A DNA stretch of 64,000 nt from positions 124,001 through 188,000 of the forward strand of contig WHVD01000093.1 of NCBI GenBank assembly GCA_015178975.1, read 5' to 3'. A model generated the notes under the pieces. The model made no database searches. It was given only the letters and a program-made list of their open reading frames with translations, and was not told where the DNA came from. Both the position numbers and the translations under genes were made by a program. Shown in pieces: positions 1-64,000 of the stretch (positions within the stretch are counted from its first letter, which is position 1; each line of letters starts with the position of its first letter). Source of the DNA: Hysterangium stoloniferum. Taxonomy: Eukaryota > Basidiomycota > Agaricomycetes > Hysterangiales > Hysterangiaceae.

Positions 1-540
1 GATTGTAGTTGTACAGGGGCAGGACGAGTGGCGAAAATGACATTGTGTGCGCCCTTGGTGTGGCCTCCAAAATTGACGACTGCCACCACATACATTCAAT
101 GATACTGTTGTGTGTGTGCCCTGTCAACTTTTCTGAGAATGCCCTACCGTGACTTTGAGAGTGTTGTTTACATTCATATGGCAAGTCATTCTGCACATTA
201 CTTACACTGTGATAAGAATGCACTGCTGATGCCGTTCAAGGGATAATCATTTGCACTCTGTCACATGTGTCAATATGGGTGATATCATCCAATGAAGATT
301 CCAACTAACATATACTCCATATGTTTACTGGCGTGGCACGGTCAGTCTTTATTCCAGCTCCAGTATATTTCAACTGCCCATCTACGGCGCAAAACAACCA
401 GGGCGGGAGTTAACAAAGATCAGAAAGCGCCAACGAATGCCAATCATAAGCTTACAAGTGAACTTCATGAATCATGTGTCCTGCTGATAGTCGAAACTTT
501 GTCGCAAAGAATTATCCAGATTGGCTACATCTGTTGGGTG
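1..540. other. Unassigned sequence
   Basis: No recognisable gene or element. One 85-codon frame is open on the plus strand (292-549), but its translation has no familiar motif and no conserved-looking composition. It is probably old repeat-derived DNA. Confidence 0.4.
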
Positions 541-1339
541 TTTAGATGAGTCACCAGACTCTTCATCTCCACCCGCAGAGGAAGAACAGGTAGCAATATC
601 TGCAGCAACAGAAAAGACTGTGTAAAAGATCACAAAGATGTTTTAGCTGCTAGTGCAGCCACTTTATCGACTGATCCTTCTACGGAAGAGTTGGTACACC
701 CTCCTTGTTTGTTCCCACAATGTATCCCCCTCCTCTGAGTGAAAAGGCAAGAGGAAAGTTACATGCACGAAGCCCTTCTCTAGATGGTAGTGACAGTACA
801 ATATTGGGATATACAAGTTACTAGAGTGCCAGCGGATTTGTGGCAACAGAAGAATGGGTTGAATCATGGCAGAAGGGGCTTCCTAATGGAGTCCATTTTA
901 CTTGCGGTCACTGAGGTACGTTTAATTAATCCTTTCGATTGTTCTTCAAATAATTATACCATTATATAACTATTAGCTTCTTCCTCTCATACAATCATCC
1001 TCCCCACTATCAGTTGCCCTACTTGCATCTACAATACTTGTAGGCATTCTTCCTCCTCCTCCAGCTATAATCTCTCGTTGGTTCCAATGGACAGAATGCA
1101 GCAAAGTTTGGAGAAAGGTAAACATTTTCTAACCCCTATCTGTCACTTACATCACACTCATTTCTTCTCTTTTCCATTAAGGACTGTTAACACGGCGTGA
1201 TCAGGCAATTGCAAATGTGACAAGTGCTGTTGGAAACATGTGGAGTGCCGTTGGCAGAGGCAGGACTGGTCAACCTGGCATAGGGAGCCCGAGAAGTAGC
1301 AGGGATGGTGGTGAGGGAGGCACGGGATGGAGGCAGTGA
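541..1339 (+). pseudogene. Possible remnant of a multi-exon gene, unknown function
   Basis: I do not recognise a family. Several short plus-strand stretches read like exons: an acidic Ser/Pro stretch near 550-600, a piece containing ATEEWVESWQKGLP near 840-890, a hydrophobic piece containing LLASTILVGILPPPPAII near 1020-1080 followed by RWFQWTECSKVW, and a Gly/Ser/Arg-rich tail ending WRQ-stop near 1338. A GT near 1117 and an AG near 1180 could bound an intron before the tail. The hydrophobic stretch could be one membrane segment. No continuous frame links the pieces, so a decayed gene or chance is as likely as a functional one. Confidence 0.25.
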
Positions 1340-1785
1340 TGAGGTGCTTGCTGTTTGACAATAAATATTGTTGAAAAAAATTGATATAACTATTGTTCCG
1401 TCTGAGTTGAGCTGGGCATGAACACATGGCATTTGCACAAATTCTCTTCATAAAGACTGGAATCAATTGAGTTATTGCGGGAAGAGCGAGCTCACATATG
1501 TATGCCCAGATCTATTCTCGACGCTATCGTTGCTGAATAGTCTATTATGTCTTCTGCAATTTAAAATTGTTGCCTTCTCACATTCCTTACTTATTGTCAG
1601 TCTGCTCTACCTTGGGGATGTGCCTGCTATTTTCATCTTATATTCAAGTCCATTGTGAGTTCTGGTATAGTAGTGATACAGTACATTTATTGTCAATAAA
1701 ATCATTGCCCAAGTGGGCGAGAAAACATGATTAGCTTAAGAACACTTGTAAGATAGTTGAATGGCATACTTCACAAATATATAAA
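1340..1785. other. Unassigned AT-rich sequence
   Basis: No coding motif, repeat or RNA gene is visible. It lies just downstream, on the minus strand, of the last recognisable piece of the tyrosine-recombinase relic, so it may include the 3' end of that element. Confidence 0.35.
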
Positions 1786-3416
1786 TTATCCAAACCCTAT
1801 CATTTTGCTGCGTTTGTTACTGTGGGCTTTAGATATACCCATATTCTTGCTTCGACAGGACCTAGCTGTACCATTCTTAATCTTCATCTCACAGATGGCA
1901 GCCATCAATCCGGTTGTTCCATCCATGGCCATGGGCCATTTAGCAAGGAACTCAGACTCATTGCGATTACAGCTATCAACCATTTAGCATGAGTTTTAAA
2001 TAATTTATTCAATTTAAAATTACAGAAATACTCACTTGTTTATAAATCCATAGCAATCACTTCTTGGGTGTGAAAATTCATTGCAAATGCAATCCGCCAT
2101 GATGATGGCCAATCTCTTAGTGGGGGGATGCCATGTTTAGGGTCCCCATCCTCCCAGTCTTGGACGAAAAGTCGCCATCATGTGTCTTTTGGTGCATTTG
2201 TATGGATTGGCACCCGAATCCCAACAGGAGGAGACAGCATTTCAGAAATTTCAGTTGTTGATATCTGAGTTAAGGGAGTGTTAACTAAGGTTGCAGTGTG
2301 GACAGCTTGGTTATGTCCACTATACTCAGCTGAACAATGCTGAGAATATGATAGATTAGGTGTATGTCCAGTTACGCTATTAGTAATCGAGTTTGTTATA
2401 TGTCGCTCAAGGCCTCCTATCAGTGCCTTGATCTCTCCAACAGTAGCATTCCGCATATCGGTGTGTTCTCCCATGAAAGATATATCTGCTTCACGCTTGA
2501 TAGGACGCAAGGCATCACCATGACTCTCTTCATAATAGTGCAGTTCATCCAATAGGTATCGAATAAGTGTATCTTTCTAAAATATATGTCAATTGCATGG
2601 AACTTGCAGTGGCAGATGTACATATCTTACATGTTCACCTTCTGCCCAACCACCCCACCATCGGATTGTGGCCAGTGTCCATCATTTTCCAATAGGAGCA
2701 AACATAAACCGGTATTGAGCTCCACCCCTCCTGAGACAGTGAGTTGTAAGCCGAGCCTTTGAATTATCAATTCCCGTGCTTGCTGTAAACTCGTCAATCC
2801 ATTTTTGAACAATGTCATGTGACATTGGTCTCTCAGGATGTGCCACGCCATTTACATTGATGGAAGGAAAGAGATAGTCCTCATCTTGCAATGCTCTCCC
2901 ATAGACATGAGTTTCTAGATAATTGATCCAGACCTTCATGTGATAATACAGATCTGCTGCAGGCAATTCAGGCTGGGGATAAATTTCATATATATGACCT
3001 AAAATTTCACATAAATTAACTCTTACATTACCATAGAAAGAATAGCAGACCTCAGAGTTCAGATTCTTTACTCATTTTATTTTGCCAGTTTTTTCATTGT
3101 TCCAGGCTGATTTGCCAATGTGGGATTCAGAAACAATCCTCTGTTACGCAATTAAAAGTGAGATGTTTCCATTTCAGTTGTAAAGTTTCAAAATTTCTAG
3201 AGATAGCAATGGCAATGTCATTCAGATACATTGTCCAATATCTGAATATATGTACCTTGTCCATACTGTCCAGCCAATTGAAGACAATGCCCGCCAGCCA
3301 AGGTGCTTATGGACATTATAACACTCTGTAAGTAACATTGTTGTTGCTGGTGGAAGTGATGTCAGCATGGAACACTGCTGCCTTGACCAGGCATATATGC
3401 ATTCCAAGTACTGCAG

Positions 3417-3831
3417 TGTAAAGAGTCGTATATTCAGACCACTCTGTATATGAAGAATATCGACTATTGCAGTGCGATATTAGAGAGAGTGGGAGAGAGA
3501 GAACTAGATGATGAGTTCAAAGCCTGAGATATTAGTTAGCTCAGATAGTTCAGATAATGCTACTTATGTAGTAGCTGGCACGTTACCCTAATCACCACTC
3601 GTAGTAGACCTAGTTTAGTGTCTTACGAGTGCTGGTTTCTGGGTAAAAAGTGTGTCATTCTATTTGGTGCTGAGTGCACCCACAAGTATACACAATGCTT
3701 CAAACTAATGAAATATGCAATATTCGAAGAATATAAAAGATAGAAAAATATAAATAAAATGTGTAAAATATAAATGAAATAAAAGGAGTGTTTTACCACA
3801 ATGAAACTGTGGTAAAAGCATACTCCTCACA
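3417..3831 (-). repeat. LTR of family A element (downstream LTR)
   Basis: 415 bp, ends TG…CA. Nearly identical to 7497-8638 after removal of the nested insertion. It contains a conserved block near the end (AAACTGTGGTAAAAGCATAC) that also marks the solo/relic copy ending at 32166. Confidence 0.85.
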
Positions 3832-3844
3832 GTGCCCCCCCAGT
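3832..3844 (-). other. Polypurine tract of family A element
   Basis: Read on the minus strand this is a run of seven G followed by CAC, directly abutting the TGTGAGG start of the LTR. This is the expected site and composition for plus-strand priming. Confidence 0.6.
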
Positions 3845-5180
3845 TCGAAGGGATGTGCTATACAAAGTTCTGGAAAGCTTTGGGAATGCCCCCCAGGTGT
3901 CTTCCCCAAAATGCAAGGTGCCAAGACCCCAGTATTCGAAAAGAGGTTGGTGAGTTTAGAGGTGGTGAGGGAAGATATTGATGTGGAAAGGGGGAAAAAA
4001 AATGGATCCATTCTTTTCATTCCAGGACCTAGTTGAGCACTCCTTCAGTCCTGAAATCCTTCAAACAGCAAGTAGGCCACACAATAGCCTCCTAGACACC
4101 ATCAGAATCTCCTCCTCCTTAAATGAGTACTGGAGGAGGTTCATAATGCTTCGCTGCAGCCAGGTAGTATAAGGCTCAGGATTAGGATCTTGCTGTGCTG
4201 CTAGTCTATGGGACTTAGCAGCATACACAATATTGTGAGCCTTCCTGGCTGGGATGTGTACCCCATACCTCCTATACCATGGACCACTCGATAGCCTCCT
4301 CCTAGACACTGCTGCATTGTCTCCTTCCAGGGCATGAGGTGTTCTTCATAGTAGATGTCCTGTAGGCAGACAGACTGTCACATAACTTGTTGGGCAGTGT
4401 GTCTTGGGATTAGGATCCTTCCATGCTGCTATGAGTCTTCCTGACTGGGATGTGTACCCCATACCCCCTATACCACCCCCCTAATTTTTGTTGCGATATT
4501 GCTGTTCCACAACAATCTCACAATAAAAATTTCTTCACGCATGGTCAGGTTACAGCCCATATTCCCAAAAGGTCTAGCCTATTGCAGGTCTATAATGTGT
4601 CCAGTAATGCTTCAAGTAGGTGGGTGCGTCCAAAGGAAAAAGAAAAAATCATGGAATCGACTGAGTTCAGTACGATTGTGATAATAGATCCAAATACGGC
4701 ACTGAGGTTGGGTCACATAGTTCTGTCCAGATGTATTTGATCTAGGTGTTGCCCCGCGAGTTATTGAACCTTTTGTAGCTAGTCAACCACTGACAAAGGT
4801 AAAGTAGAGGGGTGGAGGGGAAAGGGTCCATGTGTGTTGGTGAGAAGTTATCAGGGTAGTGTTGCAAGGTGTCACACACCGAACCCGAATCTGCGAATGG
4901 CTGATCAGAAAGTGTTGCACGCCGAGCCTGAAAGTCGCGAAGGTCAAGAAAGGCAAAGCTTCGACTATTACAGTGCGAGGCTCTGACCATGAGGAAGGAT
5001 CTTGTTGAACAGTGTGCACCAAACCCATAAGTTGAAAAGGTCAGAAAGGCAAAGCTTTGACTATTTCAGTGCAAAGCTTCAGCAGAGGGGAAGGCTAAGA
5101 ATAGAAGATGGTGTGAAGGCTTTGTTGTAAGGTGACACGGCCATGTGTCCACAAGTTTTGGAGGTCAGTCCTTTAGCCTG
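3845..5180 (-). other. Internal region of family A element, no recognised coding
   Basis: An 82-codon minus frame (4309-4061) containing YRRYGVHIPARKAHN looks protein-like. A diverged copy of the GGTATGGGGTACACATCCCA segment recurs at about 4245-4270 and 4440-4480, an internal duplication. A second duplicated block, AGAAAGGCAAAGCTT…GACTATT, occurs at about 4946 and 5042. No known domain. Confidence 0.4.
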
Positions 5181-5499
5181 TTTTGCACTTGACTGTCGAC
5201 CTCACATCCTTGTCATTTGGAAGGACTGGGGTAAGGTACGTCCACCTCTTTGGCATCACCTTGCTCAGTGACGCCATCCACACACTGACTTGTACACCTG
5301 CACAGCGCTCCCTCAACCCGCCACACAGTGCTCTCAGACCACACCCATGTCACACTGGCGCACCTGCACACCCATGCACTCCACTTGCGCACTCGCACAT
5401 CTTCAAACACACCCAAACGTCTTCAAACCATGCCCACACAACGTACTTGCACACTCGTGCAGCACGCCCTCGTCTACACACATGGACCGCACTTGTGTA

Positions 5500-5945
5500 C
5501 CTGTGCGGCATACTGGGATACCTACGCAGCACGGTCGTGCACCCATGCAGTGTAGTCACGCCATCGCGCACTTGTGCAGTTGCGCCATCGTGCACTTTCG
5601 TAGTCACGCCGTCGTGCACTCGTGCAGTTGCGGCTTTGCGCACATGTGCACCTGTGCAGCACCCTCGTGTGCTCACGCGGCATCCTCGTGTGCCCGCGCG
5701 GCATCTTCATGTGCCTGCGCGACATCCTCGTGCGCCCGTGCAGCGTCCTCATGTACCCGTGTGGTGTCCTCATGCACTTGTGCGGTGTCCTCGTGTGCCC
5801 ACATGGTGTCCTTGTGCACCCGTGCGGCGTCCTCGCACGCTCATGCAGCGTTGTCACACGCCCACGCAGCATCCTCGCGTGCCCGCGCGGCGTCCTCATG
5901 CACCCGCGCATCGTCCTCGCACACCCACACAGCATACCTTCAAAC
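5500..5945. repeat. GC-rich 21-bp minisatellite inside family A element
   Basis: Degenerate 21-bp units such as TCCTCGTGTGCCCGCGCGG are repeated about 20 times. Because 21 is a multiple of 3, several frames stay open (up to 260 codons on plus, 149 on minus) with 7-residue repeats like SSCARAA. The composition is far more GC-rich than the flanks. The open frames are a by-product of the repeat. Confidence 0.75.
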
Positions 5946-6218
5946 CCCGCCCATGCGCCTTCTAACCACACCTTCTAACCCTGCCCATATGCCTTCTAAC
6001 CACACCCTCTAACCTGCCCACGCACTGCACCCTCAAACTGTGCAGTGCACTTGTGCACTCTTGCAGCTTGTTGCATGCCTGCACACCTGTGCACCCATGT
6101 GCCTGTGCTGCCACACCCTCATCCTTGCACGCATTGTGCACCATGCGCTGCGTGCCCCATCCACACACTGCCCAACCACGTCTACACACTGCACACCCAT
6201 ACACCTGCACCTACACAG

Positions 6219-7405
6219 CTATGTGCTCACGCACTGCACCCATCTCTTGACCATTTCATTGGCGAGACTGGTGACACAGTCGTTTGCATGCTCTTGCTGG
6301 CTGTAGGTGACAATCCACATATGCCTTCTCCTATACCCCCCTACTGCCCCCCACACCACATAATTCTCAAGAGAGCGTCCTGGGTCAAACGGGAATGTAT
6401 CCATCCTCGGCTTGGTCCATTGAGGGGTATCCAGTGTGGTGTGCCATGCCAGGGTCCTCTGCGAAATTGGGATGCAGAGAGTCTTGGGGATCCAACTCAT
6501 ATATCCTGGGCCTTCCTTATCATCGGAACCATCGTCACTTCTGACTGCACTATTGTATAACTTGGCCAATGGGGAACTGGAGTCGACTTTGACTGGGAGA
6601 TGGTGAGTGTCGTCCAGATCTGATAATGATGTTTTATTGACAGTCATATCATTAAGCAGTTCAGTATGCGTCTTCTTGCATTCTCTGTGAAAAGGACCAG
6701 ACCTGGAGGACGAGGGCGTTTCCACTGGCTCATTGAACCTACTGAGCAATTCCTCCATCATCTCATTGCATCTCTCCAGGTTGCACATCAGTCTTGCTCG
6801 GAGAGCAAAGTAGGCGAAAGGCTCAAGGATTTACGGTATAAGGATTCCTCCAAAGTTCAAATGTACATGAATTTTGAGTCAACCTTTGGCAGGCTGTGGT
6901 CCCCTCCAAGTAATACATGAAGAATCTGTAGCAGATCATCATGCATGCGAAGCAAATTGGTGAACAGGATGAACAGTTCCGCCTTGATACCCGCTATTCC
7001 TTTTTCTCGGAAAGACATCACTTCATTCGACCACTCTGGGATTGAGCTTGTCACCTCATCAAGAGTTCCGGGCCAAGTGAATAAGTTGTGTGCTGATATG
7101 ATGCCGTGATACCGACCTAGCCAAGCTGTTACTGTTGTAGGCATGGACAGATACCTCATCCTATAATCCTTCATGGCAGTGGCAACTTCGTTCCTCGAGA
7201 TTCGCGAAGCATAATACATGTCCCACTGCTCATTGATGGGTTCCTCATAAAGTGGTTGGGCATAGTGTTTGAGCATAGCTTGTCTCAGTGGGAAGACCAG
7301 GGGATTCTTCATGAAGACGTGAGCATTTTGCCTTTCCAAGGGACTCGACTGCTCGAAGTTCGAGTTACCTTCCATTTGACCAGATTCGCAACGCTCAGCA
7401 TGCAA
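6219..7405 (-). CDS. Unknown two-exon ORF carried by family A LTR element
   Basis: Not a family I recognise. Exon 1 (7405 to about 6890) starts 70 nt after the primer-binding site, the position where Gag normally begins. It encodes about 170 residues with MKDYRMRYLSMPTTVTAWLG and an amphipathic stretch near AELFILFTNLLRMHDDLLQI. A GT near 6888 and an AG before the LMCNLERCNEMMEELL segment (about 6790) suggest an intron. Exon 2 (to 6219) is Ser/Asp-rich with DLDDTHHLPVKVDSSSPLAK. There is no zinc knuckle, protease DSG or RT motif. It is either a highly diverged Gag or a captured host fragment. Both exons are open, unlike most reading frames nearby, so this could be the youngest coding region of the repeat zone. 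Confidence 0.5.
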
Positions 7406-7477
7406 GGAGTTCCAGACAGCCTTTTGTACTTAGAATTTGATAGTTGAATATAAAATTTTCTTCATAGGGAAAGAACG

Positions 7478-7495
7478 GTCTGGCCCGGATCACCA
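7478..7495 (-). other. Primer-binding site of family A element
   Basis: Minus strand reads TGGTGATCCGGGCCAGACCG beginning one base inside the LTR end. TGG followed by a GC-rich acceptor-stem-like sequence is the normal complement of a tRNA 3' end (…CCCGGATCACCA). The tRNA species was not identified. Confidence 0.7.
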
Positions 7496-7496
7496 C

Positions 7497-8638
7497 TGTA
7501 AAGAGTCGTGTATTCAGACCGCTCTGTATACGAAGAATATCAACTATTGCAGTGCGATATTAGAGAGAGTGGGAGAGAGAGAACTAGATGATGAGTTCAA
7601 AGCCTGAGATATTAGTTAGCTCAGATAGTTCAGATAATGCTACTTATGTAGTAGCTGGCACGTTACCCTAATCACCACTCGTAGTAGACCTAGTTTAGTG
7701 TCTTACGAGTGGTGGTTTCTGGGTAAAAAGTGTGTCGTTCTATTTGGTGCTGAGTGCACCCACAAGTATTGTTACGACCGTGTTGCAACCCTATCGGTCC
7801 CGAGGTTATCACCACTTGTCAACGTTTCAAGTCACCATCTCGGAAACCATCGGCCCTGAAGCTGACGAATGTTTTCGTGAAGATCAAACTCCGTTTACAC
7901 CCACATCAAAATAACTTGTATTGTCTGGTCAAACTTTGATATGTCCCCTTTATTATGTTGATCCATTCAATCTTATGCTTCGCATATGTCTATCTATATT
8001 TGTAGTCCTTGAACTATTTCCTTTTATCGTAATCCCGCTCTCGGTTATCATCGGCCTCCGAACTAATCATAAACTTCCCGTTCCTAGTCAAGCTTATTGT
8101 TAATACTGTGTTCCACCCTTCTCCCCATTAGTATTTTCCAGACGCCTGTTACTTGTATATGAACCCGCTGTAGTTGTAGTCACTAGGCAATCAGAATATC
8201 GACTCAGAATACCCTCATACGCCTGTATCAGTCTCATACTAAGAATCCCCCCATCCGCCTTCGTGTGTGCTCGCCCACTCCCGGCCCCGACCCCTTGGCC
8301 TGACGCTCGACTTGTCCTTCGATTCCGATCGGTATCACGCCGAAAGGTACTCATTAGGATTAGTCTTCGCCCGCCCAAAATTTAAGGACACCGTACGGAT
8401 ATTTGCGAGGGCGCAGCACATAAGCTGAAGCCAAGTCCTTCTGATCGGTCCCTGTCAGCCACCGACATTAGTCAGTTCTCAGTTCTTAACAAGTATACAC
8501 AATGCTTCGAACTAATGAAATATACAATATTCGAAGAATATAAAAGATAGAAAAATATAAATAAAATGTGTAAAATATAAATGAAATAAAAGGAGTGTTT
8601 TACCACAATGAAACTGTGGTAAAAGCATACTCCTCACA
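7497..8638 (-). repeat. LTR of family A element (upstream LTR), interrupted
   Basis: Matches 3417-3831 closely but is split at position 7769 by a 722-bp solo LTR of family C. The two halves are 7497-7769 and 8497-8638. Confidence 0.85.
7770..8491 (+). repeat. Solo LTR, family C
   Basis: 722 bp, TGTTACGACCG…TTCTTAACA, flanked by the perfect 5-bp duplication AGTAT (7765-7769 and 8492-8496). It contains the shared LTR core GCAGCACATAAGCTGAAGCC at about 8413. A close copy lies at 42179-42890. Confidence 0.88.
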
Positions 8639-11049
8639 TGCAGTGACATTGCTCCTGAGTGTGTCCGTATTCCATCCTCACCACCCTTCTTCCGAACAGC
8701 ACTAATGGTCTCCTGGACATCATAAGCAGTTGAAGGATTTCCAAAGGCACAGTTTGCTTCCTCATCCCACCTCCAAGGACCTTGATAAAGGCCTTCCACA
8801 TCTCTAATAGAAGGAAGGTAAGTGTTGGTGCAAAGGCAGCAGGTTGGATTGAGAGACTTACGCTCTGTCCCAGTATTTCTGAAATCCAGCATGTATACCC
8901 TCTGCTGTTGATTGGCCACAACTATTTGTGAAGCATTTAAATGATATAAATGTTGCTAGAGCCCATGGTGAAGCCCGGTTTGGTGTTTCGTCAAATGCAT
9001 GAATTAAATCAAAACTGGTCCATTTCACATCACCGAGTCCCTCTGGACAGCCCCTGGGATGCTCAAGCCCTTCATTATCTCTTAATTCCTTTGCTACCTC
9101 TGCCAACCACTCCTTTCCTTGTCGCACATGACCGTCATAGTCCTGTGTAGTTTTTGCTGCCAAACCGTGTTTCCTTTTGGAGGCCTGCTTTGTTTTTGCA
9201 ATTTCACCAAGGGTGAGTCTTGCTTTCACAGTCTTCTTCTCAGCTTTTGTTGGTTTTCTACTACCAGGCATTTTATGAGATGGTTAAGTGATAGAGAAAT
9301 ATTTTTTGGAACTTTTTTGCAATGTCAATTAAGATTTAGATCTGTTTTGTATTCTAGCAGCATCAAATTGAAACAGCGATAAATTGAAATTGAAACAATG
9401 ATGTATTGGTATTCATTGCCCTAGCTAGATATGGTACTAGAGATAATGAAGATATTGAAATTCCTATCAGAGTATCCACCTACAGAGAACCAGTGGGATG
9501 AGGGTGAGGAAATAGGGTTTCAGGTTGCAGACTCAATCGAGCTGCATAGTCAAATGGTAAATATGGCAGGTTCGAATGCAGGAATACCTATCACAATGAC
9601 TAGCACCAGGACCCAAGTCACAATACTCACCCATCATCCTAGATTGTGGGCCACCAATGCTTCTCGTAGGTTGATACTGACCACCGACACCCAGTGAAAT
9701 ATGAGACAACCATCCTAAGTAACTTCAATGTGGTGTCAGGAAAGGAAATGTAGTAATGATACAGATAGCTAGACGCACCTGGTGGGAGACGACACCTTGG
9801 GTGTTGGAGAATGGGAGAGGTCTGTCAGAGCACTGTACAAGTTTAGTCCAACTTCAAATTTGTACGTGATGAACCTCACATCAACGGATAAGATGTCGAT
9901 GCAATGAGATCGAACAGTGAACTCGTTTCAGGTGAAGGATTTGGGTAACTTCCACCTAAAACACTAGAGTCCATTACCGAACTTGACTCTCCCATTGATT
10001 GACTGTATAGTGATATGAGAATGACAGTAATCTAATAGAGTGCAACAGATACCCATTGATATTCCAGTCTACCACCTGAAGAAAGGTATCCCCAAAGCCG
10101 AAGTCGAAATACGGTCTGAAAATATCTTCTAAGACTTATATGTTTTTGTTAAATTGAGACTTACATGCCACTTTCTTTGGGTTGGGCAGTATTTGGAGAG
10201 AATTCTTCGCACAAAGCGATGTCACCCAGCCCCAGAATCATGATTAAGGAAAATACGCACCTTGAGGTGGATTGGATTGCGTGTATGAGGGAAAACATCA
10301 TAGGAATCCATTCAAAACTGGTCGAACCAGGGGGCCAAAAAGGGAGAGCTATTGCATATGGATCTTGCAGTTCCGATGGAAATGATGGGTTTTGATAAGA
10401 AATGCTATATAATTATAATCATTGACAATTTTTGTCATGCTGTATGGATCGAAACATTAGTGAAAAATACAAGAATATGTAGCTCAACTCAAAATGCCAT
10501 TCAATGTGAAAGTCCAGGGAGTCATGGCCGATAACAGATCTAAGCTCATAAATTCAGAATTTAGGAGCTATTTGTCATCAAAGGGAATATCATTATTTAC
10601 TTACCTTCGGTGCCTTATATACCGCAACAAAATGGAGTTGTGGAACAAGGGATATGGACAATAATGGAAGGAGTGCGATCAGGCATCAAAGCTTCCTAAG
10701 TTTTTGTGGTCTATCATTGTGGAAACTATAGTGTACCTTAGAAATTGTAGCCTTACTCACATGAATAGCAGACATACACCATTTGAACACATCACAGGGG
10801 GAGAAACCGGGTTTGTCGCATCTACGTATATTCAGAAGTCCTGTTAGTGTGGCGATTCCGAAGCAAAAACAACTGAAATGGGACTCACGGTCAAAAATAG
10901 GCTACATGGTGGGTTATGAGTTGTATTCTTCAGATTGTTTGGTGTGGGTGCCTGAGTGAGGTGAATCGAGAAAGTGAGAGATGTAATATTTCACGAGGAG
11001 GTGATGTCATTATCATCCCCAGTGCCATGCATGAATCATGACCCTGAAA

Positions 11050-12370
11050 AAAAAGACATCAAAGTACACTCACACTCAGGAGTCTGGTTCGATAAGTGAC
11101 AATGGTACACTGCCGAGAATGGAAGACACAATGTGGTTGCCATATTCGTTGCTGTCACTTACATAATCAAGTGCGGTTCTAAGGGTGTGCAATGAATATT
11201 TGGTGATTGGTTGTTTGTGAGCTGAAAAAATCAATCACTTTGATATTTGAACACAAAATAATTTCAGTTTAATATTTATATAATGTAGGTTATAGTCGAC
11301 AGGGTAATTAGAGCATATACCACCTGCCCTCCACGGAAGTATTGGCCAAGCTGCCATCTGCTAGCCTTAATTAAGAGGAAATTTGTAGAAAAGAATAAAA
11401 ATATCACACACTAAATATTATCAAGTTATTTAAGCTAGTAATAATTTATTAAGCTAGATTTAAGGCATAAGTGATTACTAAGTTCACAAAAAGGCTGAAC
11501 TAAGCTAGCCGAGCTTAGTTTTAAGACAAATTTTAAGCAAATTTAAGGGCTCAAACTACCCAACTAGACCATATAGTTGCGTAGGAATTTTTGTAGAATA
11601 TTTCAATACATCTTAAAAGAATATACACCACAATTCACAATATTTTTAAGGCCCAGGAGAGGTTCGAAATGTGAAAGTTCTCATTGCCATTATTAGTTCG
11701 TGAGTTTGCATAATAAGACGGAACATTTAGCCATTCATGAATTACTGACTGACATTCTAGGAGTGGTCCAGATGCAAAGTGTTCTATTTATTGTATTTTG
11801 AACTTTTCTTTTTTTAAGAAAAAAAAAAAAAGAATTCTTCAACATTTTATTTCATGGATTCCATCTGGAGCACTACTTGACTACTTGCCACCAACTGCCT
11901 TTGGGTTTAAGCTGCCAGCCTACATTACTGTAAATGAAATTCAAACACCCTAGTGGCTACTATATTATTTCGCGCAATCCCATTCCCAGAAGGTCTCCTT
12001 GAGTTGTTCCATAATAACACCCAGTCTCTCACCCCCAAGGGAGTCAAGGTCGCAATATTTAAATTTCTGGCCATTAGCCATAACCCTCTTTTCTACCCCC
12101 CTTGAGGAATAAATCGACATACGTGTAACGGCTTTTCAGCCTGAGCTGGACATATATCCCCGTTCACGGCAGCTGCCGAGATGTAATCCCGCACTATCCC
12201 GAATTTAAGCGAGGTGCAAAGTTTAAGACCAAAACGCTTAAAAATATCCCAACTAAGGGGACTTAGTTCGCCAAATTTTTTGCCTCCGTGTTCACGCCTC
12301 TCTAGGATACTACAGGCGCTCAGCTCCCCCGGATACCCCGCACGTGTTCCCAATTAGGTATCACCTTCCC
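11050..12370. other. Unassigned filler within Copia relic
   Basis: AT-rich to about 12000. The stretch around 11355-11560 (AATTAAG…GAGCTTAGTTTTAAG) resembles 27506-27590, so it is part of an old repeat family. 12060-12360 is richer in GC and holds one open 86-codon minus frame (12353-12093) of unknown nature. Confidence 0.35.
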
Positions 12371-12380
12371 ACACTCTGTA

Positions 12381-12565
12381 AAATATATATATATATATAT
12401 ATATATACATTATATATATATATATACATTATATATATATATATACATTATATATATATATATACATTATATATATATATATACATTATATATATATATA
12501 TACATTATATATATATATATACATTATATATATATATATACATTATATATATATATATACATTAT
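12381..12565. repeat. TA microsatellite with 19-bp higher-order period
   Basis: Alternating TA broken by ACATT at a strict 19-bp spacing (for example 12407, 12426, 12445, 12464, 12483). About nine higher-order units are present. The Tyr/Ile-rich open frame across it is an artefact. Confidence 0.9.
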
Positions 12566-13519
12566 ACAATATTTACGATATAATTAGAGACCGTCAGTGC
12601 AACTCAATGCTTGACGAAACAATGTTTGCAATATTATGTAAAATACCAACTGGGGCACATCTTCAAGGTAAGTACAAATCCTCATCCTTCCTCAGCGCAT
12701 ATTCTAATTTTTAACTTTTATTGCCGACTATGGAACACTATTGTGAGTCGTATCACCATTGTTTAACATTGTCAAGGCTAACAACACTGGAAAACAAGGG
12801 TCGATTCACTGGCCCAGTGTCGAGTGCCACTGCATGAGTGGAAGGTGTGGCAACCACGCAAAGGAAGGAATGTGAGGTCAAATCTAAACACTTAGGTGGG
12901 TAACTGATGGAGTGGTGACTGCTTGAGCTGTGCATTATGTTACAATGTGGAAGAAGAGAAGTGAGCAGGGGGATGATGTTGAAGCTGCGCACTGTGGTAC
13001 ATGCGGATTCGGGCTCAGAAGATCCAACTATCAGTGTCAGAGTCAATGCGATTATTCAGTTACCACACATAAGGAGACGCCGATTAGAACTCATGTGGGT
13101 CAGAACGAGACTGGTAGGACAGTTTTATGGGCAGATGTAAGATGGCGCTATAAGGTAAAATATTGTGAACATACCGTACGATGGCCCCAATGAGCAAAGA
13201 AACCACAACCTGATAAGCAGACAACTAAGTCACACTAGCCACAAAAACTCACATGGATTTAAGCCGCTTATAGCATCGAAGTCTTCATGGACATAGATTG
13301 GAGCTTGCAAGAGTATCAATATTTGACACCCAGTAATTTTTTCAACATGGATAGAGGTGCGATTTCCTGGAATTCGAAAAAGAAACTTTTCATTGCACTA
13401 TTATCGACAGAGGCGAAATACATAGGTGCGACTCATGTTACGAAGGAATTTTTTGCACACAGGCATTTAGAACTGAAATTGCTTGCCCACTCATTCGTCC
13501 TATCACTGCCAATTGCGAT

Positions 13520-15074
13520 TGTGATGTATTAGCCTTATTTTAATACTATTTTCCGAAAAAGGAGCCCAATGCTCTATCAAAATGTGCAAGTACTCAATTC
13601 ACTGCAAGGTAAAATAATTTAAGTATTTGATATTAATCAGTGGCAGCCTGAATAGACTTAGAACCCCTGAAGTCAAGAGTTTACTTGAATATATGCACCC
13701 TACTTTGCAAAGAAGGTTTTGAGAGCTGCTTGTGCAAGCTTGTTCTTTTTCTGTAAAAACACTACTAAAATATGAATAACAATTCACTGATTCTGAAACT
13801 AGATTCAACTTCGATTCTAGCTAGTTTATATATATTTTATACTATTTATCAAACAGTAAAAATATTAATAAACAGATCAAAAGATTAGATATAGAATAAA
13901 ACACTATTTGGCTAATATATGCTTTATTTACACTAACCTACAGGGTCTACTGTGATACTAACTTATCAGGATCTTAATATAGTCTTAAGGATTCTGAAAG
14001 AATATTCTCAGTATTTATTTATGCCAAAAACCGGGTAGAAATTAGAATATATGTATTCCTATTCTCAATATAACCTAATATATTTACTACTTAAATTGAT
14101 AACCAACTACTCAACTAGAGGTGGATTAGTAATAAAGGATAGCCAGCTACTCAACTAAGAGGTGGCAAAAAGGGAACAGTTGATATGTTTATTTATTTAT
14201 TTATTGATTGATAACCAACAGCTCAACTAGAGGTGGTTAAGGGATTCTGGGTTAGCTTAGGTCAGCAGCTCAACTAGAGGTGACTAAGTGTATGTATGTA
14301 TTTGTCCAACAGCCCAATTAGGGGTGGAATATAACTGCTGCTGCGGTGGCACACTGATGTGGTGTAGTAAATGTGTTAAAATGAGTTAAAATGAGTTATA
14401 TTTCAGTGGTGGAGCAGAGCTCCTTATATACAGTAAAATCTGAGACATGGGAGAATGTTCTAGCTACTTGTTTTACCTATTTTTAGCTATTTTACCTGGA
14501 ATCTGCTGGAATATTCCAGGAGTTTCTGCTACTTTCCATTGTAGCATATATGCTGATGTAATGTTCTCGCGCATCGCGAAGTTGCTGAGTTTTGTGCGCG
14601 CGTGTTGATTACTTAATTTTCCCGCGCGTGTCGCGCTTGTGACAAGTCGTTGCATTTTGTGACAACGTTCACTTGTTGTGATGACAGTCACTTGTTGTGA
14701 TGAAGGTCACCATTGTGACGAATGTCACCGTTGTGACGAATGTCACCATTGTGACGAATGTCACCATTGTGACGAATGTCACCATTGTGACGAATGTCAC
14801 CTTTTGTGACGAATATTCCCGTGCATTGTGCAATCAATAAGTGCCAGAAGGCCGACTTCGAAGATTTTTAGTTAAAAAAGAATAAACAGTAGAATTTCGA
14901 TAGTTCTCCCAAAATAAATCATAAAAATATGAAATAAATTGTAAAAATCAGGTTAAATTCAGGAGAGTATTGTACAATAATTTCGTCGCAATATAAGTAC
15001 ATTTGAACTTGTTTTTATCAATTTGTTTAGGGGGAGATTGGTTAAAAATCGGAAAAACCTAAAAATACATAACA
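13520..15074 (+). repeat. Solo LTR, family E (1.55 kb)
   Basis: TGTGATGTATT…AATACATAACA with perfect 5-bp duplication GCGAT (13515-13519 and 15075-15079). Near-identical to 28797-30319. It contains repeated AACTCAACTAGAGGTGG-type blocks (14100-14330) and an 18-bp GTGACGAATGTCACCATT array (14700-14815). Inserted in the Copia RNase H. Confidence 0.9.
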
Positions 15075-15079
15075 GCGAT

Positions 15080-15787
15080 CGCCGATCCAAGATTCCGATT
15101 ATCAAGACTGGCGAATTTCACACTTGCATGAAGCATGTTGAATGGGGAACCCCATGTGGAGAAAACGAGATAGTAAACAAATAGCTTTTACTCAATGGTG
15201 GGATGGCAAAACAGAACCGTCCATAGCCATGCAACTTGAACATCCCACGGACACGTAGGTAAAAATGCGCTCAGAGGTGAGGGTAAGATGTCGGTGCAGA
15301 GTGACACAAAGTATTTGCTAAGCTCTCCAGTGTGCTGCATCAAATGCGTACATTTGGCATGTGTCTATTTCTTCTATCATGGCGATGAATTTTTCAGGAT
15401 ATCCACTTGTAGACGGCTTTGACTGGAATGATGTGAGTGTGAAATGACTTGCACTTATAAATTAATGTTTGTGCTCACAGTTGTTATCAGCATTGCTGGC
15501 TTCAACTGTGGCGTATTGAGCACGTTATCATTTATCTGCATACATGGACCTAAGGGAGTTTCATCCAACATTGCACTGCTTTGAGAGACCTAAGCACAAG
15601 GGCCTACATTAGTAGATTGATGAAGGGTACAAAGACATGCACTTACTGGTTTCACAAAAGAGACACATACTCTTAGCATCCTGTTCTCCATGCCGTTATC
15701 TGTCTGTAAGCCTAGAAGGCAACTGCAAAACAGTGAGCTAAAACAAAGCTCCTAGTCAAAGTTGCTTACATAATCAAACATTCATGC
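15080..15787. other. Unassigned, with one protein-like fragment
   Basis: Around 15535-15600 the plus strand reads AYMDLREFHPTLHCFERPKH, which looks like a real coding remnant, but I cannot assign it. The rest has no recognisable feature. Confidence 0.3.
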
Positions 15788-18700
15788 GGCAGTCAGGAAC
15801 CGACTCCCCTTACATAAGCAACAACAATAACAACTACTGCTCAGCAATGCAGACTCTTGAGGCTATTATGAATGTGGGGGACTGTAGTTCAAGTACATGT
15901 GAAGAGGTCCCTGGAGTCAGAACAGTAATATCCCTTCTACATCTTAAGTAGTAATGATTCCATTTTTTTTTTCAACACCCAAATACATTTTCATAACAAT
16001 CTGGAGGATATTGCAAATTCAACCTTGCAGATTTGGCCATTTATTAATACAATCACATGATAAATAGGTTTGAGCAAGGGCACCAACCCAAAGGTGAGGA
16101 TTTTGAGGCTGCCCAATGCCCCAGAAGAGCTGTGCAAACCATGCTAGAGTTGCAAATGGATATAAGGTTAACAGGAAAACCCCTCAACCACCTGTTGCAG
16201 GAGTTGAAGATGAGGATATCACTCTCTCTTTTCACCTGACACAGACCAAGAGCTTCTTGACATCATTGGCACCTTTCAAGGAACAGCTATGGTTGATGAT
16301 GAGGACGAGGGTTCTAAATCAGAATCAGAAGCAGATGGGGATGCAGATGTTCCTGAAATTCATAAGATTTCTGCATTGGAACACTTTGCATTCACACTGC
16401 AGCAGGCACATGATGCTGCACTTGCAGCAGAGCAAGAATGGGAGAAGGGCAGGAAGACGCCTCAAACATACAAAGGAAACTCAGATAGGACAAAATGGCA
16501 GTGCCATCGGATGCACCATGACCTTGAAACAAAAGGTTTCCATTCTGTGAAGGATTGGCTTCTTCAGACACGGCCAATCTCACCTTCAATGCCTGAGTTG
16601 TCTGTTAGCCACCATCCAGAGCTTGGCCCATCAGATTTCTGGGACTTTCAAGAATCTGAAGAGTCTGGGTCTGAGGATGAAATCTGACTGGCTGGAAGTC
16701 ATATATTCCCACATGTGCATCTAGTTGTAGGGTTCAACTCAGCATCAGATTCTGAGTCTAAATCCCAAACTGGCTGAAAGCAGCAGCCCCCAACTTGGCA
16801 AGGAAGTGTTGGACTCTGAGGAAGAGGGGAGATTGCATTGCCAAGAGGTTGTTGCTGAGATGTTGAGGAATTTAAGAGATGGCAAAGCTCCCCATGATGA
16901 CAGTGAAGACACCCCAACAGATTGAGCTCTGAATCAGCTAAACTTCAAAAGCTTTCCTGCTCTTCAGAGGGCCTGGAAAAACTAACTGTCAAAAGCAAAG
17001 ACAAGACTGTTGATGTGTTTTTTTGTGCACAAATTACTGCCATGGTTGGTGTACTGAACCTCTACCTTAATCCAGAGATGTCCTATACCTGGAAACAATC
17101 CTCACTTATTGTGTCCAAATCAAAGGGCAAGGAATTTACCATACACAAACAATCCAACAGTGGATTCACTGATTCCTCAACCATGGAAAGTTCCCTGTTC
17201 ATCACTACAAGGGCTCCCACTCCACTATTCTTGAAGACGAAGACATTGCTCTTGAAATTCAATTACAACTGGCAGAGCATGCAAAGAAACAGTACATTAA
17301 AGCATTGGATGTTGTGGAGATTGTTGCAAGTGAGGGAATCCAGGAGCAACTGGCAGCAGCTGGAATAGAGACACAAAGAATCTCTGAATGCAGTGGGTGA
17401 GCATGGGTGAAGAAGTTTCAATGGCACTATTCACGAAAAAAAATGGGATGTACATACATTGATGGCCATGAGCAGGAAGATGTCATCACCTATTGCCAGA
17501 AGTTTGTGATACGTTTTCTGACATGCTATGCACCCTGGATGTATACCTGGGATGGAGTGGAGATGAAACCAACTGGGTTTGAGTTACCTGATCACAGCTG
17601 GCCATTTCGAGTTATTCCTGTCACACATAACATGTCAACATTTTTTGCAAATGATGAAAGGAAGACTAGATGGATCCATGAAAGTCAGAAGGCAGCGCCT
17701 GAGAGAAAAGGTGATGGTACGTCAATCATGATATCTGATTTTTTGACATCAGAGTGGGGTTGTTTAATAAGTGAGGATGGAAAAGAGTGTGTACCTTAGG
17801 TATCTCCTACACACCTCCCTTATATTTCCTTGTTGCTAGGGAGGCTCACATTGTGTTCAAGGCTGGAAAAAACCATGATGGATACTTCAATGTAGAGGAC
17901 CTATTGGCTCAAGTCAATAAAGCGATTGATATCTTTGATGACTGAACTCATGGGTTTGCAACTGGCCTTTTTCTATTTGATAATGCTCCCAGCCATCAAA
18001 AGCATGCCTCTGATGCACTTTCTGCCTGCAAAATGCCCAAGAACCCCAAGGATGGGTGGACACACCACAAAGGTGGTCCACACATGGTCAACAATCCTTC
18101 CTAATGGGCAAGTTCAGGAATTCTATTTTCCAGATGACCATTCAGGATATCCTGGCTTCTTCAAAGGCATGGAACAGATCATTTGAGGAATATGGACTTT
18201 GGCCTGGATCAGGTACTCTTTTGGCTCAATGTGAAGGGTTCAAATGTGAACCCAAGCAGACAGCTTGTTGTTGTCAGTGACTTTTGTTCAATCAGCCTGA
18301 TTTTGTTAACCAGCGGTCTGCTCTTGAAGAGCTTGTGACCTCACAAGGGCATATTTGTGATTTTTATCCAAAATACCACTGTGAGCTAAATTTTATCGAA
18401 CAGTATTGGGGGGCTGTCAAGTTCCACTATTGAAATCTTTGTACATGGCCATCAAATGTTTTCGAGATGGAGCAATGGGTTCTTGAGTGTTTGGATAGTA
18501 TTCCTCTGCTTCAGATTCAACAGTGAGTGTGTTATTGCTACCTCTTGCACAATCCACTGAAAAAGGTTGCAGCAGATATGCCAACTGGGTGGCATGATTT
18601 ATAGATGCATATTCAAAGGGTTTGACAGGTGTAGATGCTGTCTGGGTTAATCGGAAGTACCACAGACATCACACTTTGCCTGCAAACATTCTTGTTGAAG

Positions 18701-18884
18701 TAAAAAAGTCTATTTTACCCACTACATAGCCCATCAATGTGCTTGGTTGTGTTTGTTATCTGAAAAATTGTCAATTACCAGCTGTCTCTCACCTCAACCC
18801 TAAAAAAGAATTTCTCTGGCACTACATTTGGCCACTAACCCTAACCTTAATGTGATTACATAACAGGGTCAGTTCCTGGCTGCC
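15788..18884 (+). mobile_element. DDE DNA transposon with terminal inverted repeats
   Basis: Inverted ends: left GGCAGTCAGGAACCGACTC, right (reverse complement) GGCAGCCAGGAACTGACCC, each followed by a TTACATAA/TTATGTAA motif. Length about 3.1 kb. It encloses a broken DDE transposase. A target duplication was not clear (TA is expected if it is Tc1/mariner-like). The TTATGTAAGC subterminal motif recurs in the small element at 33915-34825, whose short ORF also starts MPQKS. Confidence 0.7.
16116..18500 (+). pseudogene. Fungal DDE transposase (IS630/Tc1-like), broken
   Basis: The N-terminal region (16116-16690) starts MPQKSC, has an acidic linker, and carries a basic segment with KTPQTYKGNSDRTKW. 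The catalytic region follows at 17250-18450: TFFANDERKTRWIHE and MISDFLTSEWG near the first Asp, LFLFDNAPSHQKHA (second Asp) at about 17965, and CDFYPKYHCELNFIEQYWG (Glu) at about 18360. Pieces lie in different frames, and THGF is preceded by an in-frame TGA at 17942 where Arg is expected. It is therefore inactive. The family is common in basidiomycete genomes; its exact superfamily name is an inference. Confidence 0.75.
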
Positions 18885-18935
18885 ACTATCTTAGGCTCGA
18901 GTGTAGTTTACTTGATCACCTTTTTGCACTGAAGG

Positions 18936-19498
18936 TGTTACGACCCGTTCCCGGATGTTTCAATATCCGACTTCCGATCTCCCACTTTCAATATCCGATA
19001 TCCGACTACGGAACATCATAGCTACCGTATCATCCGCATTCTTCGTTTGTTCCGCATTTGGTAATTTGTCCGTTGACAAGTATTCACTCGTTTGTTGTTG
19101 TATTCCCGTCTCGGAATACTGTCTTCCTAATATGTCTTATTGTATTTCCGTTTTAAGAACACTTCCGTTTCCGTCTTATTATGGTCTCAGTTTGTAGTAC
19201 AATAACGAGTAGACTTATATTAGTTTCCGCGAATTTGTACTTTACTTTAGATCTGATATCAACTTAGTTTCTTATTCCTCCTCCCGTCTTTCTGTACGCT
19301 CGATATTCGGAACTCTTCGGAACTCTGAATATCCATATCTTCCGTCGTTAGTTCACTTCCGAAATTAAGGACATTGAGCGTTTGCGTAGAGGCGCAGCAC
19401 ATAAGCTGAAGCCGACGTCCTGACCCTATCCACGAGTTCCCAACTTCCCGGTGACTTCCCGATAGTTCCGGAATAAGTTCCCGACACGGCACTTAACA
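18936..19498 (+). repeat. Solo LTR, family D
   Basis: 563 bp, TGTTACGACCCG…GGCACTTAACA, flanked by perfect duplication GAAGG (18931-18935 and 19499-19503). Contains the shared LTR core at 19389-19420. A diverged copy in opposite orientation is at 46631-47197. Confidence 0.88.
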
Positions 19499-19503
19499 GA
19501 AGG

Positions 19504-19763
19504 GAATAATATATTTTTTGTTATAATGGTATATAATTAATAATAGGACATTATGGAGTTGGCAAGTGTGTTGGTTTCATAACAAACCACATGATAGCCA
19601 CTTTCACCCATAATATAATTGCAAGACCCATCATCCAGCAGCCCTGAATGCAATAAAACCCACTGAAAAAGTTCTGTTGTATATGAAGAGAATGAATAAC
19701 AGTCAATATAAGCTACACAAAATTCTCTAGGTTGGATTTTAAACATAAGTTGCAATTAAGTGA
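19504..19763. other. Spacer between solo LTR and chromovirus
   Basis: About 260 bp without recognisable feature; a 72-codon minus frame has no known motif. Confidence 0.4.
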
Positions 19764-19768
19764 CCTAC

Positions 19769-20189
19769 TGTCACAACTGTCACAAGTCACAAATTGTCAC
19801 AAATAATCAAAGGTAATATTTGACAACTCTTCGATGCATCGAATTCGACTCAACAAACCTGAACATTATTTGACAACATCGAATCTCTTTCGACATGTCT
19901 CATTTCGACATCATGTCTGATTTCATTATTAGTTCATAACATAGTCATAAGAAAAGCATAAAAGGGCTATGAAAGGAGCAAGGGAAGTCAGTCGAAATAT
20001 CTGTAAATTAGTGATACTAGTAATCTATCTTGTCGTAACTTCTTCAACAAATACTTCTGTGAGTTCTCACGACTGGGAATAGCCTCTTACTTCATCGACA
20101 GGGTGAATATATACTTCGTCTAATGAGGCTTTTGAGTTCGATTAGTAGAATATTATTCAACTTTATTGAAGAATAATCGATTCGTGACA
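19769..20189 (+). repeat. 5' LTR of chromovirus I
   Basis: 421 bp, TGTCACAACTGTC…TCGATTCGTGACA. Starts with a short GTCAC-based repeat. About 60 bp shorter than the 3' LTR, mainly because of fewer repeat units. Confidence 0.9.
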
Positions 20190-20213
20190 GTATATTTCGA
20201 CTATCAACTGTTG

Positions 20214-23200
20214 ATGAAACCCAGGACGCGATCCAAGACTACCGAAGCATTGAGTTCTACAGCACTCCAATCCATGGCTCCCATTCCATCACCAAGAGTT
20301 ATTTGGCCATTGCAAATTCCAGTTTCTCCTTTGACCAAAACTTGAAGAGCTATGATGCCTTCAATTCGAGAACCTGAAGAAGTTCAAGAAGAACCGATCT
20401 TGCTAATTCAAGAATCCGAATCCCCTTTAACGCCTTTGTCCAAATCTCCACCTCCCGAACCTGTTACGTCTGAAGATGAAACAATGTTACAACATTTCAG
20501 AGATGCGCTCGGAAAAGTATTGAAGGACCAGATGTCTTCGAAGGAGACTGAAATCACAGTGAATAAGCCCAAAGAGTTTACTGGAGAAGAACCTTCGATA
20601 TTGAAGAATTTTATCACTCAATGCGAAATGGTCTTTCAATCTTGACCAAAATCGTTTGAATCCAATCAATTGAAAATTATGATGGTAACTTCGTATTTCC
20701 AGAAAACAGCTCAAGAGTGGTGGCAACCTTTTCTATTAAATCCCCCAATTCCTCCGCCATCTTTCCTTGTGGATTATCTCGATTTTCTAGATGAATTATA
20801 TGCTCAGTTTGGAGAAATTGATGCAGAAGGAGAAGCCAAAGAAAAACTCAATAATCTTCGAATGAGAGCTCATCATCATGTGGCAAAGTATTCAATTCAA
20901 TTTACAAGTCTTGCTGCTCAAACTCGATATGATGAATTTGCTTTACGATGACGATTTTATAAAGGACTTCCAAATCAAATAAAGGACGAAATAGTGAAAC
21001 TTCAAGTTCAGCCTGAAAGTTTTGCCAAACTGTGAACGGCTGCCCTTTGACTTGATTCTTATTATTGGATGCGAGAGAATAAACAACAACGTGAAACAGA
21101 ATCAAGTTCGACTCTGCGAAGATTTGAAAGAAGACAATCAACGATGCCTATGACTTATCCTTCGACATCACGAACACCTTCAACTTTAAAACCGACAACT
21201 TCGACTTCAAGAACATTTAGGCCTTCGACTCAAGCAAAACCATCTTCGACAATTTTAGGACCTGATGGACGATTACTTCCTGCTGAATGAGACAGAAGAT
21301 TTAAAGAAGGGTTATGTATATTATGTGGAGAAAAAGACCATTCAGTGAGGGATTGCCTGAAAAGAAAAACTCGTCAAATTGCAAAAGGATGAATCGTTGA
21401 AGTCCAAGATTCGACAGCTCAATCCGACCAGTCAAATCAAACATCGAATGTTAAATCGGAAAATTGAAAAGGGATACTCTTCAGGCATGTGAAGAGTATC
21501 GAAGAAAACTCGATCATGCCGAAAAAGATTCCTGTGTAATATTATGAGCAGTAACAATTTCTGATTCTTTAATTATGAACTTAAATCGAAAAAAATTCCA
21601 AAAATGAAAGCATTAATTGATTCAGGATCTAGTCATCTTTTTATGGACAAAACGTTTGCACAACAAAATAATCTATCTTTTGACCAATTGAAAAATTCGT
21701 TATCATTAAAATTAATCGACGGATCAACTCTGACATCAGGACAAATTACGTATACGACTACATTACAAGTTTATTTTCCATCTGGGCAAATTCAAGAATT
21801 ACAATTCTTTTTAACTAATCTCGACTCATCTTGTCAAGTGGTATTAGGACTCAACTGGCTGAAGCAATACAATCCTGCGATTGACTGGCGATCTGGCTGT
21901 ATATCATTCAAACCTACTTCGACACCTTCAACAAATCTGAATCTGATTCAACCGTCAATCAAAATGTTATCGGAAGAGAAGCATGCTTCAACTTTGGCGA
22001 GTCATTCATTGACATCTGAGAAAATCCGTGAAGAATCAAAATCCGAGACTGTCAATCCAAATATCAACATAGTCAATCAGAAAACTTTCTTATGAGCTGC
22101 AAAAGCAAAAGACTCTCAACCTTTGTGGTCTTTATTCATGATGAATCTTTTAAGACTTGTAAGGCCTCTGGTGCAAAAACTATGACTTCGACTTCATTCG
22201 ACATACCAAACGTTCTGACTGAATATTCCGACTTCTCAGACATTTTTGACAAAAGGGAAGCTGAAGCTTTACCTCAACATTGAAGTTATGATCATGCTAT
22301 CCCATTAGAAGAAGGAACTACTCCACCTATGGGTCCAATCTATTCATTATCTGAGACAGAACTTCAAGTGTTACGAGAATATCTCCAAGAGAACCTTTCA
22401 AAGAAATTTATTCGATTGTCGCAATCTCCTGCTGGTGCACCAATTTTATTCATTAAGAAAAAAGACAGAAGCCTACGACTTTGCGTCGACTATTGAGGAC
22501 TTAGTAAAATCACATGGAAAAACCGATATCCACTTCCTTTAATTCCAGATCTTTTGGATCAACTTCAAACGGCGAAATATTTTACGAAAATCAATCTCCG
22601 AGGCACCTATAATTTAGTTAGGATTGCTCCAGGTGATGAGTGGAAAACAGCCTTTTGGACTCGATATGGATCTTTCGAATATTTGGTTATGCCTTTTGGA
22701 CTATGCAACGCTCTGGCAACTTTTCAACAATTAATGAACGAAATATTTTCAGATTTACTTGATATTTGGGTAATTATTTATCTCGATGATATACTAATAT
22801 TTTCTGACAATCTCAAAGAACATTTATGACATGTTCGAGAAGTTCTTCGACGACTTCGACAAAATCGATTATTTGCAAAACCTGAAAAATGCGAATTTCA
22901 CAAAACCAGTGTCGAGTTTCTAGGATATGTTATTTCCCCTCAAGGTGTATATATGGACAAAGAAAAATTCAAAGTTATTCAAGACTGGCCCGAACCACAA
23001 AAAGTCTGCGACATTCAATCATTTTTAGGATTCGCGAATTTCTATCGAAGATTTATTCCAAGTTATTCTGAAATTGTTTTACCATTGACTCGACTTACTT
23101 GAAAAAAGGTTCAATGGGTCGACATGCATTTAACTATTTGAAAAAAGAATTTACTACAGCTCTGATTTTAATTCATTGGAATCCAGACTACAAACCTATA

Positions 23201-25998
23201 CTCGAAACTGATACTTCTGATCATGCCATAGCTTCAATATTTTCTATGCAGACTCCTGATAATGAAATTCATCCAGTCGCTTATCATTCAAGAACTCTTT
23301 CAACCTCTGAAATTAACTACGACACTTACGATAAAGAATTATTAGCAATATTCAAATCTTTCAAAATTTGGTGACATTATTTCGAAGGAACAAAAGAGCC
23401 AATTGAAGTTTTAACGGATCACAAGAATCTTGAATATTTTGCGACAACTTGAATTTTGTCTCGACGACAAGCTTGATGGACAGAATATTTATCGACCTTT
23501 AATTTGATTATTCGATTTTGACTGGGAAAACTAAATTTGAAAACAGATGTTCTTTCCAGAAGAAATGACGTTTATCCAAATGAACCCGATTACTTGAAAA
23601 AGAATCCAACTAATCTTCGACCGGTATTTACAAATGAGCAAATTCAAGCTTCCTTACGTGCAACATATTATCTTCCAATAGCCAGAAAAGCTACTCTCAT
23701 TATGGATATGGATCAACTATTGAAAGATATATTCAAAGCTCAAAAAGAAGATCAATTTACTCTCGACAAAATTTGACAGATTTCCGACAGTACCGAAGAA
23801 GATTGGCAAAAGAACGAACAAGACTTTTTATATTTCTGAAACAGAATTTACATTCCCAATTATCAAACTCTCCAACTTTGAATTCTTCAATCGCGACATG
23901 ATCATATTACTGCAGGCCATTTCGGTCAAACAAAAATGTATCGAACAATATATCGAGATTTCTTTTGGCCACGACTCCAACAAGATATTCAAGATTTTAT
24001 TTGATCATGTGTAATGTGTACAAAATCGAAAACTCCATGACATCGACCTGTAGGATTACTTAAACAACTTCTGATTCCTCTTTGACCATGGCATTCGATC
24101 TCAATGGACTTTATTGAACAATTACCAACCTTGAATGGTTATGACTCAATACTCGTAATCGTCAATCGACTTTCAAAACAAGCAATATTCATTCCAACTT
24201 ATTGTTAGGATACACACACAGGCCGGGTTTCCAGAGAAACCCGCGGGATATCCGGTTAGGACTTGGCTTCAGCTTATAGGCTGCGCCCTCGCTAGATTGT
24301 GTTGTCCAATTTCAAACGGACGGACGGGGATCCCGGGGAGTCCGGGCGGGGTTCGTGGGTCGTAGGTCATACGTCGGAGGTCATGAGTTGTGAGTCGAGT
24401 TGGTTGAGAGAGATAGATGCGCCGGAGCCCGTGGGCTCCGACTAGTGCGAGCGATGTGAATCGAGTAAGGTTTTAGAGCGGAAAATATTATTAGATTACT
24501 GGGGGGAATCTAAGCTAATTTTCTGACTGGATTGTATGTACAACATCTGCCAGTTTATATAGACCATGGAGTGAATGACATACCAAATCCAGTAATGGCG
24601 AAATGAAACTAACAAAACATGAAATGGGAATAGTAAACACCAAATTGGTGTTAGGAATGGAACGGAACGGAGCAGAGTCCGAATCGTGACAAAGCATAAC
24701 CCATAACAGGAAATGGAGCGGGAGCGGAGTCCTAAATCGTGACAGGTCATTTGACTAAAACGGGAACGGGGCTCGATTAGAGCGGTGACGGGATTCTGAG
24801 CGGGTTCCGGTGACTGATGCGTGGGACGAAGACGGACATAGACAGAGACGGGATCCGGGGGAAGTCCGGTGACTGATATGTGTCTTAATGAGGTCGAACG
24901 TAACGAGTCTTGACGTAACGGAGTCCGGGCGGGAAATCCTATAAACAGACAATTGGTGCTTGTAGCGCGTGGGGGCGTACAGGTTAGTGCCCGGAGTCCG
25001 GCGGGATTGTCCGGTCGTAACACTTATACATACTACGATCAACACCCCCGAACTCACTCGACTTTTCATATTACATGTCTTTTCAAAACATGGAGTCCCC
25101 AGTCATGTAACTTCTGATCAAGGATCCAAATTCGTATCACATTTCTTTTGATCTCTAGGAACAGCACTCAACATGAAATTACATTTCACTTCGGGATATC
25201 ATCCTGAAGGTGATGGACAAACTGAACGAGTCAATCAAACTCTCGAACAATATTTACGAATATATTCCAATTATCAACAAGACAATTGGGCTGAATTACT
25301 TCCTTTAGCTGAATTTGCTTACAACAATGCACCTTCCAAAACAACTGGTGAAACACCATTTTTTGCTAATAAAGGTTATCATCCATTGTTAGAAATTCAC
25401 CCTGAAAAAGATCTAGCTTCCACTCTAGCTCGCGATTATACGACAGATCTCGAAGCTCTACATAAACATCTCAAATCAAATATCCAGAAAGCACAAATAC
25501 GTTATCAAAAATATTCTGACATGCATCGAAAAGAATCATTCGACTTTCCAATTCATTCTTAAGTCTTTGTACAATCCGACTTCATTTGAACAACTCGACC
25601 ATCAAAGAAATTATCGGAAAAATTATTAGGTCCATTCGAAATCATTGCTCGACCAGGATCTCATTCATACACATTAAAACTTCCCAATCATCTCAAAGAA
25701 ATTCATCCCATCTTTCACATCTCAATGTTAGAACCATTTTATCCCAATACTTTCCCAAATTGAAAACAACCTCCTCCTCCACCAATTTATGTTGAAGAAC
25801 CCAAATATGAAATTCGAGAAATTTTGGATTCAAAATTTGATAAAAGATATAAAGATTCATTACAATATTTAGTTGCTTGGTTAGGTTACGAAGGAACAGA
25901 CAAAGAAACTTCGTGGTTAGGATCTCAAGATCTTGAACATGCTTTCGACCTTATTGAAGAATTTCATCAAAAATATCCAAATCTTCCACGACATTAAA
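20214..25998 (+). pseudogene. Chromovirus gag-pol polyprotein, decayed
   Basis: Starts MKPRTRSKTTEALS at 20214. Gag capsid region with AQEWWQPFLL (about 20715); zinc knuckle CILCGEKDHSVRDC (about 21318); protease ALIDSGSSHLFMD (21604); RT with [15 protein letters not shown] (about 22613) and YLDDILIFS (about 22780); RNase H LETDTSDHAIASIF (about 23200); integrase HDHITAGHFG with a downstream Cxx[10 protein letters not shown] (about 24100), VTSDQGSKFVS (about 25110) and GYHPEGDGQTERVNQ (about 25195); chromodomain YLVAWLGYEGTDKETSW (about 25867). More than 20 in-frame TGA codons interrupt it, nearly all at positions where relatives have Arg. There is one TAA near 25559 and one frameshift near 23130. 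A solo LTR at 24203-25022 splits integrase. Confidence 0.92.
24203..25022 (+). repeat. Solo LTR, family B, inside chromovirus integrase
   Basis: 820 bp, TGTTAGGATACACACAC…GGTCGTAACA, perfect duplication CTTAT (24198-24202 and 25023-25027). Contains the shared LTR core in reverse orientation at 24259-24290. The long minus-strand open frames here are LTR sequence, not genes. Confidence 0.9.
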
Positions 25999-26105
25999 AA
26001 TTTCATTCAACTATCTTTCAACGCTTATTTCCACATCTATTTGACAAAATCAAAAAAAACATATCAAAACGCCAAAAACATCAATTAAATCAAATTTTCT
26101 AATAT

Positions 26106-27008
26106 CTACAAGTCCTCAATTCCTTCCTCTCTTAGTTCTGCCATCTTATCAAACCATGCCCCTCTAAATCTTCCACTATTAACACTAATATCAGTTTCCT
26201 CACTAAAATCACCATTTTCAACCAATTTTCTCGACAAAATTGAAAAATCCTCTCTAAACACTTTGACCTCACCGATTAAATCCTCCATAGTTTCTTCCAA
26301 TTTCAACATCCTATCACCGATCAATTTTATTTCCTTCTCCAAGTGATTATCCAACCAATTTTCTGACCTTCTCGACCATCTAGAAAAATTCAACATTCTC
26401 AACATAATGTTGCGATGGACATTCTTCCTTTGCCCAAGTTTGCGAATACCTGGACTACCATCTTCACTTTCATTTTCCAATTCTTCGATCACGTTTCGAC
26501 TCTTTTTTCGGTTTCAACACGGTTTTCCGGCTGGCCTATTCACAGTCCAATAACAGGCCCGATGCAATCGATTGCACCGATCGCAATTCAATGACGTGTT
26601 AGTCTTCTTGCACATGAAATTTGTGTTAAAACACATGGTGCAACTGGAAAAAACAAATTAGCAAAAATTGACAAAAATTCAACAAAACTGAAAAATTACG
26701 AATTTTCTGATTTTGCCTCAAATTCCCATTGCATCCCAATTCCCTTACAAGTTGCCTTATTGAACAGTTCTTCACAGTCTACTATGCACTTTTTGGGAAT
26801 TTCTTCTAAAAAATAACTAATTAACTAATTTTAAAGAAATCCCAGAAATCGACTTACCAACTGCATCAACAACTACATCTCTATCCTCGAAACCCAAAAA
26901 CTCGGATTCTGATTCGAGCTGATTGACTTCTATGTCAGACATTGATTGATGAACACGAAAATAGACGATGAAAAACTTTTCAAACTCTGACCTCGTGGGC
27001 TCGGTCAC
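26106..27008 (-). CDS. Antisense Cys-rich, coiled-coil ORF of chromovirus I
   Basis: Three apparent exons on the strand opposite pol, between the end of pol and the 3' LTR. Exon 1 starts MTEPTRSEFEKFF (27008) and ends at a consensus GTAAGT (about 26857). Intron 1 ends TTTTTTAG. Exon 2 reads EEIPKKCIVDCEELF. Intron 2 runs GTAATT…TTTCCAG. Exon 3 begins CTMCFNTNFMC, then CDRCNRLHRACYW, followed by a charged helix-forming C-terminus (MLRMLNFSRWSRRSENW, then KLEETMEDLIGEV) ending EGIEDL-stop. The paired cysteines resemble a small zinc-binding domain and the C-terminus looks like a coiled coil. One in-frame TGA (about 26519) sits where CGA/Arg would fit, the same decay as in pol. A role (nucleic-acid binding, regulation or host targeting) is unknown. 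Confidence 0.55.
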
Positions 27009-27021
27009 AAAGGGAGGATAC
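27009..27021 (+). other. Polypurine tract of chromovirus I
   Basis: AAAGGGAGGATAC immediately before the TGTCAC start of the 3' LTR; typical plus-strand primer. Confidence 0.75.
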
Positions 27022-27500
27022 TGTCACAACTGTCACAAGTCACAACTGTCACAAGTCACAACTGTCACAAGTCACAACTGTCACAAGTCACAACATTGTC
27101 ACAAACAATCAAAGGTAATATTCGACAACTCTTCGATGCATCAAATTTGACTCAACAAACCTGAACATTATTCGACAACATCGAATCTCTTTTGACATGT
27201 CTCATTTCGACATCATGTATGATTTCATTATTAGTTCATAACATAGTCATAACGATATGAAGAAAAGTATAAAAGGGCTACGAAAGGAGCGAGGGAAGTC
27301 AGTTGAAATATCTGTAAATTAGTGATACTAGTAATCTATCTTGTTGTAACTTCTTCAACAAATACTTCCATGAGTTCTCATGACTGGTAATAGCCTCTTA
27401 CTTCATCGACAGGGCAAATATATACTTTGTTGAACGAGGCTTTCAAGTTCAATTAGTAGAATATTATTCAACTTTATTGAAGAATAATCGATTCGTGACA
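27022..27500 (+). repeat. 3' LTR of chromovirus I
   Basis: 479 bp, same ends as the 5' LTR. Carries about five CTGTCACAAGTCACAA units at its start versus about two in the 5' LTR, so the repeat has changed copy number since insertion. Confidence 0.9.
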
Positions 27501-27505
27501 CCTAC

Positions 27506-27840
27506 AAGGCCTAATTAAGTTAACTGAGCTTAATTTTAAGGCAAATTTTAAGGAATTTTAAGGAATTTTAAGGGCTCGCATCAACACACCAGGTGATTTT
27601 ATAGTACAAAGATGGCTGCAAGACCTTCTCTTTACTATTAAAGAGCCAACTACCTATTTTATATAATATTTGAAGTGCAATACAGGTGTTATGTATTTTT
27701 AAGTTTTTTAACCAATCTCCCCTAACAAATTGTGAAAAAGAAGATTTAAATGTAATTATATTGCGACGATAAAACTGTACAATATTGTCTTGATTTATCT
27801 TGAAATTTTACAATTTATTTTGTATTTTTATCTAATAAAT
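27506..27840 (-). repeat. Reverse relic of family E LTR and older repeat
   Basis: From about 27686 (TGTTATGTATTTTTAAG…) this matches the reverse complement of the end of the family E LTR. The first 180 bp resemble 11355-11560. It continues at 28674 after the family B LTR. Confidence 0.65.
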
Positions 27841-28673
27841 TGTTAGGATACACACACAGGCTGGGTTTCTGGAGAAACCCGTGGGATATCCGGTAGGACT
27901 TGGCTTCAGCTTATAGGCTGCACCCTCACTAGATCGTGTTGTCCAATTTCAAACAGACGGACGGGGATCCCGGGGAGTCTGGGCGGGGTTCATGGGTCGT
28001 AGGTCGTAAGTCGGGGGTCGTAAGTCAGAGGTCGTGGGTCGTGAGTCAAGATAGTTGAGAGAGATAGATGTGCTGGAGCCCGTGGGCTCTGACTAGTGTG
28101 AGCGATGTGAATCAAGTAAGGTTTTAGAGTGGAAAATGTTATTAGATTACTGGGGGGAATCTAAGCTAATTTTCTGACTGGATTGTATGTACAACATCTG
28201 CCAGTTTATATAGACCATGGAGTGAATGACATACCAAATCCAGTAATAACAAAATGAAACTAACAAAACATAAAACGGGAATAGTAAACACCAAATTGGT
28301 GTTAGGAATGGAACGGAATGGAGCGGAGTCCGAATCGTGACAAAGCATAACCCATAATGGGAAACGGAGTGGGAGCGGAGTCCTAAATCGTGACAGGTCA
28401 TTTGACTAAAATGGGAATGGGGCTTGATTAGAGCGGTGACGGGATTCTGAGCAGGGTCCAGTGACTGATGCGTGGGAGAAAGATGGACATAGACAGAGAC
28501 GGAGTCCGGGGGAAGTCCAGTGACTGATATGTGTCGTAATGAGGTCGAATGTAACTAGTCTTGATGTGATGGAGTCCGGGCGGGAAATCCTATAAACAGA
28601 CAATTGGTGCTTGTAGCACATGGGGGCATATGGGTTAGTGCCCGGAGTCCGGCAGGATTGTCTGGTCATAACA
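27841..28673 (+). repeat. Solo LTR, family B, inside reverse family E relic
   Basis: 833 bp, close copy of 24203-25022 with many C-to-T and G-to-A differences at former CpG sites. TAAAT precedes it and TAAAT recurs 4 nt beyond the expected right end, so the duplication is displaced by TATG. Confidence 0.85.
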
Positions 28674-28796
28674 TATGTAAATTGAGAGAGCTATGAAATT
28701 TCTATCTTTTATTCTTTTTTGATTAACATGTTATACACCGGCGACTCAGCGCTTATTCACAATGCATGAGAGATCATGCGATATTCTGTGATGTAT
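28674..28796 (-). repeat. Continuation of reverse family E relic
   Basis: Reads on in the reverse family E sequence (…TTATTCACAATGCATGAGAG) until cut by the forward family E LTR at 28797. Confidence 0.55.
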
Positions 28797-30319
28797 TAGC
28801 CTTATTTTAATACTATTTTCCGAAAAAGGAGTCCAATGCTCTATCAAAATGTGCAAATACTCAATTCACTGCAAGGTAAAATAATTTAAGTATTTGATAT
28901 TAATCAGTGGCAGCCTAAATAGACTTAGAACCCCTGAAGTCAAGAGTTTACTTGAATATATGCACCCTACTTCGCAAAGAAGGTTTTGAGAGCTGCTTGT
29001 GCAAGCTTGTTCTTTTTCTGTAAAAACACTACTAAAATATGAATAACAATTCACTGATTCCGAAACTAGATTCGACTTCGATTCTAGCTAGTTTATATAT
29101 ATTTTATACTATTTATCAGACAGTAAAAATATTAATAAACAGGTCAAAAGATTAGATATAGAATAAAACACTATTTGGCTAATATATGCTTTATTTACAC
29201 TAACCTACAGGGTCTACTGTGATACTAACTTATCAGGATCTTAATGTAGTCTTAAGGATTCTGCAAGAATATTCTCAGTATTTGTTTATGCCAAAAACCG
29301 GGTAGAAATTAGAATATATGTATTTCTAATCTCAATATAACCTAAAATATTTATTACTTTAACTGATAACCAACAACTCAACTAGAGGTGGATTAGTAAT
29401 AAAGGATAGCCAGCTACTCAACTAAGAGGTGGCAAAAAGGGAACAAGTTGTTTGTCAGAAGCTCAACTAGAGGTGACAAGGGGGTAGGATTATTACCAGA
29501 AGCTCAACTAGAGGTGGCAAAGGGATCCTGAGATAGCTTAGGTCAGCAGCTCAACTAGAGGTGACTAAGTGTTTGTATATATTTATCCAACAGCCCAACT
29601 AGGGGTGGAATATAACTGCTGATGCAGTGGCACACTGATGTGGTGTAGTAAATGGGTTAAAATAAGTTATATTTCAGTGGTGGAGCAGAGCTCCTTATAT
29701 ACAGTAAAATCTGAGACATGGGAGAATGTTCTAGCTACTTGTTTTACCTATTTTTAGCTATTTTACCTGGAATCTGCTGGAATATTCCAGGAGTTTCTGC
29801 TACTTTCCATTGTAGCATATATGCTGATGTAATGTTCTCGCGCGTCACGAAGTTGCTGATTTCGTGCGCGCGCTGATTACATAATTTTCCCGCGCGTGTC
29901 GCGTTTGTGACAAGTCGTCGCATTTTGTGACGACGGTCACTTGTTGTGACAACAGTCACCGTTGTGACGAAGGTCACCATTGTGACAAATGTCACCATTG
30001 TGACAAATGTCACCGTTGTGACGAATGTCACCGTTGTGACGAATGTCACCTTTTGTGACGAATATTCCCGCGCATTGTGCAATAAGCACCAGAAGGCCGA
30101 CTTCGAAGATTTTTAGTTCAAAAAGAATAAACAGTAGAATTTCAATAGTTCTCCCAAATTAAATCATAAAAATATGAAATAAATTGTAAAAATCAGGTTA
30201 AATTCAGGAGAATATTGTACAATAATGTCGTCGCAATATAAGTACATTTGAACTTGTTTTTATCAATTTGTTTAGGGGGAGATTGGTTAAAAATCGGAAA
30301 AACCTAAAAATACATAACA
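28797..30319 (+). repeat. Solo LTR, family E (second copy)
   Basis: 1523 bp, nearly identical to 13520-15074, perfect duplication TATTC (28792-28796 and 30320-30324). Contains the same GTGACGAATGTCACC-type array at 29940-30060. Confidence 0.9.
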
Positions 30320-30324
30320 TATTC

Positions 30325-31771
30325 ACATGACATTTCAAACTCTGACAATGACAAAATGTGATGTAAAATAATCACGCATTATCAAGGCAAAATATATATT
30401 TATATATTATTATATTTATAATTAACTAAAAGTAAATATAATAACTATATAATAATATCAAACTGGCCACCTGGCGCTTATTACACAATGCATGGGAAAA
30501 TCGTCACAATGGGTGACAGTTGTCACAAGGGCACGCAACAGTCACAAAGGCGCACAATGGTCACAAAGGTGCACAATGGTCACAAAGGTGCGCAATGGTC
30601 ACAAAGGTGTGCAATGGTCACAAAGGTGTGCAACGGTCACAAAGGCATGCAACAGTCACAAAGGTGCACAATGGTCACAAAGGCACGCAATGGTCACAAA
30701 GGTGTGCAATGGTCACAAAGGCACGTGATGGTCACAAAGGCACACGATGGTCACAAAGGCACACAACAGCCACAAAGGCGTGCAACAGTCACAAAGGTGC
30801 ACAACAGTCACAAAGGCACGCAACAGTCACAACATGTGACAGTCACAAGATGCGAAGGGTACATGCACAGGCATGAGAGCATTATGTCGTCATGTATGCT
30901 ACTGCAGAAAAAACTGGAAACTCCTGGAACATTCCAGTGGCTTCCAAAGGAACAATAAATAATAAGTACAAATAGTAGATAGAATATTGTAGAATATTCT
31001 ATAAGATTCTAGAATGTTCTATTATGCCAAGAAGATTCTATAATGTCTTAGAAGTAGTTAGAACCTTCCACAATGCTCTAGAAAATTCTAGAAAATTCTA
31101 AATGACATCATTCCTCCCAGAATGACATCATTCAATCTTCTAGAATCTTCTAAATGTCTCAGACTAAAATGTATATAAGGAGCTCAGCTCCAGCCTTGAA
31201 TAGAACATTTATCATATCATCTCATCAACCCACCACATCTGTGTGTCACTGCAGCAAGCAGCCTACTCCACCCCAATCTGGGCAGTTGGACATCTAATTC
31301 CACCTCTATCAGAGCTGTTGGAAACCCTTGCCACCTCTATCAGAGTTGTTGGCCCAATCAGATCCCTTGTCACCTCAATCTGAGTTGTTGACTTTTATTT
31401 GTTCCCCCTTGCCACTTCTTAGTTGAATAGTTGGCTTTTATATATTATTTCCACCTCGGTTAGAGTTGTTGGTTATCAACCAATAATATATAAACAATCT
31501 TATACTATAGTCACCTCTTAATTGAGTACTGATTATTAGTTTTCTTTACATTGTTATTTGTAGTCTAAGACTTCAGTCACCTCTAGTTGAGTAATTTGAC
31601 TGTTTATTACATTGCAAATAATCCCTGTTCCATTGCTCATTTATTGTGAATCAGTAAAGCATATTCACATAAATAAATACTGAGAATATCCTTGCAAGAT
31701 CCTTAAGACTACATTAAGATCCTGATAAGTTAGTATCACAGTAGACCTTGTAGGTTAGTGTAAATAAAGCA
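30325..31771 (-). repeat. Reverse, diverged family E LTR copy
   Basis: From about 30475 (CGCTTATTACACAATGCATG) to 31771 the sequence is the reverse complement of family E, including the reversed CACCTC…GAGTTGTTGG blocks (31300-31600) and the AGTAGACCTTGTAGGTTAGTG block (31740). It holds an expanded 19-bp array (30520-30845) where the other copies have an 18-bp array. Confidence 0.75.
30520..30845. repeat. 19-bp minisatellite (GTCACAAAGGTGCRCAATG)
   Basis: About 17 units. Since 19 is not a multiple of 3, all three plus frames cycle through the same 19-residue repeat and all remain open (up to 156 codons). No other evidence supports coding. Confidence 0.88.
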
Positions 31772-32166
31772 TATATTAAGTTCTGACCATTCTATATACG
31801 AAGAAATGAGTAGAATGGGAGGAAGGATAATTTGAGTGGAGGCCTCGACTGTTATAGTTCGAGGCCAGAAGTGTTCGCTAGCTCAGATAATGCTACCTAT
31901 GTGGTAGCTGACACGTTACCCTGATCACCACTCACTGTAGACCTAGTTTGTGTCTTACGAGTGGTGGTGCTTGGGTAAAAGTGTGTCTAAGTTCTATTTG
32001 GTGCCGAGTGCACCCACAAGTATGCACAAAGCTTCGAACTAATAAAATGGTGCAATATTCAAAGAATATAAAGGATAGAAAAATATAAATAAAATGTGTA
32101 AAATATAAATAAAATAAAAGAAGTGTTTCACCACAATGAAACTGTGGTAAAAGCATACCCTTCACA
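31772..32166 (-). repeat. Family A LTR relic
   Basis: Matches the family A LTR (TTCTGACCATTCTATATACG through GTGGTAAAAGCATACC) and ends CTTCACA at 32166. The TG start is missing or merged with the family E relic. Confidence 0.75.
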
Positions 32167-32759
32167 CAGTGTCCCAACTGTATCAGGTCTAGATTCTGAC
32201 AGTGATGAGTTAAATGCAAATGTCACCCATCAACTCGCCGAATCTGAACTCATTACATAATGGATAGTTTCACACTTAGAATTCTTGTTGACAATGGTTG
32301 ACATTACAGCTGCCTTCTATCACTGTCATTTTTCGCTGCCAGCCACCTAATATTACTGTCATTCCCTCCACTATCACCTCTGCCGCTGCCCACTATCATC
32401 GCCACCACTGCTCATATCATTATTGTTGATGTCAGATACTGAGTCTGTGCTATCCCAGCCTAGCACCCAGTACAATCAGAATCCTTCAGGGTCCAATCAA
32501 TACAAGAACTGCCATGAGTAATCTTCCACTGTCTCATATAATTATTGTTAACATTTTTCAAATAACCATTCATAGCACCTTCTAAAGATGAAAACATAAA
32601 GCAACTTCTCATTGAATACCACTGGTGTGGCATTACCAACCATAAGGTACTCAGCAAGCTACTTCTTGCAGAGCATGGGATCCAGATGAGGTATGACTCG
32701 TATTGCTCTCCAGATACTCAACCTCACTTTTTTTCTTTTATTAGTGAAAGCAACTATTG
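32167..32759. other. Unassigned, probably upstream part of the integrase-core relic
   Basis: Protein-like plus-strand piece EHGIQMRYDSYCSPDTQPHF near 32665-32725 may be the N-terminal domain of the following gene. The rest is unrecognised. Confidence 0.35.
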
Positions 32760-33376
32760 CTCATTGTTGCAGGCAGCTTGGCTTACAAGGCAGCGGTGCT
32801 ACAACGAAGAGTCTCCCAAATACCATGAAGTGGCAACTCATTCTTGACCAAATGGCTCAGGATCCCACAAGCTGGCAAGGACCATGGGTAGTGAAGGAAG
32901 CCATTACTGCAGGGACTGGGTTAACTTAACATGGTATGTGTGTGCATTGCAGCCTACTGCATTTTTTAATAATTCTTTCTAGAAGTTTTATTCCACAAAC
33001 TATGTGGCTTTAAGACCCAACTGGTTTCACGATCAGACAACCTGGTGCAAGAAAGATAAATTGTTCACCCCTTGTGCTATTGGGTTCTCATCAAGAGTGG
33101 AGCAGGGATGGCCATGACAAGCTGGCAGTGATTGGTTTTTCACTGTGGGCAATACAAGATGTATGGTCAGGGGCATGGTTGGGGATCTGGGTGCTTCCAA
33201 ACAATTGTCTGAAGGTGGCAATTGCATACTTGTATTTGAGCTTGATCAAAAAGATGGGCAGTGAGTTTTCCATCTGACAATTTATTGTACTGATGTAATA
33301 CAGGTATGCCTGTTCAAATAACAACCAACTGTGGGAGTGAGACTGGCAGAGTCTTTGGTATTGCAAATGCCTTAAG

Positions 33377-35112
33377 TGTTAAGGCGTGCACGCAGAGCTT
33401 ATCGGAGGGTTTCCAGAGAAACCCATGGGAAAGCTGGTAGGACTTGGCTTCAGCTTATAGGCTGCATCCTCACAAGATTGTGTTGTCCAATTTCAGACAG
33501 ACAGATGGGAATCCTGGGGAGTCCAGGAGTAGTTGGTGGGTTGAGAGGTTGGAGGGTCAACTGCGGGAATCCTGTGGAGGTCGAGGGGTTGGGCGGTGAT
33601 GAGTCGGAGGTTGAGTAATAGATAGGTTGGAGCCCATGGGCCCTGACGAGGTAAATAGTGGTGTGTTTCAAAGAGGAGATTAGAGTGGAAAATGTACTGA
33701 GATTACTGGGGGGAATCTAAGCTGATTTTCTGACTGGATTGTATGTACAACATCTGCCAGACTATATAGGCTGTGGAATGTATGTCATACCAAATCCAGT
33801 AATGATGAAATCCAAACTAGTAATCATGAAATGAGATAAGTAAACACCAAATTTGGTGTTAGGAATGGAATGGAGTGGAGCAGAGTCTGAAATGTGACAG
33901 GTCATTAGACCATAAGGTAGGCGTCACTTTAGTTTGGCACCTGTTTATGTAAGCAAAAAAGTGACCTACTCACACTTCTTTCTGTGCTTCCACAACATAG
34001 ATAATCTGTAATTAAAGCCCAGGGAAGTGGAGTTGGGATCCATTCCTCCAGTTCTCAGGTTTAAAACTTGAAAAATAATTCACCCTTGCCAAGTAGTAGG
34101 ACTTGCAAATTTTGACTTTTTTTTTTGAGTCTCTGAATGCTTAAAACATATTTCCATGTGATTCTGAGATTTTCAAAATTTCGACACTCTCAGTATTGGC
34201 CGCTTACATAATCATCATGTGATATATTGGGCAGCCTTGTTTTAAGGGCCTAAAATTGGGAAAGAAAACTGTATTAAATTCAAATATATGTACCTATATT
34301 ACTTACATAAAAATTCTCCTAAGAAAAAGAGGGTATAGTTGCACATGTACTTATGCAGTAAGCTGTGCACTTGATCACAGGCTGCATTACATAAGCAGCA
34401 CAGTAGCAAACACGCAGTTGCACAGTTCTACTACCATGCCTCAGAAGTCTAACTAAAGCTGCACAATCTCACATCAAAAACCTTGGATCCAAGGCACAAA
34501 AAAAGCCCTCAGTGAACAATCAAGGATGTATGAGGAAGCATTTATTGTGGATGAAGAAGATGGATCTCTCACCTTGGTGGGCTTTCTTGATGACTTTGAG
34601 GAAGAACCTCTACCAGATCTTGCTCATGATTTGGACTCAGATGATGAAAATGATGAAAATCCTAGAGATTATTACCCAGAGATTCAAGAACTCTCTGTAT
34701 AGTGACCCTCCAATTCATTTTTGACTTTATAGTAAATTTTTCAAAAATTTGATTCGCAAATTTGGCCACTCTTGGCGCTTAGTAATATGATTACATAAGG
34801 TGCTGAACTAAAGTGACACCTACCTTAACAGGAATGGGGTGGGAGCAGAGTCCAAAACATGACAGGTCATTTGACCATAATGGGAATGGGGCTCAGTTAG
34901 AGGGCTGACGGGTTTTCCAAGTGGAGTCTGGTGACTGATGCATGGGACAGGATCAGGGATAGACAGGGAAGACATGCGTGGGGTCCAGGCAGGTATTCCA
35001 GTGACTGGTACATGAGATAACAAGGGTCAGGCATGGACAGGTCTGATATCCGGGTTCTGGCATGGTGTGTATAGGGTAGTGCTCAGAGTCTGTGGGTTTT
35101 CTGGTCATAACA
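33377..35112 (+). repeat. Solo LTR, family B, interrupted by a TIR element
   Basis: Diverged family B LTR (TGTTAAGGCG…GGTCATAACA), duplication TTAAG/TTAGG (one mismatch). Inserted in the integrase-core gene. Split at 33914 by a 911-bp TIR element. Shared LTR core at about 33440-33470. Confidence 0.8.
33915..34825 (+). mobile_element. Small non-autonomous TIR transposon, TA duplication
   Basis: Ends AGGTAGGCGTCACTTTAGTT and (reverse complement) AGGTAGGTGTCACTTTAGTT, flanked by TA (33913-33914 and 34826-34827). Encodes only a short acidic protein remnant (DEEDGSLTLVGFLDDFEEE, about 34545) after an MPQKS start. It has no catalytic domain. Probably an internal-deletion derivative of a larger DDE element related to 15788-18884. 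Confidence 0.82.
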
Positions 35113-35836
35113 TTAGGTGCAATGGTGTTATGTCTATTGTTTTTCTACTGATGTTTGGTTATGTATAGGGAGACATTTTCACCAGATTTGTGTGTGGATG
35201 GCCTTCCTACACACCATTTTTTAAAATCAATCCACAATACTACCATTGAGCATGGGTGGCTCCAACTTCATCTCAAGTGGGGTGATAATGTGAAAGTACA
35301 CTGGGATGCTGGTGAGGACATTTATAATCCAATGGATGTTCCTCATTTGTAAGTCTTACTTGTTGGATATCTAATTATCACTGACACATCACAGTGAGCT
35401 GGTTCAGTGGTTATGACCAAAACTCATCCAACAGGAGCTTAATCATTTACAAGATCACTTCAACAATCATCGGGTTTGGAAGGACAAACACAAGGTTTTG
35501 CCATCCAGGATGTCACCTAATATGGCATTTGGTACATACAAAGACCTTGGTGCTGAGAACCTTCTGCAGCCTGTAGATCAGGATGTGGTCTGTCAATTGA
35601 AGGAAGAGTTAGGAGGAGAAGACCTTTTGCAGTTTGTGAGTGCTGAGTATGAAAAGCATGCATCTGAAGTATATGAGCTCTTGCATGTCTGTAAGCTAAC
35701 TCTTCACAATGTCTGGGCTAGCTTTGAGGCAATGTTATCATATATATAAATATAGGACAAATAGTAAATTCAATCATCAATTGCCATTCTAATTAAAGCA
35801 TCACAAAGAAATGAAAGTTAGCTAGACAAATCAATT

Positions 35837-36893
35837 CTAGTTGGTGACAGCCTGTTGCACTGCTTCCTTGCACACAGGAGATATAACATTTTCAATGGCA
35901 GGTGAGCCCCAAGGGGGTGTCATATTAAGCTTGTGAGGGTTCATGTTTCTTTTTGGGGTGGGAGGTGGTAGGACTTTGACATGGATACAGTCAAGCTCTA
36001 GGCTGCGACAAATATCATTACACTGGTGTGTATTGAGGAAGTTCTGAATGGCACTGGCACCCTTGTCCCATGAACCACTGGTCTGATTGAAGCTTGAACA
36101 TATGTACATTAATAATATATTTATGAGCAATGATATTGGGACATACCTGTGGGTCTAAGAGTCAAAAAGGACCACTGTGTTATTCCCATAAATAAATCCT
36201 ACAAGTTTGGCAGATGAATAGTAATAAAATTTACATTAATTAGAAGGACCCACCTTGCAGGTCAGCAAATAGAAACTTGCCAACAGAGTCAATGACAGTT
36301 TGGTGTGCAAAGGCATCAATACACATCCCAAGTCTATCCATGTTATTTCCAGCCTCTGTGTTTCTGGAGAATTTGACCTCTCATGTTTATTTAGGTAGCA
36401 ATGGCACTGCCAGGAATGCATTCCACCATATGGTGGACTCACAACTTTCTGACAAATCTGTAGTGTCTTCTACTTCATCTACTAATTTTCCAATGAATGT
36501 ATCCTCTGTATTCCATCTGAGAGCTTAAATTCAAACAATTAATTAGATTTCAAATCACAGTTATCAGTGGTTTGACTCACCTGGTATATTTTCAGCATTA
36601 CTAGACCTAATGCATTCATTAAATGACTCAACAAAATATTTGCCCCAGGCTAGAAGCACAAGTTCTGACTGCAGCTTGTTGAAATTCTCTGAATTGAATT
36701 GGCAACAAACTTCTTTCCACTCAAAGAGTGCAAAGTTTTTTTCTTGTATTTTCCCCTGAAAATCAGATAAATTACATTTCACACCAAATGATATGGTTAC
36801 ACATACCTCAAAGGCATATTTGTAAAGCCCATGGCCCAAATATCCACCCCACCATCCACCACATCCAATATGCTCTTGCCAGTTCTTCTGCAC
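35837..36893 (-). pseudogene. Alpha-type protein kinase-like remnant
   Basis: Minus-strand exon pieces: GGWWGGYLGHGLYKYAFE (about 36860), FALFEWKEVCCQFNSENF then LVLLAWGKYFVESF (about 36640-36760), FSRNTEAGNNMDRLG and CIDAFAHQTVIDSVGKFLF (about 36270-36370), VLFDS-stop-THR (about 36165), and a last exon with ASAIQNFLNTHQCNDICRSL ending at 35837. The last part fits the C-terminal zinc-ligand region (HxCNxxC) of atypical alpha kinases, which are expanded in agaricomycetes. Frameshifts and a stop in the FD-x-x-TH motif indicate a pseudogene. Family assignment is by motif memory only. Confidence 0.5.
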
Positions 36894-37339
36894 AATGCTA
36901 TGACCATGTCACAACCCAAAGATAACTGACAACACTATCACTTCAAGTTATCATCACATTGTCATATCAGCCACCATTGGTAAACCCAACACTGACATAC
37001 ACCCTCATGGCGATCAAACCCCGCTACATTCCCTGTCAAATTATACTTGTACTATCTGGTTATACTCTGATATGTCCCTTTATCCTTTGATGATCTGTTT
37101 ATTCTATGTCTTACCTATGCCCGTATATACTGTGGACTGTTTCATTTTTTGTAGTTATCACCCTTGGTTATTCATGGCCTCAACTTTATTGTAACCTTCC
37201 TGTTCTTGGTCAAGTTTATTTGTCATTGGTATTTCCACTCTTCCCTTAGTTAGTATTTTCTAGACACCAATAACTTGTATATAAACCCACTGTAATGTAG
37301 CTACTAAGCAATCAGAATATCAACTTAGGAGGATATCTG

Positions 37340-38036
37340 AAAACTATTAAGTATACCAAATTCTAATATACTCTAAAGGTCATTTAAACATCTGGGATGT
37401 GATTCAAACATAATTTGGTTTTTAAAACTTTCAAAAAGTTTTAAACTCTCTCATACATTACAAACTAAAGAATCTTTCCAGACACGAGTAGACAATGAAA
37501 AAAATTAGTAGTTTGAAACACTAATACTTTTAAAAAATAGATACCTTTAGATAGTCCATTCCATGCATATGTATATCATTGGCACCTCTAAATACATATG
37601 TATTACTTCAGAATAGATCTGTCAATCTGAACAGATTTCTACTTGATTCAACATATCTAGAATATCTAGGTAATTTCACTTAATAAAGAAGGTCATAGGA
37701 TGAAAAATTTCCAATGACATCTCATATATTTTACTAGGAAATAACTACAGTTTAGTTTTTAAAAAACAAATTAACAACAAAAGTATTAGCAAGTATTTAC
37801 ATAAATTGGAAAACTATATACAATAGGTTCTATTAATTGACTCTAAATTATTTAGGATGTAATATGAAGAATTGTTTCTTATGATTGGTGGTTAACAATA
37901 TAATACTCTCAGAGGATATGCCACTATTTAAAGATGGATTTTTGTAGCAATTTTGCTTTTATTAGTAAACATTTGATATTATAATAGATACACCTCTAGT
38001 CTCTGACTCTGCTATCCATTCACGACCTCTGCATTC
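37340..38036. other. Unassigned AT-rich sequence
   Basis: About 700 bp with no open frame, repeat or motif that I recognise. Confidence 0.4.
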
Positions 38037-38040
38037 TGAT

Positions 38041-38677
38041 GTGTGAAGAGTGGTGGAAGTTCTAACCATTCTATATATGAAGAATATTGACCGTTTAGGT
38101 ACAACACAATGATGTATTGACTATCTAAGTCTAATACAGACCAAACACATATTGACTGTCTAGTTCAATACGGTTGAGAGAATTAGCTATCTAAAGTAGA
38201 ATAGAGAGCTAAGATGAATAAAGGAGAATTGACTGTAAAGTACAATTCTGGACGACAGCTTGAGTGTTGAAGAGAATAACGAGAGTCAAATAACAGAGTA
38301 GCACAGATATAGTCCACGCGGATTGAGATAATGGTTTGAGCTTCGACTAGTACAGTTCAAAGCTCTGATTGCACTAGTAGTTAAAGCCTGTCTGTGACAG
38401 TCGAGACAATACCCCAATCACAACTTACAGGACACTAACTGTGTGTCTGGGTAAGTCGTGGGTGTGGGGTAAAAAGTGTCTGAGTTCTAACTACCAGCAC
38501 TAGAGTACATAAGTCTGGTGTGTATGCGCCCACAAGAGTCAATGTACCGAATGCATAGGTCGTTGAACTAATTATATGCATATAATAAAATAGAGAGAAA
38601 ATAGAAATAATAATAGAAATATAGTATGAGGCCATCCAGACTATATTTCCAGAGTATATTTCACCGTACCTCTCACA
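38041..38677 (-). repeat. Family A-related solo LTR
   Basis: 637 bp, TGTGAAGAGTGG…CCTCTCACA, related to the LTR starting at 39689. Inserted in the 32-bp minisatellite; CTGAT before and CGATG after are only an approximate duplication. Confidence 0.75.
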
Positions 38678-38860
38678 CGATGCCATCCAATTTCACAACC
38701 TCCGCATTCTGATGCCATCCAATTTCACAACCTCCACATTCCAACACCATCCAATTTCACAACCTCCACATTCTGACACCATCCAATTTCACAACCTCCA
38801 CATTCCAACACCATCCAATTTCACAACCTCCACATTCTGATGCCATCCGATTTCACAACC
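38678..38860. repeat. 32-bp minisatellite
   Basis: Five tandem units of CCATCCAATTTCACAACCTC plus CRCATTCYRAYR; one more unit lies left of the inserted LTR (about 38010-38040). Confidence 0.85.
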
Positions 38861-38956
38861 CGACCTACATTTACAACTTCAACCTCGACTTCAATATTTG
38901 TCACTTTGGTTTCCGACTGTTCACATACAGCTCAGTTTCTGATTGCTGAGTATTAC

Positions 38957-39387
38957 TGTCACAACCATCACAAGTCACAAAACTGTCACAAACAATCAAA
39001 GGTAATATTCGACAACTCTTCGACACATTGAATTCAACTCGACAAACCCGAACATTATTCGACAACATCGAATCTCTTTCGACATGTCTCATTTCAATGT
39101 CATGTATGATTTCATTATTAGTTCATAACATAGTCATAGCAATATGAAGAAAAGCATAAAAGGGCTACAAAAGGAGTGAGGGAAGTCAGTTGAAATATCT
39201 GTATATTAGTGATATTAGTAATCTATCTTGTCATAACTTCTTCGACAAATACTTCCATGAGTTCTCGCAACTGGTAATAGCCTCTTACTTCATCGACAGG
39301 ATGAATATATACTTTGTCGAACGAGGCTTTCGAGTTCGATTAGTAGAATATTATTTGACTTTATTGAAGAATAATCGATTCGTGACA
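38957..39387 (+). repeat. Solo LTR of chromovirus I family
   Basis: 431 bp, TGTCACAACC…ATTCGTGACA, perfect duplication ATTAC (38952-38956 and 39388-39392). Second insertion of this chromovirus family in the window. Confidence 0.9.
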
Positions 39388-39944
39388 ATTACCCTATACA
39401 TTTGAAATTTAAGGATGTTCAATGGTACCTTTGTGAGGGTACAGCACATACATAAGCTGAAGCCAAGTCCTTCTGTTCAGTCCCCATCAGTTCCCCAAAC
39501 CTCCCATTCCAGTTCTTAACAGTCTGGGCCAATTATGGACAACTTGAACTTTAGCTTTGTCCATATGGAGACCATCAGATCTGATAATGAAACCTAAATA
39601 TTCAATAGAATCCATGTCAAAATAGCATTTTTTTACCATCATTTTTTCAGAGTCTCCGGAAAACTTTGCAGACCTGCTCATCATGAAGTGTGAAGAGTTG
39701 CTGGATTCTGACTGCTCTATATACAAAGAATATTGACTATTTGAGCATGATAACAAGTATTGACTATTTAGTACAATACTAGAGATCACTAGACTAACAG
39801 TACTAGTAAGGAAGTATGATACACATCACTAGAGCAACCGTATAGTTGCTTGTGATGGCTAGTGAAGCGAATAAGGGAGTTGACCATTCCAGTACAACTC
39901 ACAGTCATGAGAAGGGAAAGATAACTAATAAAGGTATTAGTTAA

Positions 39945-41240
39945 TGTGATGTATCAGCATCATCTCATAATATTCTCTTAATTTTCTGTGGATTATTTAA
40001 TATTCTTTCAAATTTATTGTATTTTTATTATATTTTTATTGTGAAAAATAGGCCTTATTCCTTTTAACTTTGCATAAATAATAGCATATATGGACTCATA
40101 TTATGCTATTATATCTTAGTTAATTTATTATAATTTTTAACTAATTATTTATATTTTATTTACTTAGTTATTACCTTTCGGCACTTTGCTGCAGCCTAGT
40201 TTGTGCATTTTTGGAGTCATGTGACTTATTAGATAAGCCTCCGGTGTCGGGATGTCACAAAAGTCACGAATGTGACTACCCGAGTCACACAAGTCACGAA
40301 CGTGACTACCAGAGTCATTATTAGATTCCACCGACTCATCGTTTGCTTCCATCCCAGGACTGCAGCCTTGAACCTTCATGTTCAAGCAAGAGGTTAGAAC
40401 CCTTGTCTCAGAGAAGGGAATCACATGATAAACAAAGGGTAAATAATGAGTAGAATATGAGGTCATTATGATCTCACTAATGACCTCATAAACTAAATAG
40501 TTAGCTAATCATTGAGTTATCACAATGTATATAAGGAGGGCTAAGTTTCCAATAAAATAATCTATCTCACACATATTTTACAGTACAGCACAGAAGCTTA
40601 CCTCATCATCCTAAGGACAATAATAGCCTTAGTCTGATACACTCACTGCAAGCACCTACACTTGCAGCATCTTGAATCTTTGTCAGCAACTCTTGGACTT
40701 AGCTAATCATCTAAGTTCCCCCAGCCTCACAGCTACCTTTAGGCTTATTAATTAGATAATAAACCTAATAAGTATCTAAGTATCCTTACTGAAATCCCTG
40801 CCAATACTAGATTACTCAAGGCCCAGCCCTAAGTTTATTGAATTAATCAAGTATAAGCACTCAGATAATCCAATACATATTATTTTCTCTATTAATAAAT
40901 TATTTAACACCTTGTTAAATAACTATTAATAGTTACAAATAAGCATACAAAAATCCGAAGCTCTTATATCAAGTCTCTGCCAAGTTACTGCACATGTATT
41001 CAGCTTCCAGCCCCTATTCTCAAGGAATAGTTCTTTTATTTCCTAAAAGAGTCATATATTGTTCTTTTGAACCTTTCAATAATCAAAATAAGCATTGATT
41101 TGAGTTGTTTAAGCTTAATAGCGCAGCTCATTAATCTATCAGTATTTAAATTACTGGACCTTTGCTTGTTTTATTGTTGAAGCTCTGTGACACTATAGCA
41201 TATATTGAGCTATCTAAGAGAATCCCCTGAATACATTACA
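39945..41240 (+). repeat. Solo LTR, family G
   Basis: 1296 bp, TGTGATGTATCAGC…GAATACATTACA, duplication GTTAA/GTTAT (one mismatch). Ends resemble family E. Holds two 30-bp GTCACGAATGTGACTACCCG-type units (40255-40315). Confidence 0.85.
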
Positions 41241-41595
41241 GTTATCTAAGGAAGCATATGAGTAGTATGAGTTAATAGAGGTATCGATGAGTGTAATAAT
41301 GCGAGTGAAGGACTCGACCTTCATGGTTTGAGTCCTGAAGCTAACAGTGAGTTGAGTAATGCTATCTGCTTGGTAGCTGAGATGTCACCCTTGACACCTC
41401 TCGCTGTTTGACGTTCTAAGTCATTATGAGGTGGTGTCTGTTGGTAAAAAAGTGTCTATCTCTTTGGCACTGAGCACACCCACAAGTATACACAGGGCTT
41501 TGAACTAAAGAAATAGGGCTATACTCGAAGAATATAGAAAATAGGAACATAGAGATAAAATATATAAAATAGTCCAACCATAATATGTGCATACC

Positions 41596-43137
41596 TGTTA
41601 CGACCAGAAATCCCACTGGACTCCAGGCACTAACTTATACGCACCCGTGCCCTATATGCACCCATTATCAGTTTACCGGAATTCCCACTGGACTCCGTAC
41701 ATCAGACTTGTCTATGTTCATCTTCGTTACATTGTGTTTTAGTCACCAGAAAACCCACTGGACTCCGTCTCTGTCTATTTCCAACCTCGTCCTACGCATC
41801 AGTCACCGGACCCCGCTCAGAAAACCCGTCATCCCTCTAACAGAGCCCCATTCCCATTTTAGTCAAATGATCTGTCACGATTTGGACCCCGCTCCTGCTC
41901 CATTTCCCATTATGGTTTATGATTTGTCACTATTTGGACTCTGCTCCATTCTGTCCCATTCCTAACACCAATTTAATGTTTACTATTCCCGTTTTATGTT
42001 TTGCTCGTTTCATTTCATCATTACTGGATTCAGTATGACATTCACTCCACGGTCTATTTAAACTGGCAGATGTTGTACATACAATCCAGTCAGAAAATCG
42101 GCTTAGATTCCCCCCAGTAATCTAATACATTTTCCACTCTAAACTCCTACTTGAATTACACCGCTCACTGTTATGACTGTGTCGCAACCCTTCGCACACC
42201 GACGGTAACCGATGGTATATCGTCGTAGTTATCCTTCTTCAATCAAGACGATATCTCGGAGGCCGTCGGTCCCCCAACGCTGATGTATGCCTTCCGGTCA
42301 ATCAAACCCGACTACGCCTTTCTGTCTGGTTATGCTTTGATACGTCCCTTTCATTATGTTGATCCGTTCCACTCTATGTTTCACATATGCCTATCTATAT
42401 TTGTAGTCCTTGAACTATTTCCTTTTATCGTAATTCCACTCTCGGTTATCATCGGCCTCCGAACTAATCATAAACTTCCCGTTCCTAGTCAAGCTTATTG
42501 TTAATGCCGTTTTCCACCCTTCTCCCCATTAGTATTTTCTAGATGCCTGTTACTTGTATATGAACCCGCTGTAGTTGTAGTTACTAGGCAATCAGAATAT
42601 CGACTCAGAATACCCTCATACATCTGTAACAGTCTCATACTAAGGATCCCCCCATCTGCCTTCATGTGCACTCGTCCACTCTCGGCCCCGACCCCTGGCC
42701 TGACACTCAACTTGTCCTTCGGTCCCGATCGGTATCTCCCCGAAAGGAACTCTTTAGGATTAGTCTACGCCAGTCTGACATCTAAGGACACCCTACAGAT
42801 ATTTGCGAGGGCGCAGCACATAAGCTGAAGCCAAGTCCTTCCGATCGGTCCCCATCAGCCACCGACATTAGTCAGTTTTAGTTCTTAACACTCACACTAG
42901 TCGGAGCCCACAGGCTCTGGCACATCTATCTCTCTCACCTATCTCGACTCACGACCTACAACCTCCAACCTACGACCCCTCGACCCATGACCCCTGCCCG
43001 GACTCCCCGGGATTCCCATCCACCTGTCTGAAATTGGACAACATGATCTAGCGAGGGTGCAGCCTATAAGCTGAAGCCAAGTCCTACTGGATATTCTGCA
43101 GGTTTCTCCGGAGACCCGCCCTGTACGTCTCCTAACA
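41596..43137 (-). repeat. Solo LTR, family B, reverse, interrupted
   Basis: TGTTACGACCAG…CTCCTAACA, duplication ATACC/ATACG (one mismatch). Split by a family C LTR at 42179. Shared LTR core at 43053-43084. Confidence 0.85.
42179..42890 (+). repeat. Solo LTR, family C
   Basis: 712 bp, TGTTATGACTG…TTCTTAACA, perfect duplication CTCAC (42174-42178 and 42891-42895). Close to 7770-8491. Deepest level of the nest: Gypsy F > A > B > C. Confidence 0.9.
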
Positions 43138-44829
43138 ATACGCTTCATATGAAGAGTGGGATCCTCAGAAAATACCAAAATGTCATCCAAATAGACTATA
43201 ACACATACATCAAGCATGTCAGAAAATATATCATTAACAAAAGATTGAAAAGCAGAAGGGGCATTGGTAAGGCCAAATGGCATAACCAACCATTCAAAGG
43301 ATCCATAGTGAGTTTGAAAAGCAGTTTTCCATTTGTTGCCCTCAGCAATTTGGACCAAATGATAGGCATGTTTAAGATCTATTTTGGCATAAATCCGAGC
43401 TTTCAGTGGGGCATCAAGTAAGTCAGTAATGAGCAGAAGTGGGTACTTATCTTTCTGTGTTATGGAATTTAAACCTCAGAAATCGACACAAAGTCAAAGG
43501 GAACTGTCCTTTTTCCTAACAAAAAGGATGGGTGCTCCATATGGAGACTTTGAGGGACAGATAAAACCTACTGTATTGACAGATGTTCATCCAAGAACTC
43601 CCAAATAGACAAAAGTTCTAATTGGGACAACAGGTAAATAGGTCCTAACAGAGGGTTTGAACTGGGCTCAATATCAATTTTTTAAGCCATAAGGCCTATG
43701 TGGTGCAAGCCAGTCAGCTTTTTGCTTACTGAAAATGTCCATGAAATCATGGTATTTTTTGGGAACTCCTTCCAGGTCAGCTTTTAGCTTGGATAATTCT
43801 GGAGTCACAAAATGACCAGATGCTTCATCAACTTTTAAGCTGATCAAAAAACACTGTGATCTGTCCAGCTTACTCACCCTAACAAATGCCAAAGCATTGA
43901 TGAGAGAGATTTTTGGAGGTTTGGAGGTTTCGGTAGAAGCTGGAGGTGCCATTGAGACCAAATAGGCTCTGGCCAGAGTAGATGCTGCAGGAGAAACAGA
44001 AGTGTCGGGAATCCAGAAATTAATACTGCCCAATACCCAGTCAATCAATGGATTATTAGGTGAGCCAGTTGTATCCAAGAATGATTGAACAGCTAGAGTC
44101 CAACTGTATTACAAAAAAGTAACCATTTGGGATGTTCCACATGGGAACTGGATAGACATGTCGCAGGCTTGAGTAATTGCCATATTGCTAGTGCCATCAA
44201 ACAGATGCAAGGAAATTGCGGGAACAGAATGGAGTTTTAGATTATGTTTCGTGGCAAAAGTGATATCTACAAAACAGTGTGTGAGCCAGAATCTATCAGA
44301 GCTCGGAACACTAAATTTCCAAGAAAGTCAGAAACAAGTTTTACAAATAGTGAGTTGGGATTAGAGAGTGTGGACACATTGAGATGGATAATCTCAGAAA
44401 CACAGAGAGAGTCAACACAACCCTCTGTCTGTGCAGATTCTGGAGGGTTGCTTACTCTTTTTTCGACTCTGTGGCAGGTTTCTCCTTGGACATTGTAGTC
44501 ATGGTGGAAGTTGCCATGTGAGCCTTGAAAGATTTTGACTTAATGGTACAATTGGAAACCTTGTGTCTGCCTTTTCCACAAAAAAGACAGAGGTCATTAT
44601 CCATGTACCATTGTTTCTCCTTCAGAGTGAGTTTACCATTGGAACCCAACAAGTGGGAAATGTCAGGTTTATTGGAAGTTGGCTGTTTTTCCTTATTGGA
44701 TTTCTTGTCTTTCTTCTGATCAGAATTTGATTTGCCAGTATTAGTGCCAGTGTTGCTGGTATTATTGCCTGAGTTATTGCCGGAAGACTTGCTAGTCAAC
44801 ACCTTGTTCCCTTGAGAACGTTCCATTGG

Positions 44830-46162
44830 ATTCTCTCAGGAAATCTCAGCTTTTCGTTCCCAATAGCAGGCATTGGATGTCTGAGCTTTAATCCACATGA
44901 GTTGGAGAGTTTTCAGCTTTCCATCTTTGCTGAAAAGCATTCTTCTATTGTTTCTCTTCTCAATGAGGAGCATTCCCATTGTCAAATTCAAGCTAGGACT
45001 GGCCTGGGGAAGGGTACTATTGGCAGGATCAGTAGGGAGGTAGAGGAGGATAAGGAAAATCATCCTGGTGGCCATTCTTCCAAGCTTTCCCCTTATGATA
45101 AACAGTCAATTATCTGTCAAATCAGCTCTGGGAAGCTTGACAATGCTGTCCAAGCCACCCAATTCATAAATTCCATCATATCTACCTCTGTCACTCCTCA
45201 GACTGTTAGGAATGTGTTGAAAGAAGCTGGCTTTAGGTCAGCAACAAAGAAGAAAGTCCCTATGCTCAAGGGGTCTCATTGTCAGCAACATCTAAAGTTT
45301 GCCCAATACCATGAAAATTGGACTATGGAGAACTGGAAGAGGGTGTTGTGGACTGATGAGACAAAAATCAATAGGATTGGGTCAGATGGGAAGGTATATG
45401 TTTGGAAGCAACAAGGGAAATCAGTATCAGACAGGACCACCACACCAACTATCAAACATGGAGGGGGGAATAACTTGATGGTTTGGGGGTGTATGGGCTG
45501 GAATGGGGTGGGGAAGCTGATAGAGGTGCAGGGGAACATGGATGCAGTATAGTATTGTGAGATTTTGGAGGAGGGAGTGGAAGAGAGCATTGAAAGTTTG
45601 GAGATGGCTGAGGATAACTGGTACTTCCAACAGGACAATGATCCAAAACATACCTCAAAAAAGGCAGACCAGTGGTTTTCTGACAATAACATAATTCCCA
45701 TGAAGTGGCCTGCCTAATCCCCTGATCTAAATCCCATTGAACACCTCTGGCAACACCTCAAGGCCAAACTCCAACAATATGACATACCACCCAAAGGAGT
45801 ACATGAATTATGGGACAGGGTGGCAAAGGAGTGGACTGAAATACCACCAGAGACATGCCAGAAACTAATAGAAAGCATGCCTAGGAGGATACAGGCAGTT
45901 TTAAAGGCAAAGGGGGGTCATACAAAATATTAGATTGTAAAATAATAGAGGGTTCAAAAAACTGCCCCAATGAGTGATTATTTTGTTTGATTTATTGAGC
46001 AATGAGTTTTGATTGGAATCACATAATTTCTTAAGTTGGTAGATAGCCAACATGTTCTAGTATATCATGTGAATTCTTCAGAATTTTTGTTGATGTCATT
46101 CCTTTACACAATATCAATCTTTCTAAAATGCACAAACATTGGGGCAGTTTTTTGATCCACTG
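44830..46162 (+). mobile_element. Tc1/mariner transposon, left end lost, transposase broken
   Basis: The transposase reads from about 44930 (HSSIVSLLNEEHSHCQIQA) through a helix-turn-helix-like RTGLGKGTIGRISREV to the catalytic motifs VLWTDETKINRIG (D1, about 45345), WYFQQDNDPKHTSKK (D2, about 45620) and SPDLNPIEHLW (E, about 45720), ending GGHTKY-stop (45934). The D2-E spacing is 34 residues (DD34E). Two nonsense codons interrupt it: TAG at 45549 and TAA at 45715, the latter in WPA-stop-SPDLN where Gln is usual. The right end is CAGTGGATCAAAAAACTG (reverse complement) next to TA at 46163-46164. No left inverted repeat is seen; it and part of Gypsy F gag were deleted together. Confidence 0.85.
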
Positions 46163-46630
46163 TAAGAGAGCATAAAATTGACTTTTCAACTGTCAGATTT
46201 AAATACAGCAGGTTGATCACAGAAACTAAAATGGCATTGGAGAAGGAAATTCTTCAATTTTTTCAGATCCTTGCCAGTAAATGGTTTGGGTTCTTTGACT
46301 CTGGTGTGGGCTGATTCTTTGCTTTCCTCAGTGGATTTCAAATAGTCAGCAAATTTCACAATGGAGTTGACAAACATCATTTCAGTCAGTTCATCAAAAG
46401 ATTTCTTTTTGTCTGGCTGTTCTTCCACATCATTGTTGGAAACATTGGGAGCATTGGGCTCCTTCACTACCTCAGTAAATTCTTCAATGGAAGCTGATGC
46501 TGTCAGCTGAGTTGGGGTTTTGGGTTGGGTGGTATAAAGTTGCAACAGAGATTGAAGTTAAGATGGTCCTTTGGCAGCTTTGCATTTGGGACCTATGATG
46601 AGTGAGCTGTAGAGTTGAGAGCTGATATAC

Positions 46631-47197
46631 TGTTAAGTACCATGTTGGAACTTATTCTGGAACTATCAGAAAGTCACTGGGAACTCAGAAAACTATCAGA
46701 TAGGGTCAGGACATCGGCTTCAGCTTATGTGCTGTGCCTCTACACAAACACTTGGGAGTCCTTAATTTTAGAGACAGAGACTTATGCTGGGAGATATGGA
46801 TATTCAGAGTTCCAAAGAGTTCTGAATATTGAGCATACAGAAAGACAGAAATTGGAATAAGAAACTAAGTTGATATCAGATCTAAAGTAAAGTACAATTT
46901 GCAGAAACTAATATAGATCATCTCATTATTGTACTACAAATTAGGATCATAATAAGACAGAAATGGAAGTTATTCCAAAACAGGAATACAATAAACAAAT
47001 GAGTGAATACTTGTCAACTGACAAGTTACCATATGTGGAACAAGGATAAAATCTGGATGTACAGGAACTGTGAGTGTTCTGTAGTCAGAAGTCAGGGTCA
47101 GATGCTGAGATGGATGTCATATCAGAGACTTGGGGTGAATGCCAGAATGTTTCAGATAATATCAGATATTGACAATATCTGGGAATGGGTCATAACA
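46631..47197 (-). repeat. Family D LTR, reverse, diverged
   Basis: TGTTAAGTACCATG…GGGTCATAACA, the reverse complement of 18936-19498 with many transitions. Shared LTR core at 46709-46740. No matching duplication (TATAC versus GTTCC). Confidence 0.75.
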
Positions 47198-47700
47198 GTT
47201 CCAAAGAGTTCTGAACACTAAGCACACAGAAAGATGGAAGGAATAAGAAACTAAATTGATATCAGATCTAAGGTGTAGTACAAATGTGCTGGGTTAATAT
47301 AGATGTTATTGTTATTGTATTACAAACTAGGATTGCAATAAGATGAGATTAGGAATGCAGATTCTGCAATGGGAACATAATAAGGGAATGGGTGGACAGT
47401 AGTCATGGACCAATTACCAAATGCAGAACAAAGAGTGAGATTCAGAAGTACAGGATCTAGTAATGTTCTGTGGATGGAAGTTGTATTGGGAAGTTGCAAT
47501 GAAAATGTACAGAAGATTGAAGTATCCAGGAATGGAGCATAACAGAGGCCAAATGACAGGGATCCTAACAAAACCTTCCCCTGCATCACCTTGATCTTTT
47601 CATTGTTGTCACTGTTGTTGTCAATGAAAAGTGGTTGAGATACCATTGAAGTGGAAGAAAAAGGGCAAGAGATATTGAAATAAGAAAATTTAAAATTTAA
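47198..47700 (-). repeat. Partial family D-like LTR and retroelement 3' remnant
   Basis: 47198-47547 repeats the second half of the preceding family D sequence (TTCCAAAGAGTTCTGAACA…GGAGCATAACA). 47560-47650 reads on the minus strand as NEKIKVMQGKVLLG with a purine-rich AGGGGAAGG, like the 3' end of a Gypsy internal region abutting an LTR. Confidence 0.45.
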
Positions 47701-48497
47701 AATTTAATATTCAACAGGTGCACATGACTAAAAAAACCTTAGGCAACATTATTCACCCAAGCAAACACATTGTACTACATCATTTTCTAGAAGGTTCTCA
47801 CAGGGGCTCAACCCAGTGGGAGAGTAGATTAGGAACCATCATTTCAGGACCCTCCTTGCAGTATTCACCCTTCCAGCAACCTACTGTTTTATGCCTCTGA
47901 CATCAGTGTCCTGACAAATGATGCTCAAGCAATTTTCTTTTTGGAAATTATGCTCTCCCATGTCTGTTCCTGATGGCTCTCCACTATTCTTTATATCATT
48001 CCTTTGTGTTCCTCAGCTTTTTGTACTCCTATTGTTTCTGTCTACTCATACCTTTGATCTGCCCCTTGTTTGATCTGTTCCATCCTTCTGTCACTTTCCA
48101 TTATTCCATTTTTGGAACCTGCCATGTTCTGTATCACTCTGTTCTTCCATTCTAGTTTAGTATAAAGTCTCTACCTGTATTCTACTATTCCTCAGTTTAA
48201 ATATTAACTTAGGTATTCCTCCATTCTGTTATTAATGTCTTGTACTCTAGTCTTCAGCAAGTCTGAGGCTCTAGTCATTGTCAATCTTAGACTCTGGCCC
48301 TCCAGCTATCAGCTAAGTGTTGATACTTTGTTTGAATTGTACTTCTTGCTTGTTTCTGAAATACCACAACATCCAGACAGTTCATCCAAGGGTGCAACAC
48401 ATAAGTTGAAGCCAAGCTCCACTGATCTTTAAAACCAGATCCCAGTTAAGTACTCCTGGTCTTCTGCCTAGTTTCCCTTGTTCCCAACACCTTAACA
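47701..48497 (+). repeat. LTR family H, first copy (start uncertain)
   Basis: Ends CAACACCTTAACA at 48497 and contains the shared LTR core in the variant ACACATAAGTTGAAGCCAAG (48389-48420). The second copy follows directly and is split by the family G LTR. The exact start is not visible. Confidence 0.5.
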
Positions 48498-48704
48498 GCC
48501 TTCCACTATTCCCTGTATCATTTACCTGTGGTATTCACTTTTCTTTTGAATTATTATTGTTTTGTTTAATTTCTCTATTCATCACTTTGATCTGTTAATT
48601 GTTTTCTATCCCCTACTCTTCCAACTATTGCTTGTAATTCTGTTTCAGAACTCCATCATGTTCCATATCATTCCATTTCTCCATATCTAGTTGTATAAAG
48701 TCCT
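48498..48704 (+). repeat. LTR family H, second copy, left part
   Basis: Continues at 55618-55949 beyond the family G insertion; both halves together match the first family H copy (TTCCACTATTC…; CTCTACCTGTA…; …CACCTTAACA). Confidence 0.6.
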
Positions 48705-48952
48705 TGTGATGTATCAATATTATCTCATAATATTCTCTTAATTTTCTTTGAATTATTTAATATTTTCTCGAATTTCTATTGTATTTTTATTATGTTTATT
48801 GTGAAAAATAGGCCTTATTCCTTTTAACTTCGCATAAATAATAGCATATATGAACTCATATTATGCTATTATATCTTAGTTAATTTATTATAATTTTTTA
48901 ACTAATTATTTATATTTTATTTACTTAGTTATTACCTTTCGGCACCTTGCTA

Positions 48953-49640
48953 CACTGGAGGCACCCCAAGATTTTTGGATTTGCAAAACCTTCAGAAAAT
49001 CTTGCTATTTGGCCAAATTTGCTAAGCATTCTTTGAACTGGAAAAACTGTTTGAAAATCTTGGGTTTTAGTAGGTTTTTCTGAGGACAAAAATTGTATCT
49101 GAAAACCCTAAAAATGGTGATCAGGAAATTCTAAGGAAACATTGTTGGAAATAGCCTATTTTCTGTGGATTTTCTAAATAGGAAAATTCTTAAAAAACCC
49201 TGGGTTTTGTTAGGGTTTTTCCACCCAACAGAATTCTATGAAAAATGTAATAATTTGCCTAGAGAAATCAATTGAAAACCACATATTTCTACTCAATTTT
49301 TCTGCTCAGGGAATTGGGTGAAAACTGTAATTTTTTGCCAGGAAAATCTTGTGCCAACACAAAGTTTTGTTAATGTTTTGTCAAGGGGAAAACCATAATA
49401 AAATTGACAATTTAATTATATGGGAAATCATTGAATAATTATAGATTTCAATAAGATTTTCCTTGACCACAAACACTATGGAAATTCAAAAAATGTGTTG
49501 GTGAAATCTTGAAGAAATGAACAATTTCACATGAGTTTCTTAAAGGTTTTTCAAGATGAGAAACCTTGAACTGATTTTTCCTGATTGAGCATGATTCACA
49601 ATTGTTTGGAATGGTACAGTGGGATTCACAAATAATTAAG
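48953..49640 (+). repeat. Left inverted arm of palindromic element
   Basis: AT-rich arm with recurring AAAATCTTG and GGTTTT…CC motifs; near-identical in inverse orientation to 53827-54510 with scattered substitutions. Confidence 0.9.
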
Positions 49641-51790
49641 AGGATTGTTTTAGATTCAGGTAGATTCTTTTAGATTCAAATAGATTCAAATAGATTCAGA
49701 TAGATTCTTTGAGATTCAGATAGATTCTTTGAGATTCAGATAGATTCTTTGAGATTCAGATAGATTCTTTGAGATTCAGATAGATTCTTTTAGATTCACA
49801 TAGATTCAGATAGATTCACATAGATTCACATAGATTCACATAGATTGACATAGATTCACATAGATTCACATAGATTCAGATAGATTATTTTAGATTCTTT
49901 TAGATTCACATAGATTCACATAGATTCACATAGATTCATTTAGATTCAGATAGATTCAGATAGATTCAGATAGATTCAGATAGATTCAGATAGATTCAGA
50001 TAGATTCAGATAGATTCAGATAGATTCAGATAGATTCAGATAGATTCTTTTATATTCACATAGATTCAGATAGATTCTTTTAGATTCAGATAGATTCTGT
50101 TAGATTCAGATAGATTCAGATAGATTCAGATAGACTCTTTTAGATTCAGATAGATTCTTTTAGATTCTTTTAGATTCACATAGATTCAGATAGATTCTTT
50201 TAGATTCAGATTGATTCTTTTAGATTCACATAGATTCAGATAGATTCTTTTAGATTCTTTTAGATTCACATAGATTCATTTAGATTCAGATAGATTCTTT
50301 TATATTCAGATAGATTCTTTTAGATTCACATAGATTCAGATAGATTCTTTTAGATTCAGATAGATTCTTTTAGATTCAGATAGCTTCTTTGAGATTCAGA
50401 TAGATTCTTTTAGATTCAGATAGATTCTCTTAGATTCACATAGACTGTTTTAGATTCACATAGATTCTTGTAGATTCACATAGATTCAGGTAGATTCTTT
50501 TAGATTCAGATAGATTCTTTTAGATTCACATAGATTCAGATAGATTCAGATAGATTCAGATAGATTCAGATAGATTCAGATAGATTCTTTTAGATTCACA
50601 TAGATTCAGATAGATTCTTTTAGATTCAGATAGATTCTGTTAGATTCAGATAGATTCAGATAGATTCAGATAGACTCTTTTAGATTCACATAGATTCAGA
50701 TAGATTCTTTTATATTCTTTTAGATTCTTTTAGATTCTTTTAGATTCTTTTAGATTCAGATAGATTCTTTTAGATTCAGATAGATTCTTTTAGATTCAGA
50801 TTGATTCTTTTAGATTCACATAGATTCAGATAGATTCTTTTAGATTCTTTTAGATTCACATAGATTCATTTAGATTCAGATAGATTCTTTTATATTCAGA
50901 TAGATTCTTTTAGATTCACATAGATTCAGATAGATTCTTTTAGATTCAGATAGCTTCTTTGAGATTCAGATAGATTCTTTTAGATTCAGATAGATTCTCT
51001 TAGATTCACATGGACTGTTTTAGATTCACATAGATTCTTGTAGATTCACATAGATTCTTTTAGATTCAGATAGATTCACATAGATTCAGGTAGATTCTTT
51101 TAGATTCAGATAGATTCTTTTAGATTCACATAGATTCAGATAGATTCAGATAGATTCAGATAGATTCAGATAGATTCAGATAGATTCAGATAGATTCAGA
51201 TAGATTCACATAGGTTCAGATAGATTCTTTTAGATTCTTTTGGATTCAGATAGATTCAGATAGATTCTCTAAGATTCAGGTAGATTCAGTGAGATTCACA
51301 TAGATTCAGATAGATTATTTTAGATTCAGGTAGATTCTTGTAGATTCAGATAGATTCTTTTAGATTCACATAGATTCAGATAGATTCATTTAGATTCAGA
51401 TAGATTCTTTTAGATTCTTTTAGATTCACATAGATTCAGATTGATTCATTTAGATTCATTTAGATTCAGATAGATTCTTTTAGATTCTTTTAGATTCAGA
51501 TAGATTCAAATAGATTCAAATAGATTCAGATAGATTCAAATAGATTCTTTTAGATTCAGATTGATTCTTTTAGATTCTTTTAGATTCACATAGATTCAGA
51601 TAGATTCTTTTAGATTCTTTTAGATTCATATAGATTCAGATAGATTCTTTTAGATTCACATAGATTCAGATAGATTCAGATAGATTCTCTTAGATTCACA
51701 TAGACTCTTTTAGATTCACATAGATTCTTTTAGATTCACATAGATTCAGATGGATTCTTTTAGATTCAGATAGATTCTTTTAGATTCACC
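49641..51790 (+). repeat. 10-bp satellite TAGATTCNNN, left array
   Basis: About 215 units of TAGATTC followed by three variable bases (mainly AGA, TTT, ACA; also ATT, AAA). Units stay in exact 10-bp register for 2.15 kb with no net insertion or deletion. Blocks of units are themselves duplicated: 50200-50460 resembles 50790-51020. Confidence 0.95.
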
Positions 51791-53826
51791 CTAAACCATA
51801 AAAAAATCTAAGAGAATCTATATATCTGAATCTATGTGAATCTAAAAGGATCTGTGTGAATCTATCTGAATCTATCTAAATCTATCTGAATCTATTGGAA
51901 TCTAAAAGAATGTATGTGAATCTAAAAGAATCTATGTGAATCTAAAAGAGTCTATGTGAATCTAAGAGAATCTATCTGAATCTATCTGAATCTATTTGAA
52001 TCTATCTGAATCTAAAAGAATCTAAAAGAATCTATCTGAATCTAAATAAATCTATCTGAATCTAAAAGAATCTAAAAGAATCTATCTGAATCTACAAGAA
52101 TCTACCTGAATCTAAAAGAATCTATCTGAATCTATGTGAATCTAAAAGAATCTATCTGAATCTATGTGAATCTAAAAGAATCTATCTGAATCTATGTGAA
52201 TCTAAAAGAATCTATCTGAATCTATGTGAATCTAAAAGAATCTATCTGAATCTACAAGAATCTACCTGAATCTAAAATAATCTATCTGAATCTATGTGAA
52301 TCTCACTGAATCTACCTGAATCTTAGAGAATCTATCTGAATCTAAAAGAATCTAAAAGAATCTATCTGAATCTAAAAGAATCTATCTGAATCTAAAAGAA
52401 TCTATCTGAATCTAAAAGAATCTATCTGAATCTAAAAGAATCTATCTGAATCTATGTGAATCTAAAAGAATCTAAAAGAATCTATCTGAATCTATGTGAA
52501 TCTATGTGAATCTAAAAGAATCTATCTGAATCTACAAGAATCTACCTGAATCTAAAAGAATCTATCTGAATCTATGTGAATCTAAAAGAGTCTATCTGAA
52601 TCTATCTGAATCTATCTGAATCTAACAGAATCTATCTGAATCTAAAAGAATCTATCTGAATCTACAAGAATCAATCTGAATCTAAAAGAATCTATCTGAA
52701 TCTAAAAGAATTTATCTGAATCTAAAAGAATCTATCTGGATCTAAAAGAATATATGTGAATCTAAAAGAATCTATCTGAATCTAAAAGAATCTATGTGAA
52801 TCTAAAAGAGTCTATGTGAATCTATGTGAATCTAAAAGAATCAATCTCAATCTATGTGAATCTAAAAGAATCTAAAAGAATCTTTATGAATCTAAAAGAA
52901 TCTTTATGAATCTAAAAGAATCTTTATGAATCTAAAAGAATCTTTATGAATCTAAAAGAATCTTTATGAATCTAAAAGAATCTTTATGAATCTAAAAGAA
53001 TCTTTATGAATCTAAAAGAATCTTTATGAATCTAAAAGAATCTATGTGAACCCTAAACCCTAAACCCAAAAGAATCTATGTGAATCTAAGAGAATCTATC
53101 TGAATCTATTTGAATCTATTTGAATCTATCTGAATCTAAAAGAATCTAAAAGAATCTATCTGAATCTAAATGAATCTAAATGAATCAATCTGAATCTATG
53201 TGAATCTAAAAGAATCTATCTGAATCTAAAAGAATCTAAAAGAATCTATCTGAATCTAAAAGAATCTAAAAGAATCTATCTGAATCTAAAAGAATCTATC
53301 TGAATCTATGTGAATCTAAAAGAATCAATCTGAATCTATGTGAATCTAAACGAATCTAAAAGAATCTATCTGAATCTAAAAGAATCTAAAAGAATCTATC
53401 TGAATCTAAAAGAATCTTTATGAATCTAAAAGAATCTATGTGAACCCTAAACCCTAAACCCAAAAGAATCTATGTGAATCTAAAAGAGTCTATGTGAATC
53501 TAAGAGAATCTATCTGAATCTAAAAGAATCTAAAAGAATCTATCTGAATCTAAAAGAATCTAAAAGAATCTATCTGAATCTAAAAGAATCTATCTGCATC
53601 TAAATGAATCTATCTGAATCTATGTGAATCTAAAAGAATCTATCTGAATCTATGTGAATCTAACAGAATCTATCTGAATCTACAAGAATCTACCTGAATC
53701 TAAAATAATCTATCTGAATCTATGTGAATCTCACTGAATCTATCTGAATCTTAAAGAATCTACCTGAATCTAAAAGAATCTATCTGAATCTAAAAGAATC
53801 TACCTGAATCTAAAACAATCCTCTTA
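51791..53826 (-). repeat. 10-bp satellite, right array (inverted)
   Basis: The same satellite as GAATCTANNN. In exact register from 51841 to 53050, then shifted by short telomere-like CCCTAAACCCTAAACCC tracts at about 53051-53068 and 53446-53462; a single CCCTAAACC sits at the centre (51789). Includes a local TTTATGAATCTAAAAGAATC higher-order repeat (52880-53040). Confidence 0.95.
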
Positions 53827-54510
53827 AATATTTGTGAATCCCACTGTACCATTCCAAACAATTGTGAATCATGCTCAATCAGGAAAAATCAGTTCAAGGT
53901 TTCTCATCTTGAAAAACCTTTAAGAAACTCATGTGAAATTGTTAATTTCTTCAAGATTTCACCAACACATTTTTTGAATTTCCATAGTGTTTATGGCCAA
54001 GGAAAATCTTATTGAAATCTATAATTATTCAATGATTTCCCATATAATTAAATTGTCAATTTCATTATGGTTTTCCCCTTGACAAAACATTAACAAACCT
54101 TTGTCTTGGCACAAGATTTTCCTCGCAAAAAACTACAGTTTTCACCCAATTCCCTGAGCAGAAAAATTGAGTAGAAATATGTGGTTTTCAATTGATTTCT
54201 CTAGGCAAATTATTACAGTTTTGATAGAATTCTGTTGGGTGGAAAAACCCTAACAAAACCCAGGGTTTTTTAAGAATTTTCCTATTTAGAAAATCCACAG
54301 AAAATAGGCTATTTCCAACAATGTTTCCCTAGAATGTCCTGATCAACATTTTTAGGGTTTTCAGATACAATTTTTGTCCTCAGAAAAACCTACTAAAACC
54401 CAAGATTTTTGAACAGTTTTTCCAGTTCAAAGAATGCTTAGCAAATTTGGCCAAATAGCAAGATTTTCTGAAGGTTTTGCAAATCCAAACATCTTGGGGT
54501 GCCTCCAGTG
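53827..54510 (-). repeat. Right inverted arm of palindromic element
   Basis: Inverse copy of 48953-49640, ending CTTGGGGTGCCTCCAGTG. Confidence 0.9.
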
Positions 54511-55617
54511 CTACAGCCTAGTTTGCGCATTTTTGGTGTCATGTGACTTATTAGATAAGCCTCCAGTGCCGGGATGTCACACGAGTCACGAATGTGACGA
54601 CCCGAGTCACACAAGTCACGAATGTGACTACTCGAGTCACACAAGTCACGATTGTGACTACCCGAGTCACACAAGTCACGAACGTGACTACCCGAGTCAT
54701 TATTAGGTTCCGCCGACTCATCGTTTGCTTCCGTCCCGGGACCGCGGCCTTGAACCTTCATGTTCAAGCAAGAGGTTAGAACCCTTGTCTCAGAGAAGGG
54801 AATCACATGATAAACAAAGGGTAAATAATGAGTAGAATATGAGGTCATTATGATCTCACTAATGACCTCATAAACTAAATAGTTAGCTAATCATTGAGTT
54901 GTCAAAATGTATATAAGGAGGGCCAAGTTTCCAATAAAATCTTATCACACACACATTTGCAGCACAGCACCAGCTTATTTAATCATCCTAAGGACAATAA
55001 TAGCCTTAGTCTGATACACTCACTGCAAGCACCTACACTTGCAGCATCTTGAATCTTTGTCAGCAACTCTTGGACTTAGCTAATCATCTAAGTTCCCCAG
55101 CCTCACAGCTACCCTTTAGGCTTATTAATTAGATAATAAACCTAATAAGTATCTAAGTATCCTTACTGAAATCCCTGCCAATACTAGATTACTCAAGGCC
55201 CAGCCCTAAGTTTATTGAATTAATCAAGTACAAGCACTCAGATAATCCAATACAATTTATTTTCTCTATTAATAAATTATTTAACACCTTGTTAAATAAC
55301 TATTAATAGTTACAAATAAGCATACAAGAATCCGAAGCTCTTATATCAAGTCTCTGCCAAGTTACTGCACATATATTCAGCTTCCAGCCCCTATTCTCAA
55401 GGAATAGTTCTTGTATTTGCTAAAAGAGTCATACACAGTTCTATTGAACCTTTCAATAATCAAAATAAGCATTGATTTGAGTTGTTTAAGCTTCATAGCG
55501 CAGCTCATTAATCTATCAGTATTTAAATTACTGGACCTTTGCTTGTTTTATTGTTGAAGCTCTGTGACACTATAGCATATATTGAGCTATCTAAGAGAAT
55601 CCCCTGAATACATTACA

Positions 55618-55949
55618 GTCCTCTACCTGTACATTACTATTCCTTGGTTCAAATATCAACTTAGGTCCCCCTGTTCTAGTTCTTGCACAAGCATAATGCT
55701 AGTACTTTAGTCTTTGGCAAGCCTGAGACTTAAGTCCACCTTCAACCTTAGACTTCAGCCCCCTGATTATTAGTTAAGTGTTAATTGACTTATAGTTTGG
55801 TTATGTACTTTTGTTTGCTTGAAATATTAGAGCAACCAGACAGTTTGTACAAGGGTGCAACACATGTGTAAGTTGAAGCCAAGCTCCACTTGTTTTAAAA
55901 CCAGACCTCCTGGTCCACCTCATTTTCTCTGCATCTTGACACCTTAACA
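55618..55949 (+). repeat. LTR family H, second copy, right part
   Basis: Contains the core variant ACACATGTGTAAGTTGAAGC (about 55860) and ends CTTGACACCTTAACA at 55949, the last repeat-family sequence before the gene block. Confidence 0.6.
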
Positions 55950-56474
55950 ATCTCTCTCTCTCACCCAAGACAATATACAAGAAAGCACTGTGAGGGCAAG
56001 GTATTAATATACTTAATCTGTAAAACACATACATACAAGTGCTCATTTTTCTTTAAATTGTGCTAAACATTAAATATATAGAATCCCCATGTACATATTT
56101 ATTGTTACTGTACAGCCTTATTGACGTTTATGGATCTTACTTCACTACGGCTCCCCAAGGTCTGATATGTTCTAATTTATTCAATATCCACGTTATCGTA
56201 AGCTGTCAATATTAATCATTATTGGCACACTTATGTACAAATTGCAGAAATTGGGCAGAAATTATTTATATAGTTGGGCTAAGCTTAATTGAGCCTCATG
56301 ACTGAAGACTAAAGACTATAAAATTCAATGGTTGGCCTTATCCGAACGTTTTGTTTTGACTTCAGTCAGTCCCAAAACATACTGCAGAGATTTACTAAAT
56401 GAAAGAAACAGACGAAGAAAAGTCTTTTGATACAAGCGCCATGCGTGTAGTCCTGTGTGCGCTACGAGAAATAA
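55950..56474. other. Intergenic region, repeat-to-gene boundary
   Basis: Starts with a short CT microsatellite (TCTCTCTCTCTC) and then ordinary sequence. No gene seen. It probably holds the 3' UTR and terminator of the CID gene. Confidence 0.5.
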
Positions 56475-59148
56475 CTACGACGGCTGCCACACCCACCCAT
56501 CCCCTACACGCTTCATACCACCTGTTCCGGAATTCCCCAAGGTCTCTGTCACTCCACTATCATATGGTTCTGAGCTTCTTTGTGCGTCATCACCTCCTAG
56601 GACCACTGCGTCAGTGTCTGCATCTACGGCATGTGCATGTGATCCCTGCTCATAATCGAATGCAGGATGCTCCCCCTGCCAGGTGGAGCCCTTCACCTGC
56701 CACGAATTGGTATTCACATTTGACCCGCTTTCGTACGTTGGTATTGATTTTCCAGACTGTTGTACATTCGTCCAACCTTTGTTGGTATGACTTCCCGCAG
56801 CTTGGTCCATGTTATTTATCATTGATGTTTGTGACATCCCTCCCATTACAAGCTGCATTAACTGTTCTTGCGATGGTAGATCACCATGTGTTACTTCCCA
56901 GGCTTTACCAAGAGCCTCCCAAGCCGCAGGAGACGAGAAGTCGAACGTTCCAAAGTTGACCTGGTCTAAACCTCCGCTTTTTGAAGAGGATGGGCTCATA
57001 TCTTGTTCCGACGTGACTGGCGCAAAAGCTGTCGGATGGCGATGTTCTGTGGCTTGCACTGCCGCGAGTACGGTAGTTGTCTCTGGAATATCATCTGGAG
57101 ATGAGGGTCGAATGTCTCGGCCAAATTCGTCTTTACCGCTCATCTGGCCGACGGCGGATATGGCTCTTGATGAACTCTCACCCCCTTCATGTCGTGCTAT
57201 TGTTGGTCTTCGAGGCGGGCTATACGGACGTACGTCTCTTCCTCCTCTGCCTAATCCCTGGGTGCCTCTACCTCCTGCAAATCTCGGTGGACTACTAGAC
57301 CGGCTTTGTCGACGTCGTGGAGGGCCGTCACGATCATCATGATCTCGCCAGCCTCGCCCTCCACGTCCGCTGCCTCTCGTTCCACGAAAAACACCTCGCC
57401 ATCCTCCCCGGTCCCCATCACGCCATTCATCATTATTGCGATGTCGTTCCGGCGGATGTGGTCCATTTTCATCATGCCTGGGGTACCTTTGGTCCCCTCT
57501 ATTTCCATAATAATCCTCACGTCCGCCTGTCTCATATACATTTTGTTGCGGACTCTTATGTGATGTGGAAGGTATAGAGGGACCAGACAAATGCGCTGGC
57601 GATGTTGCCAAATGACTCGACGATAATGACGGTTGGGCCATCATACCTGGCAGTATGGACGAACTCGGAGAAAGTAATGTAGCTCCATTATTATTGCCTG
57701 CTTTAGCTCTCTCTACTAATTGTTGAAGGAGCGCAACCTGATCAATCGCTTGTAGCCCTCCCCCAGGAGCATTTGTCCCTGTTTGGTTCACTGTGGACCT
57801 ATGTGGACGCCATTCAATGATGTGAGAGTTGGTGCACGATAACAACACTCACCCTTTCGCTAGAGAATCTCCCACGGATGTCGATGATGTACCGACTGCA
57901 GATTTAAATATAGCTTGAAGTAAGGCCTGTGCTTGTGCTTGCGCTGTATCAGTTGCAATGGGGGACTTTGCTGGAACTGTTTGTACCGGTGGAGAAACGC
58001 CAGGAGCTGTCGCGCGTGGGTCGGATGGGGGGGCGCTCGAAGTCGTGTTTGTGTCTGATATAGAGCAAACCATAAATCTCAGTTTCATTTCTCACAGACC
58101 TCAACACCAAACCAAATAGAGAAAAGGGTAATGTGATTGCATAGCAAAAGAGGTACTTAGCAAACACAAATGCCGGATCACGATAAGCACCTTTATGTGG
58201 AGTTTCCTTCGCTACATCCGCTAGCCGCGTCAATACGCTCTGTGGAAATGTGTTGTTCTTGGTCCATATGTCTAGAATCTTTCGAGTCTTTTCCTGTAAA
58301 AAGCGCAGAGGCGAAATATTCGCATCAGGACTGCTTGTTCATAGATTGCGTGGAAGAAAATAAGAACTCGTAAACATAGCACGGTAATCGACAATTGTCA
58401 TGCGATAGTGTTTGATGAACGACCGGCCAACGGCGTTCGACGCAAATTACATGCATTATGTTGGCAGATAAGGATATACCTCCAGCCAGAGAGTACTGTG
58501 CTGAGGCATACCATAAGGAAGGACTAGGCATACGGAAGATAATATCAACCGGTATATTTGTCAGCTGAACTGATACCTGAGCCCAGCCACTGCCATCATA
58601 GCGAAAGCATCGTAGTTTGTCATGTCTCCACTCCTCCGCAGAGAAATAAAACCGTCAGCGAGGGGGGAAATGGGATGCTAACCTTTGCTTCAGTTGTACC
58701 GATTGAGACCATGTCCAGTATTAAGGCGTCAAGAATGCCGTCGACCTTCAATAAGAACGTGGCACAATTGCCCTTTTCTGCGTTGATATCACCCGTGAGA
58801 CCTAACTTGTTTACTTTACTTCGTGCTGCCCGAGAAAGTGCATCAAAGGCATATAAGCTGTGGATTTTCGACGACGGGGATAAAGCCTTGTGAGTGCGGT
58901 ACAAGATAGAAACCAACTGGGTATCATTCTGTGGGTATTAATGAATATGAGATTACATCTAGAGTTCGACAAGTAACGGAACTCACGTCCATGAGTTTAA
59001 GGGCAATGTCAGTCAGCGCGTTCATCTTTGATGCAGATAGCCGTTTTGCAGTTACAACTTCTTTCAGCATATTTTCGAATGACTGTAATACGGTTCATTC
59101 TGTTATTGAATAAATGAGGACGAAAGCACGTACTGTTAGTGTGGCCAT
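56475..59148 (-). CDS. CTD-interaction-domain (CID/RPR) protein, RNA-processing factor
   Basis: Start ATG at 59148 (MATLT, then a GTACGT intron). CID exons follow: SFENMLKEVVTAKRLSASKM (ends at GTGAGT, 58986), NDTQLVSILYRTHKALSPSS from 58928, CATFLLKVDGILDALILDMV, and after a poorly defined stretch (58660-58300) EKTRKILDIWTKNNTFPQSV. This is the CID fold, which binds the phosphorylated RNA polymerase II C-terminal domain. Downstream are low-complexity exons with a Gln/Ala stretch (AQAQAQALLQAI), a Gly/Arg-rich region with RGTRGSGRGGRGWRDHDDRD and an RS stretch (RRRQSRSSSPPRF), ending GDGWVWQPS with TAG at 56475. No RRM is seen. Introns are short GT-AG. Likely a nuclear factor coupling transcription to RNA 3' processing or termination, like Nrd1/Seb1 or SCAF proteins; which one is not clear. 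Confidence 0.8.
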
Positions 59149-59459
59149 CCTGTCTTGCCGCCTACCGGATGGCCCTTAGATGGACTTGTGGAAGGAATCT
59201 GTACTCAGAGCGTGAGAACCTCCTACTTCCAAACTCCGCGAACACATACTTTGAGTTGTAAATTAGAGATTTTTTACTCAATAGATGGAGGAATTGAGGC
59301 TTAAAACAGTATTCTTAAAAGGAGCCATGTTCTATAACCTACATATACTTCCATGAATTAGATAAATGGTATGCTCTGAATATCTTCATATAATTGCTAT
59401 GTTGTCGCAAGACGTGTCTCATCAGCACTCTTAACTACGTCTAATCCTACAAAGATTAA

Positions 59460-60817
59460 TTACTCGAAATTAACTGCAACGTTAGAAGGATCAGAGGATT
59501 GATCACATTGTATACTTTCTTTCTCTTCGGCTGCAAATTCTTTTCCCCCGTAATTCACACCCGGTCTGAAGCTTACAACACGAGTCTGCTGACGAATGGA
59601 ACACCTATCCAGAAATATCTTTATAGGAATAGCAGGTAAATTGTTGTCGGTTTGGGTAGCCGTATCATTCGCAGCCAGTAAATCCCAAGAACAAAAAGAA
59701 CGGCCTCTCCTGTGTGAAAGTCTTAATAACTTTCCAACTGCGGTGATACTTCTGGTTGGACGTACTCTATTTTACACATGTCAATGAGGGTCTGATGGGA
59801 TCAGCTTATAGTAAGAGAGCTTACGTTGGTTTATGACGTTACTTAGTTCAATATCAACAATGCCTTCACAACCTTTTTCGTACAATATCTGTGCCAGGGA
59901 TGAAGACGACTCGCCAGGTTTATCAGATGTATTGGCGGTAGATGTCGACGGAGCAAGACGCGATTTCTCTGCTAGTATCTTAGTGCTAGAATATAGCTGG
60001 CAAGAGCGATCGGGGGAACTAGCAAAGGCGGGATTCGTCTTCTTCAATTGGAAAAAGGGGGTGGACGATGACAGCTTCCGATTTTTCGGCAAAGTTCGCT
60101 GAGACAGGAATCTCGTATTGAGCTGTCGAGGCCGCAGTAGGGGTTGCGAAATTGTCACACGCCGCGAATGTACAGGAAACTCCTCAATCCTTCTGGTCTG
60201 GTTTTCAAAACAACCTAGTTTAAAAATATATCGAGGCATTATATGATATTCTGAAGCTGAACCTGGTAGAGGTCTACCATCAAGAATATATGCCGACATG
60301 CCCAGGGGGTATCCTTGGACAATCGATGCCTGAATCCAGTCAATATGATATACCTGAGTACAATGAGTCGATCTATGCGCCAAATAAGAAACAATACGCA
60401 CGATGCGAGCAGTATCTAACGACATTCTGAAAGATTCCTGTGGTATGGTCACCAACGGCTGAAGGCGATAATGACTCACCTTTCCATCCATGGATCATCC
60501 ATTCCCGTACAAAAATAATATTCCGCTCTTGTTTCATCATTTTCTGAAATCGCTAGCGTTCCTCCATATCGACCTAGAGTGAAAATTAAACGTTCGTTCC
60601 TAACATAGTCAGGTCAAGCTAACACCAAAGGCTTGTTATCTTGTTAGCGACGGCAAGGCTAAAAGTTGCTAAAAGTATTCATCTAAGAGTCTCTATGATG
60701 ACAATTGCGCTGATATATGCCATACCGGAACCTGTGAATATCATCCCGCCCACGCACGACATTAGCTTGGTGTAAGCGACCGAAGTTTAACGCCCGTAGA
60801 GTGTAGTTGATGCACAT
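59460..60817 (-). CDS. BRCT-like domain protein, function unknown
   Basis: Start MCINYTLRALNFGRLHQANV at 60817 (an AG precedes it, so an upstream exon is possible, but Arp2 ends only 90 bp away). Exons give RYGGTLAISENDETRAEYYF, then RIVRIVSYLAHR and VYHIDWIQASIVQGYPLG. The glycine pair, the hydrophobic strand and the WI…G motif near residue 100 match a BRCT fold, a phosphopeptide or protein-binding module common in DNA repair and telomere proteins. The remainder is Ser/Lys-rich, with EGIVDIELSNVIN near 59840. After an intron it ends RVVSFRPGVNYGGKEF…NVAVNFE with TAA at 59460. No second domain recognised. Could be a repair or Rap1-like factor; not resolved. Confidence 0.6.
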
Positions 60818-60907
60818 CTGTGGATATTATATCAAGGGCTTATTGTGGTACTACTATTTAGCAACGTTATACAGGAATTAGAATTACTTATTCTATGTCC
60901 CAACAGT

Positions 60908-62445
60908 TCAATTCTCGCCTCGGCCGAGTTTGTCAAGTGATCTGATACCTGACTCATACCAATCTTCACGGGACACCCAAAACTCTTCTCTGCCCTTCAT
61001 AATGTCGGCAAGGACAGCGCCACCCAAAAACACCATGTGTTTCCGCCGAGGTGGGTCTTCAATACGAATTTTGAAGTTCTGGCGCATAAATGCATCAGCC
61101 GAGTTCAAATTATGATGGCTCTACATACTTTCAGCCTACTAGCATCTCCGTAAAGAACTCGTGTTAGGTATAGTTGTTTCATTTCTTTCTCTAATCGGCT
61201 TGGAAGACCAGGATACATGCTAGAACCGCCGGACAGGACGATATGTTTGTACAACTCTGCACGAGTATCCACAGCTGCTGCTTGTATAGTTTGGAACAAG
61301 AGTTCTGTAATAGTACACCTCCATGTAAAAAAGAAATCGCATCTTCAATAAAGAGTAAACAGACCTGCTACGCCAGGCTGCTCCACATCCACCAGATGAG
61401 GCTGGAACATGCATTCAGGAGCTTCAAATCGTTCTGATCCGACTTTAATAACACGGCCATCTGGAAGCTACAATAACCTCAGAAGAGCGTCCAAATCCAC
61501 GATATCAACTCACCGTATAGCTTTCGACAAGGACAGTTGTCTCTTCTGCCAGTCGGGAATCCATGTCCAAATCATAACTAAGACCTTATGAATCGCAAAT
61601 AGGGCGTCACAAATCAGGTATCTACCTGACATAACAGAGTTTCTCCTTAATCTCACGGACAGTATCGAAGTCGGCTGTCCGATTGAAAGCGTAACCACGC
61701 ATCAACAAGAGCTTGATAAGATATCTTGTCACATCTCGACCGGCAATATCCAATCTACGAGTCAAGTGTGGAAGAGAGAAACCTTCAAACACGGGGACAA
61801 TATGCGTTACGCCGTCTCCCGAATCCACAACAACACCAGTCGTAAGACCTGGTATATCTTGTTACAAAAGGCTATACGATGAAGACGACATAGTTTACCT
61901 TGGGCATATAGCGTCAAGACTGCTTGTATAGCAACATATACCCCTTGAAAACCATACTCCTCGAACATGACTTGTGCAAGCTTATGCCTGTTGGTTTTCG
62001 GATTCATCGGCGGTTCTGTCAACAGGATCTTCCGTCCAGCGGGATCGATTTTGAGTTTCTCATCAAAAGTATAGTTCCAGAGGTAACGCATATCCTCCCA
62101 ATTTTTTATTATGCCGTGTTCCAAAGGCTGAGTGATTTGAAGGTAGTTTCGGTGTTCCTCCGCTTCGTCACCAATCATGATGTCCTTGATTACTGCATTC
62201 CCTTGTCGTTCCTCCGCTCGAAGAATTGGACGTCCAATAATTGATGGAAATACTTTTATAATTGTCAGATAATGAAATTCTAAGTACTGTGCACTTACTT
62301 ACCGTGTTCGGGGAAGTTGGAACCAGCATAGCCTACTTTAACATACTATTCAAACAGGCATATGATCAGGAAATTATCCGTGTTGATTCAAATTGCCACA
62401 TACGCCAGTACCATTATCGACGACAAGAGGAGGTCCTAAATCCAT
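60908..62445 (-). CDS. arp2: Actin-related protein 2 (Arp2/3 complex subunit)
   Basis: Start [14 protein letters not shown] at 62445, followed by a GTATGT intron, then [30 protein letters not shown], and the long exon with [36 protein letters not shown] and [15 protein letters not shown]. After another intron come [20 protein letters not shown] and [20 protein letters not shown]; further exons give [48 protein letters not shown] and [20 protein letters not shown]; it ends KLGRGEN with TGA at 60908. These are Arp2-specific variants of the actin ATP-binding loops. Arp2 pairs with Arp3 to nucleate branched actin filaments at endocytic sites. At least six short introns. Divergent from the pyridoxal kinase gene. 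Confidence 0.97.
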
Positions 62446-62638
62446 ACTTGCTGAGTGCTTGTGTCTTTGCGAATGTGTTTTAAGATCCCACAGTCTTTCT
62501 TACGTCAGCCTGGCAAGTCACGATCTTCATCAGTATTTTAACCAGCTTTTTTCGTGTTCCCTGTTCTTTCTTTGCTTGGATACTTGCTTAGATAATTATA
62601 CCATAGATACCTGGACTCAACTTAACTATTGCGGTGTC
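62446..62638. promoter_or_regulatory. Shared divergent promoter, Arp2 / pyridoxal kinase
   Basis: Only 193 bp separate the two start codons. Pyrimidine-rich stretch TTTCGTGTTCCCTGTTCTTTC at about 62550, typical of fungal core promoters just upstream of transcription starts. No clear TATA box. Confidence 0.6.
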
Positions 62639-64000
62639 ATGGAAAACAAGGGTAGCAACGATGAGCGTATCCTCAGCATCCAATCTCACGTTGCGTCAGG
62701 ATATGTTGGCGGGAGAGCTGCTATATTTCCACTTCAGCAAGTGATTTTCGTTCACAGTGGTCATGTTTTTTTCTCTAAAGCTCTTCAAAGATTACTTGGA
62801 TACGAAGTAGATGTAGGAAGCTTTCATTCTTCACATCCGTTGACCTTACGAGACACTGTAGGTCGTAAATACGGTTAATTACTCAAACCATGCTGGTACG
62901 TGGGATTTAACTCCATACCAGTTAATTAGTTACTATAGAGATATATAGGTTACGGGCGGACAGGGGGGTGGAAAGCCACGCCAGAAGAATTATCATCGCT
63001 ATTTGATGTCATGAACAAGAATGGGTTGTTAAATCCTTCAAGGCTATTGACAGGTGTGTTGGCTTCATCATAAATATCAACGCATTCGAAATAGTATCAG
63101 GTTATGTGCCTGGGGCTGAGGCACTCAGGACTATCTCGCAAGTTAGTCGACGTTTGCGCAATCAGAATCCCAGTCTCATTTATCTCTTAGATCGTATGTC
63201 CGAAATTCTGCATTCGTCAGATTTTATTACTTATACTATCCCTGTTCTGCTACTTTTCAGCCGTGATGGGGGACTCCGGAAAGCTTTATGTTTCCCCAGA
63301 TGTGATCCCAGTCTATCGGGAACTTTTATCTTCGGCTACAATCATCACGCCTAATTATTTTGAGGCTGAGTACGCCCTGTCTATTTTATCCCCGTAACAT
63401 TATCTCGATGATTCTAGGTTGTTAACAGGCACGCCCATGGATTCGGTGGTCTCGCTTCGTAAAATTCTGCATACATTGCATACGGAGTTTAATGTTCCTC
63501 ATGTCGTAATATCTTCCATTCCGCTCGGTGGATCATTTCTCTCCGGTTTACCGGCATGGCTACGAAAAGTCCCGAGGTCTGATGAGGAAGAAGCAACACC
63601 ACTTTTGGAACCACTCTTATGCGTCGCTTCCTCGGCATTGGGGCCAAAGTCCGAAATTACATCAAGAGTACATGCGTTGTGTATCCCTCGAATACCTGGT
63701 TATTTCTCTGGCGTTGGTGATCTTTTCGCTGCATTAGTGTTGGGACACTTTATCCCCAATTCAGAGTACACGCCTCCCGGCCAGACGCCTCTTTCACATG
63801 CCGCTGCTAGATCCTGCAAAACGACACACGCGATCCTGTGGCGAACACACCAATACGCCGCATCCCTACCTGCTGAAGAAAGGACAACCAGCGACGACGA
63901 TCTTGACGCTAAGAATCCTGATCGGAAAGTGAAGAGGATGAAAGGACGTGAGTTGAGGCTGGTGAAGGAACAGAAACTTATAGTTGGAGATGGTTTCTCT
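62639..64000 (+). CDS. Pyridoxal kinase (vitamin B6 salvage), 3' end beyond window
   Basis: Start MENKGSNDERILSIQSHVAS at 62639, then GYVGGRAAIFPLQ before the first intron. Exons continue LLGYEVD, VVNTVNYSNHAG (splice sites GTAGGAAG…CTGTAG and GTACGTGG), GYGRTGGWKATPEELSSLF, YVPGAEALRTISQVSRRL, PSLIYLLD, PVMGDSGKLYVSPDVIPVYR, ATIITPNYFEAE, HTEFNVPHVVISSIPLGG and the ATP-site motif YFSGVGDLFAALVLGHF (about 63700). This is the ribokinase-fold pyridoxal kinase family, which phosphorylates pyridoxal, pyridoxine and pyridoxamine. A 60-residue basic/acidic insertion (EERTTSDDDLDAKNPDRKVK) follows the ATP site. The frame is open at the window edge. Five short introns are inferred. Confidence 0.93.

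Follow-up and report, generated by a model that had tools for sequence, protein, structure and literature searches.

The segment at positions 48953–54510 of the analysed window, a 64,000-nucleotide stretch of the Hysterangium stoloniferum genome (contig WHVD01000093.1), raises the question of whether a palindrome filled with short tandem repeats is a mobile element and, if so, to which kind of transposon it belongs. The results described here point with good probability to a non-autonomous foldback transposon family of the EnSpm/CACTA type, the subterminal repeats of which have grown into a satellite.

Structure and copies of the element

The element is 5,558 bp in length, is bounded by CACTGGAGGCACCCC and GGGGTGCCTCCAGTG (CACTGG...CCAGTG) and has CTA directly repeated on either side (Table 1). 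Its predicted inverted arms of ∼690 bp measure about 688 bp and differ from each other by 2.5% in this copy. Between them lie the two opposed 10-bp arrays (period 10/20, about 4.14 kb in total), which make up about three quarters of the element, and the longest stop-to-stop frame of 73 amino acids agrees with the predicted absence of coding capacity. An empty site had been deduced from a second LTR copy; the joined flanks align with this copy across the insertion point at 87% identity (TTGCTACAGCC in the joined flanks versus TTGCTGCAGCC), with the gaps mostly inside a tandem-repeat stretch.

Table 1. Features of the window element and of the corresponding unoccupied site (window coordinates).
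Feature	Position	Strand	Basis
Target-site duplication, left copy (CTA)	48950..48952	.	window copy
Left arm, class A, begins CACTGGAGGCACCCC	48953..49640	+	arm comparison
Satellite array A, 10-bp units AGATTCNNNN; most frequent tails AGAT, TTTT and ACAT	49643..51788	+	
Non-palindromic centre TTCACCCTAAACCATAAAA, common to the family	51785..51803	+	34 exact genome copies, control 0
Satellite array B, 10-bp unit of array A inverted; contains two (CCCTAAA)2 blocks	51828..53820	-	
Right arm, class B, terminates in GGGGTGCCTCCAGTG	53823..54510	-	
Target-site duplication, right copy (CTA)	54511..54513	.	window copy
Second LTR copy, site still unoccupied (TTGCTGCAGCC)	39945..40737	+	flank alignment

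The terminal sequence CACTGGAGGCACCCC occurs 227 times in the 111-Mb genome and never in a reversed-letter control, so its occurrence is not due to chance. Matching by end sequence identified 45 paired copies of the window-element class genome-wide, ranging from 1.2 to 7.5 kb, and all 40 scored matches to the 688-bp arm (40 of 513 candidates) are full length at 97–100% identity. Both ends were read in 39 family copies (25 of the window-element class, 11 MITEs and three others), 38 of which carry a 3-bp duplication, the chance of which is about 0.018 per copy. The duplication is present in all 37 copies with exact ends (32/32 in a first set, chosen by its CACTGG..CCAGTG ends, and 5/5 in a further set); of the two copies with imperfect ends, L003 carries it, whereas the short copy L001, the left end of which is degenerate, lacks a matching one. 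The original prediction regarded several copies with different flanks, 3-bp duplications and varying numbers of 10-bp units as the mark of mobility, and a single-copy arm or duplications missing elsewhere as evidence against it; the paired copies and their duplications correspond to the former.

The MITE relatives (364–377 bp) have the same ends, 3-bp duplications in 11/11 cases and 75–80% identity to the outer 163–194 bp of the arm. Older relatives contain a mirrored fragment of an HMG-box gene.

Superfamily assignment and candidate transposases

Fungal EnSpm elements are described as having CAC..GTG termini and 3-bp duplications (PMC12730594), and the subterminal repeats of maize Spm/En as being bound by the TNPA protein (PMC2613891). 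The present family has CAC..GTG termini (CACTGG..CCAGTG in the 32 copies picked by those ends), a 3-bp target duplication in 37/37 exact-end copies and 38/39 overall, and short subterminal repeats in the form of the 10-bp arrays. The EnSpm/CACTA-like character of the ends and duplications is upheld, with the qualification that the fifth terminal base is G (CACTG) and not the A of the classical CACTA end. Long inverted arms with tandem repeats and little or no unique middle identify the element structurally as a foldback; the 8–10-bp duplication of Mutator-related foldbacks is not seen, the duplication being 3 bp in all 32 copies tested and longer in none.

A transposase gene between CACTGGAGGCACC ends was not found among the profile and protein matches and the copies read. 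None of 68 Plavaka, 12 PF02992 and 29 tnp2-protein matches (109 in overlapping sets) lies within 17 kb of the 201 listed ends (100 each listed out of 227, 249, 131 and 166), with 43/68, 7/12 and 20/29 of these matches, respectively, being on contigs without a listed end. Three kinds of candidate autonomous copy were considered. The 12-kb copy at C442:348569–360523 showed no DNA transposase in the 7.5 kb read; besides a fragment derived from an HMG box and additional blocks of short repeats, this part contains a nested retroelement, the frames of which, judged from their translation, are reverse-transcriptase-like and tyrosine-recombinase-like. From the L002 end (C1:882700), no second end with up to four substitutions occurs within 8.5 kb inward, where ABC-transporter-like and gag-like frames were recognized from their translation. 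The older-class copies of 6.4–8.0 kb (C22:44963–51371, C2:169497–176988, C146:567667–575472 and C533:443632–451661), candidates because of their length, contain the mirrored gene fragment and no Plavaka or tnp2 match.

A Plavaka-type partner, as suggested in the original prediction, finds no support in either ends or distance, since the published ends (PlavakaA, TGT..ACA with a 2-bp duplication; PlavakaB, CATCA..TGATG with a 2–3-bp duplication) do not match CACTGG..CCAGTG and no Plavaka match lies within 17 kb of the listed family ends. A broader alternative is that another DDE transposase producing 3-bp duplications, PIF/Harbinger-like or a divergent Plavaka, mobilizes the element and that the CAC..GTG termini are coincidental. 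PIF/Harbinger-like transposases leave 3-bp duplications; moreover, no EnSpm transposase with family ends appears among the ends listed, some of the 68 Plavaka matches in the genome are near-identical copies, and the duplicated triplet shows a weak T-N-A preference (T in 17/32, A in 18/32). However, the 32 copies display 21 kinds of triplet and no fixed TWA, and fungal EnSpm elements, but not PlavakaA or PlavakaB, are characterized by CAC..GTG with duplications of 3 bp, so that this alternative appears possible but rather unlikely.

Comparison with known tandem-repeat elements

The Drosophila FB element is a foldback with 10-bp tandem repeats in its arms, 9-bp duplications and different ends. 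The earlier statement that no named element has this architecture does not hold, since foldbacks armed with tandem repeats are established (Tm1, Galileo and Tetris). Tm1 of Meloidogyne (Mutator/Foldback) is described with arms consisting chiefly of 13–15-bp tandem repeats (PMC3169594) and shares with the present family inverted arms of short tandem repeats in varying number, varying arm length and MITE-like relatives, but has 9-bp duplications, a Mutator-type transposase and ends other than CACTGG. Tetris/DAIBAM of Drosophila virilis, with reported 220-bp units, 8–10-bp duplications and free satellite arrays (PMC4079207), is similar in being a tandem-repeat-armed foldback with an end-sharing MITE, no autonomous partner found and a satellite link; the units and duplications of the present family are 10 and 3 bp, respectively, and free arrays are undetected by counts. 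Galileo of Drosophila, a P-superfamily element with 7-bp duplications and, in its F subfamily, two or three units of ∼210 bp, likewise has long, internally repetitive arms with unit numbers independent on each side, but again differs in unit and duplication length; its repeats are described as containing extra transposase-binding sites (PMC3573991, PMC3688188).

Among EnSpm/CACTA elements, those of fungi and soybean Tgmt share CAC..GTG termini, a 3-bp duplication and short subterminal repeats (as far as described in PMC12730594 and PMC2613891), whereas the present family has CACTG ends, no genes, a near-perfect palindrome and repeats over about three quarters of its length. CACTA elements are also tied to tandem repeats in Jozin, with a 40-bp monomer from the tnp2 region, and in Chenopodium, where an array was captured close to the 3' terminus; the available parts of PMC7320549 and PMC8978399 describe no palindrome, in contrast to the architecture seen here. 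Titles and abstract starts listed from one open library, together with the abstracts or passages of selected papers, contain no account of a foldback of CACTA type that carries satellite arrays, nor of such an element in Hysterangium. The family would add an apparent EnSpm/CACTA-type member to a convergent kind of foldback; this member comes from a fungus and is extreme in form, satellite making up about three quarters of it.

Origin of the satellite and copying of the palindrome

The 10-bp unit triplet occurs 9,535 times genome-wide and is absent elsewhere in the window. The 45 pairs by themselves would account for 8,888 occurrences, an expectation that excludes six further unpaired ends. There is no clear surplus indicating free arrays outside the family in this genome-wide triplet count (a count, not a listing of places). 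As far as counts can tell, the satellite appears to be restricted to the element, and the proposal that it seeds new loci is unsupported. This seeming confinement to a carrier contrasts with Tetris, the arrays of which escaped.

In the relatives L042 and L002, the corresponding subterminal position is occupied by different 10-bp arrays, which fits the suggestion that the element was filled by expansion of its subterminal repeats. It is improbable that the satellite came first, as a genomic array captured between transposon ends and spread afterwards. Capture of satellites is described for Chenopodium CACTA elements (PMC8978399), but the triplet counts in the genome and the window, the different arrays at the same place in relatives and the innermost part of the arm, which already reads GATTCAC, argue against capture.

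In the favoured foldback model, an EnSpm/CACTA element would supply transposase in trans, recognizing the ends and moving the unit by cut and paste, and the arrays would be the element's own subterminal repeats, multiplied internally by slippage or unequal exchange. As a hypothesis, protein might bind the 10-bp units, each near one helical turn. Per-site variation is 1.4–3.7% in the AGATTC core and 1.4–4.2% in the remainder of the unit; the core is scarcely better conserved, and the sequence therefore gives no clear indication of binding-site selection or of a constrained 10-bp core. More speculatively, and with rather low probability, the family could be a transposable satellite in which array growth is coupled to transposition, each move or repair resetting the unit number, and in which successive lineages renew the 10-bp satellite (GACTCTTTTG/GACTTTTTGC, then AGATTCNNNN) as a recognition platform for a partner transposase. 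The family allows one to ask whether repeated subterminal sites aid the transposase or are a mere by-product.

The palindrome is copied as a whole: arms A and B stay distinct, and the non-palindromic centre is kept in 19 of 20 fully read satellite copies. The 34 exact genomic occurrences of TTCACCCTAAACCATAAAA comprise 31 inside the 45 pairs and three beside unpaired ends. In 18 of 20 read copies each arm is nearer to an arm of some other copy than to its own partner; exchange between the arms of the two sides may occasionally homogenize or invert parts. The arrays start about 650–700 bp from either end (later in L055 owing to a nested MITE, which also explains the apparent 11% divergence of one of its arms) and change rapidly in length, reaching almost 4 kb on one side. 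The family is dispersed to many different sites. Since arms, centre and unit are common to the copies while array lengths differ, the copies form a natural series for rates of satellite growth and homogenization inside a transposon.

Long palindromes and 10-bp arrays are difficult to assemble, and individual array lengths could be mis-sized in the assembly. An artefactual origin of the palindromes or array lengths is nevertheless very improbable given the 1–7% divergence between arms of one copy, with class-specific differences that recur among copies, and the differing flanks, 3-bp duplications and one common off-centre core. Dispersal through copying or recombination of host segments rather than transposition, which might be considered because two copies lie less than 18 kb apart (C80) and the flanks of L049, L050 and L056 have a dispersed repeat in common, is highly implausible in view of the exact ends with 3-bp duplications, the lack of an insertion point common to any two of 32 copies when all flanks are compared with one another (over just 50 bp for the MITEs) and the existence of two empty sites, the second being an unoccupied copy of the L056 site in the flank of L050.

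The window element, its empty site and its copies

The element (5,558 bp) agrees with the original prediction in its CACTGG..CCAGTG ends, 688 bp arms, flanking CTA on both sides and absence of coding capacity, the longest stop-to-stop frame being 73 aa. The window corresponds to C548:124001–188000 (C-numbers are contigs and L-numbers individual stretches read from this genome of 111.1 Mb and 554 contigs). An empty site had been deduced from the second LTR copy. The joined flanks of the element align with this copy (39945–40737) across the insertion point, with gaps lying away from that point and mostly within a tandem-repeat stretch, which establishes both the insertion and its empty site.

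Coordinates of features in the window and in related loci
Feature	Sequence	Position
Palindromic element	window	48953–54510
Tandem arrays of the element	window	49643–51788; 51828–53820
(CCCTAAA)2 blocks	window	53051–53064; 53445–53458
GTGAC/GTCAC-rich tandem arrays	window	14676–14814; 29925–30063; 30499–30832; 54576–54699
Frame matching HTH_Tnp_Tc3_2	window	44812–45552
Frame matching retroviral-type aspartyl protease	window	21604–22095
Nested MITE	L055	535–909
Gene fragment	L081	224–1788
Possible chimera: end	C81	131150
Possible chimera: centre	C81	132171
Possible chimera: gene fragment	C81	132596–133382

A genome search with CACTGGAGGCACCCC gave 227 occurrences (0 for the control with the letters in reversed order). 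Thirty-two copies selected for exact sequence at both ends were read whole (the window copy, L039–L058 and L059–L069): 20 of the satellite class (3.0–7.5 kb), 11 MITEs of 364–377 bp with 75–80% identity to the outer 163–194 bp of the arm, and L042, a 3.9 kb relative. Identical 3 bp duplications flank all 32, none of them longer and with 21 different triplets represented, and were also found in 5/5 further satellite-class copies for which both ends were fetched; among short copies with imperfect ends, L003 has such a duplication and L001 does not. All-against-all comparison of the flanks of the 32 copies (300 bp each, 50 bp for MITEs) revealed no insertion point common to two copies. Copies of one dispersed repeat hold or adjoin L049, L050 and L056, and comparison with both L056 flanks identifies a second empty site, the unoccupied L056 insertion site, in the left flank of L050. 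The left and right flanks of L055 are related to one another. The family is mobile, as had been proposed.

At least 45 satellite-class copies could be paired (1.2–7.5 kb, median 4.5 kb, total 206 kb or about 0.19% of the genome), with six of the listed ends left unpaired. Pairing used 89 listed ends with at most one mismatch, one with two and six partner ends; the number is a lower bound because only 100 of 131 matching ends were listed. Twenty pairs were read whole and 31 have the exact centre, the others being assigned by end sequence only.

A single founder and its changing arrays

The same non-palindromic centre, ACCCTAAACCATAAAA, forms the junction between the forward and the reverse array in 19 of the 20 satellite copies read; L050 has lost it. 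The 19-letter form of this centre occurs 34 times genome-wide (control 0), three of these beside unpaired ends and the rest within the pairs. Since the centre is non-palindromic, each copy has a direction and its two arms (A and B, in the window copy left and right) can be distinguished. Each arm is nearer to an arm of some other copy than to its own partner in 18/20 copies; with L055 set aside for its nested MITE, the nearest foreign arm is 0–1.5% apart and the own other arm 2.3–6.7%. The satellite class goes back to a single founder, copied as a whole palindrome. The exceptions to the separateness of arms A and B are L047 and L056, the arms of which look exchanged or homogenised. L055 has arms reversed relative to its centre and a family MITE of 375 bp nested in one arm. 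Two subfamilies can be distinguished, one comprising the window copy, L039, L044, L046, L050, L056 and L058, in which the two arms of a copy mostly differ by about 2.5%, and the other the remaining read copies, in which they mostly differ by about 6%.

Unit number varies, as anticipated: the B sides of L041, L049 and L051 measure 3,328, 4,623 and 3,218 bp despite A arms that differ by no more than 0.2%. The arrays contain exact internal repeats as long as 647 bp, offset by 10 to 2,275 bp (the largest from L050, the arrays of which were divided by hand), which indicates slippage as well as tandem duplication of larger segments, and the arrays evidently change fast. Read inward from either end they share one orientation, the arrangement that subterminal repeats should have in an inverted-repeat transposon. 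The relatives L042 and L002, with arms 84–87% identical to the window arms, carry other 10 bp arrays (GACTCTTTTG/GACTTTTTGC and GAGTCTAAAAGAGTTGCAAA type, respectively) at the same subterminal position, so that 10 bp subterminal arrays look ancestral and replaced within lineages. By analogy with plant CACTA elements (PMC2613891) and Galileo (PMC3688188), the arrays may bind transposase; a specially constant core of the 10 bp unit was sought and gave no clear sign.

Genome-wide, the unit triplet AGATTCNNNNAGATTCNNNNAGATTC was counted 9,535 times (92 for the control), and the window has none outside the element. At the density of the 20 read copies (4,188 in 97.2 kb) the 45 pairs should contain 8,888, and the remainder can be attributed to the six unpaired copies. 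Judged by this genome-wide count, the satellite appears to be restricted to its element, although a few small arrays may lie outside it. The (CCCTAAA)2 blocks within arrays, present in 4/20 read copies (the window copy, L039, L046 and L050), perhaps grew from CCCTAAACC of the centre.

Superfamily and known foldback elements

EnSpm elements of fungi are characterised by CAC..GTG ends with 3 bp duplications, PlavakaA by TGT..ACA ends with 2 bp, and PlavakaB by CATCA..TGATG ends (PMC12730594). The proposed CACTA type holds in part: the ends and duplication length fit EnSpm, but no tnp2-type gene lies near the listed family ends. The genome contains EnSpm-type genes (PF02992, 12 matches, ten above the cut-off; 29 matches with a local 467 aa tnp2 protein as query) and Plavaka genes (68 matches); the best named match of the tnp2-type transposase is from Hysterangium stoloniferum (93% over 55%). 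The transposase with the same ends that had been expected was not found, no Plavaka, PF02992 or tnp2 match lying within 17 kb of any of the 201 family ends listed, so that assignment to EnSpm rests on the ends and the duplication length. Six Plavaka loci (L070–L075), with 97.8–99.8% identity over shared parts and open frames of up to 719 aa, perhaps represent a recently active family.

The earlier view that no named element has such an architecture must be abandoned, as foldback transposons with tandem-repeat arms are an old, convergent kind (PMC3169594, PMC3573991 and PMC4079207). Tetris resembles the present family in sharing its ends with a MITE and in lacking a known autonomous partner (PMC4079207). 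A search of open-access listings found no tandem-repeat foldback with EnSpm/CACTA ends, none from a fungus and none with a 10 bp satellite filling three quarters of the element.

A gene fragment in older relatives

L042 consists of arms of about 1.39 kb, 97.9% identical, flanking about 1.16 kb of unique core sequence. A search with its 1,410 bp middle gave 89 matches, among which 40 are long, with 40 of 70 candidates scored. A listed family end lies no more than 2.5 kb away from 25 of the 40 long matches, and for 21 of the 25 the distance is 1.1–1.5 kb. The same sequence occurs twice, in mirror image, in several elements (on C2, C22, C442, C533, C146 and C172), and mirrored pairs are also present in C246 and C19, without an end pair of that kind among the ends listed. 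The translated gene fragment of L081 aligns over 97 residues (42%) with a protein of Ramaria rubella, starting at the last 18 residues of its HMG box and continuing beyond. A Pfam search of the captured fragment alone gave no domain at the cut-off, and its best named protein matches are from H. stoloniferum (Hysterangiales, basidiomycete; 74% and 91% over parts); together with the tnp2-type match, these suggest that the host is this species or a relative. The same palindromic family has thus also carried an HMG-box gene fragment, several copies having it in both arms; these older relatives represent gene capture by a foldback element. The C81 locus is possibly a chimera of the satellite class and this older class.

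A retroelement, extending from about position 2990 of L081 through L082 (C442:352.7–357.2k), is nested in a 12 kb family member and, from reading its reverse-transcriptase-like and tyrosine-recombinase-like frames in translation, would be DIRS-like. The two window frames with domain matches are remains of other transposons, and the GTGAC/GTCAC-rich arrays of the window have units of 18, 19 and 30 bp, one array falling within the LTR into which the element is inserted.
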